This document shows positions 1 through 64,000 of a stretch of 64,000 nucleotides of DNA, in pieces. A program made the position numbers and the translations under genes. The first letter of the stretch is position 1, and each line of letters opens with the position of its first letter. Source of the DNA: Bordetella petrii (GTDB lineage Bacteria > Pseudomonadota > Gammaproteobacteria > Burkholderiales > Burkholderiaceae_B); NCBI GenBank assembly GCA_017745595.1, contig WMBV01000008.1, positions 1 through 64,000 on the forward strand. Reading direction: 5' to 3'. The notes beneath the pieces are model-generated. The model ran no database searches. It had not been told where the DNA came from and saw only the letters and a program-made list of their open reading frames with translations.

Positions 1-1033
1 GGGGGGAATCGGATTGATCTTCGGAAGGCTCGCTGGCCTGTCCGGCGGACGGCTCTTCGCTGGCAGAGCCGCTCAGCAGCGCAATCGCCGCGGCGTCGGG
101 GTCCCCGGCGGCCGGGTAGTCCGTCTGCCATTCGGCCGTCGGCGCGGCGCTGGATTCGGATGCCGCGGGCGGGGTTTCGGCCGCAGTGGGCGCCGGCTCG
201 GACGCGGGAGGCGGCGCGGAGCCCGCCACGGAAGCCGTCGATGTTACGGCGGGCTCAGAGTGAGTAATTACTTCGTTCGGGGTTTCAGTCAAGCGGCCCC
301 ACCAATAGGCCGACACCCCAAGCGTGGCGATCCCCAGCAAGGCCGCCTTCGCGAAAGACCGGAAGTTGTTGCGCCGGGGCGCCTGCGCGGCTTCCGCGGC
401 GACGGCCGGCGCCGCCGACTCGGGCGTTTCGGGCACCGGCTGGGACGCCTGCGGCGGCGGCGGCAACGCCAATAGCTGCGCATAGGCCTGGACCGACTGG
501 GGCCGGTCGGCGGGCGCCAGCGCCAGCCCCGCGTCGATGGCGGCCAGAAACCCGGTGTCGTATTTGGCCAGAGCCAGCGTCACCAAGGGGCGGTAGGTTT
601 CGTTGACGCGGCGTTCGGGCGCGGCCGGCGGGCGCTGGCCGGTTATCAGCGAATAGGCCACGGCGCTCAGGGCATAAAGGTCGGTCCAGGGCCCGCGCGG
701 CCATTCGGGTGCTTCGGTATACAGTTCGAACGGCGCATAACCCGGCGTCAGGGCCGGCGAGTCGCCCGCTCGCGGGTAGCCCGACAGTGCCATCAAATGA
801 GCGCGCCCGGCTTCATCCATCCCCACGGAATGCACCGAGATATCGCCGCAGATACGGCCCTCTTGGTGCAGATCTTCGAGCACCGGCAGCAGCTCGGCGA
901 TGATGCGTCCGATACGCGCCTGCGGCACGCCGCCGGCGGTCGTGGCCGCGATGGCGCTGAGAGGACGATGGGCTAGGGGCGCGGCACCCGCAAAGGGCCC
1001 GCGCGGCGAGGAAAAGCCGGCCGAGGAAAACAT
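1..1033 (-). CDS. Membrane-anchored protein kinase-like (pseudokinase) protein, partial
   Basis: The frame is open from an ATG at 1033 to the left edge, giving 344 residues without a stop, so the 3' end lies outside the window. Residues 40-190 read like a protein-kinase C-lobe. HQEGRICGDISVHSV (56-70) sits where H-x-x-G-x-x-H-R-D-x-K-x-x-N-I is expected, but the HRD histidine and arginine, the lysine and the asparagine are replaced. No DFG is visible, GYAPFE (98-103) replaces the APE motif, and WTDLYALSAVAYSLITG (116-132) matches the helix F/G region. No glycine-rich N-lobe precedes it. One hydrophobic helix (about 229-246) is followed by a long Pro/Ala/Ser/Glu-rich tail, suggesting a cytoplasmic pseudokinase and an extracytoplasmic linker. 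The start is uncertain because the frame stays open upstream of 1033. Kinase ancestry is inference from motif spacing. Confidence 0.6.
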   Translation of the reverse strand, partial: MFSSAGFSSPRGPFAGAAPLAHRPLSAIAATTAGGVPQARIGRIIAELLPVLEDLHQEGRICGDISVHSVGMDEAGRAHLMALSGYPRAGDSPALTPGYAPFELYTEAPEWPRGPWTDLYALSAVAYSLITGQRPPAAPERRVNETYRPLVTLALAKYDTGFLAAIDAGLALAPADRPQSVQAYAQLLALPPPPQASQPVPETPESAAPAVAAEAAQAPRRNNFRSFAKAALLGIATLGVSAYWWGRLTETPNEVITHSEPAVTSTASVAGSAPPPASEPAPTAAETPPAASESSAAPTAEWQTDYPAAGDPDAAAIALLSGSASEEPSAGQASEPSEDQSDSP

Positions 1034-1294
1034 AACCAAAATAGACTGGAAATGGACGCTACACGCGCATCGGAGGGGGCGGCGCTCGATTCTGGCGCAA
1101 GCCTGGCAAAGAGTTTACTGAAGTTACTTTTAATAACGTAACCTAGCAGTAAGACGCACATTTACCGCACCGCACCATGCGCTATTGGTACATACAACGG
1201 ATATTATCCGAGCATCCTTCCGTGGTTCATTTCACAATGGCTACGCAGGGAACAGGATGTGACTCTTTTCTTACTGGCACAGGCTAACTTGCTC

Positions 1295-1690
1295 ATGAAG
1301 ATACGCGCGTTCTTGCCCTCTTTGCTTTGCCTTCTGGCACTTCTTGGCGGCTGTGCCGGCATCGGCTCGGGGTTCGAAGGCCCGCCCTCGCAGGCGGCTG
1401 AAGACACCATGACCCAGGTCCGGGAACAGTATGCCGCCGGCCAATACGGTACCGTCATACGCACGGTTGCCACGTCCGGCGACATCGCGACGGCGCCCAA
1501 GTCGATGCGCATCGAAGCCTACAAGCTGCAGGCCTTCAGCTATTGCGTACGCAACTACGCGCAATTGTGCGAAGACACATTTGTACGTATCTTGCAACTG
1601 GATTCATCGTTCACGCTGGCGCCCAACGAGGCCGGCCACCCGCAATGGGGCCCGGTGTTCAAGGCCGCCCAGGCGCGCGCCGGCACCTGA
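1295..1690 (+). CDS. Small secreted lipoprotein
   Basis: This encodes 131 residues. The N-terminus is Met-Lys-Ile-Arg, a hydrophobic run and a lipobox (LLGGC), so it is a predicted lipoprotein anchored through that cysteine. The start at 1295 was preferred over an in-frame one at 1259 because it places the charged n-region directly before the signal helix. The mature part is helical and TPR-like in character (EQYAAGQYGTVIRTV, then a second pair of helices with two Cys). It ends in EAGHPQWGPVFKAAQ. This ending recalls small lipoproteins annotated as T6SS-associated (TssQ-like), but I am not sure of that and no other T6SS gene is in view. It is divergent from the pseudokinase gene, so the two may share the control region at 1034-1294. 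Confidence 0.75.
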   Translation: MKIRAFLPSLLCLLALLGGCAGIGSGFEGPPSQAAEDTMTQVREQYAAGQYGTVIRTVATSGDIATAPKSMRIEAYKLQAFSYCVRNYAQLCEDTFVRILQLDSSFTLAPNEAGHPQWGPVFKAAQARAGT

Positions 1691-1706
1691 TCCAGCCCGC
1701 GCTGCA

Positions 1707-1750
1707 CCAAACAAAACGGCCGCTGAGCAATCAGCGGCCGTTTTGTTTGG
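1707..1750. terminator. Bidirectional intrinsic terminator between the lipoprotein gene and rpoC
   Basis: A perfect 20-bp stem (1707-1726 with 1731-1750) encloses a 4-nt loop. The stem core is GGCCGCTGA, flanked by A-rich and T-rich arms, so each strand has a U-rich stretch after the GC-rich stem. It lies between the convergent lipoprotein and rpoC stop codons. Confidence 0.92.
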
Positions 1751-1801
1751 CGCCGGCCGGTATTCCGGCCGGCGCCCGCCAGGCGATGAAAGGTGTACCG
1801 C

Positions 1802-10152
<8,351 letters not shown>

Positions 10153-10213
10153 GAGCACTCCGACTCGAGGTTGCATGGGCCGTCAACCACGGCCCCAGGT
10201 GATACGACTCCAA

Positions 10214-10253
10214 GAAACCCCTCTGTAAAGGGCACCCTGACAGTAGGGGTTTC
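10214..10253 (-). promoter_or_regulatory. Stem-loop in rpoB leader
   Basis: GAAACCCCT (10214-10222) pairs with AGGGGTTTC (10245-10253) around a 22-nt loop in the rplL-rpoB spacer. It may be an RNase III-type processing hairpin as in E. coli. That role is an analogy; only the inverted repeat is seen. Confidence 0.45.
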
Positions 10254-10263
10254 CTGGAAACGC

Positions 10264-10300
10264 AAAAGCCCGGGGACGGCAAACTGCGCTGTCCCCGGGC
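10264..10300 (-). terminator. Attenuator-type terminator between rplL and rpoB
   Basis: On the minus strand a perfect 10-bp stem (10291-10300 with 10268-10277, GCCCGGGGAC) has a 13-nt loop and is followed by only four T residues. The GC-rich stem and short U tract suit partial termination. That would lower rpoBC expression relative to L7/L12, which is needed in more copies. Confidence 0.75.
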
Positions 10301-10315
10301 AGTCGACACAAGGTC

Positions 10316-10696
10316 TTACTTGACTTCGACCTTGGCGCCGGCTTCTTCCAGCTTCTTCTTGGCGGCTTCGGCATCGGCCTTGGCCACGGCTTCCTTGACG
10401 GGCTTCGGCGCGCCGTCGACCAGGTCCTTGGCTTCCTTCAGACCCAGGCCGGTCAGTTCGCGCACGGCCTTGATGACGCTCACCTTGTTGGCGCCGGCTT
10501 CGGTCAGCACCACGGTGAATTCGGTCTGCTCTTCAGCAGCGGCGGCGGCGCCACCGGCAGCGGGGGCAGCCACGGCCACGGCGGCGGCAGCAGCCGACAC
10601 GCCAAACTTCTCTTCCATTTCCTTGATCAGCTCGGACAGCTCGAGCACGGTCATGCCAGCGATGGCGTCAAGGATTTCAGCTTTGTTCAGTGCCAT
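10316..10696 (-). CDS. rplL: 50S ribosomal protein L7/L12
   Basis: This encodes 126 residues, typical for L7/L12, the ribosomal stalk protein that recruits translation factors. There is an N-terminal dimerisation helix ([20 protein letters not shown]), an Ala-rich hinge (about 36-57) and the conserved C-terminal domain ([20 protein letters not shown], then [11 protein letters not shown]). It is cotranscribed with rplJ and precedes the rpoB attenuator. Confidence 0.98.
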
Positions 10697-10772
10697 TTTT
10701 CAGAACTCCAGAATTGGATAAATGCCAGGTTGGGTGTCGCTCGGTCGTTCAGCGAATTCCACGGGCAGAGGC

Positions 10773-11297
10773 TTACGCCGCCGCCTTTTGATCGCGCACG
10801 GCGGCGAGGCCACGGGCGAACTTGGTGGGAACTTCGTTGAGCGTACGCACGAATTGCGCGATGGGGGCTTGCATGGTGCCCAGCAGTTTCGACAGCAACT
10901 CTTCGCGCGAGGGCATGGTGGCCAGGGCCTTCACGCCTTCTTGGTTCAACAGGTTGTTGGGCAGCGAGCCCGCCTTGATGACCAGCTTGTCGTTGCTTTT
11001 CGCGAAACCAGCGAGGACTTTGGCCGCCGAAACCGGATCTTCGCTGATGCTATAGATCAGCGGACCGGTCAGTTGCTCGGACAACGGCTCGAAAGCCGTG
11101 CCGGCAACCGCACGACGGGCCAGCGAGTTCTTCAGAACACGCAGATACACGCCCGATTCACGCGCAGTTTTGCGCAGTACGGTGACAGAGGCGACGTCCA
11201 GACCACGGTACTCGGCGATAACGATCGACTGGGCCTTGGCAACGACTGCCGAGACTTCTTCGATCACCACCGCTTTCTCTTGACGATTGAGACTCAC
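10773..11297 (-). CDS. rplJ: 50S ribosomal protein L10
   Basis: This encodes 174 residues forming the base of the ribosomal stalk, which binds L7/L12 dimers at its C-terminal helix and 23S rRNA at its N-terminus. It starts [19 protein letters not shown] and contains the family segment [20 protein letters not shown]. The gene lies between rplA and rplL. In other bacteria the L10-L12 complex represses its own leader, here the 250-bp gap upstream. Confidence 0.98.
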
Positions 11298-11547
11298 GGT
11301 TTGAACACTCCATCAAAAGACGCCTGGGGCCTTGCGGCCTTGCGCGTCAACCGAATGCGGCGCCTGGTTGAGTTCTTCGGGTAAAGAAATCTTCCTGGGG
11401 ACGCCGTCTACGCTGGATCCGGACAGACAGCTCCGGGATTAAGCGGGGCAGCGGCGATGCGGCTGCCGATGCCCTGCTCCAGCGGTCTTTGACAGCAACA
11501 TCCGGAAATCCGGATGCAGCCCAAAGTTCGTTTTTGCCTGCGGCCGA
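11298..11547 (-). promoter_or_regulatory. rplJL leader region (probable L10 autoregulatory leader)
   Basis: A 250-bp untranslated stretch separates rplA from rplJ, while the neighbouring ribosomal genes are only a few to about 75 bases apart. It contains GC-rich self-complementary segments, such as the 11440-11490 part. The position matches the L10-binding leader of other proteobacteria. I did not resolve an L10 kink-turn, so the role rests on synteny. Confidence 0.4.
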
Positions 11548-12246
11548 TCAGTTGGCCGAAAGCGAAGCTACTTCTACGCGCGCACCGCCGCCCATGGTGG
11601 ACGACACGGCGAGCTTGCGCAGGTAAATACCCTTGGCGGCGGCGGGGCGGGCCTTTTGCAGGGCGTCGACCAGCGCGGCCAGGTTGGTTTGCAGTTGTTC
11701 CACGCCGAACGAGGCGCGGCCGATGGTGGCATGGATGATGCCCGCCTTGTCGGTGCGGTACTGGACCTGACCGGCCTTGGCGTTCTTCACGGCGGTGACG
11801 ACGTCGGGGGTCACGGTGCCGACCTTGGGGTTCGGCATCAGGCCACGGGGACCCAGGATCTGGCCCAGGGTACCCACGACACGCATCGTGTCGGGCGAGG
11901 CAATGACCACGTCGAAATCGATCTGGCCGCCCTTGATGCGTTCGGCCAGGTCATCCAGGCCGACGATGTCGGCGCCGGCGGCACGCGCGGCTTCGGCCTT
12001 GTCGCCCTGGGCGAACACGGCCACGCGGACGCTCTTGCCGGTACCGGCGGGCAGCACCACGGAACCCCGCACCAGTTGGTCGGATTTCTTGGGGTCGATG
12101 CCCAGCTGCACGGCCACGTCGATGGATTCATCGAACTTGGCGGTGGCGGTTTCCTTGACCAGGGTCAGGGCTTCGGACACGGGATACAGCTTCGTGCGGT
12201 CGATTTTCTTGGCGATGGCGGCGGCGCGCTTGGACAGTTTTGCCAT
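11548..12246 (-). CDS. rplA: 50S ribosomal protein L1
   Basis: This 232-residue, full-length protein forms the mobile L1 stalk and controls release of deacylated tRNA. The signature [20 protein letters not shown] and the start [16 protein letters not shown] are typical. It begins two bases after the rplK stop, so rplK and rplA form a coupled pair. L1 represses this pair in E. coli; no operator was resolved here. Confidence 0.98.
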
Positions 12247-12248
12247 GA

Positions 12249-12680
12249 TTAGATCCCCTCAACCGTGATGCCCATGCTGCGGGCGCTGCCAGCGATCGTG
12301 CGGACGGCGGCGTCGAGGTCGGCCGCGGTCAGATCGGGTTCTTTGGTCTTGGCGATTTCTTCGGCCTGGGCGCGCGTCAGCGTGCCGACCTTGTCGGAAT
12401 GCGGCTTGGCCGAACCCTTTTGCACGCCGGCGGCCTTCTTGATGAGGACCGTCGCGGGCGGGGTCTTCATGATGAAGGTGAAGCTCTTGTCGGCGAAAGC
12501 GGTGATCACCACCGGAATCGGCAGACCGGGCTCCATGCCCTGGGTCTTGGCGTTGAACGCCTTGCAGAATTCCATGATGTTCAGGCCACGCTGACCCAGC
12601 GCCGGGCCAATCGGGGGAGAGGGGTTTGCCTTACCAGCCGGTACTTGCAGCTTGATAAAGCCGACGATCTTCTTCGCCAT
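12249..12680 (-). CDS. rplK: 50S ribosomal protein L11
   Basis: This 143-residue protein binds the GTPase-associated centre of 23S rRNA. Visible family features are [20 protein letters not shown] at the N-terminus and the proline-rich linker. The C-terminal RNA-binding domain ends [14 protein letters not shown]. It follows nusG after 63 bases and is coupled to rplA. Confidence 0.98.
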
Positions 12681-12743
12681 GCTTTGCTCCTTGCGGGTTC
12701 AAACGCTCGCCGCGCGACGCGGCGGGCTCCCCGGGGTTGAAAA

Positions 12744-13277
12744 TCAGGTCTTTTCGACCTGGCTGAAATCGAGTTCGACGGGCGTGGCGCGACCAAAAAT
12801 GGTGACCGACACACGCACCTTGCTCTTTTCGTAGTTGACTTCTTCGACGTTGCCGTTGAAGTCTGCAAACGGACCTTCTTTCACGCGAACCATCTCGCCC
12901 ACTTCGAACAGGATCTTGGGGCGGGGTTTTTCGACGCCCTCTTCCATTTGGGAGAGGATTTTCTCGACTTCCTTTTCGGAAATCGGCGTGGGACGGTTAC
13001 CCGAGCCACCCAGGAAGCCGGTGACGCGGTTGGTGTTCTTGACCAGGTGCCAGGTTTCGTCGGTGAGATCCATCTCGACCAGGACATAGCCCGGGAAAAT
13101 ACGGCGCTCACTGATGGACTTCTGGCCGCCCTTCATTTCGACGACTTCTTCCGAAGGCACCAGAATGCGGCCGAACGACGTCTGCAGGCCCGCGCGCTCG
13201 ATGCGCTCGTTCAGGGCCTTGTGGACGCTTTTTTCCATGCCGGAATACACATGGACGACATACCAGCGTTTACTCAT
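12744..13277 (-). CDS. nusG: Transcription termination/antitermination factor NusG
   Basis: This encodes 177 residues. The NGN domain ([34 protein letters not shown]) is followed by a C-terminal KOW domain ([20 protein letters not shown]). NusG binds RNA polymerase, suppresses pausing and links it to Rho or to the ribosome. It lies nine bases after secE, the common secE-nusG pair. Confidence 0.98.
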
Positions 13278-13286
13278 TCGGCGTCC

Positions 13287-13667
13287 TTATTTCCAGCCCA
13301 GCAGCAGGCCGTAGAGTATCCATTCGATGCCCTTGTCGAGCACCCACATCAGCAGGCCCGTGATTGCGACGAACGCAAACACGATGCCGGTCATCTGGGT
13401 GGTTTCCTTGCGGTTGGGCCAGGAAACCCGTTTGGTTTCGTTGTACGATTCGTGGGCGAACGCCACGGTACGACGCCCGGGTTCACTGAACCAGGTGATC
13501 AGGGCGGCCACTACCAGCCCCCCCACGAACACGCCGATACGCACGGCCATGGGCTGGGCGCTGAGCACCGAAAAACCCACGATGCCAGCAATAACAACGA
13601 GTACCGCCACGACGAGCTTGACCCGGTCGGCGGTGCTGGTTACGGTTTCTACGCTGGTATTAGACAT
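13287..13667 (-). CDS. secE: Preprotein translocase subunit SecE
   Basis: This encodes 126 residues with three hydrophobic segments (about 17-35, 43-60 and 95-115), as in the long enterobacterial type. The conserved amphipathic segment ESYNETKRVSWPNRKETTQM precedes the last membrane helix. SecE stabilises SecY in the translocon. I chose the start at MSNTSVETV over an upstream in-frame one, which would add seven unconserved residues. Confidence 0.95.
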   Translation of the reverse strand: MSNTSVETVTSTADRVKLVVAVLVVIAGIVGFSVLSAQPMAVRIGVFVGGLVVAALITWFSEPGRRTVAFAHESYNETKRVSWPNRKETTQMTGIVFAFVAITGLLMWVLDKGIEWILYGLLLGWK

Positions 13668-13783
13668 TTTGCGACGCGAGCCGGCCAAGATTGCACGGCT
13701 TGCGGTGATCTCCCGGCGGATTTAAGAGCGGGCGGGGTTGACAACGAACTGGGCCTGGTTGGACATGACTTCGGCCAAGGGTG

Positions 13784-13859
13784 TGGCAGGGGCAGTAGGA
13801 ATCGAACCTACAACCTTCGGTTTTGGAGACCGACGCTCTGCCAATTGAGCTATACCCCT
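13784..13859 (-). tRNA. tRNA-Trp (anticodon CCA)
   Basis: The 76-nt cloverleaf has acceptor stem AGGGGTA/TGCCCCT, anticodon loop CTCCAAA with anticodon CCA, a T-arm containing GGTTCGATTCC and an encoded CCA end. It lies between tuf and secE. Confidence 0.97.
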
Positions 13860-13895
13860 AAAACGCTTCAAGCGAAATGCATGGCAACTTGCGGA

Positions 13896-13923
13896 ACCAT
13901 ACATAGTACTACTTTTTTGACAA
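13896..13923 (-). promoter_or_regulatory. Sigma-70-type promoter for tRNA-Trp/secE/nusG
   Basis: On the minus strand TTGTCA (13918-13923) and TATGGT (13896-13901) are 16 bp apart. The predicted start is about 30 bases before tRNA-Trp. Confidence 0.6.
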
Positions 13924-13927
13924 ACAT

Positions 13928-13958
13928 GGGAAGCAGGCCCGCAATGGGCCGGCTTCCC
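13928..13958 (-). terminator. Hairpin downstream of tuf
   Basis: Nested stems GGGAAGC/GCTTCCC and GGCCC/GGGCC with a 5-nt inner loop follow the tuf stop codon by about 20 bases. There is no clean U tract, so it may terminate only partly or process the tuf message. Confidence 0.5.
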
Positions 13959-13975
13959 GGGGCAGATCGTGCGAT

Positions 13976-15166
<1,191 letters not shown>

Positions 15167-15218
15167 GGCTGACTCCTGACCTGGATTGAAGCTTCTGACT
15201 AATGAAGAGAAAAAGTAG

Positions 15219-15293
<75 letters not shown>

Positions 15294-15299
15294 AAATTC

Positions 15300-15373
15300 T
15301 GGAGCGGGTGAAGGGAATCGAACCCTCGTCGTAAGCTTGGAAGGCTTCTGCTCTACCATTGAGCTACACCCGC
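15300..15373 (-). tRNA. tRNA-Gly (anticodon TCC)
   Basis: The 74-nt cloverleaf has acceptor stem GCGGGTG/CACCCGC, anticodon loop CTTCCAA with anticodon TCC and an encoded CCA. It is six bases from tRNA-Thr. Confidence 0.97.
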
Positions 15374-15495
15374 GGGCTATCCTTTTCACCACTCGCCCGT
15401 ATTCTGTGCGACCCGCCGCACGGCTAGCCGTGCGAAAAACCTGGGTCTTACACTGAGAATCCAGGCGGGACGCCTGGATTCGGAATATGGGTCTC

Positions 15496-15582
15496 TGGTG
15501 GAGGAGGTTGGATTCGAACCAACGTAGGCGCAAGGCCAACAGATTTACAGTCTGCCCCCTTTAACCACTCGGGCACTCCTCC
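15496..15582 (-). tRNA. tRNA-Tyr (anticodon GTA)
   Basis: The 87-nt class II tRNA has a long variable arm, acceptor stem GGAGGAG/CTCCTCC, anticodon GTA in CTGTAAA and an encoded CCA. It is the first gene of the Tyr-Gly-Thr-tuf transcript, the same order as in the E. coli tufB operon. Confidence 0.97.
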
Positions 15583-15597
15583 AGCGGAGAACTAGGG

Positions 15598-15626
15598 ATT
15601 ATGAACACTTTTAAATCGCGAGTCAA
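15598..15626 (-). promoter_or_regulatory. Strong sigma-70 promoter for the tRNA-tuf operon
   Basis: On the minus strand TTGACT (15621-15626) and CATAAT (15598-15603) are exactly 17 bp apart. The spacer is AT-rich in an otherwise GC-rich region. The predicted start falls just before tRNA-Tyr. Confidence 0.85.
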
Positions 15627-15656
15627 ATCAAACGGCGATTTCGACCTTGAGCAGGC

Positions 15657-16664
15657 CTAGTAGCGGTCGAAAAAATCTTGCAGCCCGGCTGGATCGGAGG
15701 CCAGCGACAGGCCCAGCATCAGCAGCACGCGGGCCTTCTGGGGGCTGAGTTCGTTGGCGGCGATGAAGCCCGCGGCATCGTCGTCGACCTCGACATTGCG
15801 GTCTACCCGGCCACTGCCCGTGCGGCTGGCCCGCACCACCGCCACGCCCGCCGCCGCGGCACGCCGCAGGGCCTGCAGGACCGCGTCGGAAGCATTGCCG
15901 TCGCCCACGCCGGCCAGCACGATGCCGCGCGCCCTGCCGGCCAGGAAATCGATCAGGTCGGCTTGCAGGCCTACCCCGGCATGCACCACCTCGACGCGGG
16001 GCCAGCCGGCCGCTTCGAGGGCCGCCAGCGTAAAGGCGCTGGCGCCCGAATGCACGGAGTCATTGCGCGAATAGAAACTGGCCCGCGCGCCGCGCATGAC
16101 CCCCGCCCTGCCCCGATTGGGCGATGCAAAGGCACTGACGCCCGCGCAGGCGATTTTCTGCACTTCGCGCGCATAGTGGATGTCTTCGTTCATGACGACC
16201 AGGGGACCGCGCCCGCGGGCCTCGGGCAGGCCGGCCAGCGCCACGGCGTGGTACAGGTTGGCCGGCCCGTCCGCCCCCGGCGCGGTGGCCGGCCGCATCG
16301 CCCCTACCAGCACCAGCGGCTTGTCGTGGCGGACGACCAGGCTGAGAAAATAGGCGGTTTCTTCGAGGGTGTCGGTGCCATGGGTGACCACGATGCCATC
16401 CACGGCGGGATCGTCGCACAGCGCTTCGATACGGCGCGCCAGGCAGGCCCATACGGCATGGCTCATGTTCTGGCTGCCGACGCTGGCGATCTGTTCGGCC
16501 TGGATACGGGCCAGCCGCCCCAGGCCCGGCACGGCGGCGAGCAGTTGGTCGACCGCCAGCGCGCCGGCGCGATAGGCATGCGCGGCGCCACCGTCGGCGT
16601 GCGCGCCTGCGATGGTGCCGCCGGTCGCCAGCACGGCGATCGCCGGCACGCGGGCGTCAGGCAT
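15657..16664 (-). CDS. L-asparaginase
   Basis: This encodes 335 residues. Asparaginase hydrolyses L-asparagine to aspartate and ammonia. Both active-site signatures are present: VLATGGTIAG near the N-terminus with the nucleophilic threonine, and VVTHGTDTLEETAYF in the middle. No signal peptide is seen, so it is probably cytoplasmic. The ATG overlaps the parB stop by eight bases, so it rides at the end of the mnmG-rsmG-parA-parB operon. The link to chromosome maintenance is probably only positional. Confidence 0.93.
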   Translation of the reverse strand: MPDARVPAIAVLATGGTIAGAHADGGAAHAYRAGALAVDQLLAAVPGLGRLARIQAEQIASVGSQNMSHAVWACLARRIEALCDDPAVDGIVVTHGTDTLEETAYFLSLVVRHDKPLVLVGAMRPATAPGADGPANLYHAVALAGLPEARGRGPLVVMNEDIHYAREVQKIACAGVSAFASPNRGRAGVMRGARASFYSRNDSVHSGASAFTLAALEAAGWPRVEVVHAGVGLQADLIDFLAGRARGIVLAGVGDGNASDAVLQALRRAAAAGVAVVRASRTGSGRVDRNVEVDDDAAGFIAANELSPQKARVLLMLGLSLASDPAGLQDFFDRY

Positions 16665-17568
16665 CCAGTACCCCGGACAGGCCCTGGCGCTCGAGCAGCG
16701 CGTTGAGGTGTTCCCAGCCGTGGAAGTCGATGACGATCTGGCCTTTGTCGCGAGTACCGACCTTCAGGGCCACGCGCGTGCCGAGCTGGTCGGACAAGGC
16801 TTCTTCGAGGCGCGCCACGTCGCGCGAGGCGCCGTTGCTTTTCTTGCGCGGCGCCGTTTCGGATTCTTTGGCGGTCTTGGCCACCAGTTTTTCGGCCTCG
16901 CGCACCGACAGCCGCCGCGCGATGATCTGATTGGCCAGCTGGATTTGCGTCGCCGCGTCGACCGCCAGCAGCGCGCGCGCGTGGCCCATGTCGATATCGC
17001 CGGCCAACAGCATGGTTTGCACGGGCGCGGCCAGGTTCATCAGGCGCAGCAAGTTGCTGGTGGCCGAGCGCGAGCGGCCGATGGCCTGGGCGGCCTGTTC
17101 GTGGGTGAGGCCGAACTCGTCGAGCAGCCGGCGCACGCCCTGCGCTTCTTCGAGCGGATTGAGGTCTTCGCGCTGGATGTTTTCGATGAGCGCCATGACC
17201 GCGGCGTTTTCGTCGGCCACCTCACGTACCAGCACGGGCACTTCTTTCAGGCCCGCCAGTTGCGCGGCGCGGAACCGGCGTTCGCCCGCGATGATCTCGT
17301 AGTGGCCGGGATCGTCGCCCAGGGCGCGCACCAGGATGGGCTGCATGATGCCCTGGGTGCGTATGGATTCGGCGAGTTCGTTCAACGCGCCCTCGTCCAT
17401 GCGGGTGCGCGGCTGGTACTTGCCGGCACGCATCTTGATGACCGGCAGCGTCGAGGGCGGCCCTTCGGCCTTGGCCGCGGCTTTGCCGATGGTATCGATA
17501 GCGGGCCCGTCCGCGCCGAGCAGGGCATCCAGCCCGCGGCCCAGGCCCTTGGGTTTCTTGGTGGCCAT
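16657..17568 (-). CDS. parB: Chromosome partitioning protein ParB
   Basis: This 303-residue protein is a CTP-dependent clamp that loads at parS and spreads on DNA. The start MATKKPKGLGRGLDALLG carries the ParA-interacting Arg/Leu-rich segment. The N-engaging domain contains the CTP-binding GERRFRA motif and NIQREDLNP, followed by the helix-turn-helix around LTHEQAAQAIGRSRSATSNL. The C-terminal dimerisation domain ends LLERQGLSGVLDA. It lies 180 bases after parA and overlaps the asparaginase gene. Its targets are the three parS sites at 21197-22501. Confidence 0.98.
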   Translation of the reverse strand: MATKKPKGLGRGLDALLGADGPAIDTIGKAAAKAEGPPSTLPVIKMRAGKYQPRTRMDEGALNELAESIRTQGIMQPILVRALGDDPGHYEIIAGERRFRAAQLAGLKEVPVLVREVADENAAVMALIENIQREDLNPLEEAQGVRRLLDEFGLTHEQAAQAIGRSRSATSNLLRLMNLAAPVQTMLLAGDIDMGHARALLAVDAATQIQLANQIIARRLSVREAEKLVAKTAKESETAPRKKSNGASRDVARLEEALSDQLGTRVALKVGTRDKGQIVIDFHGWEHLNALLERQGLSGVLDA

Positions 17569-17703
17569 GTCGAATAATCCTTTCTACAACTTTTGTTTCT
17601 TGCCGCGGCCACGGAGCGGACCGCATGCGAGGGTGCCGACCACGGCAACACCCCTTTCAGGCGCAAGCTGGAACGATACGCCCCGCCGCGTGCGCGGTGA
17701 ACG

Positions 17704-17712
17704 TGTGGATAA
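17704..17712 (-). promoter_or_regulatory. Perfect DnaA box between parA and parB
   Basis: TGTGGATAA, the reverse complement of the TTATCCACA consensus, lies in the 180-bp parA-parB spacer. It could let DnaA influence parB transcription, or it could titrate DnaA near the origin. Confidence 0.6.
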
Positions 17713-17748
17713 CCCCAGCATGGCGATAAGGGCGGCCATGATGAGGCG

Positions 17749-18549
17749 TCAATCCATGGTTTCGACGCGCTTGACCATTTCGGCGCCGAAAGAAATATAG
17801 GCTTGCGCCCCGCGCGACGCCTGGTCGTACACCACGCCGGGCAAGCCATAGCTGGGCGCCTCGGCCAGGCGGACGTTGCGGGGGATGACAGTGGAGAAAA
17901 CCTTGTCACCGAAGTGCGATTCGAGCTGGGCGGACACTTGCTGCTGCAGCGTCATGCGCGGGTCGAACATGACCCGCAGCAAGCCGATAAGGCGCAGGTC
18001 GCCGTTGATGTTGCGATGCACGCGCTTGATGGTGTTGACCAGGTCCGACAGGCCTTCGAGCGCGAAGTATTCGCACTGCATGGGGATGATGACGCCATGC
18101 GCCGCGGCCAGGCCATTGAGCGTCAGCAGCGACAGCGTAGGCGGACAATCGATCAGGATGAAATCGTATTGGTCGCCGACCGCGTCGATGGCCTCTTTCA
18201 GCTGGCGTTCGCGGTCGTCCATATTGACCAGGTCGATCTCGGCGCCGGAGAGCTCGCGGTTGGCGGGCAGCACATCGTACTCGCCGGCCTCGGAACGCAC
18301 CCGCGCCTGCTCGATGGAAGCGTCGCCGATCAGTACCTGGTACAGGTTGGACTGCAGGGTGCTTTTGTCGATGCCGCTGCCCATGGTGGCATTGCCTTGC
18401 GGATCGAGGTCTACCAGCAGTACCCGCTTGCCGTGCTTGGCCAGCCCCGCCGCCAGGTTGATGGCGGTGGTGGTCTTGCCCACGCCGCCCTTCTGGTTGG
18501 CAATGCAGAATACGCGCGCACCGCGCGGACGGGACGATGTGGTGTTCAT
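17749..18549 (-). CDS. parA: Chromosome partitioning ATPase ParA
   Basis: This 266-residue Walker-type ATPase drives segregation of ParB-parS complexes. Visible motifs are the deviant Walker A KGGVGKTT, LLVDLDPQGNAT and the Walker B region FILIDCPPTLSLLTLN. The start at [14 protein letters not shown] was chosen because its ATG overlaps the rsmG stop (ATGA) and places Walker A near the N-terminus. An upstream in-frame start would add 30 unconserved residues. Confidence 0.98.
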   Translation of the reverse strand: MNTTSSRPRGARVFCIANQKGGVGKTTTAINLAAGLAKHGKRVLLVDLDPQGNATMGSGIDKSTLQSNLYQVLIGDASIEQARVRSEAGEYDVLPANRELSGAEIDLVNMDDRERQLKEAIDAVGDQYDFILIDCPPTLSLLTLNGLAAAHGVIIPMQCEYFALEGLSDLVNTIKRVHRNINGDLRLIGLLRVMFDPRMTLQQQVSAQLESHFGDKVFSTVIPRNVRLAEAPSYGLPGVVYDQASRGAQAYISFGAEMVKRVETMD

Positions 18550-19223
18550 AGAGTTCCTTGACTGCGACGCATCCAGATCAGGCATCGTTGGGCATCCAGC
18601 GCAGGCACTTGCAGCGCCTGGATGTCTTGTACGCGCCATAGGCCCTGCTCATGCAAGGCTTGAATCTCGTCTTGCGGGACCTTCCCCTTCATGGCGACGA
18701 GCGTACCATCGTTGCGCGCATGGCGGCCCGCCAGCGACGCAAAATCATTGAGCGAGGCGAATGCCCGCGAGATCACCACATCGCATTCGGCCGGCGGCAG
18801 ATCTTCCACGCGCGCATGCAGTGCCCGCAAATTGGGCAGCCCCAGCACGCCGGACATCTGGCGCACGAAGGCCATCTTTTTTTCGACCGCGTCGACGCAA
18901 CTGATCTGCCATGCGGGCCGCATGATGGCCAGCACCACGCCGGGCAGTCCGCCGCCCGACCCGATGTCATAGACGCTGGCGGCCGCGTCGGCGTCGATGG
19001 CGCGGCCCAGGGGATTGACGACGGCCAGGCTGTCGAACAAGTGCTGCACCAGCATCTGCCCGGGGTCGCGTATCGCCGTGAGGTTATAGGTGCGGTTCCA
19101 GCGCTGCATCTGCGCCAGGTAGGCCAGCAACTGGTCCGCCTGCGCCTCGCTCATCCGCAGGTCCAGGCTGGTGCTGGCCTGCCGCAGGCGCTGCAACAGG
19201 TCGGCATTCGGTGCCGCGCTCAT
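18546..19223 (-). CDS. rsmG: 16S rRNA (guanine527-N7)-methyltransferase
   Basis: This encodes 225 residues. RsmG (GidB) uses S-adenosylmethionine to methylate G527 of 16S rRNA. The SAM-binding core is seen in [16 protein letters not shown] and [13 protein letters not shown], followed by [12 protein letters not shown]. It overlaps mnmG and parA by four bases each (ATGA), so all three are translationally coupled. Confidence 0.97.
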
Positions 19224-21139
19224 GCGGCTTGCTTGCGCGAGCCGTAATGCAGGCGCTTCAGGTGTATAAGCAGCAGCGAGATGGCCGCCGGGGTCACGCC
19301 GGAAACGCGGGCCGCTTGCCCGATGGTTTCGGGGCGGTGCGCCTTGAGTTTCTGCCGCACTTCGAACGACAGGCTGCTGACGGCGTCGTAATCGATGTCG
19401 GCGGGAATGCGCTGCTGTTCATGCGCCAGGTGCTTTTGCACTTCGTCTTGCTGGCGGGCAATGTAGCCGGCGTATTTCACCTGTATTTCGACCTGTTCGG
19501 CCAGGATGTCGTCGCCGGTCACGCCAGGGCCGGCCAACAGGCCGCCGTCGGTATTACGGGCTTGCATCAAGGCGGCATAGGACACCGACGGGCGCTTCAG
19601 CAAATCTGATAGTGAGTACTCACGTTCAATGGCTTTGCCCAATAGGGGCTCGGCCGCTTCCGCAGGAAAGCTGCGCGGATTTACCCACGTGGATTTCAGG
19701 CGCTCGACTTCGGCCGCCACGGCGTCGCGCTTGCGGCTGAACGCATCCCAGCGCGCGTCGTCGACCAGGCCCAGCTTGCGTCCGATTTCGGTCAGGCGCA
19801 GATCGGCATTGTCTTCTCGCAAGCTGAGCCGGTATTCGGCGCGCGAAGTAAACATGCGATAAGGCTCGGTGACGCCGCGTGTGACCAGGTCGTCTACCAG
19901 CACGCCCAAATAAGCTTCATCGCGGCGCGGTGTCCAGGTGTCCCGGTCCAATGCCTGCAGCGCGGCATTGGCGCCCGCCAGCAGGCCTTGGGCGGCCGCT
20001 TCTTCATAACCGGTGGTGCCATTGATCTGGCCGGCGAAATAAAGGCCCGAGATAGCCTTGGTCTCGAGCGTGCTCTTGAGCGCGCGGGGATCGAAGTAGT
20101 CGTATTCGATCGCATAGCCGGGCCGCAGGATGTGCGCGTTTTCAAGTCCGGGCAGCGAATGGATCAGATCCCACTGCACGTCGAAGGGCAGGCTGGTGGA
20201 AACCCCATTGGGATAGACCTCGTGGGTATCCAGGCCTTCGGGCTCAAGAAAAACCTGATGCGAAGCCTTGTCGGCAAAGCGGTGGATCTTGTCTTCGATA
20301 GAGGGGCAGTAACGCGGCCCTACTCCCTCGATGATGCCGCTGTACATGGGCGAGCGATCGAGTCCGCCACGAATGATGTCGTGCGTGCGCGCATTGGTGT
20401 GCGTGATCCAGCACGGCAACTGCCGCGGGTGCATCGCCGCGTTGCCCAGGAATGAAAAAACCGGTACCGGGTCCAGATCGCCGGGCTGCTCTTCCAGCAT
20501 GCTGTAGTCGATGGTGCGGCCGTCGATGCGGGGCGGCGTGCCCGTCTTCAGGCGGCCCTGCGGCAGCTGCAGTTCTTTGAGGCGCTGCCCCAAGGAGATA
20601 GCCGGCGGATCGCCCGCCCGTCCCCCGGAGTAGTTCTGCAGGCCCACGTGAATCAAGCCATTCAAGAACGTGCCGGCAGTCAGCACCACCGAGCGAGCGC
20701 GGAATTTCAAGCCAATTTGAGTGACGGCCCCGACCACACGGTCGCCTTCGACCATCAAGTCGTCTACCGCTTGCTGAAAAATCCAGAGATTAGGCTGGTT
20801 TTCCAAACGTCCGCGGATAGCCTTGCGATACAGCACGCGGTCGGCCTGGGCCCGGGTGGCGCGTACAGCGGGGCCTTTGGAGCCATTCAAGATACGGAAC
20901 TGGATGCCGGCTTCGTCCGTGGCAATGGCCATGGCGCCACCCAGCGCATCGACCTCTTTCACCAGGTGCCCTTTGCCTATGCCGCCAATGGACGGATTGC
21001 AGGACATCTGGCCCAGGGTCTCGATATTGTGGGTTAGAAGCAGGGTCTTGGCGCCGATGCGAGCTGCGGCCAACGCGGCCTCGGTGCCGGCGTGACCGCC
21101 ACCGACGACAATCACGTCAAATTCGCGCGGGTAATCCAT
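19220..21139 (-). CDS. mnmG: tRNA uridine-5-carboxymethylaminomethyl modification enzyme MnmG
   Basis: This 639-residue FAD protein forms a complex with MnmE to modify the wobble uridine of several tRNAs. The dinucleotide-binding start [19 protein letters not shown], the signature [20 protein letters not shown] and the C-terminal tRNA-binding domain are present. It is the first gene of the mnmG-rsmG-parA-parB-asparaginase operon and is transcribed away from the origin-like region. Its partner mnmE is at about 49-50 kb in this window. Confidence 0.98.
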
Positions 21140-21196
21140 GGTGAAAAGCAGGGAGAAAGAGCTGGTTAGCCCCCATTATAAAGGCCAGCCACCCAT

Positions 21197-21212
21197 TGTT
21201 TCACGTGAAACC
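21197..21212. promoter_or_regulatory. parS site 1
   Basis: TGTTTCACGTGAAACC matches the 16-bp ParB-binding palindrome TGTTTCACGTGAAACA at 15 of 16 positions. It is 58 bases from the mnmG start. Confidence 0.92.
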
Positions 21213-21255
21213 TTCTGCGGAGTTGCAACTACTGACGTCAACACCACAGGTGGTA

Positions 21256-21271
21256 TGTTTCACGTGGAACA
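21256..21271. promoter_or_regulatory. parS site 2
   Basis: TGTTTCACGTGGAACA matches the parS palindrome with one change in the right half. It is 43 bases from site 1. Confidence 0.9.
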
Positions 21272-21621
21272 ATCGGGAATCCGCCAGACGAGGGTTGAGC
21301 TTCATGGGAGAGAGCGACGCCGGGAAAAGGGTGAACTGCGGAAATGAAGCTAATCGGTGTCCTGCTGGACCGGGCTGGACAGCCTGTGGTCTGTCATCAG
21401 TCGGGTACAGCGAACGTGTTTGGCGAGTGACCTAAAGATGTCGTTCGGCGCTCCAGGCGCGGCGCGCAGGTGCCGCCAGGTTGGTATGGGTTGTCGGTGC
21501 CTGAATTCTGTGGGGCATCAGGCCTGAGGCCTGGGCTATCTGTACGCTTCGGTGTCTGGCACCTAGCGCGAATCAGATAACTGGCATAAGTGGCCAGAGA
21601 GAAGACCCGCCGGAGCAAGCA

Positions 21622-21650
21622 GGTGCCTGACTCCCATGGGGTGTCAGACA
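21622..21650. repeat. Dispersed intergenic repeat, origin-region copy
   Basis: GGTGCCTGACTCCC (21622-21635), then four bases and GGTGTCAGACA (21640-21650), match the block downstream of mnmE (49039-49068) at most positions. A shorter relative, GGTGTCTGGCACC, lies at 21551-21563. No coding capacity is seen. Confidence 0.55.
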
Positions 21651-22485
21651 GCGCAGTGTGCCGAGGCTACTGCTACAAGGCCAAATTCGGATCCCTGTGG
21701 GCTATACGCCTGGTATGAAACACTAAAAAGATTGCCGAAAAGGGAAGAGGGCGATGCAGTATGGGTCTCGCTCTACCTCCCTACTGGTATTTGCGATCCC
21801 CAGAGTTTGCAGGCTCGTTATCGCGGGCACCGTACCTGTGATGAACACCGCACGCCAAGGAAATGTGGTGCAGGGGTAGCCCAACCCCCTCATGGCAGGA
21901 CCTCAGGAGCGGCAGAAGGTGCCTGGGGCAGATAAGCAGTGCGCGGATTTGGCGTTGGCCACGTTGCCTGAAGTGAAACTCCCCTGAAGCGCCGCGCGCC
22001 ACCTTGCGGCTGGCGGGCCGCTGGGAGTCGCAGGCAGGGACGGCCCCAAGGGCTATTCCCTGATCTGGCTCATCCCCAAAGGGGTGGGCGGTAGCGGACC
22101 AGCGGGCCCGAATCCGCGGCCCCCCCGGCCGACCCATTCCGAGCGGGTCGCGCAACGCGCGGTGAGGCACTGACACCCATGGCTCCACCTTGGGACAGAA
22201 CCAGGCACTTTGCAGGCTTTCACCCGGACAGCCCAAGTAAACTCCTGCCCGAATGGCCACACAATAGCCTCGCCGCGGCCGGTTGGCCGCCGCCGGGCAG
22301 GGAATAGCTTTCAAGGGCCTGCTACCAGCCGAGCCCACCCTCAAGCAGGCAACGCTCACAAACCGGCAGAATGGGCTGCTCTACACCCATGAGTCGCCCC
22401 AGGCATCCGTTTCAGTCCAGCCGAGTCACGCAAGGAATGGTGAAGCAGGCCGCTGCCGTATAGAGCACGGGACAGCTAATAAGGA

Positions 22486-22501
22486 TGTTTCACGTGAAAC
22501 A
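22486..22501. promoter_or_regulatory. parS site 3 (perfect)
   Basis: TGTTTCACGTGAAACA is the exact 16-bp ParB-binding palindrome. It lies about 100 bases from the first DnaA-box-like sequence. Confidence 0.96.
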
Positions 22502-22596
22502 TGTCTGCTTGTACCCCCTGCAAGATAATAGGAATTCGCAGTTGCAGCCCGTGCTGAAAGCGAGCCAACGACTGCCGTGACGCTTTACCCATATAG

Positions 22597-22986
22597 CTAT
22601 CCACAAACTATTCCACCGGCAGGCCCACTTTTTGACAGGTCAAGCGAGGCCTGGACAGCCTGGGGATATCTTTGTGCACAACTTTGCCAGTCCTGCCGCG
22701 GCGCAACAGTACACCTTCGTGATCGCGCATAAAGATATTGGAAAACGCCGCGGGCAGGCCTGGTCAATAAGGCCTTAAGTGCCGGAAATCATGGCAGTTT
22801 TCGCAATAATCATAGTGAGGGAAGGTTAGCAGGGCGGCACCATAGCGTTTGCGCTATGGACAAGAGACTATCCATTACGCTGCTGTGCAAAACTACAGCG
22901 TCCGCGTGCCGGGTGGCCGGGCGATGGCCGGCCACGCAACAAACGGGCAAAAATTGTCCACAGCATTATCCCCCTGGTTACCCACA
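22597..22986. other. Cluster of near-consensus DnaA boxes (oriC candidate)
   Basis: CTATCCACA (22597-22605), TTGTGCACA (22672-22680), TTGTCCACA (22954-22962) and TTACCCACA (22978-22986) each differ from TTATNCACA at one position. TTATCCCCC lies at 22966. A relatively A/T-rich part (22715-22820) lies between the groups and could be the unwinding element. No box is perfect, so functional origin status is likely but unproven. Confidence 0.6.
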
Positions 22987-23035
22987 GGTGCTGCGGTGCG
23001 GTATGAAGAAGAACGGGCAAGAACGCGTCCGGACA

Positions 23036-23073
23036 CAACAACGCCCCGGAAGTCACGAGACTACGGGGCGTTG
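23036..23073 (-). terminator. Hairpin downstream of the cold-shock gene
   Basis: A 10-bp perfect stem, CAACGCCCCG (23039-23048) with CGGGGCGTTG (23064-23073), lies about 45 bases after the cold-shock stop codon on the minus strand. The trailing sequence is TTGTTG, a weak U tract. Confidence 0.6.
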
Positions 23074-23118
23074 CAGCCAGGGCGGGCCTGGCTTTACGGG
23101 AAAAGCGGGATTTCCCGA

Positions 23119-23325
23119 TTAAAGCGGGCGAATATCGGCCGCTTGAGGTCCTTTCGGACCTTCCTTGACTTCGAACTCGACTTCCTGGCCTTCGTTCAGG
23201 CTGCGGTAGCCGCGGCCCTGAATAGCCGAGAAGTGCGCAAATACGTCAGTACCGCCGGCATCCGGCGTAATGAAGCCGAAACCCTTGTCGGCGTTGAACC
23301 ACTTAACCTTGCCCTTCTGAACCAT
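23119..23325 (-). CDS. Cold-shock domain protein (CspA family)
   Basis: This 68-residue single cold-shock domain protein binds single-stranded RNA and DNA as a chaperone. Both RNP motifs are visible (KGFGFI and VFAHFSAI), after the start [19 protein letters not shown]. It runs towards the origin-like region and ends at a hairpin. The 5' region up to the divergent aminotransferase is about 260 bases, long enough for the extended leader typical of cold-inducible csp messages. No cold box was identified. Confidence 0.96.
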
Positions 23326-23586
23326 TTGTATAGCGTCCTGGTAATAAACACGAGTGCAAGTGAATCAAGGACGCCAACGCGCGTAGATGCCTGTGCAACA
23401 CTTGAATCAACTGCGAAAGTCAGCATACTCACGCGTCTTGGACAAAACAAATAGTTGTTTACCCCTATGTGGCTTTTTCCCCATGCCGGGGCGCGTAAAT
23501 ATGCCTGTCATCAAGCCGGGCATCGGCCCGGGTTAATGGGATACTTACGCGGATACCTTTTCCTTTTTAGATGCTGCTTCATCGCC

Positions 23587-24753
23587 ATGATCCGATCCAA
23601 GCTGCCAGATGTCGGCACGACCATTTTTACCGTCATGAGCCGGCTGGCTATTGAACACCAGGCCATCAACCTGGGGCAGGGCTTCCCCGACTTCGATCCC
23701 GACCCCAAGCTTTGCGAACTGGTCGCGCGCGCCATGAGCGCGGGCCATAACCAATATCCCTACATGCCCGGTGTGGCACCGCTGCGCCAGGCGATCGCCG
23801 AAAAAACCCTGGCCTTGTACGGGCACGCTTACGACCCCGAGACCGAAATCACGGTTACCAGCGGCGCCACCGAAGCGCTGATGGCGACGGTGCTGGCCGC
23901 CGTCAACAGCGGCGACGAAGTGGTGGTGATCGAGCCCTGCTACGACTCGTACCTGCCGGCGATCCGGCTGGCGGGCGGTACCGCCGTGCCGGTGCCGCTG
24001 CGTGCTCCCACGCAAGAAGACCCTTACTATCGCATCGACTGGCAGCGGGTGCGCGACGCCATCACCGCGCGTACCCGCCTGCTGATGCTGAATTTCCCGC
24101 ACAACCCGACGGGCGCCGTACTGGATGACGGCGACCTGGATGCGCTGGAAAGCATCGTGCGCGACACAGGCGTGCTGTTGCTGTCGGACGAGGTCTACGA
24201 ACACATTGTCTTCGACGGCAAGCCGCACGCCAGCCTGGCGCGACGGCCGTTGCTGGCCGAACATGCCTTCGTGATCTCGTCATTCGGCAAGACCTACCAC
24301 ACCACCGGCTGGAAGGTCGGGTATTGCTGCGCGCCGCGCCAATTGAGTGCCGAACTGCGCAAGGTGCATCAGTTCATGGTGTTCACGGTTTCTTCGCCGA
24401 TGCAGTTCGCCCTGGCCGAATACATGCGCGATCCCCAGCCTTACACCGGCTTGCCGGCGTTCTACCAGGCCAAGCGCGACCGGCTGGCCGCCGGCTTGGC
24501 AGGCACGCGCTTTACACCCTTGCCGAGCCCGGGCACCTTTTTCATGCTGGCCGATTACAGCGCCATCTCGAAGCAATCCGAGGCCGACTTCGCCCGCGAC
24601 CTGACCGTGCGGCACGGTGTCACGGTCATTCCGGTATCGGCCTTCTACCAGCATCCCGACGCCGCCCAGTCCAATCATCAACTGGTGCGTTTTTGCTTCG
24701 CCAAACAAGATGCCACGCTGGATGCGGCCATCGAGCGCCTGGCCGCCGTATAG
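23587..24753 (+). CDS. ybdL: PLP-dependent methionine-type aminotransferase (YbdL-like)
   Basis: This encodes 388 residues, fold-type I class I/II aminotransferase. The lysine that binds pyridoxal phosphate lies in SSFGKTYHTTGWKVGYC, nearly identical to E. coli YbdL, which prefers methionine as amino donor. Other family features are QAINLGQGFPDFDPD, NFPHNPTGAV, LLSDEVYEHIVFDG and RFCFAKQDATLDAAI. The start MIRSKLPDVGTTIFT aligns with YbdL, so 44 codons of upstream open frame were excluded. A role in the last step of methionine salvage is possible. It stands alone, divergent from the cold-shock gene. Confidence 0.9.
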   Translation: MIRSKLPDVGTTIFTVMSRLAIEHQAINLGQGFPDFDPDPKLCELVARAMSAGHNQYPYMPGVAPLRQAIAEKTLALYGHAYDPETEITVTSGATEALMATVLAAVNSGDEVVVIEPCYDSYLPAIRLAGGTAVPVPLRAPTQEDPYYRIDWQRVRDAITARTRLLMLNFPHNPTGAVLDDGDLDALESIVRDTGVLLLSDEVYEHIVFDGKPHASLARRPLLAEHAFVISSFGKTYHTTGWKVGYCCAPRQLSAELRKVHQFMVFTVSSPMQFALAEYMRDPQPYTGLPAFYQAKRDRLAAGLAGTRFTPLPSPGTFFMLADYSAISKQSEADFARDLTVRHGVTVIPVSAFYQHPDAAQSNHQLVRFCFAKQDATLDAAIERLAAV

Positions 24754-24801
24754 CCGCGCAAAGCCGGGCCCCAAAAAGCGCGCCGCCCGGCGGGCCTGTG
24801 C

Positions 24802-24837
24802 AAAAAAATGGGGTCGGATGACTGGCATCCGACCCCC
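24802..24837 (-). terminator. Intrinsic terminator of the tct operon
   Basis: An 11-bp stem, GGGGTCGGATG (24810-24820) with its complement (24826-24836), has a 5-nt loop. On the minus strand it is followed by seven T residues. It lies 17 bases after the tctA stop. Confidence 0.9.
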
Positions 24838-24853
24838 ACTGAGCGGCGCGCGA

Positions 24854-26380
24854 TCAGGCAACCGCTTTGCGGGCCTGGCGATTCTCGCGAATCCGGCGCA
24901 GCGTTTGCGGAACAATGACCACGGCCGCGGCGGCAATCCACAGGCCGATCGAGACCGAGCTGCTATACAGCACTGACAGCTCGCCATTGGTGATGGACAG
25001 GGCGCGCCGCAAGTTCTGTTCCATCATGTCTCCCAGCACGACGCCCAACACCAGGGGCGCCATCGGCACACCGAACTTGCGCAGGAAGTAGCCGATGGCG
25101 CCTATGCCGACCACCATCAGCAGATCGAACGTGCCCGAATTGATGGCATATACGCCGATGTAGCTGATACTGAGAATTCCCGGCACCATCAGCCAGCCCG
25201 GCACCGACAGCACTTTCGAAAACACCCGCACCATGGGCACGTTCATCAGGAACAACAGCACGTTGGCGATGAACAGCGAGGCGATCAGGCCCCACACCAG
25301 CTCGGGCTTGGTGTCGAACAGCACCGGCCCCGGCGTGATGTTGTAGAGCGTCAGGGCGCCCATCATCACCGCGGTGGTGCCCGAACCGGGCACGCCCAGC
25401 GTCAGCATGGGCACGAACGAGCCGATGGCCGAGGCGGTGGCGGCGGATTCGGGCGCAACCAGGCCGCGCATGTCGCCCTTGCCGAACTTCGCGTCGGGAT
25501 CCTTGTTCTCGATGATGCGTTTTTCCTGCGAGTAGGCCACCGCCGCCGCCACGCTGGCGCCGGCGCCGGGCAACACACCCACGCCGAATCCGACCAGCGA
25601 ACTGCGCGCGATACTGCCCGCCGTGAAGGCCAGCTCTTTCAGGTTGAACAGCTTGCGTCCGCTGGGCTTGACCTCGACACTGTGGCCGGCCACCACTTTT
25701 TCCAGCATTTCCAGCATCTCGGCCACGGCGAACAACGCAATGACGACCACCACGAAGTCGATGCCGTCAGCCAGATGCACCGAATCGAAGGTGTAGCGGT
25801 ACACGCCCGAATTGGAATCCACGCCGATCACGGAAATGCCCAGGCCTATCATGGCGGCCAGCACGCCCTTGACGGGTTGCTTGCCCAGCAGGCTGGTCAG
25901 GCAGCAGAACGCGAACACCATCAGTACGAAGTATTCGGCCGGCCCGAACGCCAGCGCCCATTTGGCCAGCAACGGCGCCAACAGGACGATGCCGGTAACA
26001 GACACGATAGCGCCGCAGAACGCCGAGGCCGCGGACAAGGACAAGGCCACGTTGGCCATGCCCTGCCGGGCCAGCGGGTAGCCATCGAGCGTGGTCATGA
26101 TGGCGCTGGCTTCGCCCGGCACGTTCAGCAGAATCGACGTGATGCGCCCACCGTATTCGGCCCCGACGTACACGGCGGCCAGCAGGATCAGCGCGGTTTC
26201 GGGCGGCAGATTCATGGCGAAGGCAATGGGAATCAGCATTGCCACGCCATTGATGGGGCCCAGGCCGGGCAACACGCCCACCATCGTGCCGATGAACGAG
26301 CCGATGGCCGCGACCAGCAGGTTGGTCAGCGAAAAGGCGACGCCGAAGCCGATCGCCAGGTGATCAAAAATGGCGCTCAT
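24854..26380 (-). CDS. tctA: Tripartite tricarboxylate transporter, large membrane subunit TctA
   Basis: This 508-residue integral membrane protein has about eleven or twelve hydrophobic segments. It is the main translocating subunit of the TTT family. The family signature GxxxGxxPGLGPINGVAMLIP (about 32-52) is followed by NVPGEASAIMTTLDGYPLAR. The start at 26380 overlaps the tctB stop (ATGA), so I excluded a long upstream reading of the same frame, which is antisense to no known domain. It is the last gene of the tctC-tctB-tctA set and ends at a strong terminator. Confidence 0.96.
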   Translation of the reverse strand: MSAIFDHLAIGFGVAFSLTNLLVAAIGSFIGTMVGVLPGLGPINGVAMLIPIAFAMNLPPETALILLAAVYVGAEYGGRITSILLNVPGEASAIMTTLDGYPLARQGMANVALSLSAASAFCGAIVSVTGIVLLAPLLAKWALAFGPAEYFVLMVFAFCCLTSLLGKQPVKGVLAAMIGLGISVIGVDSNSGVYRYTFDSVHLADGIDFVVVVIALFAVAEMLEMLEKVVAGHSVEVKPSGRKLFNLKELAFTAGSIARSSLVGFGVGVLPGAGASVAAAVAYSQEKRIIENKDPDAKFGKGDMRGLVAPESAATASAIGSFVPMLTLGVPGSGTTAVMMGALTLYNITPGPVLFDTKPELVWGLIASLFIANVLLFLMNVPMVRVFSKVLSVPGWLMVPGILSISYIGVYAINSGTFDLLMVVGIGAIGYFLRKFGVPMAPLVLGVVLGDMMEQNLRRALSITNGELSVLYSSSVSIGLWIAAAAVVIVPQTLRRIRENRQARKAVA

Positions 26381-26814
26381 AACAGGTCTCCCAGCAGGCC
26401 GGCGGGCAGCACCACGTCCAGGACGCGGTCGAACAGCACAAAGAAGAACATACCCATGATCACGCCGCCCAGGGCGCATTTCAGCCAAGTGCCGCCGAAC
26501 AGGCGGCCGACCAGAATGGTCATCAGGGCGGTAGCGATGATGAATCCCAGCCACTGGAACAGGAATGCATAGCCGGCCGCGATCAGCACCATCAGGAAAA
26601 TGCGCGAGTTCGCGCCGGCGGAGTTCGCCTCGACGGGATTGCCGCCCTTGATGGCCAGGCGCAGCCCGCACAGGCCGATGATCAGCGCCACCAGCATGGG
26701 AAAGGCGCGCGGCCCAACGGGCTCGTAGGCAAAGGGAGCTTCGATGCCCCAGCCGGCCCACGTCATGAGAGCGGCCAGGACCAGGGCGAAAACGCCCAGG
26801 GTTCGATCATTCAT
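26377..26814 (-). CDS. tctB: Tripartite tricarboxylate transporter, small membrane subunit TctB
   Basis: This 145-residue protein has four predicted membrane helices, as expected for TctB. It starts MNDRTLGVFALVLAALMTWAG; I chose this start at 26814 over one 15 codons upstream because the first helix then begins near the N-terminus. Four-base overlap with tctA indicates coupling. TctB sequences are poorly conserved, so the call rests on size, topology and place between tctC and tctA. Confidence 0.93.
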   Translation of the reverse strand: MNDRTLGVFALVLAALMTWAGWGIEAPFAYEPVGPRAFPMLVALIIGLCGLRLAIKGGNPVEANSAGANSRIFLMVLIAAGYAFLFQWLGFIIATALMTILVGRLFGGTWLKCALGGVIMGMFFFVLFDRVLDVVLPAGLLGDLL

Positions 26815-26917
26815 GATCCAGTTTCCAGAGATCCGAAAGCCGCCGGCATTGCGGCCCACGCGGCAACGCGCGGCGGCATGGAACGGGCGGCCCGATGCCG
26901 CCCAGGGGTGCGGGTGC

Positions 26918-27913
26918 TTACTTTTTGATCAGGCCGAAACTGTCGGCCAGTTCGCGGTACATCTTCACGCGTTCTTTGACGTAGGCGTCGAGTTCGGCGC
27001 CGGTCTTCTTGAACGGAAACAGGCCTTGCTGTTCACGCAGCTTGGCATATTCGGGCGAATCCATCGTCTTGTTGAAGGCGTCGACCCAGAATTGATAGTC
27101 CTGGTCCGACACCTTGGGGCCCACGTAGAAGCCGCGGATGATGGGCCAGTCGATGTCATAGCCTTGTTCTTTGGCGGTGGGCACCGAATTCAGCTTGCCG
27201 GGCAGGCGTTCGTTGTTGAACACGGCCAGCACGCGGATCGGCGCGCCGCCTTCCAGCATGGTGAAAGCTTCGGCCGCGTCGCCCATGTAGGCCTGGATGT
27301 GGCCGCCGCGCAGTGCCGTGACGGCCTCGCCGCCGCCCTCGAAGGCTACGAACCGCATCTTGCGGAAGTCCACCCCGGCCGCCTTGGCGGTCAGGGCCGC
27401 TTTCATCCAGTCCTGGCTGCCCACGGTGCCGCCGGCGCCCAGCACGATCTTGGTGGGGTCTTGCTTGAAGGCCTCCATCAGGCTCTTCAGGTCGGTGTAG
27501 GGCGAATCGTTGCGCACCACGGCCACGCCATAGTCGGTGCCGATGCCGGCCAGCCAGCGCACGTCATCGACGTTGTACTTGCCGAACTTGCCCTGCGCCA
27601 GATTCAGTAATGAGCCCCCCGAGAACGCCACGATGGTGCCGGGTTCGTCGGGATGCTGGGCCACGATGTTGTTGTACGCCACGGCGCCGATGCCGCCCGG
27701 CATGTAGATGATGCGCATGGGCTCTTTCAAGGCGCCGCTTTGCTTCAGGCCTTCGGTGGCCAGCCGGCAGGTCAGGTCGAAGCCGCCGCCGGGCTGGGCC
27801 GGCGCCACGCATTCGGGCCGGCGCGGCTCGTCGGCTGCATGGGCAGCCATGCCCACGGACAGGGCGCATGCGCCAATAACCGCCGCCAGGCGGGCTTTCA
27901 GGAAGGATTGCAT
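26918..27913 (-). CDS. tctC: Periplasmic tricarboxylate-binding protein TctC (Bug family)
   Basis: This 331-residue protein has a signal peptide ending in AAHAAD. The mature N-terminus contains PECVAPAQPGGGFDLTCRL. The paired cysteines in this segment are typical of true TctC citrate/tricarboxylate binders rather than general Bug receptors. IYMPGGIGAVAYNNIV and the C-terminal KKTGAELDAYVKERV region also fit. It probably binds citrate or a related tricarboxylate in the periplasm and hands it to TctAB. It lies after the regulators tctD-tctE and before tctB. Confidence 0.94.
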   Translation of the reverse strand: MQSFLKARLAAVIGACALSVGMAAHAADEPRRPECVAPAQPGGGFDLTCRLATEGLKQSGALKEPMRIIYMPGGIGAVAYNNIVAQHPDEPGTIVAFSGGSLLNLAQGKFGKYNVDDVRWLAGIGTDYGVAVVRNDSPYTDLKSLMEAFKQDPTKIVLGAGGTVGSQDWMKAALTAKAAGVDFRKMRFVAFEGGGEAVTALRGGHIQAYMGDAAEAFTMLEGGAPIRVLAVFNNERLPGKLNSVPTAKEQGYDIDWPIIRGFYVGPKVSDQDYQFWVDAFNKTMDSPEYAKLREQQGLFPFKKTGAELDAYVKERVKMYRELADSFGLIKK

Positions 27914-28027
27914 CTTGCGGTCTCCGTGAATCGCTTTTTGGATGTCGTCGTAAGCGGGCCGCAGCCCGGGAACGGGACCTTGGCCAACGGATCAGAACCG
28001 TACTCAATGCAGGCTTTCCGGAACCTT

Positions 28028-29500
28028 TCAGTTTTCGGCAATTTCGTGCCGCAGCGCAGCATTCGGGAACGAACCTAGGGTAAACACCAATGCCGCGCGC
28101 AGGCCCGGCAGCGGGGCACGGTTCTCGAGCACCATTTTGCCGCCGTGGATTTCGACAATCGTGCCCACGATGGCCAGCCCCAGGCCGGCCCCCGGCTTGT
28201 TCTTGCCGGCCGCGCCGCGCCGGAACCGGACGCTGGCCCGGGCAATGTCTTCGGCCGACATGCCGGGCCCGCTGTCTTCCACCGTGACCCGGGCATAGCG
28301 CTCATCGGCATAGACCCGCACCGTGACCTGGCTGGCCGGCGCCGTATAGCGGATCGCGTTGTCGACCAGGTTGCTGAGGGCCTCGCGCAGCAGCCAGTCG
28401 ACGCCCTGGATGCGCACCGGCAGGCTCGAGGCCTCGAGGCCCAGGTCCAGCTGGCGCGCGCGCGCCGCGGGCAGCAGGCCGCGGATGACCGCCTGGGCCA
28501 CTTCCGCCAGGTCGACCGGCCCGGACGCCAGGCCGCCCTCGGCCAGCGATGCATCTTTGGCGCGCGCCAGCGCCAGCATCTGGTTGGTGGTGCGCACGGC
28601 GCGGTCCAGGCCTTCTTGCATGGCCAGCAGCACCGTGCGTACCTCGGCGGGGTCGGATTCGCGCAGCGCATAGGCGGTTTGCATACGCAAAACCGACAGC
28701 GGCGTGCGCAATTGATGCGAGGCGTCGTCCAGGAACTGCCGCTGCAGCCTCGCCTGGGCCGCAAAACGGCCCATGTGGAGATTTACGGCATCGACCAGGG
28801 GGCTGACCTCACCCGGGATGTCTGGCGCGTCTACGGGGCTGAGATCGTCCGCGGACCGGCCTTCCACTTCCTGGCGCAATCGTTCCAGGGGGCGGACCGC
28901 CCTGAAAACGCTCCAGACCACCACCAGCACCACGATGGCGATGACCACGACGTCGCGTTCCAGCGCCCGGACCAGCGCCCGTTGCAGGAAGTCCTGGCGC
29001 GATTCGAGCGTTTCGGCCACCTGCACGATGACCCGCCCCCCCTGGTTGTTGTACAGCGGAGGATCCATCGGCCGTGCCAGCGCCGCCACACGCAGCGGCA
29101 CGCCCTGGTATTCGGCGTAGAAGAACTGCGGCTGTCCGGATACCAGCGGCTTGTCGGGCAACGGCAGGTTGGGGCTGCCGATCTCGGCCAGGCCGTCTTC
29201 GGTGGCGACCCGGTAATACACGTTGCCGTTGGCCGTGAGCTCGAAAAATTCCAGCATCAGATACGGCTGTTCCATGGCCAGCCCGCCGCTGGCTGTGGAT
29301 ATGTTGTGATCGATGGAACGCAGCGCGCCGGACAGCGAGCGGTCGTAGGCCAGGTCGACCTGATGCCGCAACTGGTAATTGGACAGCCACAGGGCCACCA
29401 GCATGATGCAGACCAGCGCCGGGATCAGCCACCATAGCAGCAGCGACTTCAAGGTGCGCGGGGTGGCGGGCCGGGTCCACCGGCCGGGCCTAGTTTTCAA
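28028..29500 (-). CDS. tctE: Sensor histidine kinase TctE
   Basis: This 490-residue membrane histidine kinase has helices at about 20-38 and 184-199 bounding a periplasmic sensor domain. The phospho-accepting histidine is His262 in DDASHQLRTPLSV. The ATPase domain shows EALSNLVDNAIRYT, DSGPGMS and GAGLGLAIVG. The start is tentative: a TTG at 29500 that overlaps the end of tctD by 11 bases; no ATG precedes the first membrane helix. It should sense extracellular tricarboxylates and phosphorylate TctD to induce tctCBA. Confidence 0.92.
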   Translation of the reverse strand: MKTRPGRWTRPATPRTLKSLLLWWLIPALVCIMLVALWLSNYQLRHQVDLAYDRSLSGALRSIDHNISTASGGLAMEQPYLMLEFFELTANGNVYYRVATEDGLAEIGSPNLPLPDKPLVSGQPQFFYAEYQGVPLRVAALARPMDPPLYNNQGGRVIVQVAETLESRQDFLQRALVRALERDVVVIAIVVLVVVWSVFRAVRPLERLRQEVEGRSADDLSPVDAPDIPGEVSPLVDAVNLHMGRFAAQARLQRQFLDDASHQLRTPLSVLRMQTAYALRESDPAEVRTVLLAMQEGLDRAVRTTNQMLALARAKDASLAEGGLASGPVDLAEVAQAVIRGLLPAARARQLDLGLEASSLPVRIQGVDWLLREALSNLVDNAIRYTAPASQVTVRVYADERYARVTVEDSGPGMSAEDIARASVRFRRGAAGKNKPGAGLGLAIVGTIVEIHGGKMVLENRAPLPGLRAALVFTLGSFPNAALRHEIAEN

Positions 29501-30167
29501 GAACGGCCTCCAGGCAATAGCCCATGCCCCGCAAAGTGACGATTTGCACGCCCGTGTCGGCCAGTTTTTTGCGCAACCGGTGTACCAGCACTTCGACGGC
29601 TTCGAGGTTGACGTCGGAATCGTCGGTCTGGATGCGATCGAGGATTTGCTGCTTGTTCATGGGTTCGCCGCTGCGCTGGATCAGTGCGCGCAGCACCGCG
29701 TATTCGCGCGGCGACAGTGGCAGCGGCTGGCCGAGCACGCTGAAACGCTGGGCCGAGGTATCCAGCGTCAGGTTGCCCAGCGTCAGCCGCGGGTGGTCGC
29801 GGCCGCGGCTGCGGCGTATCAGCGCGGTGAGCCGGGCTTCGAGTTCCTCCAGCACGAACGGCTTGGGCAGGAAGTCGTCGGCGCCCTCGTGCAGCGTACC
29901 CACGCGTTCGGCCAGCGAATCGCGGGCGGTCAGCACCAGCACCGGCGTGCGGTCGTCGCGGGCGCGGATCTTGGACAACAAGGTGTGGCCGTCCATGCCG
30001 GGCAACCCCAGGTCGAGGATGATCGCATCGAATTCTTCGACGGCCAGGCGGCGTTCGGCCAGCAGGCCGTCGTCGGCCCATTCGACCACGAAGCCCGCAT
30101 GGCGAGCGAGGCTGCGCGACAGCCATCGGGCCAGTTCGGCTTCGTCTTCTATGAGCAGGATACGCAT
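29490..30167 (-). CDS. tctD: Response regulator TctD (OmpR family)
   Basis: This 225-residue protein has a receiver domain with acidic residues near the N-terminus (IEDEAE), phospho-acceptor Asp52 in ILDLGLPGMDG and the conserved Lys in FLPKPF. A winged-helix DNA-binding domain follows (LSPREYAVLRAL, then VHRLRKKL and TLRGMGYCLE). It is the first gene of the tctD-tctE-tctC-tctB-tctA series, all on one strand. It should activate the transporter genes downstream. Confidence 0.93.
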   Translation of the reverse strand: MRILLIEDEAELARWLSRSLARHAGFVVEWADDGLLAERRLAVEEFDAIILDLGLPGMDGHTLLSKIRARDDRTPVLVLTARDSLAERVGTLHEGADDFLPKPFVLEELEARLTALIRRSRGRDHPRLTLGNLTLDTSAQRFSVLGQPLPLSPREYAVLRALIQRSGEPMNKQQILDRIQTDDSDVNLEAVEVLVHRLRKKLADTGVQIVTLRGMGYCLEAVLEN

Positions 30168-30440
30168 GACCGGAATTTTGGCATTGGCGCGTGGCGGTGG
30201 GGCATTGATGTTTTTTCTCTTCTTTTCTTCTTTATATAAAGACTAATGATTAATAGAGTCTGTGGACAACTGCATCAACTCAAATTTTCCCAAATTTTTC
30301 ATGTGCTTGCGGGCATTTTTGGCTGTGCAAGACTTCTGTTTGGCGGCGGGGACCAAGTTGAACAACTTTTTGGGTCCGGGCCGGATGCGGGTTTGTCCAG
30401 TTTGCGTCCACACGCTGTGCACAGCAGCGCTTCCTAGAGG

Positions 30441-30449
30441 TTATCCACA
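30441..30449 (+). promoter_or_regulatory. Perfect DnaA box upstream of ada
   Basis: TTATCCACA is the exact E. coli-type consensus. Two weaker boxes lie at 30261 and 30416 in the same gap. Confidence 0.65.
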
Positions 30450-30507
30450 GGGCGCATCGGGCTGGGCGGTTATGATATTTCCGTGGGTGAACACTTACTT
30501 ACAGTAT

Positions 30508-30547
30508 GAATTCGAGCGCAAGAAACCGATTCCTTGCGCTCGAATTC
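30508..30547 (+). promoter_or_regulatory. Ada operator within a 15-bp inverted repeat
   Basis: GAATTCGAGCGCAAG (30508-30522) is repeated in inverted form at 30533-30547 with a 10-base spacer. Each arm contains AAT-N6-GCAA, the A-box/B-box consensus of E. coli Ada. AATTCGAGCGCAAGA differs from the E. coli ada operator, as I recall it, at two central positions. It lies 42 bases before the chosen ada start. Confidence 0.75.
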
Positions 30548-30588
30548 CGGTCTACAGTGGGGTCATGCGTATATCCCTTGAAGCCGCC

Positions 30589-31722
30589 ATGAATGCTTTG
30601 CCTGCCGTACACGACTATATGACCGACGATACCCGTTGGGCGGCCATTTGCGCCCGCGACACCGCGGCGGACGGGCATTTTGTCTATGCCGTGCGCACTA
30701 CCGGGGTGTATTGCCGGCCCAGCAGTCCTTCGCGCCTGCCCAGGCGCGAGAACGTCAGGTTCTTCGACACGCCCGAGGCGGCCGAAGCCGCAGGTTTCCG
30801 GCCCAGCCGGCGGGCCGCCACGGATCGCAGTATCGTGGCGGCCCGCCGGGCGGCCCTGGTCGAACAGGCCTGCCGCCTGATCGAAAGCGCGGAAACACCG
30901 CCGGCCTTGCAACGGCTGGCGGCCCAGGCGGGGGTCAGCGTCTTTCATTTCCACCGCATGTTCAAGGCCGAAACCGGCCTGACCCCGAAAGCCTACGCGA
31001 ATGCCCATCGGGCGCGGCGGCTGCGGTCCGAACTGAGCGAGCCCGGAACGGTCACCCAGGCCATTTATGGTGCGGGTTTCAATTCCAACAGCCGGTTCTA
31101 TGAGGCGTCGGACAGCCTGCTGGGGATGCGGCCCCGCGATTACAAGGCGGGCGGACCCAACACCGAGATCCGGTTCGCCGTGGCGGCCAGCGCATTGGGC
31201 GCCATTCTGGTGGCCTGCAGCCAGCGCGGTATCTGCGCCATTTCCCTGGGCGATGATCCCGACGCCCTGGTGCGCGCACTGCAAGACCGATTTCCCCATG
31301 CGCGGTTGCAGGGGGGCGACCCCGCGTTCGAGCAACTGGTCGCCCAGGTAGTGGGCTTCGTCGAAGCGCCGGCCCTGGGGTTGAATCTGCCCCTGGATGT
31401 ACGCGGCACGGCGTTCCAGCAGCGGGTGTGGCAGGCCCTGCGCGATATTCCCGCGGGGGCGACGGCCAGCTACGCCGAGGTCGCCCGGCGCATCGGCGCG
31501 CCCAAGGCCGTGCGGGCCGTGGCCCAGGCCTGCGGCGCCAACCCGCTGGCCGTGGCCATACCGTGCCATCGGGTAGTCAGGCGCGACGGCGATATTTCGG
31601 GCTACCGATGGGGCGTGGAGCGCAAACGCGAACTGCTGCGGCGCGAGGAACCGCAAGCGCCGGCATCGTCCGCGCGCGGCGAGCCCGCCGGCGCGTCAGC
31701 CGGCAAAGCCACCCTGGTCTAG
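30589..31722 (+). CDS. ada: Ada-type regulator and O6-alkylguanine-DNA methyltransferase with degenerate N-terminal zinc site
   Basis: This encodes 377 residues with the three Ada domains in order: N-terminal methyl-phosphotriester domain (about 1-85), AraC-type helix-turn-helix (LQRLAAQAGVSVFHFHRMFK) and C-terminal methyltransferase with the acceptor cysteine in AIPCHRVV and GYRWGVERKRELLRRE. Of the four zinc cysteines of E. coli Ada (38, 42, 69, 72) only the first is kept, as Cys42 in YCRPSSPSR; the others are Ser46, Ser73 and Ala76. Phosphotriester sensing is therefore likely lost or altered, while O6-methylguanine repair should work. I chose the ATG at 30589 because the Ada operator and promoter need space; 30565 is an alternative. 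The 3' end overlaps the convergent DUF924 gene by 27 bases. Confidence 0.92.
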   Translation: MNALPAVHDYMTDDTRWAAICARDTAADGHFVYAVRTTGVYCRPSSPSRLPRRENVRFFDTPEAAEAAGFRPSRRAATDRSIVAARRAALVEQACRLIESAETPPALQRLAAQAGVSVFHFHRMFKAETGLTPKAYANAHRARRLRSELSEPGTVTQAIYGAGFNSNSRFYEASDSLLGMRPRDYKAGGPNTEIRFAVAASALGAILVACSQRGICAISLGDDPDALVRALQDRFPHARLQGGDPAFEQLVAQVVGFVEAPALGLNLPLDVRGTAFQQRVWQALRDIPAGATASYAEVARRIGAPKAVRAVAQACGANPLAVAIPCHRVVRRDGDISGYRWGVERKRELLRREEPQAPASSARGEPAGASAGKATLV

Positions 31723-32286
31723 AAACGCCTGTTCTTCGGGCGTGGTCTCGCGTCCCAGCAACCGATTGCGATGCGGGAAACGGCCGAACCGCTCGACGAT
31801 ATCCAGATGTTCTTTGGCGTGGTACAGCCACGGGTCGCCCAACGGCTGGTTCAGTTCGACCGCCTGGCGCTGGTCGGCCAGGTTCTCGGAATGGGACAGC
31901 GGCAGGTAGCAGAACACGCGCATGCCGGCTTCGACGTCGGCATCGCGTCCGGCGTGGATCAGGCGGCGGGCGTAGTAGCGCGCCAGCGGATCGGTGGCAT
32001 ACATGTGGCCGGTGCCGCGAAACGCGTTGCGCGGGAACTGGTCCAGCAGGATCAGCAGGGCCAGGGCGCCGTACGCAGTGGCCTCCCAGGCATCGCACTG
32101 CCGTTGGGCCGCCGCCATGTGCAAGTCGAGAAAGCGCGCGCGAAATGTCTCGTCGAATGCCGTGTCTTTGCGGAACCAGCTATCGGGGCCGGCCGTCCGC
32201 CAGAAGTCCACGACGGCGTTTGATTCGTTGGAGTGATCAGTCACGGTGGCATCTATGCGTGTAAGAAGGGACACGCGGGCCAGCAT
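31696..32286 (-). CDS. DUF924 family protein
   Basis: This 196-residue protein belongs to the DUF924 (YPO2225-like) family, an all-helical TPR-like fold of unknown function. Family marks are VVDFWRTAGPDSWFRKD, LILLDQFPRNAFRGT, YLPLSHSENLADQ and FGRFPHRNRLLGRETTPEE. The start is uncertain: ATG at 32286 or GTG at 32244, the latter giving VTDHSNESNAVVDFW, which is closer to the usual family N-terminus. It is divergent from narK1 and convergent with ada. Its role here is unknown. Confidence 0.9.
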   Translation of the reverse strand: MLARVSLLTRIDATVTDHSNESNAVVDFWRTAGPDSWFRKDTAFDETFRARFLDLHMAAAQRQCDAWEATAYGALALLILLDQFPRNAFRGTGHMYATDPLARYYARRLIHAGRDADVEAGMRVFCYLPLSHSENLADQRQAVELNQPLGDPWLYHAKEHLDIVERFGRFPHRNRLLGRETTPEEQAFLDQGGFAG

Positions 32287-32302
32287 ACCCAACCGGCCGA
32301 AA

Positions 32303-32315
32303 AAGAACTAGTCAC
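32303..32315 (+). promoter_or_regulatory. ACTAGTCAC motif upstream of narK1
   Basis: AAGAACTAGTCAC contains both halves of sequence also found upstream of narG (ACTAGTCAC at 35122-35130 and AAGAACTAGT at 35141-35150). It lies about 100 bases before narK1. The binding factor is unknown; no canonical FNR site (TTGAT-N4-ATCAA) was found in this interval. Confidence 0.35.
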
Positions 32316-32409
32316 ATTGCAGCGCGCCGGCCGGTCTGTCGGCGAATGTTCAGCCGGGTGTCATGTGTTTATCTTGCTTGACATGTCCACTGACATGAGC
32401 GAGGCCATC

Positions 32410-33663
32410 ATGGCACACCCCCTTCCAACGACATCCGCCAACCGGGTCCTGATCTCGAGCACTTTCGCTTTTACGATCTGCTTCGCGGTATGGATGATCT
32501 TCGCCGTACTCGGCATTCCCATCAAGAACCAGCTCGGTTTGTCCGAAACCGAATTCGGCCTGCTGGCCGCCATGCCCGTGCTGAGCGGTTCGCTGATCCG
32601 CGTGCCGCTGGGCATCTGGACCGACCGCTATGGCGGCCGCATTGTCTTCTTCCTGCTGATGCTGGCCGCGGTGCCGGCGGTCTGGCTGCTGGCATATGCC
32701 ACGGAATACTGGCAGTTCCTGGTACTGGGGCTGTTCGTGGGCCTGGCCGGCGGGTCGTTCTCGGTAGGCACGCCCTATGTGGCGCGCTGGTTTCCGCGCA
32801 ACCGCCAAGGCCTGGCCATGGGCATATTCGGCGCCGGCAACTCGGGTTCGGCCGTGACCAAGTTCGTGGCGCCGGCCCTGATCGCCGCCGCGGGCGGCGC
32901 CTGGATGATCGTGCCCAAGGTCTACGCGGTGGCGCTGCTGGCTACCGCCATCCTGTTCTGGGTGTTTTCGGCCACCAACCCGGCGCACAACGTGCGCACC
33001 GGCGCCAGCCTGTCGGCGCAATTGGCCATGTTGCGCGATCCGCGCGTATGGCGCTACTGCCAGTATTACTCGGTGGTCTTCGGCGGCTATGTGGCGCTGG
33101 CCCTGTGGATGACCAAGTACTACGTCGGCGAATACGGCTTCGACATGCGGCTGGCCGCGCTGCTGGCGGCTTGCTTCTCGCTGCCCGGCGGCGTGCTGCG
33201 CGCCGTGGGCGGCTGGATCTCCGACAAATACGGCGCCTATCGCACGACCTGGTGGGTGATGTGGGTGTGCTGGGTGGCGTTCTTCCTGCTCAGCTATCCG
33301 CAGACGCACTTCATCGTTGAAACCGACGTCGGTCCGCGTGAATTCTTCCTGTCGATCGGCCCCACGCTGTTCACCATCCTGATGTTCGTGGTGGGTATCG
33401 CCATGGCGATCGGCAAGGCATCGGTCTTCAAGTTCATCTCGGATGAATTCGGCGAAAACATCGGCGCGGTGTCCGGCATCGTGGGGCTGGCCGGCGGGCT
33501 GGGCGGCTTCGTCCTGCCCATCCTGTTCGGCGCCCTGCTCGACCTGACCGGTGTGCGTTCCAGCGCCTTCATGCTGATGTACGGCACCGTGTGCGTCTCG
33601 CTGGTCTGGATGCACTACAGCTTCCGTCCCGAATCGGTGCGCGGTTCGCTGCAACCCGCCTGA
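32410..33663 (+). CDS. narK1: Nitrate transporter NarK1
   Basis: This 417-residue MFS protein of the nitrate/nitrite porter family has about twelve hydrophobic segments. The nitrate signatures GLAGGSFSVGTPYVARWFP and, in the second half, GLAGGLGGFVLP are present, with the MFS motif GIWTDRYGGR between helices 2 and 3. This type is usually a proton-linked nitrate importer. The start MAHPLPTTSANRVLI at 32410 has AGCGAGG upstream at good spacing; the open frame extends 59 codons upstream without family similarity. It is first in the nar cluster and is followed by narK2. Confidence 0.93.
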   Translation: MAHPLPTTSANRVLISSTFAFTICFAVWMIFAVLGIPIKNQLGLSETEFGLLAAMPVLSGSLIRVPLGIWTDRYGGRIVFFLLMLAAVPAVWLLAYATEYWQFLVLGLFVGLAGGSFSVGTPYVARWFPRNRQGLAMGIFGAGNSGSAVTKFVAPALIAAAGGAWMIVPKVYAVALLATAILFWVFSATNPAHNVRTGASLSAQLAMLRDPRVWRYCQYYSVVFGGYVALALWMTKYYVGEYGFDMRLAALLAACFSLPGGVLRAVGGWISDKYGAYRTTWWVMWVCWVAFFLLSYPQTHFIVETDVGPREFFLSIGPTLFTILMFVVGIAMAIGKASVFKFISDEFGENIGAVSGIVGLAGGLGGFVLPILFGALLDLTGVRSSAFMLMYGTVCVSLVWMHYSFRPESVRGSLQPA

Positions 33664-33729
33664 TCCCCTTATTGCCACCCCTGTATGCCGGACGCCCGGG
33701 CGTCCGGCCCACCTGACTGCGAGAACACC

Positions 33730-35115
33730 ATGTCCAGCTACGTATTGAAGCGCTGGGAGCCGGAAAATCAGAGCTTCTGGCGCGACTCCGGCGCCCGCAT
33801 CGCCAACCGCAATCTTTGGATTTCCATCCCCGCTCTCAGCCTGGCTTTCTGCATCTGGATGCTGTGGAGCGTGGTGGTGGTCAACCTGGACAAGGCGGGC
33901 TTTGAACTGTCGAAGAACCAGATGTTCTGGCTGACGGCCCTGCCCGCCTTGTCCGGCGCGACCTTGCGCATTTTCTATTCGTTCCTGGTGCCCGTATTCG
34001 GCGGGCGGCGCTGGACCGCGATTTCCACCGCCACGCTGCTGATCCCCGCGCTGGGCATGGGCTTCGCGCTGCGGGATCCCAGCACGTCGTATCCCACGTT
34101 GCTGGCCCTGGCCTTGCTGTGCGGATTCGGCGGCGGCAACTTCAGTTCCAGCATGGCGAACATCAGCTTCTTCTTCCCCAAGGAAAAGAAAGGCTTCGCC
34201 ACGGGCATGAATGCCGGCATCGGCAACCTGGGCGTATCGGTAGTGCAATTCGTGGTGCCCGTCATCATCACGATGGGCGTGCTGGGCAGCCTGGGGGGCG
34301 ACCCGCAGCGCTTCGTGGTCGACGGCGTGGAACACCAGATCTGGCTGCAGAACGCCGGCTTCATCTGGGTGCCCATCATTCTGGCGTCGTCGCTGGCCGC
34401 GTGGTTCGGCATGAACGACATCGCCGACGCCAAGGCCTCTTTCGCCGACCAGGCCGTCATCTTCAAGCGTAAGCACAACTGGCTGATGTGCTGGCTGTAT
34501 GTGGGCACGTTCGGCTCGTTCATCGGGTTCTCGGCTGGCTTCGCCATGCTGACCAAGGCGCTGTTCCCCGACATCAATCCCGTTACCTACGCGTTCCTGG
34601 GGCCGCTGGTGGGTTCGCTGACACGGCCCCTGGGTGGCTGGATATCCGACAAGATGGGCGGCGCCCGCGTCACGCTGGCGGTGTTCGCCGCCATGATCCT
34701 GGCGGTGCTGGGCGTGCTGGCCTTCGTTCCCACCGAACACAGCGCGGGCAATTTCCAGGGTTTCCTGGCGATGTTCATCGTGCTGTTCGCGCTGACCGGC
34801 CTGGGCAACGGCTCGACCTTCCGCATGATTCCTATGATCTTCCTGCAAGAGCGCACCCGCGCGGCGCACGGGCTCGGCCCCGCGGCCGAACGGCAAGCCG
34901 TGATCGACGCCGGCAAGGAATCGGCGGCGGTACTGGGGTTCTCGGGCGCGATCGGTGCCTATGGCGGATTCTTCATTCCCCGCAGCTTCGGCTCGTCGAT
35001 CGAACTCACCGGCGACGTCGGGGCCGCCCTGTACTGCTTCATCGCTTTCTATGTCACCTGCCTGGGCATTACCTGGTGGTACTACGCGCGCCGCAACGCG
35101 CCGGTGCCCTGCTGA
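33730..35115 (+). CDS. narK2: Nitrate/nitrite antiporter NarK2
   Basis: This 461-residue MFS protein is longer than NarK1 and has the NarK-type N-terminus (KRWEPENQSFW, then RNLWISIPALSLAF). The family signature CGFGGGNFSSSMANISFFFP and a second ESAAVLGFSGAIGAYGGFFI are seen. This type usually exchanges nitrate for nitrite. A pair of NarK1 and NarK2 types allows import at the start of respiration and exchange later. It starts 66 bases after narK1. Confidence 0.93.
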   Translation: MSSYVLKRWEPENQSFWRDSGARIANRNLWISIPALSLAFCIWMLWSVVVVNLDKAGFELSKNQMFWLTALPALSGATLRIFYSFLVPVFGGRRWTAISTATLLIPALGMGFALRDPSTSYPTLLALALLCGFGGGNFSSSMANISFFFPKEKKGFATGMNAGIGNLGVSVVQFVVPVIITMGVLGSLGGDPQRFVVDGVEHQIWLQNAGFIWVPIILASSLAAWFGMNDIADAKASFADQAVIFKRKHNWLMCWLYVGTFGSFIGFSAGFAMLTKALFPDINPVTYAFLGPLVGSLTRPLGGWISDKMGGARVTLAVFAAMILAVLGVLAFVPTEHSAGNFQGFLAMFIVLFALTGLGNGSTFRMIPMIFLQERTRAAHGLGPAAERQAVIDAGKESAAVLGFSGAIGAYGGFFIPRSFGSSIELTGDVGAALYCFIAFYVTCLGITWWYYARRNAPVPC

Positions 35116-35118
35116 CGG

Positions 35119-35150
35119 GTGACTAGTCACTTCGGCCCATAAGAACTAGT
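35119..35150. promoter_or_regulatory. Palindrome and direct motif upstream of narG
   Basis: GTGACTAGTCAC (35119-35130) is a perfect 12-bp palindrome starting four bases after the narK2 stop. AAGAACTAGT (35141-35150) follows. Both share sequence with the region before narK1, which suggests a common regulator and a separate narG promoter. Confidence 0.4.
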
Positions 35151-35260
35151 GCGCATGGCGCGCCCGTCTTCTACCAGCGATGAATAGTCGGGCGCGCCGG
35201 GTCTCAATACAGTAATAGCCAGAACGCGCCGGTATCTCCGGCGTACACGGAGAACACAGA

Positions 35261-38200
35261 ATGAGTCATTTCCTGGACCGGCTGAAATTCATGTCACGGG
35301 TGAAATCCACCTTTTCCAGCGGCCATGGCGAAGTCGTCAACGAAGACCGCAGCTGGGAAAACGCCTACCGCGGCCGTTGGCAGCACGACAAGGTCGTGCG
35401 TTCCACTCACGGCGTGAACTGCACCGGTTCGTGCTCGTGGAAGGTATATGTGAAGAACGGCCTGATCACCTGGGAAACCCAGCAGACCGACTACCCGCGC
35501 ACCCGCCCCGATCTTCCCAACCATGAGCCGCGCGGCTGTCCGCGCGGCGCGTCGTACAGCTGGTACGTGTATTCGGCGCAGCGGGTCAAGTATCCGATGA
35601 TCCGCGGCCGCCTGATGCAGATGTGGCGCGAGGCCCGCAAGACCCTGGACCCCATCGCCGCCTGGGAATCCATCAGCCAGGATCCGGTCAAGGCCAAGCA
35701 ATACAAATCGGTGCGCGGCCTGGGCGGCTTCGTGCGGGCCGACTGGGATACCGCCACCGAGATCATCGCCGCGGCCAACGCCTATACCATCAAGCAGTAC
35801 GGCCCCGATCGCCTGATCGGCTTTTCGCCCATCCCGGCCATGTCCATGGTCAGCTACGCGGCGGGCGCGCGCTACCTGAGCCTGCTGGGCGGCGCCTGCC
35901 TGAGCTTCTACGACTGGTACTGCGACCTGCCGCCGGCCAGCCCGCAGGTCTGGGGCGAGCAGACCGACGTGCCCGAGTCGGCCGATTGGTACAACTCGAC
36001 CTACCTGATGGTGTGGGGCTCCAACGTACCCCAGACGCGCACGCCGGACGCGCACTTTTATACCGAGGTGCGTTACAAGGGCACCAAGACGGTGGCTGTG
36101 TCCAGCGACTTCGGCGAAATGGTCAAGTTCGGCGACATCTGGCTGGCGCCCAAACAGGGCACCGATGCCGCGCTGGCGCTGGCCATGGGCCACGTCATCC
36201 TGAAAGAATTCCATCACGGCGGCGCGTCCGATTACTTCCAGGACTACGCCAAGCGCTACACCGACATGCCCATGCTGGTGCACCTGAAAGAGCGCGACGG
36301 CTGCCTGGTTCCCGATCACTTCCTGCGCGCGTCGCAATTGGCCGACACGCTGGGCCAGCCCAACAATCCCGACTGGAAAACGCTGGTCATCGACAGCCAG
36401 TCCGGCGAACTGGTCGCGCCCAACGGCAGCATCGGCTTCCGCTGGGGCGAAGCCGCGGTCGACGGCGGCGCCAAGGTGGGCCGCTGGAACCTCGAATCGC
36501 GCGATGGCGGCAGCGGCCGCGACATCGATCCCGTTCTTACCTTGCTCGACAGCCACGATGCCGTGGCGGGCGTCGGTTTTCCGTATTTCGGCGGCGAACA
36601 CGGCAGCGTGCTGGTGCGCAACGTGCCCGTGCGGCACATCACCCTGGCCGACGGCAGCCGGGCCTGCGTGGCCACCGTGTACGACCTGCAAATGGCCAGC
36701 TACGGCGTCGACCGCGGCCTGGGCGGCGCCAACGTGGCGGCCTCGTACGACGACGACGTGCCCTACACGCCCGCCTGGCAGGAAAAGCACACCACCGTGC
36801 CGCGCCATCTGGTCATCCAGGTGGCGCGCGAGTTCGCGCAGAATGCCCACGACACCCAGGGCAAGTCCATGGTGATCGTCGGCGCGGCGCTGAACCACTG
36901 GTACCACATGGACATGACCTACCGCGGCATCATCAACCTGCTGATGATGTGCGGCTGCGTGGGCAAGAGCGGCGGCGGCTGGGCGCACTACGTGGGCCAG
37001 GAAAAACTGCGGCCGCAATTCGGCTGGGCGCCGCTGGCCTTCGCGGCCGACTGGTCGCGTCCGCCGCGGCACATGAACGGCACGTCGTTTTTCTACGCGC
37101 ATACCAGCCAGTGGCGCCATGAAAAGCTGCCGGTCAGCGACATCCTGGGTCCCACTGCCGACGCGGCGCGCTACGACCGCCTGAGCATGCTGGACCTGAA
37201 TGCCAAGTCCGAACGCATGGGGTGGCTGCCGTCGGCGCCGCAACTCGAGACCAACCCGCTGGACGTCGTGGCGCAGGCCGAGGCGGCCGGCCAGGATCCG
37301 GTTGCCTATGCGGCCCAGCGCCTGCAAAGCGGCCAGTTGAACCTGAGCTGCGACGACCCCGACAACCCCGCCAACTTCCCGCGCAACATGTTCGTGTGGC
37401 GCTCGAACATCCTGGGCTCCAGCGGCAAGGGCCACGAGTACTTCCTGAAGTATCTGCTGGGCACGCAGAACGCCGTGTTCGGCGACGAAGCCCATGCCAT
37501 CAAGCCCTCGCAGGTGCGCTATCGCGAAGAAGGCGCCGAGGGCAAGCTCGACCTGCTCACGGTGCTCGATTTCCGCATGAGCACCACCTGCCTGTACGGC
37601 GACATCGTGCTGCCCACGGCCACCTGGTACGAGAAAGACGACCTCAATACGTCCGACATGCACCCGTTCATCCACCCGCTGTCCGAAGCCGTGCAGCCGT
37701 TGTGGGAAAGCAAGACCGACTGGGAAATCTACAAGTTGCTGGCGCGCAAGTTCAGCGAGATCGGCGGACCCTATCTGGGCAAGCGCAAAGACCTGGTACT
37801 GACGCCGCTGCTGCACGACACGCCGGGAGAACTCGGCCAGGCCTTCGAGCCCAAAGACTGGAAACTGGGCGAATGCGAGCTGGTGCCGGGTAAGACCGCG
37901 CCCGCCATGACCGTGGTCGAGCGCGACTACAACGACATCTACCGCAAGTTCACGTCGGTGGGGCCGCTGCTCGACAAACTGGGCAACGGCGGCAAGGGCA
38001 TCAACTGGAATACCCAGCACGAAGTCCATGAACTGGGCGACCTGAACCGCCGCGTCGATGAGGCCGGCGTCAGCGAGGGCCGTCCGCGCCTGGACACGGC
38101 CATCGACGCCGCCGAAATGATCCTGACCTTCGCGCCCGAAACCAACGGCCACGTATCGGTCAAGGCCTGGGAAGCGCTGGGCAAGATCACCGGGCGCGAC

Positions 38201-39001
38201 CACACCCACCTGGCGGTGGGGCGCGAACACGACAAGATCCGTTTCCGCGACATCCAGGTTCAGCCGCGCAAGATCATCTCGGCGCCCACTTGGTCGGGGC
38301 TGGAAAGCGAAGAGGTCAGCTACAACGCCGGCTATACCAACGTGCACGAACTGATCCCATGGCGCACCCTGACCGGCCGCCAGCAGTTCTACCAAGACCA
38401 TCGCTGGATGCTGGACTTCGGCGAAGGATTCTGCGCCTACAAGCCGCCGATCGACACGCGCACCGTGGCGCCGATGCTGGGCCGGTACCCGAATGGCGAG
38501 CACGAGCTGGTGCTGAACTGGATCACGCCGCACCAGAAGTGGGGTATTCACAGCACTTATTCCGACAACTTGCGCATGCTGACGCTCAGCCGCGGCGGCC
38601 CGCACGTCTGGGTATCCGAAACCGAGGCCAAGCAGGCCGGGCTGGTCGACAACGACTGGGTCGAGGTCTTCAACGTCAATGGCACGCTGACGGCGCGGGT
38701 GGTGGTCAGCCAGCGCGTGCCGGTGGGCATGTGCCTGATGTATCACGCCCAGGAAAAAATCATCAACGTGCCGGGCGCCGAAACCAGCGGCATGCGCGGC
38801 GGCATCCACAATTCGGTGACGCGCACCGTGCTCAAGCCCACCCACATGATCGGCGGCTACGCGCAACAGGCCTACGGCTTCAACTACTACGGCACCGTCG
38901 GCAGCAATCGCGACGAATACGTGGTGGTGCGCAAGATGAAAAAAGTCGATTGGATGGAAGGCCCGCTGGCGCAACAGCTCGAGGAAGGAAGCGCAAAATG
39001 A
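35261..39001 (+). CDS. narG: Respiratory nitrate reductase alpha subunit
   Basis: This 1246-residue catalytic subunit reduces nitrate to nitrite at a molybdenum bis-MGD centre on the cytoplasmic face of the membrane. The FS0 iron-sulfur ligands are His50, Cys54, Cys58 (THGVNCTGSCSW) and Cys93 (RGCPRGASYS), each one residue on from E. coli. The loop carrying the molybdenum aspartate is TDVPESADWYNSTY. Near-full-length colinearity with E. coli NarG is evident. No Tat signal peptide is needed. The stop overlaps the narH ATG (ATGA), so subunits are made in step. Confidence 0.99.
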   Translation: MSHFLDRLKFMSRVKSTFSSGHGEVVNEDRSWENAYRGRWQHDKVVRSTHGVNCTGSCSWKVYVKNGLITWETQQTDYPRTRPDLPNHEPRGCPRGASYSWYVYSAQRVKYPMIRGRLMQMWREARKTLDPIAAWESISQDPVKAKQYKSVRGLGGFVRADWDTATEIIAAANAYTIKQYGPDRLIGFSPIPAMSMVSYAAGARYLSLLGGACLSFYDWYCDLPPASPQVWGEQTDVPESADWYNSTYLMVWGSNVPQTRTPDAHFYTEVRYKGTKTVAVSSDFGEMVKFGDIWLAPKQGTDAALALAMGHVILKEFHHGGASDYFQDYAKRYTDMPMLVHLKERDGCLVPDHFLRASQLADTLGQPNNPDWKTLVIDSQSGELVAPNGSIGFRWGEAAVDGGAKVGRWNLESRDGGSGRDIDPVLTLLDSHDAVAGVGFPYFGGEHGSVLVRNVPVRHITLADGSRACVATVYDLQMASYGVDRGLGGANVAASYDDDVPYTPAWQEKHTTVPRHLVIQVAREFAQNAHDTQGKSMVIVGAALNHWYHMDMTYRGIINLLMMCGCVGKSGGGWAHYVGQEKLRPQFGWAPLAFAADWSRPPRHMNGTSFFYAHTSQWRHEKLPVSDILGPTADAARYDRLSMLDLNAKSERMGWLPSAPQLETNPLDVVAQAEAAGQDPVAYAAQRLQSGQLNLSCDDPDNPANFPRNMFVWRSNILGSSGKGHEYFLKYLLGTQNAVFGDEAHAIKPSQVRYREEGAEGKLDLLTVLDFRMSTTCLYGDIVLPTATWYEKDDLNTSDMHPFIHPLSEAVQPLWESKTDWEIYKLLARKFSEIGGPYLGKRKDLVLTPLLHDTPGELGQAFEPKDWKLGECELVPGKTAPAMTVVERDYNDIYRKFTSVGPLLDKLGNGGKGINWNTQHEVHELGDLNRRVDEAGVSEGRPRLDTAIDAAEMILTFAPETNGHVSVKAWEALGKITGRDHTHLAVGREHDKIRFRDIQVQPRKIISAPTWSGLESEEVSYNAGYTNVHELIPWRTLTGRQQFYQDHRWMLDFGEGFCAYKPPIDTRTVAPMLGRYPNGEHELVLNWITPHQKWGIHSTYSDNLRMLTLSRGGPHVWVSETEAKQAGLVDNDWVEVFNVNGTLTARVVVSQRVPVGMCLMYHAQEKIINVPGAETSGMRGGIHNSVTRTVLKPTHMIGGYAQQAYGFNYYGTVGSNRDEYVVVRKMKKVDWMEGPLAQQLEEGSAK

Positions 39002-40563
39002 AGATCCGTGCCCAAGTCGGTATGGTGCTGAACCTGGACAAGTGCATCGGCTGCCATACCTGCTCCATTACCTGCAAGAACGTCTGGACCAGCCGCGACG
39101 GCGTCGAATACGCCTGGTTCAACAACGTGGAAACCAAGCCCGGCGTGGGCTACCCCAAAGAATGGGAAAACCAGTCGCGCTGGAACGGCGGCTGGACCCG
39201 CACGCCGGCCGGCAAGCTCGAGCCCCGCCAGGGCGGCAAGCTGAAGATACTGGCCAACCTGTTCGCCAATCCCAACCTGCCGGCCATCGACGACTACTAC
39301 GAGCCGTTCACGTACGACTACGAACACCTGCAGAACGCGCCGCTGAGCCAGACCCCGCCCACGGCCCGCCCCATATCGGTGCTGACCGGCAGGAAAATGG
39401 ACAAGATCCATTGGGGCCCCAACTGGGAGGACGACCTGGGCGGCGAATTCAGCGCGCGCAGCCGCGATGCCTTGTTCGAAGGCGTGCAGAAAGACATGTA
39501 CTCGACCTTCGAGAACACGTTCATGATGTACTTGCCGCGCCTGTGCGAACACTGCCTGAATCCCGCCTGCGTGGCCAGTTGCCCGTCGGGATCGATCTAC
39601 AAGCGCGAAGACGACGGCATCGTGCTGGTCGACCAGGACAAGTGCCGCGGCTGGCGCATGTGCATTTCGGGCTGCCCCTACAAGAAGGTGTACTACAACT
39701 GGCAGAGCGGCAAGGCCGAGAAATGCACGTTCTGTTATCCGCGCATCGAAGCCGGGCAGCCCACGGTGTGTTCCGAAACCTGCGTGGGCCGCATCCGCTA
39801 CCTGGGCGTGCTGCTGTATGACGCCGACCGCATCGAAGCGGCCGCCGCCAGCGCCAGCGAACAAGACCTGTACCAGGCCCAGCTCGATGTATTCCTGGAC
39901 CCGCATTCCCCCGAGGTCATCGCCGAGGCGCGCCGCCAGGGCATTCCCGATTCGTGGCTGCAGGCCGCGCGCCAGTCGCCGGTTTACAAGATGGCCTGCG
40001 AATGGAAGGTGGCCTTCCCGCTGCACCCCGAATACCGCACGCTGCCCATGGTTTGGTACATACCGCCGCTGTCGCCGATTCAATCGGCGGCCGAGGCCGG
40101 CCACATGCCGCACAAGACCCTGGGCAAGGCGGGCGTGATCCCCGACGTGTCGACGCTGCGCATACCTATGCGCTACCTGGCCAACCTGCTGACCGCGGGC
40201 GATGAAGCCCCGGTGCAGCGGGCCCTGGAACGCCTGCTGGCCATGCGGGCGTACATGCGCGCCGAATCGGTGCATGGCGAGCGCGACGAGGCCATTCTGG
40301 CCGACGTCGGGCTGGACCACTCCACCGTGCGCGACATGTACCGCATCATGGCCATCGCCAACTACGAAGACCGTTTCGTGGTGCCGTCCAGCCACAAAGA
40401 AATGGTCGAAGACAGCTTCAACGACAAGGGCAGCTGCGGATTCACGTTCGGCAACGGCTGCTCGGGCGGGGTGTCCGATGGCGCGCTGTTCGGCAAGAAG
40501 CCGCGCGGCAGCGAGATCTTCATCGAGATGCCCAAGTCGCGCAAGAAGGCCACCGTGGCCTAA
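38998..40563 (+). CDS. narH: Respiratory nitrate reductase beta subunit
   Basis: This 521-residue electron-transfer subunit carries four iron-sulfur clusters between NarI and NarG. Cysteine groups are CIGCHTCSITC, CEHCLNPACVASC, CRGWRMCISGC and CTFC with CSETC. The tryptophan in the third group (CRGW) is the family feature that makes that cluster a [3Fe-4S]. The ATG overlaps the narG stop by four bases, fixing the start; a long upstream reading of the same frame inside narG is rejected. Confidence 0.99.
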   Translation: MKIRAQVGMVLNLDKCIGCHTCSITCKNVWTSRDGVEYAWFNNVETKPGVGYPKEWENQSRWNGGWTRTPAGKLEPRQGGKLKILANLFANPNLPAIDDYYEPFTYDYEHLQNAPLSQTPPTARPISVLTGRKMDKIHWGPNWEDDLGGEFSARSRDALFEGVQKDMYSTFENTFMMYLPRLCEHCLNPACVASCPSGSIYKREDDGIVLVDQDKCRGWRMCISGCPYKKVYYNWQSGKAEKCTFCYPRIEAGQPTVCSETCVGRIRYLGVLLYDADRIEAAAASASEQDLYQAQLDVFLDPHSPEVIAEARRQGIPDSWLQAARQSPVYKMACEWKVAFPLHPEYRTLPMVWYIPPLSPIQSAAEAGHMPHKTLGKAGVIPDVSTLRIPMRYLANLLTAGDEAPVQRALERLLAMRAYMRAESVHGERDEAILADVGLDHSTVRDMYRIMAIANYEDRFVVPSSHKEMVEDSFNDKGSCGFTFGNGCSGGVSDGALFGKKPRGSEIFIEMPKSRKKATVA

Positions 40564-40574
40564 GGACGTCCATC

Positions 40575-41222
40575 ATGAGCCCATACCGCATTCTTTCCGC
40601 GCTGCTGGCCTATCCCGAACAGGAACTCATCGATGCCCTGCTCGAGATCGACGATGCGCTCGACGCGTATCCCGAGGCGCAAGACCAGTTGTCGCCCCTG
40701 ACCGACTACCTGAAAACGCACGGCCTGATCGAACTGCAGGAAAACTACGTTGCCACGTTCGACCGCAATCCATCGCATTCGCTGCATTTGTTCGAGCACG
40801 TGCATGGCGAAAGCCGCGACCGCGGCCAGGCCATGGTCGACCTGCTGCAGGAATACCGGCGCCACGGTTTCGAACCCGAAGCGGCCGAACTGCCCGATCA
40901 CGTGCCGCTGTTCCTGGAACTGCTGGGCCTGATCGACCCCGCGCAGGCGCGCCTGCTGCTCGACGAAGCCATCCACGTGCTGGCCGCCATCGGCGCCCGC
41001 CTGGCGCGCGGCGGCAGCCCCTACTCGACCATCTTCGCCGTGCTGCGCGGCATGACCGACGTGGTGCCGCGCGAGCAGACCGAGCCGCCGGTGCGCGACA
41101 TGGACGAGGCCATGGAAACCTACGGCGTCGGCCCCGATGGCGTCGAGCCGCTGCTGCCGCTGGCGGCGGCGGGCACGCACGTGATGCATTTCCATCCCCG
41201 CTCGCGCGGCGTTCAACAATAA
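40575..41222 (+). CDS. narJ: Nitrate reductase molybdenum cofactor assembly chaperone NarJ
   Basis: This 215-residue, helical, cytoplasmic chaperone is not part of the final enzyme. It binds apo-NarG for cofactor insertion and membrane docking. Family features are SALLAYPEQELIDAL at the N-terminus and the acidic SLHLFEHVHGESRDRGQAMV segment. It starts 11 bases after narH. Confidence 0.96.
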   Translation: MSPYRILSALLAYPEQELIDALLEIDDALDAYPEAQDQLSPLTDYLKTHGLIELQENYVATFDRNPSHSLHLFEHVHGESRDRGQAMVDLLQEYRRHGFEPEAAELPDHVPLFLELLGLIDPAQARLLLDEAIHVLAAIGARLARGGSPYSTIFAVLRGMTDVVPREQTEPPVRDMDEAMETYGVGPDGVEPLLPLAAAGTHVMHFHPRSRGVQQ

Positions 41223-41237
41223 GACCGGGACCCTTCC

Positions 41238-41921
41238 ATGAATACCGTGCATCAATTCGTATTCGGCATCTACCCTTACATTGCGCTCAGCATCTTCCTG
41301 TTCGGCAGCCTGGTGCGGTTCGAGCGCGAGCAATACACCTGGAAAAGCGACAGCTCGCAGTTGCTGCACCGGGGCCAGTTGCGCCTGGGAAACATCCTGT
41401 TCCACGTGGGCATCCTGGGCCTGTTCTTCGGGCACCTGGTGGGCCTGCTGACCCCGGTGGTGGTCTGGGACACGCTGGGCGTATCGCACAGTGTCAAGCA
41501 GGCCGTCGCCATGGCGGCCGGGGGCACCATGGGGCTGCTGTGCCTGGCGGGCCTGATCATTCTGCTGCATCGCCGCCTGACCGATCCGCGCATTGCGCGC
41601 GCCTCGCGCCCGGGCGACAAGCTTTTGCTGCTGTGGCTGCTGGTGACGCTGCTGCTGGGGCTGTCCACCATCGTCGTTTCGGCCGGCCACATGGACGGCC
41701 ACATGATGGTGCTGTTCATGACCTGGGCCCAGCACATCGTCACCTTCCAGGGCGACGCGGCAGGCTACATCGCCGATGCCCCGGCGCTGTTCAAGGCGCA
41801 TCTGTTCATGGGCCTGACGCTGTTCGTCATCTTTCCGTTCACCCGGCTGGTGCACGTCTGGAGCGGCTTCGCCTCGGTGGGGTACCTGGGCCGCGCCTGG
41901 CAACTGGTGCGCCCGCGCTGA
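41238..41921 (+). CDS. narI: Respiratory nitrate reductase gamma subunit (cytochrome b)
   Basis: This 227-residue membrane subunit has five hydrophobic helices and takes electrons from quinol. Two b hemes are expected from histidines in LFHVGILGLFFGHLVGLL and in FKAHLFMGLTLFVIFPFTRLVHVWSG. The size equals that of E. coli NarI. It begins 15 bases after narJ and closes the core GHJI set. Confidence 0.97.
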   Translation: MNTVHQFVFGIYPYIALSIFLFGSLVRFEREQYTWKSDSSQLLHRGQLRLGNILFHVGILGLFFGHLVGLLTPVVVWDTLGVSHSVKQAVAMAAGGTMGLLCLAGLIILLHRRLTDPRIARASRPGDKLLLLWLLVTLLLGLSTIVVSAGHMDGHMMVLFMTWAQHIVTFQGDAAGYIADAPALFKAHLFMGLTLFVIFPFTRLVHVWSGFASVGYLGRAWQLVRPR

Positions 41922-41964
41922 ACCATGGCGCCGCCGGCTCCGGCCGGCGGCAACCGGAGCAAAC

Positions 41965-42723
41965 ATGCCTGTCATTGTGAATGGCGTCGAACTGAGCGAT
42001 GCCGAGCTGGAACAAGAACTGCCGCATCATGGCGACGCGGCCAACCCGCAGCGCCGCGCCATGACCGCGCTGGTGCTGCGCAGGGTGATGCTGGACGAAG
42101 CCCGCCGGCTGGGCTTGTCCGCCGCGCCGGGCGAAGACGGCGACGAAGCTCTCATCGGCGCCCTGCTCGATTCGCAGGCCGGGACGCCCGAGCCCGACGA
42201 CGCCGCCTGCCGCCGCCACTACGACGCCCATCCCGAACGCTTTACCGTGGGTGAACTGGTCGAGGTTGACCACATCCTGTTCCAGGTCACGCCTCAAGTC
42301 GATCTGCCGCGCCTGCGCGAACGGGCCGAGGCGGCGCTGCAAGAGGCGCGCGCCGAACCCGGCCGCTTCGGCGCGCTGGCGTGCGCATTGTCGAATTGCC
42401 CGTCGGCGGCCGTGGGCGGCAACCTGGGGCAACTGGGCCGCGGCGACACCGTGCCCGAATTCGAACGGGCCATCTTCGGGCCGCCGGCCGGCACGGTGCT
42501 GCCGCGCCTGGTCGAAACGCGCCACGGCCTGCACGTCGTGCGCATTGCCCGGCATGTGCCGGGCCGCCTGCTGCCTTATGCGCAGGTCGCGGGGCGCATC
42601 GCCCAGGCGCTGGCGGCGGCCAGCCGCGATACCGCCTGGCGGCAGTACACGCGCATGCTGGTCGGACGCGCCCGCATCGCGGGTATCGAACTGGAAGGCG
42701 CCGACGGCCTTCTGGTGCAGTAA
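41965..42723 (+). CDS. Parvulin-type peptidyl-prolyl cis-trans isomerase (nar cluster, NifM-like)
   Basis: This encodes 252 residues. An N-terminal helical part of about 95 residues is followed by a parvulin (rotamase) domain: VDHILFQVTP, GGNLGQLGRGDTVPEFERAIF and ETRHGLHVVRIARHVPGR. No signal peptide is seen, so it should act in the cytoplasm. Homologues placed after narI in other proteobacteria suggest help in folding or maturation of nitrate reductase, as NifM does for nitrogenase Fe protein. That role is inference. It is 43 bases after narI and 4 bases before moaA. Confidence 0.88.
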   Translation: MPVIVNGVELSDAELEQELPHHGDAANPQRRAMTALVLRRVMLDEARRLGLSAAPGEDGDEALIGALLDSQAGTPEPDDAACRRHYDAHPERFTVGELVEVDHILFQVTPQVDLPRLRERAEAALQEARAEPGRFGALACALSNCPSAAVGGNLGQLGRGDTVPEFERAIFGPPAGTVLPRLVETRHGLHVVRIARHVPGRLLPYAQVAGRIAQALAAASRDTAWRQYTRMLVGRARIAGIELEGADGLLVQ

Positions 42724-42727
42724 GGCG

Positions 42728-43723
42728 ATGGCGATGCCTGGCCCCGCTTGCCTGGTGGATGGCTACGGCCGGCGCATCGATTACCTGCGCATTTCGGTGA
42801 CCGACCGCTGCGACCTGCGCTGCACGTATTGCCTGCCCGCCGATTTCAAAGACTTCGAGCCCCCCGCGCACTGGCTGGATCATGCCGAGATGGCGCGCCT
42901 GGCGGGCCTGTTCGTGGGCCTGGGGGTGCGCAGGCTGCGCCTGACCGGCGGCGAGCCCCTGACGCGCGGCGGGCTGCCCGGATTGGCACGGACGCTGGCC
43001 GCGCTGCCTGGCCTGCAAGACCTATCGCTGTCCACCAATGGCACGCGCCTGCACCGCCACGCCGCCGAATTGCGCGCCGCGGGCGTGGCGCGCCTGAACG
43101 TCAGCCTGGACACGCTGGATGCCGCCGCGTATGCGCGCATCACCGGCCGCGATTGCCTGGCCGATGTCTTGCGCGGCCTGGATGCCGCGCGGGCCGCCGG
43201 ATTCACGCCCATCAAGCTCAACGCCGTGGTGCAGGCGGGCACCCCCGAAAGCTCGCTGGACGCCTTGCTGGCCTATGCGCGCCGCCTGGGGTTCATCCTG
43301 CGCCTGATCGAACCCATGCCGGTGGGCAGCGCCGGCCGGCGCACCGCCGGCACCGATCTTACCGAGCTGGGCCGGCGGCTGGCCGAGCGCCACGGGCTGA
43401 TGCCGGCGGTGGCTGGCTCCGGCGCGGGCCCCGCCCGCTATTGGGGCAGTGGCGACGGACACCCCGTGCTGGGCGTCATCACCCCGATGTCGCAGCACTT
43501 CTGCGCCGCCTGCAACCGCGTGCGGCTGGGCGCCGACGGCACCCTGTACCTGTGCCTGGGCCAGCAAGACAGCGTGCCGCTGGGGGCCTTGTTGCGCCAG
43601 GGGGCCAGCGATGCGCGCCTGGTCCAGGCCATCGTGGCCGCCATTGCCGCCAAGCCCGAGCGGCACGATTTCACGTCCCATCCCGAGCGCATCGTGCGCT
43701 TCATGTCCCAAACCGGGGGCTGA
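42728..43723 (+). CDS. moaA: GTP 3',8-cyclase MoaA (molybdenum cofactor biosynthesis)
   Basis: This 331-residue radical SAM enzyme, acting with MoaC, converts GTP to cyclic pyranopterin monophosphate, the first step of molybdopterin synthesis. The N-terminal cluster motif CDLRCTYC and the C-terminal cluster CAACNRVR ... LYLC are intact. The chain ends in the conserved Gly-Gly tail (QTGG). Placing it in the nar operon couples cofactor supply to nitrate reductase. Other moa genes are not in view. The start ATG at 42728 is four bases past the isomerase stop; a second ATG two codons on is possible. Confidence 0.97.
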   Translation: MAMPGPACLVDGYGRRIDYLRISVTDRCDLRCTYCLPADFKDFEPPAHWLDHAEMARLAGLFVGLGVRRLRLTGGEPLTRGGLPGLARTLAALPGLQDLSLSTNGTRLHRHAAELRAAGVARLNVSLDTLDAAAYARITGRDCLADVLRGLDAARAAGFTPIKLNAVVQAGTPESSLDALLAYARRLGFILRLIEPMPVGSAGRRTAGTDLTELGRRLAERHGLMPAVAGSGAGPARYWGSGDGHPVLGVITPMSQHFCAACNRVRLGADGTLYLCLGQQDSVPLGALLRQGASDARLVQAIVAAIAAKPERHDFTSHPERIVRFMSQTGG

Positions 43724-43725
43724 CC

Positions 43726-44385
43726 ATGCTAGACATGCCCCACACCGGCACGCACGACCTTGAACGCTTCATCAGCGGGTTCCAGCGCTTCCAGCAACAT
43801 TACTTCGACACCGCGCCGGCCCTGTTCCGCAACCTGTGCCGCGGGCAGAATCCCCGCACGCTGCTGATCGGCTGCTGCGATTCGCGGGTGGACCCGGCCC
43901 TGCTGCTGGGCTGCGATCCCGGCGATATCTTTACTGTGCGCAACGTGGCCAATCTGGTGCCGCTGCCCGACGAGCATGGCGGGCAGCAGGGCGTGCTGGC
44001 CGCCATCCAGTTCGCGGTGGAGCAACTGGCGGTAGGCCGCATCATCGTGCTGGGCCACAGCCAGTGCGGCGGCATTCGTGCGCTGATGGAACAGCGCCTG
44101 GACAGCGCCGGGCAGGCCGACTATATCGGACGCTGGGTCAATATCGCCGAACCGGCGCGCGCCCAGGTGCTGCGGCAGTTGCCGCAAGCCAGCCTTGCCG
44201 AGCAGCGGCGTGCCTGCGAGCAGGCGTCGATCCTGATCTCGCTGAGCAACCTGGAATCTTTCGCCTGCGTGCGGCGGCAGCTCGAACGCGGCGCCATCAG
44301 CCTGCATGGCTGGTACTTCGACCTGGAAGCGGGGGCCTTGCTGGCTTATTCGCCGCGCGCCGACACGTTTCTTCCGCTGGTCTGA
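43726..44385 (+). CDS. Beta-class carbonic anhydrase
   Basis: This 219-residue enzyme interconverts carbon dioxide and bicarbonate. Zinc ligands are visible in CCDSRVDP (Cys and Asp) and GHSQCGG (His and Cys). VRNVANLVP and the C-terminal LHGWYFDLEAGALLAYS also fit the family. No signal peptide is seen, so it is cytoplasmic. It starts two bases after moaA, clearly in the same operon, between cofactor synthesis and nitrate sensing. Its purpose there is not established; pH or bicarbonate supply during anaerobic growth is a guess. Confidence 0.96.
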   Translation: MLDMPHTGTHDLERFISGFQRFQQHYFDTAPALFRNLCRGQNPRTLLIGCCDSRVDPALLLGCDPGDIFTVRNVANLVPLPDEHGGQQGVLAAIQFAVEQLAVGRIIVLGHSQCGGIRALMEQRLDSAGQADYIGRWVNIAEPARAQVLRQLPQASLAEQRRACEQASILISLSNLESFACVRRQLERGAISLHGWYFDLEAGALLAYSPRADTFLPLV

Positions 44386-44470
44386 TCCCCCCGGGCCCCC
44401 GGACGTCAGCGGCCCGCCCGCGCCCCTGAAAAAAGCTAAACTGCCACTGTCCACCCGCTGGCGTCCTGCC

Positions 44471-46402
44471 ATGAACTCTACCGAATTTCCCGTGGGCCCG
44501 GACGGCCTTCCCACGCTGCGCGACAGCCTGCCCACCCGCATCATTGCCAGTTCGCTGGTTGCCCTGGCGGTGGTGCTGAGCATGGTGGCCTGGACGCTAT
44601 GGCTGTCGTGGGGCCTGGAAGGCGCGGGCGCCGCCATCAACGATACCGGCAGCCTGCGCATGGTGGCCAACCGCGTGGCGGTCGAACTGATGCGCCCCGA
44701 CACCGACCATGCCCAGGTCGATGAATTCCTGCGCGCGCAAGACGACACCCTGGCCCTGCTCGAACACGGCAATCCCGCGCGGCCGCTGTTCCTGCCGGCC
44801 GATCCCGCCATCGCCGACCAGCTGCGCGTGGTGACGCGGCTATGGAACGAGGTCATGAAGCCCGCCGCGGCCAATGCCCGGCAGAGCGGCGCCATGACCG
44901 GCTACCTGGATGTGCTGCCCGAGTTCGTGGCCCAGGCCGACAAGCTGGTGCGCATGATCGAACTCGACAATTCCGACAAAACCACGCTGCTGCGCCTGTC
45001 GCAGGGGGTGCTGGCCGGCATCGGCAGCCTGGGCACGGTGGCCATGATCTACCTGCTGTACCTGTGGATCATTTCGCCGGTGCTGCGCCTGCGCGACGGC
45101 CTGCAGCGCATGACCGCCGGCGAATTCAGCACCCGCCTGCCGGTCGAGACCCGCGACGAATTCGGCGTGCTGGCGCGGGGCTTCAACCTGATGGCCGACA
45201 AGCTCGAAAACCTGTACCGCAGCCTGGAAAACCGCGTGCGCCGCAAGACCGCCGAACTCGAGGCGCAAAACCGCGATATCTGCGCGCTGTACGACATGGC
45301 GGCGTTCCTGAACCAGCCCAACAGCATCGAGGCGATCTGCCGCGGCTTTCTGCAGCGGGTAATGAGCCAGTTCGGCGCCGCGGGCGGCACCATCCGCACC
45401 CTGGACCCGACCGACGAAAAAATCAACATGATGGTGTCCGAGGGCCTTTCGCCCGAACTGGCCGAGGCCGAACGCTGCATGCGCGCCGACCACTGTTATT
45501 GCGGCCTGGCTACCCAAGAGGGCACGCAGATCGTGCGCGACCTGCGCAAGGTGGCGCCCGTCGAGGCGTTCCATTGCACCAACGAAGGGTTTCGCAGCCT
45601 GGCGGTGTTCCGCATCGTGGCCCGCGACGAAGTGCTGGGCTCGTTTTCGCTGCATTTCAGGGCGCAGCGCCCGGTGTCGGCCGCCGAAACCCAGTTGCTC
45701 GAAACCCTGGGGCAGCATCTGGGCGTCGCCCTGGAAAACCGCCGCCTGGATGCCAATGCGCGGCAGCTGGCGGTGGTGCGCGAGCGCAACCTGATGGCCC
45801 AGGGCCTGCACGACAGCATCGCGCAGGGGCTGAACTTCTTGAAGCTGCAGCTGCAGCTGCTGGACGACGCCGTGGCGCGGGGCGACCAGGACGACGTGCG
45901 CGAGATCGTGCCGCTGCTGCGCACCGGCGTCGAAGAAAGCTACCAGGACGTGCGCGAATTGCTGGTGAATTTCCGCACCAAGCTCGACCAGGGCGAACTG
46001 CCCGACGCCATCGAAGAAGCGGTGCTGCGGTTCCGGCGCCAGACGGGCATCGAGGTCGACCTGGACATGCAGTACGGCACCGACCGGCCCCTGTCGCCCG
46101 AGCAGCAACTGCAGGTGCTGTTCATTCTGCAGGAAGCGCTGTCGAACGTGCGCAAGCATGCCGAGGCCAGCCATGTGCGCGTATGGCTGAGAAACAACCA
46201 GGATTTCGAAATGGACATCGCCGACGACGGTATCGGCTACGATCCCGACGAGGTCGGCCAGCGCGAAGAAAGCCATATCGGGCTGCACATCATGCGCGAG
46301 CGGGCCGCCCGACTCAACGCTGTGATAAAACTGACGTCCCGGCCCGGTGCCGGCGCCACAGTGCGGCTGGTCCTGCCCCGCACCGAACGCCGCGCGGCCT
46401 GA
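44471..46402 (+). CDS. narX: Nitrate/nitrite sensor histidine kinase NarX
   Basis: This 643-residue membrane sensor has helices at about 24-46 and 182-202. They bound a periplasmic domain with the ligand P-box INDTGSLRMVANRVAVEL (57-74), similar to NarX of E. coli. A HAMP region is followed by a central module with the Cys cluster Cys336, Cys342, Cys344 and Cys369. The HisKA_3 phospho-acceptor is His447 in GLHDSIAQGLNFLKLQL, then a HATPase domain (LQEALSNVRKHAEASHV, DIADDGIGYD). It should phosphorylate NarL when nitrate is present. The start was set at MNSTEFPVG. Confidence 0.96.
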   Translation: MNSTEFPVGPDGLPTLRDSLPTRIIASSLVALAVVLSMVAWTLWLSWGLEGAGAAINDTGSLRMVANRVAVELMRPDTDHAQVDEFLRAQDDTLALLEHGNPARPLFLPADPAIADQLRVVTRLWNEVMKPAAANARQSGAMTGYLDVLPEFVAQADKLVRMIELDNSDKTTLLRLSQGVLAGIGSLGTVAMIYLLYLWIISPVLRLRDGLQRMTAGEFSTRLPVETRDEFGVLARGFNLMADKLENLYRSLENRVRRKTAELEAQNRDICALYDMAAFLNQPNSIEAICRGFLQRVMSQFGAAGGTIRTLDPTDEKINMMVSEGLSPELAEAERCMRADHCYCGLATQEGTQIVRDLRKVAPVEAFHCTNEGFRSLAVFRIVARDEVLGSFSLHFRAQRPVSAAETQLLETLGQHLGVALENRRLDANARQLAVVRERNLMAQGLHDSIAQGLNFLKLQLQLLDDAVARGDQDDVREIVPLLRTGVEESYQDVRELLVNFRTKLDQGELPDAIEEAVLRFRRQTGIEVDLDMQYGTDRPLSPEQQLQVLFILQEALSNVRKHAEASHVRVWLRNNQDFEMDIADDGIGYDPDEVGQREESHIGLHIMRERAARLNAVIKLTSRPGAGATVRLVLPRTERRAA

Positions 46403-46418
46403 GTTTCCCCGCTATCTC

Positions 46419-47081
46419 ATGGCTATCCGCATCCTGTTGATCGACGACCACAGCCTGTTCCGCTCGGGCGTGCGCCTGCTGCTGCAGCGCCAGCCCGACT
46501 TCGAGGTCGTGGCCGAGGCGGCGGATGGCGTGGAAGGCATCAAGCGCGCCCAGGAATTCCAGCCCGACGTCATCTTGCTGGATCTGAACATGCCCGGCCT
46601 GTCGGGGCTGGAAACCCTGCAGTTGCTGGTGCAGGACGTGCCGCGCAGCAACGTGGTCATCCTGACGGTTTCGGAAGAAACCGACGAACTCAGCCAGGCC
46701 CTGCGCGACGGCGCGCGCGGCTACCTGGTCAAGAATATCGACGCCGAGGCGCTGACGGCGGCGATCCGCCGCGCCGCCACCGGCGAGCCGGTCATCGCCG
46801 ACAACATGACCGCCAAGCTGGTCGACCGTTTCCGCGAGCAGGCCGCGCAGGGCAACAGCGGCACGGCGGGGGGCGAACGCACGCGCCTGACCGCGCGCGA
46901 GCGCGAAATCGTGCAATGCCTGGCGCACGGCGCCAGCAACAAGGTCATTGCGCGGCAACTGGACATTGCCGAAAGCACGGTCAAGATCCACGTCCAGAAC
47001 ATCCTGAAGAAGCTCAACCTGACCAGCCGGGTCCAAGTGGCGGTGTATGCCGTCGAACACGGGCTGGTTGCCGACGACTGA
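46419..47081 (+). CDS. narL: Nitrate response regulator NarL
   Basis: This 220-residue LuxR-type response regulator has a receiver domain with IDDH near the N-terminus, phospho-acceptor Asp55 in ILLDLNMPG and Lys in GYLVKNI. The helix-turn-helix is RLTAREREIVQCLAHGASNK and VIARQLDIAESTVKIHVQN. It starts 16 bases after narX. It should bind NarL heptamers upstream of the nar promoters, though clear heptamer pairs were not found by eye. Confidence 0.96.
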   Translation: MAIRILLIDDHSLFRSGVRLLLQRQPDFEVVAEAADGVEGIKRAQEFQPDVILLDLNMPGLSGLETLQLLVQDVPRSNVVILTVSEETDELSQALRDGARGYLVKNIDAEALTAAIRRAATGEPVIADNMTAKLVDRFREQAAQGNSGTAGGERTRLTAREREIVQCLAHGASNKVIARQLDIAESTVKIHVQNILKKLNLTSRVQVAVYAVEHGLVADD

Positions 47082-47113
47082 CGCGGGCCACCGGCCGGCA
47101 ACAGGGGAAATCC

Positions 47114-48880
47114 ATGGCTGTAGAGGGCGACGCTGGCCAATTGGCCAAGGTGGTGGTGTTGCTGGGTGCCGCGGTGGTGGCGGTGCCGCTGTTTCGCCGC
47201 CTGGGGCTGGGATCGGTGCTGGGCTACCTGTGCGCGGGCCTGGTCATCGGGCCGTTCGGGCTCGAGCTGTTCCATGACCCGCAGGCCATTCTGCACACCG
47301 CCGAGCTGGGCGTGGTGATGTTCCTGTTCATCATCGGGCTGGAGATGCGCCCGACGCACCTGTGGACCCTGCGCGGCGAGATTTTCGGCCTGGGCAGCCT
47401 GCAGGTGCTGGTGTGCGGGCTGCTGCTCACCGGCGTGGGCCTGGCGTTCGGGTTCACCCTGGCGGTGTCGTTCATCTGCGCCATGGGCTTCGTGCTGACC
47501 TCCACGGCCATCGTCATGCAGCTGCTAGGCGAGCGCGGCGACATCGCCACGCCGCGCGGGCAGAAGATCGTGTCGATCTTGCTGCTGGAAGACCTGCTGA
47601 TCGTGCCGCTGCTGGCGCTGGTGGCGTTCATCGCGCCGCCGGGGGCCCAGCCCACCCAGGCGGCGGGCGCGGCCTCGCGCTGGCTGGACGTGGGTATAGG
47701 CGTGGGGGCGGTGGCGGCCCTGGTGGTGGCCGGCATCTGGCTGCTCAATCCCTTGTTCCGCCTGCTGGCGCGCGCCAAGGCGCGCGAGGTCATGACCGCG
47801 GCGGCCCTGCTGGTGGTGCTGGGCGCGGCCCTGCTGATGCAGTGGGGCGGGCTTTCGATGGCCATGGGGGCCTTCCTGGCCGGCGTGTTGCTGTCGGAGT
47901 CTACTTTCCGGCATCAGCTCGAAGCCGATATCGAGCCCTTTCGCGGTTTGCTGCTGGGGTTGTTCTTCCTGAGCGTGGGCATGTCGCTGGACCTGACCGT
48001 GGTGGCGCGCAATGCTCCACTGATCGTTGCCGGAGTGCTGGCCATGATGGCCGTGAAGGCGCTGTGCATCTACGCCACCGCGCGGCTGGCCAAGAGTTCG
48101 AAGGCCGAGGCGCTGGACCGCGCCGTGCTGATGGCGCAGGGCGGCGAGTTCGCCTTCGTGCTGTTTTCGGCGGCGCTGGCCAATGGCGTGATAGACCCGG
48201 TGGTCAATGCCAACATGACGGCCATCGTGGTGCTGTCGATGGCGCTGACGCCGCTGGTGGTGCTGGCCCACAAGCACTGGGCGCCGCGCGGCGGCGTATC
48301 CACCGACGGGCTCGAGGCGCCCGACCAGCAGATCGGGCGCGCGCTGGTGATCGGTTTCGGCCGCGTGGGGCAGATCGCCAGCCAGCACATGCTGGCCCTG
48401 GGCGCGGAGATCACCATCATCGACAACGATCCCGAAATGATCCGCAGCGCCGCCGATTTCGGCTTCAAGGTCTACTACGGCGACGGCACGCGCACCGATG
48501 TGCTGGCGGCGGCGGGCGCCAAACACGCGCAGGCCATCCTGGTGTGCGCCGACGGCCGGCACACCGTCACGCAGATGGTCGAGCGCATCCGCGCGGTGTG
48601 TCCGCATTCGCTGGTGCTGGTGCGTTCGTTCGACCGCGAGCACGCCCTGGAGCTGCACAAGGTCGATGTGGATTTCCAGGTGCGCGAAACCTTCGAGTCG
48701 GCCATGGTGCTGGGCCGCCAGGCCACCATGGCGCTGGGCGCCACGCCCGAGGCCGCCGACGAAATTGCCGAAGACATCCGCCGCCGCGATGCCGAGCGGT
48801 TCCAGCTGGAAGTGACGGGCGGCTTGTTCGCGGGGCGGGCGCTGCTGCTGAACAATCAGTCGGCGGAGCGGGACCGGTGA
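47114..48880 (+). CDS. KefC-like monovalent cation:proton antiporter (CPA2 family)
   Basis: This encodes 588 residues. The first about 390 form a twelve-helix Na/H-exchanger-type domain (GLVIGPFGL, LFIIGLEMRP, LTSTAIVMQLL, LLGLFFLSVGMSLDL, MAQGGEFAFVLFSAALAN). A cytosolic RCK domain follows, with the nucleotide-binding turn ALVIGFGRVGQIASQHML and a final helical extension. The protein resembles KefB/KefC/YbaL potassium-proton antiporters gated by NAD or glutathione adducts. It begins 32 bases after narL. It may share the transcript, but a link to nitrate is not known. The precise member of the family cannot be fixed from sequence. Confidence 0.9.
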   Translation: MAVEGDAGQLAKVVVLLGAAVVAVPLFRRLGLGSVLGYLCAGLVIGPFGLELFHDPQAILHTAELGVVMFLFIIGLEMRPTHLWTLRGEIFGLGSLQVLVCGLLLTGVGLAFGFTLAVSFICAMGFVLTSTAIVMQLLGERGDIATPRGQKIVSILLLEDLLIVPLLALVAFIAPPGAQPTQAAGAASRWLDVGIGVGAVAALVVAGIWLLNPLFRLLARAKAREVMTAAALLVVLGAALLMQWGGLSMAMGAFLAGVLLSESTFRHQLEADIEPFRGLLLGLFFLSVGMSLDLTVVARNAPLIVAGVLAMMAVKALCIYATARLAKSSKAEALDRAVLMAQGGEFAFVLFSAALANGVIDPVVNANMTAIVVLSMALTPLVVLAHKHWAPRGGVSTDGLEAPDQQIGRALVIGFGRVGQIASQHMLALGAEITIIDNDPEMIRSAADFGFKVYYGDGTRTDVLAAAGAKHAQAILVCADGRHTVTQMVERIRAVCPHSLVLVRSFDREHALELHKVDVDFQVRETFESAMVLGRQATMALGATPEAADEIAEDIRRRDAERFQLEVTGGLFAGRALLLNNQSAERDR

Positions 48881-48940
48881 TGCGCTGGCACCCGGGCAAT
48901 GTGCTCCGGGTGTCTGGCTCTTGAAGGGTGTCGGGCACCG
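48876..48940 (+). repeat. Intergenic repeat, copy A
   Basis: This 65-base unit is nearly identical to the 64-base unit at 49007-49070, with small substitutions and one base difference in length. It contains GGTGTCTGGCTCTTGAAGGG. It overlaps the end of the antiporter gene by five bases. Confidence 0.8.
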
Positions 48941-48964
48941 CCGCGTAGAGCCTTTGCTCACAGC

Positions 48965-48996
48965 GGTGTCAGGCACCCTGGCGGGAGCCTGACACC
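48965..48996. repeat. Inverted repeat between the repeat copies
   Basis: GGTGTCAGGC (48965-48974) and GCCTGACACC (48987-48996) form a perfect 10-bp hairpin with a 12-base loop. The arms share the GGTGTC-GACACC core of the flanking repeats. It may also act as a terminator for the converging transcripts. Confidence 0.75.
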
Positions 48997-49006
48997 TGGT
49001 GCAATC

Positions 49007-49070
49007 GGTGATGCGTGGGCACCCGGCAATATGCTCAAGGTGTCTGACTCCCGAAGGGTGTCGGACACCG
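49007..49070 (+). repeat. Intergenic repeat, copy B
   Basis: This is the second copy of the unit at 48876-48940. Its part GGTGTCTGACTCCC (49039-49052), followed by GGGTGTCGGACA, also resembles the origin-region sequence at 21622-21650. It lies just after the mnmE stop codon. Confidence 0.8.
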
Positions 49071-49105
49071 ACTCGGGTTGGCTGATCGCACGCCTGTGCG
49101 TTAAT

Positions 49106-50464
49106 TCACTTCCCGATGCAGAAGCTGGAAAAAATCTCGCCCAGCAGATCGTCGCTGGTGAACTTGCCCGTGATACTGGTCAGGCTGTCATGCGCCAGCC
49201 GCAGTTCTTCGGCGAACAGGTCCAGTACGCGGTCGTCTTGCGCGGCGTGCTCGGTGGCGGTGGCCAGGTGCTCGGCGGCCAGCTGCAGGGCGTGTACGTG
49301 CCGCTCGCGCGCGAGCCAGGGCGATTCGGCGCCGGGGTTCCAGCCCGCCAGGGCCAGCAGCCGGCCGCGCAGTTCGTCCAGGCCCGCGCCCGCGCGCGCC
49401 GAAATGCCCAGCTGCCCGGCGCCGGCCTCGAAGGGCCGATCGAGCAGGTCGATCTTGTTGAACACGGTAAGCAGCGGCGTGCGCGGCGGCAGGCGCGCGA
49501 CGATCTGCGCATCCAGCGCGTCGGCGGGCTGCGTGGCGTCTTGCAGGTGCAGGATGACGTCGGCGCGTTCAATTTCTTTCCATGTGCGCGCGATGCCGAT
49601 GCTTTCCACCGTGTCTTCGGTGTCGCGCAGCCCGGCGGTGTCGACGATGTGCAGCGGCACGCCCTCGATATGGATTTCCTGCACGACCTTGTCGCGCGTG
49701 GTGCCCGCGATGGGCGTGACGATGGCGATATCGTCGCCCGCCAGGGCGTTGAGCAGGCTGGATTTGCCCACGTTGGGCTTGCCGGCCAGCACCACGTGCA
49801 GGCCCTCGCGCAGGATCACGCCCTGGCGCGCCTGGGCGATCAGGGTATCCAGGTCGGCCGCCAGGGCCTGCAGCGTGGGGCGCGCCTGGTACTTTTCCAG
49901 AAAGTCGATTTCCTCTTCGGGAAAATCGAGCGTGGCTTCGACCAGCATGCGCAGATGCACGATGCGGTCCGACAGGGCGTTGACGCGGGCCGAGAATTCG
50001 CCCGACAGCGAAGCCATGGCGCCGCGCGCGGCGGCAACGGATGATGCATCAATCAAGTCGGCCACGGCCTCGGCCTGGGCCAGGTCCATGCGGTCGTTCA
50101 GGAAGGCGCGCCGGGTGAATTCGCCGGGCTCGGCCAGGCGCAGGCCCAGGTCGGCGCCGGCCTGCAGGCATCGGTCGAGAATGCGCCGTAACACCGCCGG
50201 GCCCCCATGGCCCTGCAGTTCGAGCACGTCTTCGCCGGTGTACGAGCGCGGCGCGCGGAAATACAGCGCAATGCCCTCGTCCAGGTGTTCGCCGTCGGCG
50301 GCGGTGAACGGCAGGTAATGGGCGTGGCGGGGCGTCAGGTCGCGGCCGAACAGGCGCCGCGCCAGCACCGATAAATCAGGGCCGGAGACCCGGACGACGC
50401 CTATGCCGCCGCGGCCCGGGGCGGTGGCGATGGCGGCGATGGGAGCATGCGTGGACAGGGCCAT
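49106..50464 (-). CDS. mnmE: tRNA uridine modification GTPase MnmE
   Basis: This encodes 452 residues. MnmE (TrmE) works with MnmG to make carboxymethylaminomethyl-uridine at tRNA wobble positions. The N-terminal tetrahydrofolate-binding domain begins [20 protein letters not shown]. The G domain shows [26 protein letters not shown] and FNKID. The C-terminal CIGK motif is present. The start [14 protein letters not shown] matches the family; an upstream start would add 64 unconserved residues. No yidC, rnpA or rpmH is beside it. Confidence 0.97.
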
Positions 50465-50588
50465 GGGTGAACGATTTCCGGACAGATACAGAAGGGCAAT
50501 AAGGGAATATAACTGTTGCGTGCCCATGCGTTTGCTGGTTAAGTTTGAGCGGCAGTCCAACCTGTAGAACCGACTTGGGGAGAGCACG

Positions 50589-52172
50589 ATGGCGTCTCGA
50601 TGGTTACGTTTGTTGGCTGGCGGCACACTAACCCTGGCCATGGCGCTGGGGGCCACGGCGCCCGCGGCGGCGCGCGATCTGGTGGTGGCCCTGAAAACCG
50701 AGCCCAGCTCGCTGGACCCGCAATATCACGCGCTGACCCCCAATACGCAGATTTCCCAGACCCTGTTCGACCCGCTGGTGCGCGCCGATGCGAAGCTGCA
50801 GCCGCAGCCGGCGCTGGCCGAATCCTGGACGGTGGACGGCAACGTCTGGACCTTCAAGCTGCGCCCCAATGTGAAATTCTCGGACGGCACGCCGTTCACG
50901 GCCGAAGACGTGGTGTTCACCTACGACCGCATTCCCAAGGTGCCCAACAGTCCGTCGCCCTTTACCCTGTACCTGGGGTCGGTGGCCAAGGCCGAGGCGG
51001 TCGATCCGCTGACCTTGCGCATTACCACCAAGGCGCCGGCGCCGCTGCTGCTGATCAACCTGGCGCAGTTGCCGATTCTGTCGAAGCACGCGGCCTCGGG
51101 GCCGGCGCCCGAAGGCAAGACCACCACGCAGCTCAATAGCGGCGATGGCCTGGTGGGCACGGGCCCCTACAAATTCGTGTCCTGGAAGCGGGGCGCCGAA
51201 CTGGTGTTCGAGCGCAATGAGAATTACTGGGGCAAGAAACCCGACTGGGACAAGGTCATCTACCGCCCGATGTCGAACGCCGCCGGGCGCGTGGCCGCAC
51301 TGCTGGCCGGCGACGTGGACCTGATCGAAGATCCCCCCACCGACGACCTGCCCAACCTGAAGAAGAACAAGGATCTGTTCGTTGAAGAAACGCCGTCGGT
51401 GCGCGTGATGTACGTGGCCATGGACCAGTACGCCGAACCCACGCCCGGCATTCCCCTGGACAAGAATCCGCTGAAAGACCGGCGCGTGCGCCAGGCCCTG
51501 TCGCTGGCCATCAACCGCGATGCCATCGTCGACCGCGTGATGGGCGGCGTGGCCAAGGCCGCCGGCAACGCCCTGCCATACCCGATGTTCGGCTCGTCCA
51601 AAGAGCATGCCGAAGCGCCCAAGGCCGATCCGGAAAAGGCCAAGGCGCTGCTGAAAGAAGCCGGCTACCCCGACGGCTTCTCGATCACGCTGGGGGCGCC
51701 TTCGGGCCGCTATGTGAACGACTCCAAGATCGCCCAAGCGGTGGCCTCGATGTGGTCGCGCATCGGCGTCAAGACCAGCGTGGAAGCGCTGGCGCCGTCG
51801 GTGTTCTTCAAGAAGCGCGACAGCTACAGCTTCAGCGCGTATATGGCCGGATGGTCGGCCACCAGCGGCGAGATGTCGAATCCGCTGACTTCGCTGCTGA
51901 TGACGCGCAATCCCGAGGCGGGCGAAGGCACCACCAACCGTGGCCGCTATTCGAATCCCGAAATGGACAAGCTGGTGCGCGAGGCGGCATCCACCATGGA
52001 CGACGACAAGCGCGCCAAGCTGCTGCAGCAGGCCAGCAATATGGCCATGGACGACTTCGCGCTGCTGCCCCTGCATTTCGAGCTGTCGGTATGGGCCATG
52101 AAGAACGACATCCGCTACGTGGGCCGGCCCGACCAGACCACTCTGGTGCAATACGCGACCCTGAAGAAGTAA
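50589..52172 (+). CDS. Periplasmic dipeptide/oligopeptide-binding protein (ABC family 5)
   Basis: This 527-residue solute-binding protein has a Sec signal peptide ending around AAAARD. The mature sequence begins [19 protein letters not shown] and contains [20 protein letters not shown] and [18 protein letters not shown], all typical of the DppA/OppA family (SBP_bac_5). It has no lipobox, so it should be free in the periplasm. It starts the five-gene dpp-like operon. The substrate may be a peptide or a peptide-like compound such as an amide, given the M20 hydrolase downstream. Confidence 0.93.
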
Positions 52173-52191
52173 GGCCAACGGTAGCGCCGAC

Positions 52192-53166
52192 GTGCTGGCA
52201 ACCATTATCCGCAGGCTGCTGCAGACGCTGGTCGTGATGCTGGTGATGTCGGCGCTGGTCTTCGTCGGCATCTACCTGGTGGGCGATCCGGTGTCGATGA
52301 TGGCCAGCCCCGAGGCTACGGATGCGCAGCGCGAGGCCATCCGCGTGTCGCTGGGGCTGGACAAGCCCTTGCTGATGCAATACCTGGTGTTCATCGGCCA
52401 GGCCGTGCAGGGCAATTTCGGCAACAGCTTCCTGACCGGCGAGCCGGCCATGCACCTGATTCTGGAGCGCATGCCGGCCACGCTGGAACTGGCCACGGTG
52501 GCCATGCTGATGTCGGTGCTGATCGGGGTGCCGCTGGGCATCCTGGCCGGCCTGCGGCCCAAGGCGGTGGGCTCGCGCGCCATCATGACGGGTTCGGTGC
52601 TGGGCTTTTCGCTGCCGAACTTCTGGGTGGGCCTGATGCTGATCATGCTGTTCGCCGTGACGCTGGGATGGCTGCCGGCCAGCGGCCGCGGCGCCACCGT
52701 GCCGGTGCTGGGCGTGCCATTGAGCGTGCTGACGCTGGACGGCTGGGCCAGCCTGATCCTGCCGGCCAGCACCATCGCCCTGGCCAAGTGCGCCATGATC
52801 GTGCGGGTGACGCGCGCGGCCACGCGCGAGTCGCTGCCCATGGACTACATCAAGTTCGCGCGCGCCAAGGGCCTGTCGGAACGGCGCGTGCTGGGCGTGC
52901 ATTTGCTGAAGAACATCCTGATTCCCATCGTCACCGTGGCGGGGCTGGAATTCGGCCAGGTGATGGCCTTCGCGGTGGTGACCGAGACCGTGTTCTCGTG
53001 GCCCGGCATGGGCAAGCTGCTGATCGATTCCATCATCAATCTCGACCGTCCGGTGGTGGTGGCTTACCTGATGCTGATCGTGTTTTTCCTGGTCATGCTG
53101 AACCTGATCGTGGACATCATCTATACGGTGCTGGACCCGCGCGTACGACTGGAGCGCCGAGCATGA
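52192..53166 (+). CDS. ABC peptide transporter permease 1 (DppB-like)
   Basis: This encodes 324 residues from a GTG start at 52192, 19 bases after the binding-protein gene. Six membrane helices are predicted, with the first at the N-terminus (IIRRLLQTLVVMLVMSALVF). The cytoplasmic EAA-type loop is seen near YIKFARAKGLSERRVLGVHL. The C-terminus has ETVFSWPGMGKLLIDSI as in DppB. It overlaps the next permease gene by four bases. Confidence 0.94.
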   Translation: MLATIIRRLLQTLVVMLVMSALVFVGIYLVGDPVSMMASPEATDAQREAIRVSLGLDKPLLMQYLVFIGQAVQGNFGNSFLTGEPAMHLILERMPATLELATVAMLMSVLIGVPLGILAGLRPKAVGSRAIMTGSVLGFSLPNFWVGLMLIMLFAVTLGWLPASGRGATVPVLGVPLSVLTLDGWASLILPASTIALAKCAMIVRVTRAATRESLPMDYIKFARAKGLSERRVLGVHLLKNILIPIVTVAGLEFGQVMAFAVVTETVFSWPGMGKLLIDSIINLDRPVVVAYLMLIVFFLVMLNLIVDIIYTVLDPRVRLERRA

Positions 53167-54086
53167 CGACGCCCGTGACTTCCGCTACGCCCGCGCCCGC
53201 CGCGGCGCGCGTAGAAACGCCGTTGCGCCGCTTTCTGGCGGACTTCTGTGCCAGCAAGCTGGCGCTGCTGGGGGTGGTGCTATTGCTGCTGACCGTGGGG
53301 GCGGCGCTGTTCGCGCCCTGGATCGCGCCGCAGAACCCGTTCGACATCGGCACGCTGGACATCCTGGATTCGAAGCTGCCGCCCGGCAGCGCCAGCAGCG
53401 ACGGCAGCATGACGTACTGGCTGGGCACCGACGGGCAGGCGCGCGATGTGTTTTCCGCCATTTTGTACGGCCTGCGCACCAGCCTGATGGTGGGCACGAT
53501 TTCCGTGCTGGCGGCCTTCGCCATCGGCGCCACCGTGGGCCTGATCGCGGCGTACTTCGGCGGGCGCATCGATGCCCTGCTGATGCGCATCGTCGACATC
53601 CAGCTGTCGTTTCCGGCCATCCTGGTGGCGCTGATTCTGCTGGCGATCCTGGGCAAGGGCGTGGACAAGGTGATCATCGCGCTGGTGGTGGTGCAGTGGG
53701 CCTACTTCGCGCGGGCCGCGCGCGGCGCCGCGCTGGTCGAGCGCGGCCGCGAGTACGTCGAGGCCGCGCGCTGCATGTCGCTGGGCTGGGGGCGGGTGTT
53801 GTTTCGCCACGTGCTGCCCAACTGCATGCCGCCGCTGATCGTCATCGCCACGATCGATCTGGCGCATGCCATCGCGCTCGAGGCCACGCTATCGTTCCTG
53901 GGAGTGGGCGTGCCGGTTACCGAGCCTTCGCTGGGCATGCTGATCTCGAACGGCTTCGAATACCTGTTGTCGGGGCTGTACTGGATTTCGTTCTTTCCCG
54001 GCATCGCGCTGGCGGTGGCCATCATCGGCATCAACCTGGTGGGCGACCACCTGCGCGATGTGCTGAATCCGCACAACGCCACTTGA
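53163..54086 (+). CDS. ABC peptide transporter permease 2 (DppC-like)
   Basis: This 307-residue permease carries the DppC features: FLADFCASKLALLGVVLLLL first helix, GTDGQARDVFSAILYGLRTS, REYVEAARCMSLGWGRVLF as the EAA-type loop, and ATLSFLGVGVPVTEPSLGML. The start is fixed by the ATGA overlap with the preceding gene. It forms the heterodimeric channel with the first permease. Confidence 0.95.
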   Translation: MTTPVTSATPAPAAARVETPLRRFLADFCASKLALLGVVLLLLTVGAALFAPWIAPQNPFDIGTLDILDSKLPPGSASSDGSMTYWLGTDGQARDVFSAILYGLRTSLMVGTISVLAAFAIGATVGLIAAYFGGRIDALLMRIVDIQLSFPAILVALILLAILGKGVDKVIIALVVVQWAYFARAARGAALVERGREYVEAARCMSLGWGRVLFRHVLPNCMPPLIVIATIDLAHAIALEATLSFLGVGVPVTEPSLGMLISNGFEYLLSGLYWISFFPGIALAVAIIGINLVGDHLRDVLNPHNAT

Positions 54087-54100
54087 GCGCCGCACCCGAC

Positions 54101-55090
54101 ATGGACACGCATTCCGCCACCGCCGCCCCGCCCATGCTGGAAGTGCGCGGGCTGAAAACGCATTTTTTCACCCGCGCCGGCGTGGTCAAGGCGGTGGACG
54201 GCGTGGACTTGTCGGTGGGCCCGGGCGAGATCCTGGGGCTGGTCGGCGAGTCGGGCTCGGGCAAGAGCATTACCGGATTTTCATTGCTGGGGCTGGTGGA
54301 CGAGCCGGGCCGGGTGGTCGACGGCGCAATCCGCCTGAACGGCGAAGACTTGCGCGCCGCCTCGCCGCGGCGCTGGCGCGAACTGCGCGGCAGCGATATC
54401 GCGATGATCTTCCAGGACCCGATGATGACGCTGAATCCGGTGCTGCGCGTCGATACCCAGATGATCGAAACCGTGCAGGCGCACCGCCGCGCGAGCCGGG
54501 CCGAGGCGCACGCGCGCGCGCTCGAGGTGCTGACCAAGGTGGGCATTCCGTCGCCGCAGGAACGGCTGCGCGCCTATCCGCATCAGTTGTCGGGCGGCAT
54601 GCGGCAACGCGTGGCCATCGCCATTGCGCTGCTGAACGCGCCGCGCCTGATCATCGCCGACGAGCCCACGACCGCGCTGGACGTGACCATACAGGGGCAG
54701 ATTCTGTACGAGATGCAGAAGCTGTGCCGCGAAACCGGCACCGGGCTGATCTGGATCACGCACGATCTGGCGGTGGTCGCGGGCCTGGCCGACCGGGTGG
54801 CGGTGATGTACGCCGGGCGCGTGGTCGAGACGGGCGCGACGGCCGACGTGATCGGCCGGCCGCTGCATCCTTATACGCACGGACTGATTGCGTCGATTCC
54901 CACGCCGCAGACACGCGGCCAGCCCCTGGAGCCCATACCCGGCATGACCCCATCGCTGTTGAACCTGCCGCAGGGCTGTGCGTTTCGCACGCGCTGCGCG
55001 CGCGCCACCGAGGCCTGTATGCAGGCGCCGCAAGCGGTCGAGCACCGGCCGGCACACTGGGCCCGCTGCTGGCACGCGGGAGAACCGTGA
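54101..55090 (+). CDS. ABC peptide transporter ATPase 1 (DppD-like)
   Basis: This 329-residue ATPase has Walker A GESGSGKS, Q-loop FQDPMMTLNP, signature LSGGMRQR, Walker B LIIADEPTTALD and the H-loop WITHDLAVV. The C-terminal oligopeptide-type extension with Cys residues (GCAFRTRCARATEAC) is typical of DppD/OppD, which carry an iron-sulfur cluster in some members. The start MDTHSATAAPPMLEVRG was chosen just after permease 2. Confidence 0.95.
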   Translation: MDTHSATAAPPMLEVRGLKTHFFTRAGVVKAVDGVDLSVGPGEILGLVGESGSGKSITGFSLLGLVDEPGRVVDGAIRLNGEDLRAASPRRWRELRGSDIAMIFQDPMMTLNPVLRVDTQMIETVQAHRRASRAEAHARALEVLTKVGIPSPQERLRAYPHQLSGGMRQRVAIAIALLNAPRLIIADEPTTALDVTIQGQILYEMQKLCRETGTGLIWITHDLAVVAGLADRVAVMYAGRVVETGATADVIGRPLHPYTHGLIASIPTPQTRGQPLEPIPGMTPSLLNLPQGCAFRTRCARATEACMQAPQAVEHRPAHWARCWHAGEP

Positions 55091-56163
55091 TGCCGGCCGC
55101 CGCGCCCGCCTCGTCGCCGCAGCCGCAGTCGGCATCGTCCGCGCCGGTCCCGATCCTGTCATTGCGCCAGGTCGAACAGCATTTCGTACAGCCGGTGGAC
55201 CTGGCCGGCCGCATCGCCAACCTGTTCGGCGCGGGGCTGAAGACGCTGGTGGCGCAGGCGGTGGCGGGGGTCGACCTGGACGTGCGCGCCGGCGAGGTGA
55301 TCGGCATCGTGGGCGAGTCGGGCTGTGGCAAGTCGACGCTGGGCCGCATGGTGGCGGGGATACTGCGGCCAACCGGCGGGCAGATTCATTTTCAGGGCAA
55401 GCCGGTGGCGCAGATGGCGACGGCCGAACGCCGCGCCTACGAACTGGGCGTGCAGATGATTTTCCAGGACCCGTATGCGTCGCTGAATCCGCGCATGCGG
55501 GTGCTGGACATCATCGGCGAGGCCCCGGTGGCGCACGGGCTGATCCGCGCCGGCGAGAAGGCCGGCTATGTGGCCGGCCTGATGGGCCAGGTGGGCCTGG
55601 ATCCCGGTTATGCGCAGCGCTATCCGCACCAGTTTTCGGGCGGGCAGCGCCAGCGTATCGGCATTGCGCGCGCGCTGGCGCTGAAGCCGTCGGTGATCGT
55701 GTGCGACGAGGCGGTGGCGGCGCTGGATGTGTCGATCCAGGCGCAGGTGCTGAACCTGTTCGCGCAGCTGCGGCGCGAGCTGGATCTGACTTATCTTTTC
55801 ATCAGCCACAACCTGAGTGTCGTCAGCCATATTTCTAATCGCGTGGCGATCATGTATTTGGGCCGCATGGTCGAAATCGCGCCGACCGATGTGGTGTTTT
55901 CGCGTGCCAATCATCCCTACACGCAGGCTTTGCTGAAAGAGCTGCCCGATCTGCGGCCGGGCCGGCGCGATTACCGGCCTATCAAGGGCGAGCTGCCGTC
56001 GCCGCTGGCGCCGCCCACGGGTTGTGCGTTTCATCCGCGCTGCCCGCACGCGATGCCGCGTTGTACGGTCGAACGCCCGCTGCTGCGCGCGATCGCGCCC
56101 GGGCATGTCAGCGCTTGCCATTTGAATGATGAACCGGGAGGGGGGGCGAGATTGATTGAATGA
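55090..56163 (+). CDS. ABC peptide transporter ATPase 2 (DppF-like)
   Basis: This 357-residue ATPase has Walker A GESGCGKST, Q-loop FQDPYASLNPRMRV, signature FSGGQRQR, Walker B VIVCDEAVAALDVS and FISHNLSVVSHIS. The Walker B segment reads CDEAVAALD where CDEPVSALD is usual, so the proline is replaced. The C-terminal GCAFHPRCPHAMPRC region is also present. The ATG overlaps the DppD-like stop by one base (TGATG). It closes the importer operon. Confidence 0.95.
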   Translation: MPAAAPASSPQPQSASSAPVPILSLRQVEQHFVQPVDLAGRIANLFGAGLKTLVAQAVAGVDLDVRAGEVIGIVGESGCGKSTLGRMVAGILRPTGGQIHFQGKPVAQMATAERRAYELGVQMIFQDPYASLNPRMRVLDIIGEAPVAHGLIRAGEKAGYVAGLMGQVGLDPGYAQRYPHQFSGGQRQRIGIARALALKPSVIVCDEAVAALDVSIQAQVLNLFAQLRRELDLTYLFISHNLSVVSHISNRVAIMYLGRMVEIAPTDVVFSRANHPYTQALLKELPDLRPGRRDYRPIKGELPSPLAPPTGCAFHPRCPHAMPRCTVERPLLRAIAPGHVSACHLNDEPGGGARLIE

Positions 56164-56235
56164 CTGCAGGAGGTCCGAAATTTTCTAGCCCCGTTCAGCG
56201 CCGCTTGGGCGGGTGGGGACGGCGCACGTGCGTCA

Positions 56236-56263
56236 GGCTCGGGCGCCTGGATGCGCCCGAGCC
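56236..56263. terminator. Perfect GC-rich hairpin after the peptide transporter operon
   Basis: A 10-bp perfect stem, GGCTCGGGCG (56236-56245) with CGCCCGAGCC (56254-56263), has an 8-base loop. There is no U tract. It lies in the 255-base gap between the transporter and the M20 gene and could be a weak or Rho-assisted terminator. Confidence 0.45.
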
Positions 56264-56418
56264 CGACGGGCGTCGCTCCGCCCCTGTCCCGCAACGGCAA
56301 GGCGCCTGAAGAACACAAGCAAGACAGAAGCACAGTCGTTCCTGAACCCAGACTTATGTGCCCCGCCCGCGAGCGGTATGCTACAAAATCCGAATACCCG
56401 ACCTGTACGAGCATTGCC

Positions 56419-57615
56419 ATGAAAACCTTGGAAGAAATCGAGCGCGCCCACGACGACCTGACCGCCTTGCGGCGCGATATCCATGCGCATCCGGAATTGG
56501 CGTTCCAAGAAACCCGCACCTCGGCGCTGGTGGCCGAGCGGCTGCGCGGCTTCGGAATCGAGGTGCACACCGGTTTCGGCAAGACCGGCGTGGTGGGGGT
56601 ACTGAAGTCAGGCAGCGGCGGCAAGACCATCGGCCTGCGGGCCGACATGGACGCCCTGCCCATGCCTGAACACAATCGCTTCGCGCACAAATCCACCATC
56701 GAGGGCCGCATGCACGGTTGCGGCCACGACGGCCACACCACCATGCTGCTGGGCGCGGCCGAGTATCTGGCCAAGAACCGCGACTTCGACGGCACGGTCG
56801 TGTTCATTTTCCAGCCGGCCGAAGAAGGCGGCAACGCCGGCGCGCGCGCCATGATGCAGGACGGACTGTTCGATAAATTCCCGTGCGACGCGGTGTTCGG
56901 GCTGCACAACATGCCGGGCATGCCGGTCAACCAGTTCGGTTTCCGCAGCGGCCCCGCCATGGCCTCGAGCAACCGGTGGGACATCACCATCCGCGGCGTG
57001 GGCGGGCACGCCGCGCAGCCGCACCGGTCGGTAGACCCCATCATCGTGGCGGCCGATATGGTGCACGCGCTGCAGACGCTGATCTCGCGCAGCAAAGACC
57101 CCCTGGAATCGGCCGTGCTGACCATCACGCAGATCCATGCGGGGGACGCATACAACGTGATCCCCGGCGAGGCCGTGCTGCGCGGCACGGTGCGCACCTA
57201 CACGGTAGACGTGCTGGACCAGATCGAAGACGGCATGCGGCGCATTGCGACCACCCTGCCCCAGGTGTATGGCGGCACCGGAGAGCTGGACTTCGTGCGG
57301 GCCTATCCGCCACTGGTGAATTGGGAAAAAGAAACCGCCTTCGCCGCGCAGGTGGCGCGCGAGGCGTTCGGCGATGACCACGTCAATTGCGACATTCCCG
57401 CCTTCATGGGCGCCGAGGATTTCTCCTTCTACCTCGAAAAAGTGCCGGGCTGCTACCTGTTCCTGGGCAACGGCGACGGCGGCCACCGCATGGCCACCTA
57501 CCATGGCATGGGCCCCTGCCAGCTGCACAACCCCAATTACGACTTCAACGACGCCCTGCTGCCGGTGGGCGCCACCTATTGGGTGAAGCTGGTCCAGAAG
57601 TTCCTGGCGGCCTGA
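56419..57615 (+). CDS. M20 family metallo-amidohydrolase (hippurate/N-acyl amino acid hydrolase-like)
   Basis: This 398-residue enzyme of the M20D type cleaves amide bonds of N-acyl amino acids, often hippurate or aminoacylated compounds. Metal ligands are visible in GCGHDGHTTM (Cys and His), FQPAEEGG (Glu) and IPAFMGAEDFSFYLEKVPG. HAHPELAFQE and LRADMDALPMPE also fit. No signal peptide is seen. The start MKTLEEIERAHDDL was chosen; the upstream open frame of 56 codons has no family similarity. It follows the peptide importer and may act on the imported substrate. Confidence 0.93.
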   Translation: MKTLEEIERAHDDLTALRRDIHAHPELAFQETRTSALVAERLRGFGIEVHTGFGKTGVVGVLKSGSGGKTIGLRADMDALPMPEHNRFAHKSTIEGRMHGCGHDGHTTMLLGAAEYLAKNRDFDGTVVFIFQPAEEGGNAGARAMMQDGLFDKFPCDAVFGLHNMPGMPVNQFGFRSGPAMASSNRWDITIRGVGGHAAQPHRSVDPIIVAADMVHALQTLISRSKDPLESAVLTITQIHAGDAYNVIPGEAVLRGTVRTYTVDVLDQIEDGMRRIATTLPQVYGGTGELDFVRAYPPLVNWEKETAFAAQVAREAFGDDHVNCDIPAFMGAEDFSFYLEKVPGCYLFLGNGDGGHRMATYHGMGPCQLHNPNYDFNDALLPVGATYWVKLVQKFLAA

Positions 57616-57667
57616 GGCCACAGCGTCTATATGACGCCAGGCTCTGACCAAACGCCGATAACTTCGT

Positions 57668-57722
57668 TTGAGGCGGCGCGCCGCGTTTGCATAATGGATC
57701 GCTCTGAATCCCGGAGCGATCC
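57668..57722 (+). promoter_or_regulatory. Promoter and inverted repeat at the dioxygenase start
   Basis: TTGAGG (57668-57673) and CATAAT (57690-57695) are 16 bp apart and form a plausible sigma-70 promoter. A perfect 9-bp inverted repeat, GGATCGCTC (57696-57704) with GAGCGATCC (57714-57722), follows immediately and ends next to the ATG. The palindrome GCGGCGCGCCGC fills part of the spacer. The repeat may be an operator over the start site, or an RNA hairpin that covers the GGAG ribosome-binding site. Confidence 0.55.
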
Positions 57723-58628
57723 ATGTCTGTTGCCAGCCCCGCACTGCGCCACGATGTAGCGGCAGGCGCCTCTGCCCAGGAGTTCGACATCCGGCCGCTG
57801 CCCGGCGGCATCGGCGCGGAAATCGTCGGCATCGACCTGGGCCGCCCGCTGGCCGACGGCGATTTCGGGCGCGTGCAGCGCGCGCATCTGGACCATCATG
57901 TGGTGGTCTTTCGCGATCAGCGCATCACGCCCCGGCAGCATATCGACTTCAGCCGCCGCTTCGGCAAGCTGATGATTCACGTGCTGCATCAATTTCACCT
58001 GCCCGGACATCCCGAGATCCTGATCGTCTCGAACATCGTCGAAGACGGCAAGCCGGTGGGCCTGGGCGATGCCGGCCAGTACTGGCATTCCGACATCTCG
58101 TACAAGCCGCTGCCCAGCCTGGGCTCGCTGCTGCATGCGCAAGAGCTGCCCGCCGAAGGCGGCGACACGCTGTTTGCCGACATGCACAGGGCCCATGACA
58201 CGCTGCCCGCGCATCTGCGCGACGCAATCCAGGGGCGGCGCGCCGTGCACTCTTACCTGGCCAAGTACGGCCAGATGCAGAAAGAGGGCAACTGGCGCCC
58301 CAACCTGAGCGCCGCGCAACTGGCGCAGGTACAAGAGGTCGTGCATCCGGTGGTGCGCACGCACCCGGAAACGGGCCGCCGGGCGCTGTTCGTCAGCGAG
58401 GGCTTCACGACGCGCATCGAAGGCCTGCCCGCCGACGAGAGCCGGCAGGTGCTGGACGAACTGTTTGCGCACAGCATCCGGCCGGAACACATCTATCGCC
58501 ATGCCTGGCGCGAACGCGACCTGGTGTTCTGGGACAACCGCTCGCTGATCCATCTGGCGGCAGGGTGTCCGCCGAACCTGCGCCGCAAGCTATATCGCAC
58601 CACCATCGAAGGCGACCTGCCGTACTGA
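57723..58628 (+). CDS. TauD/TfdA family alpha-ketoglutarate dioxygenase
   Basis: This 301-residue Fe(II)/alpha-ketoglutarate oxygenase has the metal motif His-x-Asp in YWHSDISYKPLP and the distal region HRHAWRERDLVFWDNRSLIH with the second His. GIGAEIVGIDLGRPL near the N-terminus is typical of TauD. The family hydroxylates taurine, alkylsulfonates, alkylsulfates, 2,4-D and related compounds. Its place before an ABC importer of the SsuA/TauA class suggests an organosulfur or related substrate. The exact substrate is not known. It starts right after an inverted repeat and is 12 bases before the binding-protein gene. Confidence 0.92.
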   Translation: MSVASPALRHDVAAGASAQEFDIRPLPGGIGAEIVGIDLGRPLADGDFGRVQRAHLDHHVVVFRDQRITPRQHIDFSRRFGKLMIHVLHQFHLPGHPEILIVSNIVEDGKPVGLGDAGQYWHSDISYKPLPSLGSLLHAQELPAEGGDTLFADMHRAHDTLPAHLRDAIQGRRAVHSYLAKYGQMQKEGNWRPNLSAAQLAQVQEVVHPVVRTHPETGRRALFVSEGFTTRIEGLPADESRQVLDELFAHSIRPEHIYRHAWRERDLVFWDNRSLIHLAAGCPPNLRRKLYRTTIEGDLPY

Positions 58629-58640
58629 AGCGTATCGAAC

Positions 58641-59687
58641 ATGACCCACGCACCGACCATCTTCCCGCCCCGCCTGGCCCGCTACGCCGGAGCCACGCTG
58701 CTGGCCCTGGTGATTGCCTTGCTGGCCCTGGTGTCGCCCACGCCCGCGCTGGCCGAGGGCCGCCTGCGCATCGCCGAGCAGTACGGCATTGTCTACCTGC
58801 TGCTGAACGTGGCGCGCGACCAGCACCTGATCGAAAAACACGGCCAAGAGGCCGGCGTGGACATCGACGTCGAATGGGTCAAGCTGTCGGGCGGTGCGGC
58901 CGTGAACGATGCGCTGCTGTCCGGCGGCGTGGACATCGCGGCGGCCGGCGTGGGGCCGCTGCTGACCATCTGGGACCGCACCCACGGCCGCCAGAACGTG
59001 AAGGGCGTGGCCTCGCTGGGCAATTTCCCGTACTACCTGGTAAGCAATAATCCCGCCGTGAAAACCATCGCCGATTTCACCGACAAAGACCGTATCGCGC
59101 TGCCGGCGGTGGGCGTGTCGGTGCAGGCCCGCATATTGCAGCTGGCCGCCGCGCGGCAATGGGGCGATGCGCAGTACGCCAGGCTGGACGCGATTTCGGT
59201 GGCGATGCCGCATCCGGATGCCACCGCCGCGATCATTTCGGGCGGCACCGAAATCACCGCGCATTTCGGCAATCCGCCCTTCCAGGACCAGGAACTGGAC
59301 CAGAATCCCGGCGCGCACATCGTGCTGAACTCGTACGACGTGCTGGGTGGGCCCAGCTCGGCCACGGTGCTGTTCGCCACCGAAAAATTCCGCAATGAGA
59401 ATCCGAAAACCTACGGCGCATTCTTGAAAGCCTTGCAGGAAGCCGCCGACTTCGTCACCGCGCATCCGCGGCAGGCCGCCGAAATCTATCAGCGGGTGCA
59501 GGGCGCCAAGCTCGATCGCGACCTGCTGGTGAAGGTCATCACGCATCCCGACGTGTCGTTCACGCTGCAGCCGAACAATACGCTGTTGCTGGCCACGTTC
59601 ATGCACCATATCGGCGCCATCAAGAACAAGGCCGCCGGCTGGCAAGATTATTTCTTCGCGGATCCGGCCATCGGGCAAGGCAGCTGA
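58641..59687 (+). CDS. ABC transporter periplasmic binding protein (NMT1/TauA/SsuA-like)
   Basis: This 348-residue protein has a signal peptide (hydrophobic 15-37, ending in ALAEG). The mature protein begins LRIAEQYGIVYLLLNVARDQ and continues LIEKHGQEAGVDIDVEWVKL. It has LSGGAAVNDALLSGGVDIAAAG, the shape of NMT1/SsuA proteins. It binds a small anion such as a sulfonate, nitrate-like or pyrimidine compound; the family cannot decide. It is the second gene of the dioxygenase-ABC operon and is two bases before the ATPase gene. Confidence 0.9.
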   Translation: MTHAPTIFPPRLARYAGATLLALVIALLALVSPTPALAEGRLRIAEQYGIVYLLLNVARDQHLIEKHGQEAGVDIDVEWVKLSGGAAVNDALLSGGVDIAAAGVGPLLTIWDRTHGRQNVKGVASLGNFPYYLVSNNPAVKTIADFTDKDRIALPAVGVSVQARILQLAAARQWGDAQYARLDAISVAMPHPDATAAIISGGTEITAHFGNPPFQDQELDQNPGAHIVLNSYDVLGGPSSATVLFATEKFRNENPKTYGAFLKALQEAADFVTAHPRQAAEIYQRVQGAKLDRDLLVKVITHPDVSFTLQPNNTLLLATFMHHIGAIKNKAAGWQDYFFADPAIGQGS

Positions 59688-59688
59688 C

Positions 59689-60483
59689 ATGCCGGCGCCT
59701 CATCCGCTACTGCAGGTGCGCGACCTGACGCTGGAATACAAGACGCCGCAACGCCGCGTGCGGGCCACGCACGAGGTCAGCTTCGATGTCTACGGCGGCG
59801 ACCGCTACATTCTGCTGGGCGCGTCGGGCTGCGGTAAATCGACGTTGCTGAAGGCGGTTGCGGGCTTCGTCGCGCCGGCGGCCGGGCAGGTGCTGCTGGA
59901 CGGGCGCCCGGTGGCCGGCCCCGGCCCCGACCGCGTGGTGGTGTTCCAGGAATTCGACCAGCTGCCCCCCTGGAAGACGGTGCTGCACAACGTGGCGTTT
60001 CCGCTGGTGGCGGCGCGCAAGCTGGGCCGCGCCGAGGCCCGCGAGCGCGCCCTGCATTACCTGGACAAGGTAGGGTTGTCGGCGTTTGCCGATGCCTATC
60101 CGCACACGCTGTCGGGCGGCATGAAGCAGCGCGTGGCCATTGCCCGGGCGTTGGCCATGCAGCCGCGCGTGCTGCTGATGGATGAACCCTTCGCCGCGCT
60201 GGACGCGCTGACCCGCCGCAAGATGCAGGAAGAGCTGCAGGGCCTGTGGGACGAATCGCGCTTCACGCTGCTGTTCGTAACGCACTCGATCGAAGAAGCC
60301 CTGGTGCTGGGCAACCGCATCTTGCTGTTGTCGCCGCATCCTGGCCGGGTGCGGGCCGAACTGGATGCGCAGGCCTTCGACCTGTACAGCCAGGGGTCGG
60401 CGGCATTCCAGGCGGCCGCGCGCCGCATCCACGACCTGCTGTTTCACGCACCCGTGCACACGGAACTTCAGCGGGCCGCCTGA
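59689..60483 (+). CDS. ABC transporter ATPase (TauB/SsuB-like)
   Basis: This 264-residue ATPase has Walker A GASGCGKST, Q-loop VFQEFDQLPPWKTV, signature LSGGMKQR and Walker B VLLMDEPFAALDALTR, with VTHSIEEALVLGNR. The sequence DEPFAALDALTR is a hallmark of the nitrate/taurine/sulfonate class. It probably pairs with the permease 20 bases downstream. Confidence 0.95.
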   Translation: MPAPHPLLQVRDLTLEYKTPQRRVRATHEVSFDVYGGDRYILLGASGCGKSTLLKAVAGFVAPAAGQVLLDGRPVAGPGPDRVVVFQEFDQLPPWKTVLHNVAFPLVAARKLGRAEARERALHYLDKVGLSAFADAYPHTLSGGMKQRVAIARALAMQPRVLLMDEPFAALDALTRRKMQEELQGLWDESRFTLLFVTHSIEEALVLGNRILLLSPHPGRVRAELDAQAFDLYSQGSAAFQAAARRIHDLLFHAPVHTELQRAA

Positions 60484-60503
60484 CGCGGCCCAGGAGCGCA
60501 GCC

Positions 60504-61379
60504 ATGAGCCTGACCGCACAGGGCGCGATGCCGCGCCCGGAAATCGAATACACACTGCCGCCCCTGCCCGATCTGGCGGCCGAGGCGCCGTTGTCGTGGC
60601 ACGAGCGGCTGCGGCAGCACGCGGCGGTGCGCAAGACGGCGATCTTGCTGGTGCTGGCGGTGCTGTGGGAAGCCGCCGCGCGCTACACCGATAACGATCT
60701 GCTGCTGCCGGGCGCCTGGCAGACGGCCCAGGCCTTCGCGCACAGCCTGGCCGACGGCGAGCTGCCCGCGCGCGCGTTGCAGTCGTTGGCCGTGCTGCTC
60801 AAGGGTTACGTGGCCGGCATAGTGCTGGCCTTTGCGCTGACGACGCTGGCGGTATCCACGCGCGTGGGCCGCGATGTGCTGTCCACCCTGACGGCCATGT
60901 TCAATCCGCTGCCGGCCATCGCGCTGCTGCCGCTGGCCTTGCTGTGGTTCGGCCTGGGCGAAGGCAGCCTGGTGTTCGTGCTGATCCATTCGGTACTGTG
61001 GGCGCTGGCGTTGAATATTTATTCGGGCTTCCTGGCGGTGCCGGAAACGCTGCGCATGGCCGGGCGCAATTACGGCCTGAAGGGGCCGCGGTATGTGCTG
61101 GGCATTCTGGTGCCGGCGGCGCTGCCCGCCATCCTGGCCGGGTTGCGCGTCGGCTGGGCCTTCGCGTGGCGCACGCTGATCGCGGCCGAACTGGTGTTCG
61201 GCGCGTCCAGCGGCAAGGGCGGACTGGGCTGGTTCATTTTCCAGAACCGCAACGAGCTGTATACCGATCGCGTGTTCGCCGGCCTGGCGGCCGTGGTGAT
61301 CATCGGCCTGGCAGTCGAGAACCTGGTGTTCAACGCGCTGGAGCGGGTCACCGTGCGGCGCTGGGGCATGCAGCGCTAG
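60504..61379 (+). CDS. ABC transporter permease (TauC/SsuC-like)
   Basis: This 291-residue permease has about six membrane helices and an N-terminal cytoplasmic tail of about 40 residues. The EAA-type loop region (MAGRNYGLKGPRYVLGILVP) matches the class. The start MSLTAQGAMPRPEIE is at 60504, preceded by CAGGAG at suitable spacing. It ends nine bases from the convergent GMC oxidoreductase stop. Confidence 0.94.
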   Translation: MSLTAQGAMPRPEIEYTLPPLPDLAAEAPLSWHERLRQHAAVRKTAILLVLAVLWEAAARYTDNDLLLPGAWQTAQAFAHSLADGELPARALQSLAVLLKGYVAGIVLAFALTTLAVSTRVGRDVLSTLTAMFNPLPAIALLPLALLWFGLGEGSLVFVLIHSVLWALALNIYSGFLAVPETLRMAGRNYGLKGPRYVLGILVPAALPAILAGLRVGWAFAWRTLIAAELVFGASSGKGGLGWFIFQNRNELYTDRVFAGLAAVVIIGLAVENLVFNALERVTVRRWGMQR

Positions 61380-61388
61380 CGGCCCCGG

Positions 61389-63017
61389 TCAGCGTCTGCC
61401 TGCGCTGCGCAGGACCAGGTCGGCGCCTTTTTCACCGATCATGATGCTGGCGGCGTTGGTGTTGGTGGATACCATCGTGGGCATGACCGACGCGTCGATG
61501 ACCCGCAGGGCGGCTATGCCGCGCACCCGCAATTCGGGGTCTACGACCGCCGTGTCGTCCTGGCCCATCTTGCACGAGCCGCTGGCGTGGAAGACCGTTC
61601 CGCCATGGTGGCGCGCGAAGTGCTCTAGCGCGGCGTCCTGGACGATGGCGTTGCCCGGCAGGTATTCGTCGTCGGTGACCAGGCCGCGGAACGACGGTTG
61701 GCGAAAAATGTCGCGCAGCCTTTTCAGCCCCGCCACCAGGACGCGGGCATCGTGCGGGTCGGTCAGGTAGTTGGTCACGATAGCGGGCGGCTGCAGCGGG
61801 TCGGCGGCGCGAATGCGCACATGGCCGCGTGACAGCGGACGGCACTGCGTGGCAGAGGCCGAGAACCCCGAAAACCGGTGCAACGGGTCGCCCGGCTTGT
61901 CTACCGACAAGGGCATTACATTGAAGAGCAGGTCGGGCCGGCCGCCGGCCGCGTACTCGCTGCATACCATGCCGCCCACCTGCCCCGCGCCTACCGTCAG
62001 GGGCCCCGCACGGTTGAACAGCCAGCGCGCGCCCATCGACATCAGGCCGAGCGCGCTGCGGGACTGGTCATTCAACGACATCTTCTTGCGCAGCTTGACG
62101 ATGACGCGCGCCTGATAATGGTCTTGCAAGTTTTGGCCCACGCCGGGCAGGTCGGCATGGACGGCGATGCCATGTTGCCGCAGCAGGCCGGCCGGGCCGA
62201 TGCCCGACAATTGCAGTACCTGGGGCGATTGCAGGGCGCCGGCGGCCAGCAGCACCTCGGATTCGGCCCGCGCCGATTGCGGGGCGCCATCGCGCAGCCA
62301 TTCGACACCCGTGGCCCGGCCCTGCCTGACCAGCACGCGCGTGACGTGCACGCCTGTCAGCACCGTCAGGTTGGGCCGTGTCCACGCCGGCGCCAGGAAC
62401 GCCGAGGCCGCGTCGCAGCGCCAGTGGCCGCGCAGGGTCAGCTGATAGGCGCCCAGGCCTTCGGTGCGCGCGCCGTTGAAATCGGGATTGCGGCCGTAGC
62501 CGGCTTCGGCGCCGGCCTCCAGCCACGCTTGGCAGTAGGGATGATCGTTGCGCAGTTCCGAAACGCATAGTTCGCCGGCGCCACCGTGGTATTCGCTGGC
62601 GCCCGCCTCGTGGCGTTCGGAACGCTTGAAGAACGGCAGCACCTGGCGATAGCCCCAGCCGTCCGCGCCCAGGGCCTGCCAGTCATCGAAATCGGCGTGC
62701 TGGCCGCGGATGTACAGCAAACCGTTGATGGCGCTGGACCCGCCCAATACCCGCCCGCGCGGCCAGACGATGTTGCGGTTGCCGGTGGCGGGCTGGGCTT
62801 CGGTCTGGAATTGCCACGAGAAGCGCGGGTCGTAGATGGTGCGGAAGTAGCCGATGGGCAATCGCAGCCAGAAGTTGCCGCCCTTGCCGCCCGCCTCGAG
62901 CAGCAGCACGCGGCAGCGCGGATCGGCGCTGAGCCGGTTGGCCAGCACGCAACCCGCCGAGCCGGCGCCCACGATGATGTAGTCGTAGCCGCCCTGGGCC
63001 TGCTTGCCGCGGCTCAT
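61389..63017 (-). CDS. GMC family FAD oxidoreductase (choline/alcohol dehydrogenase-like)
   Basis: This 542-residue FAD enzyme oxidises an alcohol. The dinucleotide fold is YIIVGAGSAGCVLANRLS with the FAD-acid LLLEAGG. The GMC signatures GGSSAINGLLYIRGQ and AAGALQSPQVLQLSGIGPA are present, and the catalytic histidine lies in HASGSCKMG before NTNAASIMIGEKGADL. Choline dehydrogenase (BetA) belongs here, but so do many alcohol dehydrogenases. Its ATG overlaps the sulfatase stop (ATGA), so it is the second gene of a sulfatase-dehydrogenase pair. Confidence 0.94.
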   Translation of the reverse strand: MSRGKQAQGGYDYIIVGAGSAGCVLANRLSADPRCRVLLLEAGGKGGNFWLRLPIGYFRTIYDPRFSWQFQTEAQPATGNRNIVWPRGRVLGGSSAINGLLYIRGQHADFDDWQALGADGWGYRQVLPFFKRSERHEAGASEYHGGAGELCVSELRNDHPYCQAWLEAGAEAGYGRNPDFNGARTEGLGAYQLTLRGHWRCDAASAFLAPAWTRPNLTVLTGVHVTRVLVRQGRATGVEWLRDGAPQSARAESEVLLAAGALQSPQVLQLSGIGPAGLLRQHGIAVHADLPGVGQNLQDHYQARVIVKLRKKMSLNDQSRSALGLMSMGARWLFNRAGPLTVGAGQVGGMVCSEYAAGGRPDLLFNVMPLSVDKPGDPLHRFSGFSASATQCRPLSRGHVRIRAADPLQPPAIVTNYLTDPHDARVLVAGLKRLRDIFRQPSFRGLVTDDEYLPGNAIVQDAALEHFARHHGGTVFHASGSCKMGQDDTAVVDPELRVRGIAALRVIDASVMPTMVSTNTNAASIMIGEKGADLVLRSAGRR

Positions 63018-64000
63018 CGCGAGGGCGCCTGCAGGCCCAGGCGCTGGTAGGCCTCGGGAGGGGCATCGTTGTCGCGCATGATGTTGTGCATCAGTTCTTG
63101 CAGCCGCTGTTCGATGGCCGCGTCGCGAAACGGGTGCTGCTGGGCATAATCCCGGTCCAGGTCGTACAGCACCGTGGTGGTGTCTTCGTACCCGCCGCCC
63201 TGCCCCTGGTGGCCGGTGGGCTGTCCACGATCGTTGCGGCGCGCCGGCACCTTCAGCAGCGGCACGCCCTGCGTGAACGCGAACGGCGGCGCGAGCTCGG
63301 CGCCGCGCAGGTCGTCGACATGGAACATGGTCTTCAGGTGCATGGGCATCAGCGTGTATTCGTACAACTGCTGGCGCGTCATGTCTTCGGGGTACAAGAA
63401 GTACGTATAGCGGCCGTCGGTAATGTTGGTGCCGGCGCCGAACATGCCGTACAACGCCGCTTCGCGGCCTGGGCCGTCTTGCGCCAATAGCGGCAGCAGC
63501 GACCGGCCGTTGCAGGTGGACGGCGGCTCGACGCCATGCAGCGCCAGCAGCGTCGGCATGATGTCTATCGTTTGCGTCAGGGCCTGGCGGCGTTCGCCGG
63601 CATGGCCGGCATAGTCGGGATGATGGACGATCAGCGGAATGTGGGCGATCTCGTTGTAGAAGGGCATGCGGTTCTTGCCCCACCAGTCGTGTTCGGCCAG
63701 CAGGAAGCCGTGGTCGGTCGTCAGCACGACGGCCGTGTCTTTCCACATGTCGTGCTCGTCCAGGAAGTCGAGCAGGCGGCCGAAATGGTGGTCGCACATC
63801 GCTACCAGCGCGGCATAGTTGGCGCGCAGCTCGGCGATTTCACTGGCCGACTCTTCATTGCGCTTGTAGCGCGGCCAATCCAGAATGGGGCCGTCGTAAT
63901 CGCTGGGGTAGCGTTCGCGGTAATGCGCCGGCGCATGGAACGGCTCGTGGGGGTCGAAGCATTCCAGGTGCAGCAGCCAGTCGTCGGCCTGCCGGTTGCG
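63014..64000 (-). CDS. Sulfatase family hydrolase, partial (start beyond the right edge)
   Basis: This open frame covers 328 residues up to the window's right edge, so the N-terminus with the expected formylglycine site (C-x-P-S-R) is not visible. The visible part has HLECFDPHEPFHAP, VVLTTDHGFLLAEHDWWGKN and RMPFYNEIAHIPLIVHHPDY, all typical of type I sulfatases. A long C-terminal region follows. Without the nucleophile region I cannot exclude a phosphonate monoester hydrolase or phosphodiesterase of the same fold. Coupling with a GMC oxidoreductase hints that a sulfate ester releases an alcohol that is then oxidised. Confidence 0.9.
   Translation of the reverse strand, partial: RNRQADDWLLHLECFDPHEPFHAPAHYRERYPSDYDGPILDWPRYKRNEESASEIAELRANYAALVAMCDHHFGRLLDFLDEHDMWKDTAVVLTTDHGFLLAEHDWWGKNRMPFYNEIAHIPLIVHHPDYAGHAGERRQALTQTIDIMPTLLALHGVEPPSTCNGRSLLPLLAQDGPGREAALYGMFGAGTNITDGRYTYFLYPEDMTRQQLYEYTLMPMHLKTMFHVDDLRGAELAPPFAFTQGVPLLKVPARRNDRGQPTGHQGQGGGYEDTTTVLYDLDRDYAQQHPFRDAAIEQRLQELMHNIMRDNDAPPEAYQRLGLQAPSR

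Follow-up and report, generated by a model that had tools for sequence, protein, structure and literature searches.

Escherichia coli Ada is the textbook example of a zinc-thiolate electrostatic switch. According to PMC4437013, methylation of C38 ends the repulsion of the DNA backbone by the C38 and C69 thiolates of its negatively charged zinc site. A different switch, methylation of the PCHR cysteine Cys267, has been reported for Caulobacter Cada2 in a 2024 survey, which recognises mainly EcAda-like proteins with all four cysteines and Cada2-like proteins with no such domain (PMC10957082). This work concerns an Ada protein of Bordetella petrii, encoded in a window of 64,000 nucleotides (the whole stretch of DNA that was analysed), which has the domain order of the first type and a single cysteine of its zinc site.

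An Ada protein with one zinc-site cysteine

The open reading frame at 30589-31722 (+) encodes a 377-amino acid protein in which the EcAda-like order of N-domain, AraC and MGMT is recognised by Pfam (Ada_Zn_binding, at 102.7 bits, AraC HTH and MGMT), and which scores 460 bits against the NCBIfam Ada equivalog, for which the cut-off is 345. Zinc positions were read by alignment to E. coli N-Ada (1wpk), with which the numbering of C42 and C72 in the original prediction agreed.

30589..31722, + strand: ada, encoding an N-domain without zinc cysteines, an AraC HTH and MGMT, 377 aa (ORF translation, Pfam, NCBIfam)
30631..30816, + strand: N-terminal Ada domain, PF02805 match, a presumably zinc-free version (Pfam, AF2)
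30712..30714, + strand: codon of Cys42 (TGC), the E. coli acceptor C38, kept (1wpk alignment)
30724..30726, + strand: codon of Ser46, E. coli C42 (1wpk alignment)
30733..30735, + strand: codon of Arg49, E. coli R45, the A-box reader, invariant in aligned rows (alignments; role of R45 from PMC4437013)
30805..30807, + strand: codon of Ser73, E. coli C69, the second DNA-facing thiolate (alignments; role of C69 from PMC4437013)
30811..30813, + strand: codon of Arg75, E. coli R71 (alignments)
30814..30816, + strand: codon of Ala76, E. coli C72 (alignments)
30916..31146, + strand: AraC-type HTH domain, B-box reader (FHFHR; Pfam, alignment)
31411..31650, + strand: MGMT DNA-binding and active-site domain (Pfam)
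31564..31566, + strand: codon of Cys326 (PCHR), MGMT acceptor and proposed damage-switch site (PCHR in aligned rows; analogy with Cada2 Cys267)

The substitutions are those given in the original prediction: E. coli C42, C69 and C72 correspond to Ser46, Ser73 and Ala76, and the methyl acceptor C38 is retained as Cys42. Its corollary, that a normal Cys4 zinc site is impossible, also holds as far as sequence can tell, and replacement ligands inside the N-domain were rejected, as the aligned domains offer no new Cys or His with conservation of at least 90%; zinc is thus probably absent from the window N-domain. The AF2 model of the domain forms a block with pLDDT of 87-94 across residues 11-70 and matches 1u8b, the methylated N-Ada/DNA structure, with only the N-domain and HTH of the full-length model being usable (pTM 0.31). 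The original prediction also proposed looking for a separate, intact Ada-Alk system, and no other PF02805 domain was found in the 6.1-Mb genome, which does encode two further MGMT-type proteins and one AlkB. Before ada lie genes for a TctC-type receptor, a sensor kinase and a response regulator (26918-30167, - strand), and after it (31696-35115) a DUF924 gene on the opposite strand and two MFS transporters.

A widespread and conserved zinc-free subfamily

Alignment of Ada homologues, another of the proposed checks, found the C38-only pattern in 55/106 and 111/177 rows, and the recurrence of a kept C38 with the other three cysteines gone in 111 of 177 excludes sequencing error or chance. Among the 177 aligned Ada N-domains, 134 retain no more than one of the four cysteines (111 with C38, 22 with none, and one mixed, keeping C42 alone) and 43 have all four, although these rows and the named loci below were selected for their similarity to the window protein or domain, such that the counts are not frequency estimates. 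Zinc-free holders in this set include Bordetella and its family, Pseudomonas, Dyella, Lysobacter and others. A family-wide search gave some match in 253/268 genomes, many of them to AraC or MGMT parts only, and PF02805 was present in 152/399 genomes order-wide. Rows were taken from 129 family places (mostly the best-scoring full-length ones, plus a sample lacking the N-domain), one order place and the order's 30 best PF02805 places; the 157 classified rows comprise 32 four-Cys, 56 C38-only, 18 with none of the four, one mixed and 50 without an N-domain, and the 106 N-domain-bearing rows divide into 55 C38-only, 32 four-Cys, 18 with none and one mixed.

The best 80 named loci, classified by the author's reading, include 67 zinc-free proteins (62 with C38, five without) and 13 four-Cys ones, the zinc-free taxa being many Pseudomonas, as well as Dyella, Dokdonella, Collimonas, Ralstonia, Lysobacter, Marinobacter, Ottowia, Hydrogenophaga and a Polyangiaceae MAG. 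The four best are from Bordetella sp. BOR01, B. petrii MY10, Bordetella genomosp. 4 and one Dyella. Judged from these alignments, zinc loss is a widespread subfamily trait rather than the quirk of a single gene; the original prediction missed the subfamily, the inverted operator described below and the lack of a further PF02805 domain in the window genome. Eleven of 26 other genomes with zinc-free Ada have no further PF02805 match, and at least three Pseudomonas among the 26 also encode a four-Cys Ada with PCHR; several of the other matches, of which only part were classified, are in AlkA-like fusions. Three genomes of genus g4 encode divergent Ada proteins without any of the four cysteines (L078, L079, L080), the promoters of which have no confident site, and one of these genomes (G058) also has a C38-keeping Ada.

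The domain is demonstrably conserved despite its lost ligands. R49 (the equivalent of R45), V32, P51 and F59 are invariant in 134/134 zinc-free N-domains, V32, P51 and F59 being variable among the 43 four-Cys proteins, and S73, at the C69 position, is Ser in 126/134. The C38 position is Cys in 111 of the 134, A in 10, G in five, N in five, and otherwise H, R or F, and a quick tree puts the number of changes there at nine or more; natural proteins with Gly at this position include L058, L061, L062, L065 and L066. The C72 position varies freely, and the PCHR cysteine is kept in 153/153 rows. Median N-domain dN/dS was 0.134 where C38 is kept, 0.211 with no Cys and 0.224 in four-Cys proteins, close to the values for the MGMT domain in the same classes (0.126, 0.239 and 0.212), with pairs being non-independent and dS high. 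These ratios indicate that the zinc-free N-domain is under strong purifying selection, and the silent protein that the original prediction entertained is not supported, given an N-domain dN/dS of about 0.13 and an A box that is mostly kept.

The 153-row tree contains an 86-row clade free of four-Cys proteins (SH-aLRT 95), with the trio L078-L080 outside it, and thereby supports a single origin of zinc loss for most proteins. Changes between zinc-free and four-Cys states numbered two on an N-domain tree built without the Cys columns and eight on an AraC + MGMT tree of the same rows, both being quick trees with many weak forks. Hence exchange of N-domains is suggested, zinc loss may have had one or several origins, and the zinc-free N-domain appears to be one coherent type, seemingly passed between proteins. 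Nitrospirillum Ada (L276, L284) combines a four-Cys N-domain with AraC/MGMT parts that group with zinc-free proteins, as if the N-domain had been exchanged.

Association of the A box with the N-domain in cis

Upstream of ada is a predicted operator with AAT-N6-GCAA in both directions, 41 nt from the start codon; this pattern matches the A and B boxes described for E. coli (PMC4437013 and PMC3788762).

30508..30547, + strand: predicted inverted-repeat operator, 40 bp (inverted-repeat reading; pattern common to relatives)
30509-30512, + strand: A box AATT, within the operator
30518-30521, + strand: B box GCAA, within the operator
30534-30537, + strand: inverted B box TTGC, within the operator
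30543-30546, + strand: inverted A box AATT, within the operator
30553..30558, + strand: likely -10 element TACAGT (comparable TACA/TAT elements, equally spaced, in relatives)

A genome-wide search with AATTNNNNCGCAAGAAA returned the ada site as the only exact match and, with up to two mismatches allowed, 81 matches, compared with 30 when the reversed control was used; it missed the oxygenase-alkB site, which was found by another route, and was therefore too narrow. Across the orthologues, a confident site (score of at least 10) lies upstream of 143/153, sites being located by the B box and downstream part only, with the A-box slot read afterwards. The ten promoters without one, among them five of the 18 no-Cys promoters, were set aside from the A-box counts. 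Strict AATT was present in 20/30 four-Cys, 37/54 C38-only, 12/13 no-Cys, 0/1 mixed and 0/45 N-domain-less promoters, and relaxed [AG][AG]TT in 27/30, 46/54, 13/13, 0/1 and 2/45, respectively. Five independent N-domain/A-box pairs lie on supported branches, in which the change went in the expected direction in an average of 4.2 (strict) or 3.7 (relaxed), and never in the opposite one; the sign test gave p of 0.06-0.5, five pairs being unable to reach 0.05. The weight of the A box may differ between species, given that an altered A box in the P. putida alkA promoter is reported to have weakened induction rather than abolishing it (PMC3788762).

The second, inverted site has a narrower distribution. 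TTGC exactly 16 nt from GCAA (+16) occurs in 30/54 C38-only promoters, 0/13 no-Cys, 0/1 mixed, 1/30 four-Cys and 1/45 N-domain-less; accompanied by an inverted A box, it occurs in 18 C38-only promoters, one N-domain-less promoter, and none of the no-Cys, mixed or four-Cys promoters. Eight C38-only promoters have TTGC at +12. The inverted site is flanked by the first site and the putative -10 element, and one might speculate that a second Ada molecule bound there could limit transcription.

The A box at a separate gene

In the window genome, alkB is the second gene of an operon, behind a 2OG-oxygenase gene, the promoter of which reads AATT-N6-GCAA followed by CGG.

G000:C14:9654-13184: 2OG-oxygenase and alkB operon (L185), preceded by a complete A + B + CGG site and a TACACT element

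Matches to the oxygenase occur in 102/268 family genomes and 16/43 genera, the oxygenase gene alone being scored outside the window genome, for which the adjoining alkB is known. The stretch before this gene was read in 69 genomes, with 12 left out of the counts, which include choices by eye. A strict A box was present in 12/21 genomes with C38-keeping Ada, 6/11 with C38-less or mixed Ada and 0/25 with N-domain-less Ada; [AG][AG]TT in 15/21, 7/11 and 0/25; and an A/T-rich slot followed by T in 20/21, 9/11 and 1/25. In four zinc-free genomes that were left out, the candidate site was weak and had no A box, and counting them as misses gives 12/25 (strict) and 20/25 (A/T-rich). The N-domain-less genomes are mostly close relatives, such that the comparison spans few events, and for five of them the Ada class was assigned without direct reading, with one having no Ada seen. 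No TTGC at +16 was seen by eye in the oxygenase promoters. Within these limits, the comparison says that a zinc-free domain, even one with none of the four cysteines, is accompanied by an A box in front of a gene other than ada, so that domain and A box are associated in trans as well as in cis.

Which cysteine is the switch?

The reading we prefer, to which we give an even chance, is that zinc-free Ada is a permanently competent A-box reader, with sensing moved to Cys326 as in Cada2. The N-domain would no longer be a methyl-phosphotriester switch, but would continue to read the A box as one half of the unit that binds DNA. With at most one of the four thiolates left, Ser at the DNA-facing C69 position, and a C38 thiol that would be neutral or missing once zinc is absent, the electrostatic brake is expected to be gone, and the domain would always be ready to bind. 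Damage sensing would then fall to the one suicide cysteine left, Cys326 in MGMT, which would take a methyl group from O6-methylguanine, whereupon Ada would activate its own gene and the oxygenase-alkB operon. We infer both the methylation-independent binding of the A box and the placing of the switch at Cys326, the latter from the expected loss of the brake, the presence of PCHR in all 153 rows and the precedent of Cada2. The original prediction had left a choice between a constitutive or silent protein and another way of sensing damage, of which the second appears the likelier.

Several observations weigh against this reading. Firstly, the C38 residue is kept in 111/134 zinc-free proteins, too many for a useless residue. 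Secondly, several C38-less proteins are also without Arg71, yet have AATT at ada, such that A-box reading may rest on Arg45 alone. Thirdly, the second HTH carries SRFYE, not RLHD. Fourthly, the supported independent N-domain/A-box pairs are few, at five. Fifthly, the counts in trans depend partly on choices by eye, dropping from 20/21 to 20/25 by the A/T-rich definition once the four weak sites are scored as misses. The CGG (X box) was also considered as the mark of a Cada2-type switch and rejected, as four-Cys Ada promoters carry CGG too.

The retention of C38, with the C72 position free to vary, is what the main rival, a lone-cysteine sensor, would predict, in which the zinc-less Cys42 is methylated directly by strong alkylators, or slowly by phosphotriesters, and the affinity for DNA rises. 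The inverted second B box, at +16 in 30/54 C38-keeping and 0/13 no-Cys promoters, points the same way, although this palindrome may merely mark one sub-clade. Such a sensor has a minority chance of being correct: C38 has been replaced at least nine times on a quick tree (by A, N, G, H, R or F), and 13/13 no-Cys promoters retain the A box by the relaxed definition. Moreover, it is zinc that makes such thiols nucleophilic. An extension of this idea, which we regard as speculative and unlikely, is a third regulator class beside EcAda and Cada2, in which the N-domain would be an A-box clamp, the lone Cys38 thiol a zinc-independent sensor of alkylators or electrophiles, and a pair of molecules would occupy the inverted double Ada box.

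It is distinctly improbable that the switch has simply been lost, leaving a constitutive activator of ada and the oxygenase-alkB operon that senses nothing. The expected absence of the electrostatic brake would favour this, as would the natural Gly at C38 in five proteins, since Gly at this position is reported to make E. coli Ada constitutive (PMC10957082). However, PCHR is kept in 153/153 rows, which repair alone would also ensure, and the same survey describes a constitutive Cada2 mutant as compromised in mitomycin C.

It is very doubtful that zinc is still bound, whether by different ligands or, in trans, together with a small zinc protein of the Ada type. Such a protein, of about 85 aa with equivalents of C42, C69 and C72 and Gly at C38, is encoded near zinc-free ada, within about 0.8 kb at 12 loci in 11 genomes (one match being partial), and in several its gene overlaps ada or starts directly past the ada stop; no match was found at four-Cys ada loci, with a downstream reach of 0.1-1.5 kb. 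Against this, the zinc-free N-domain has no new conserved Cys or His, and the small protein was found neither in the window genome nor in 251/268 family genomes. Finally, a decaying N-domain without function, as the lost ligands and the absence of the whole domain from several lineages might imply, is scarcely credible, being contradicted by the dN/dS of 0.13 against 0.22 in four-Cys Ada and by the invariance of V32, P51, F59 and R49 in 134/134 proteins.

The approximately 85-aa protein has a conserved GGHR, matches PF02805 at 29.6 bits and has no Pfam or NCBIfam family of its own. Its gene directly follows zinc-free ada or, in other genomes, adjoins 2OG-oxygenase genes; its loci include L216:2595-2831, L007:2604-2825, L234:2571-2807, L245, L256, L257 and L272, as well as L372-L383.

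Comparison with known systems

Literature searches of partial coverage, with few subscription papers, turned up no description of a zinc-free Ada class, which is no proof of novelty. By sequence, the subfamily contradicts the rule in PMC10957082 that every E. coli-type Ada carries the four cysteines, as the window protein passes the NCBIfam Ada cut-off; the model takes it as an ordinary Ada, and annotation would therefore hide the class.

The window protein shares with E. coli Ada (EcAda-like, NCBIfam NF011964) its domain order, C38, Arg45 and Arg71, and PCHR, as well as an A box-N6-B box in its own promoter (30509-30521) and, probably, a target operon containing alkB. It differs in being without three of the four zinc cysteines (C, S, S, A), in the second, inverted Ada box of its promoter, and in the 2OG-oxygenase gene that precedes alkB. 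With Cada2 (PMC10957082), it shares the absence of an ordinary zinc switch, PCHR as the only surely competent acceptor and the B box GCAA. Unlike Cada2, it keeps the N-domain and A box, and has SRFYE rather than RLHD at the presumed place in the second HTH; CGG follows GCAA by 4 bp in the oxygenase-alkB promoter, whereas in the published arrangement the X and B boxes are 3 bp apart, and the window ada promoter has CCG at the CGG place. The N-domain-less Ada proteins of the same family (AraC + MGMT, as in genus g2) share orthologous AraC and MGMT parts, the B box, CGGAGTG and an oxygenase gene with a similar site, but are without the N-domain, and the strict A box is absent from 45/45 of their ada promoters. 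Hence the zinc-free subfamily, having kept the domain and its DNA site and lost the zinc site, stands between the EcAda-like and Cada2-like regulators, suggesting a route from one type of switch to the other, and its members, including the C38-less proteins, provide naturally occurring variants with which the switch cysteine could be identified.
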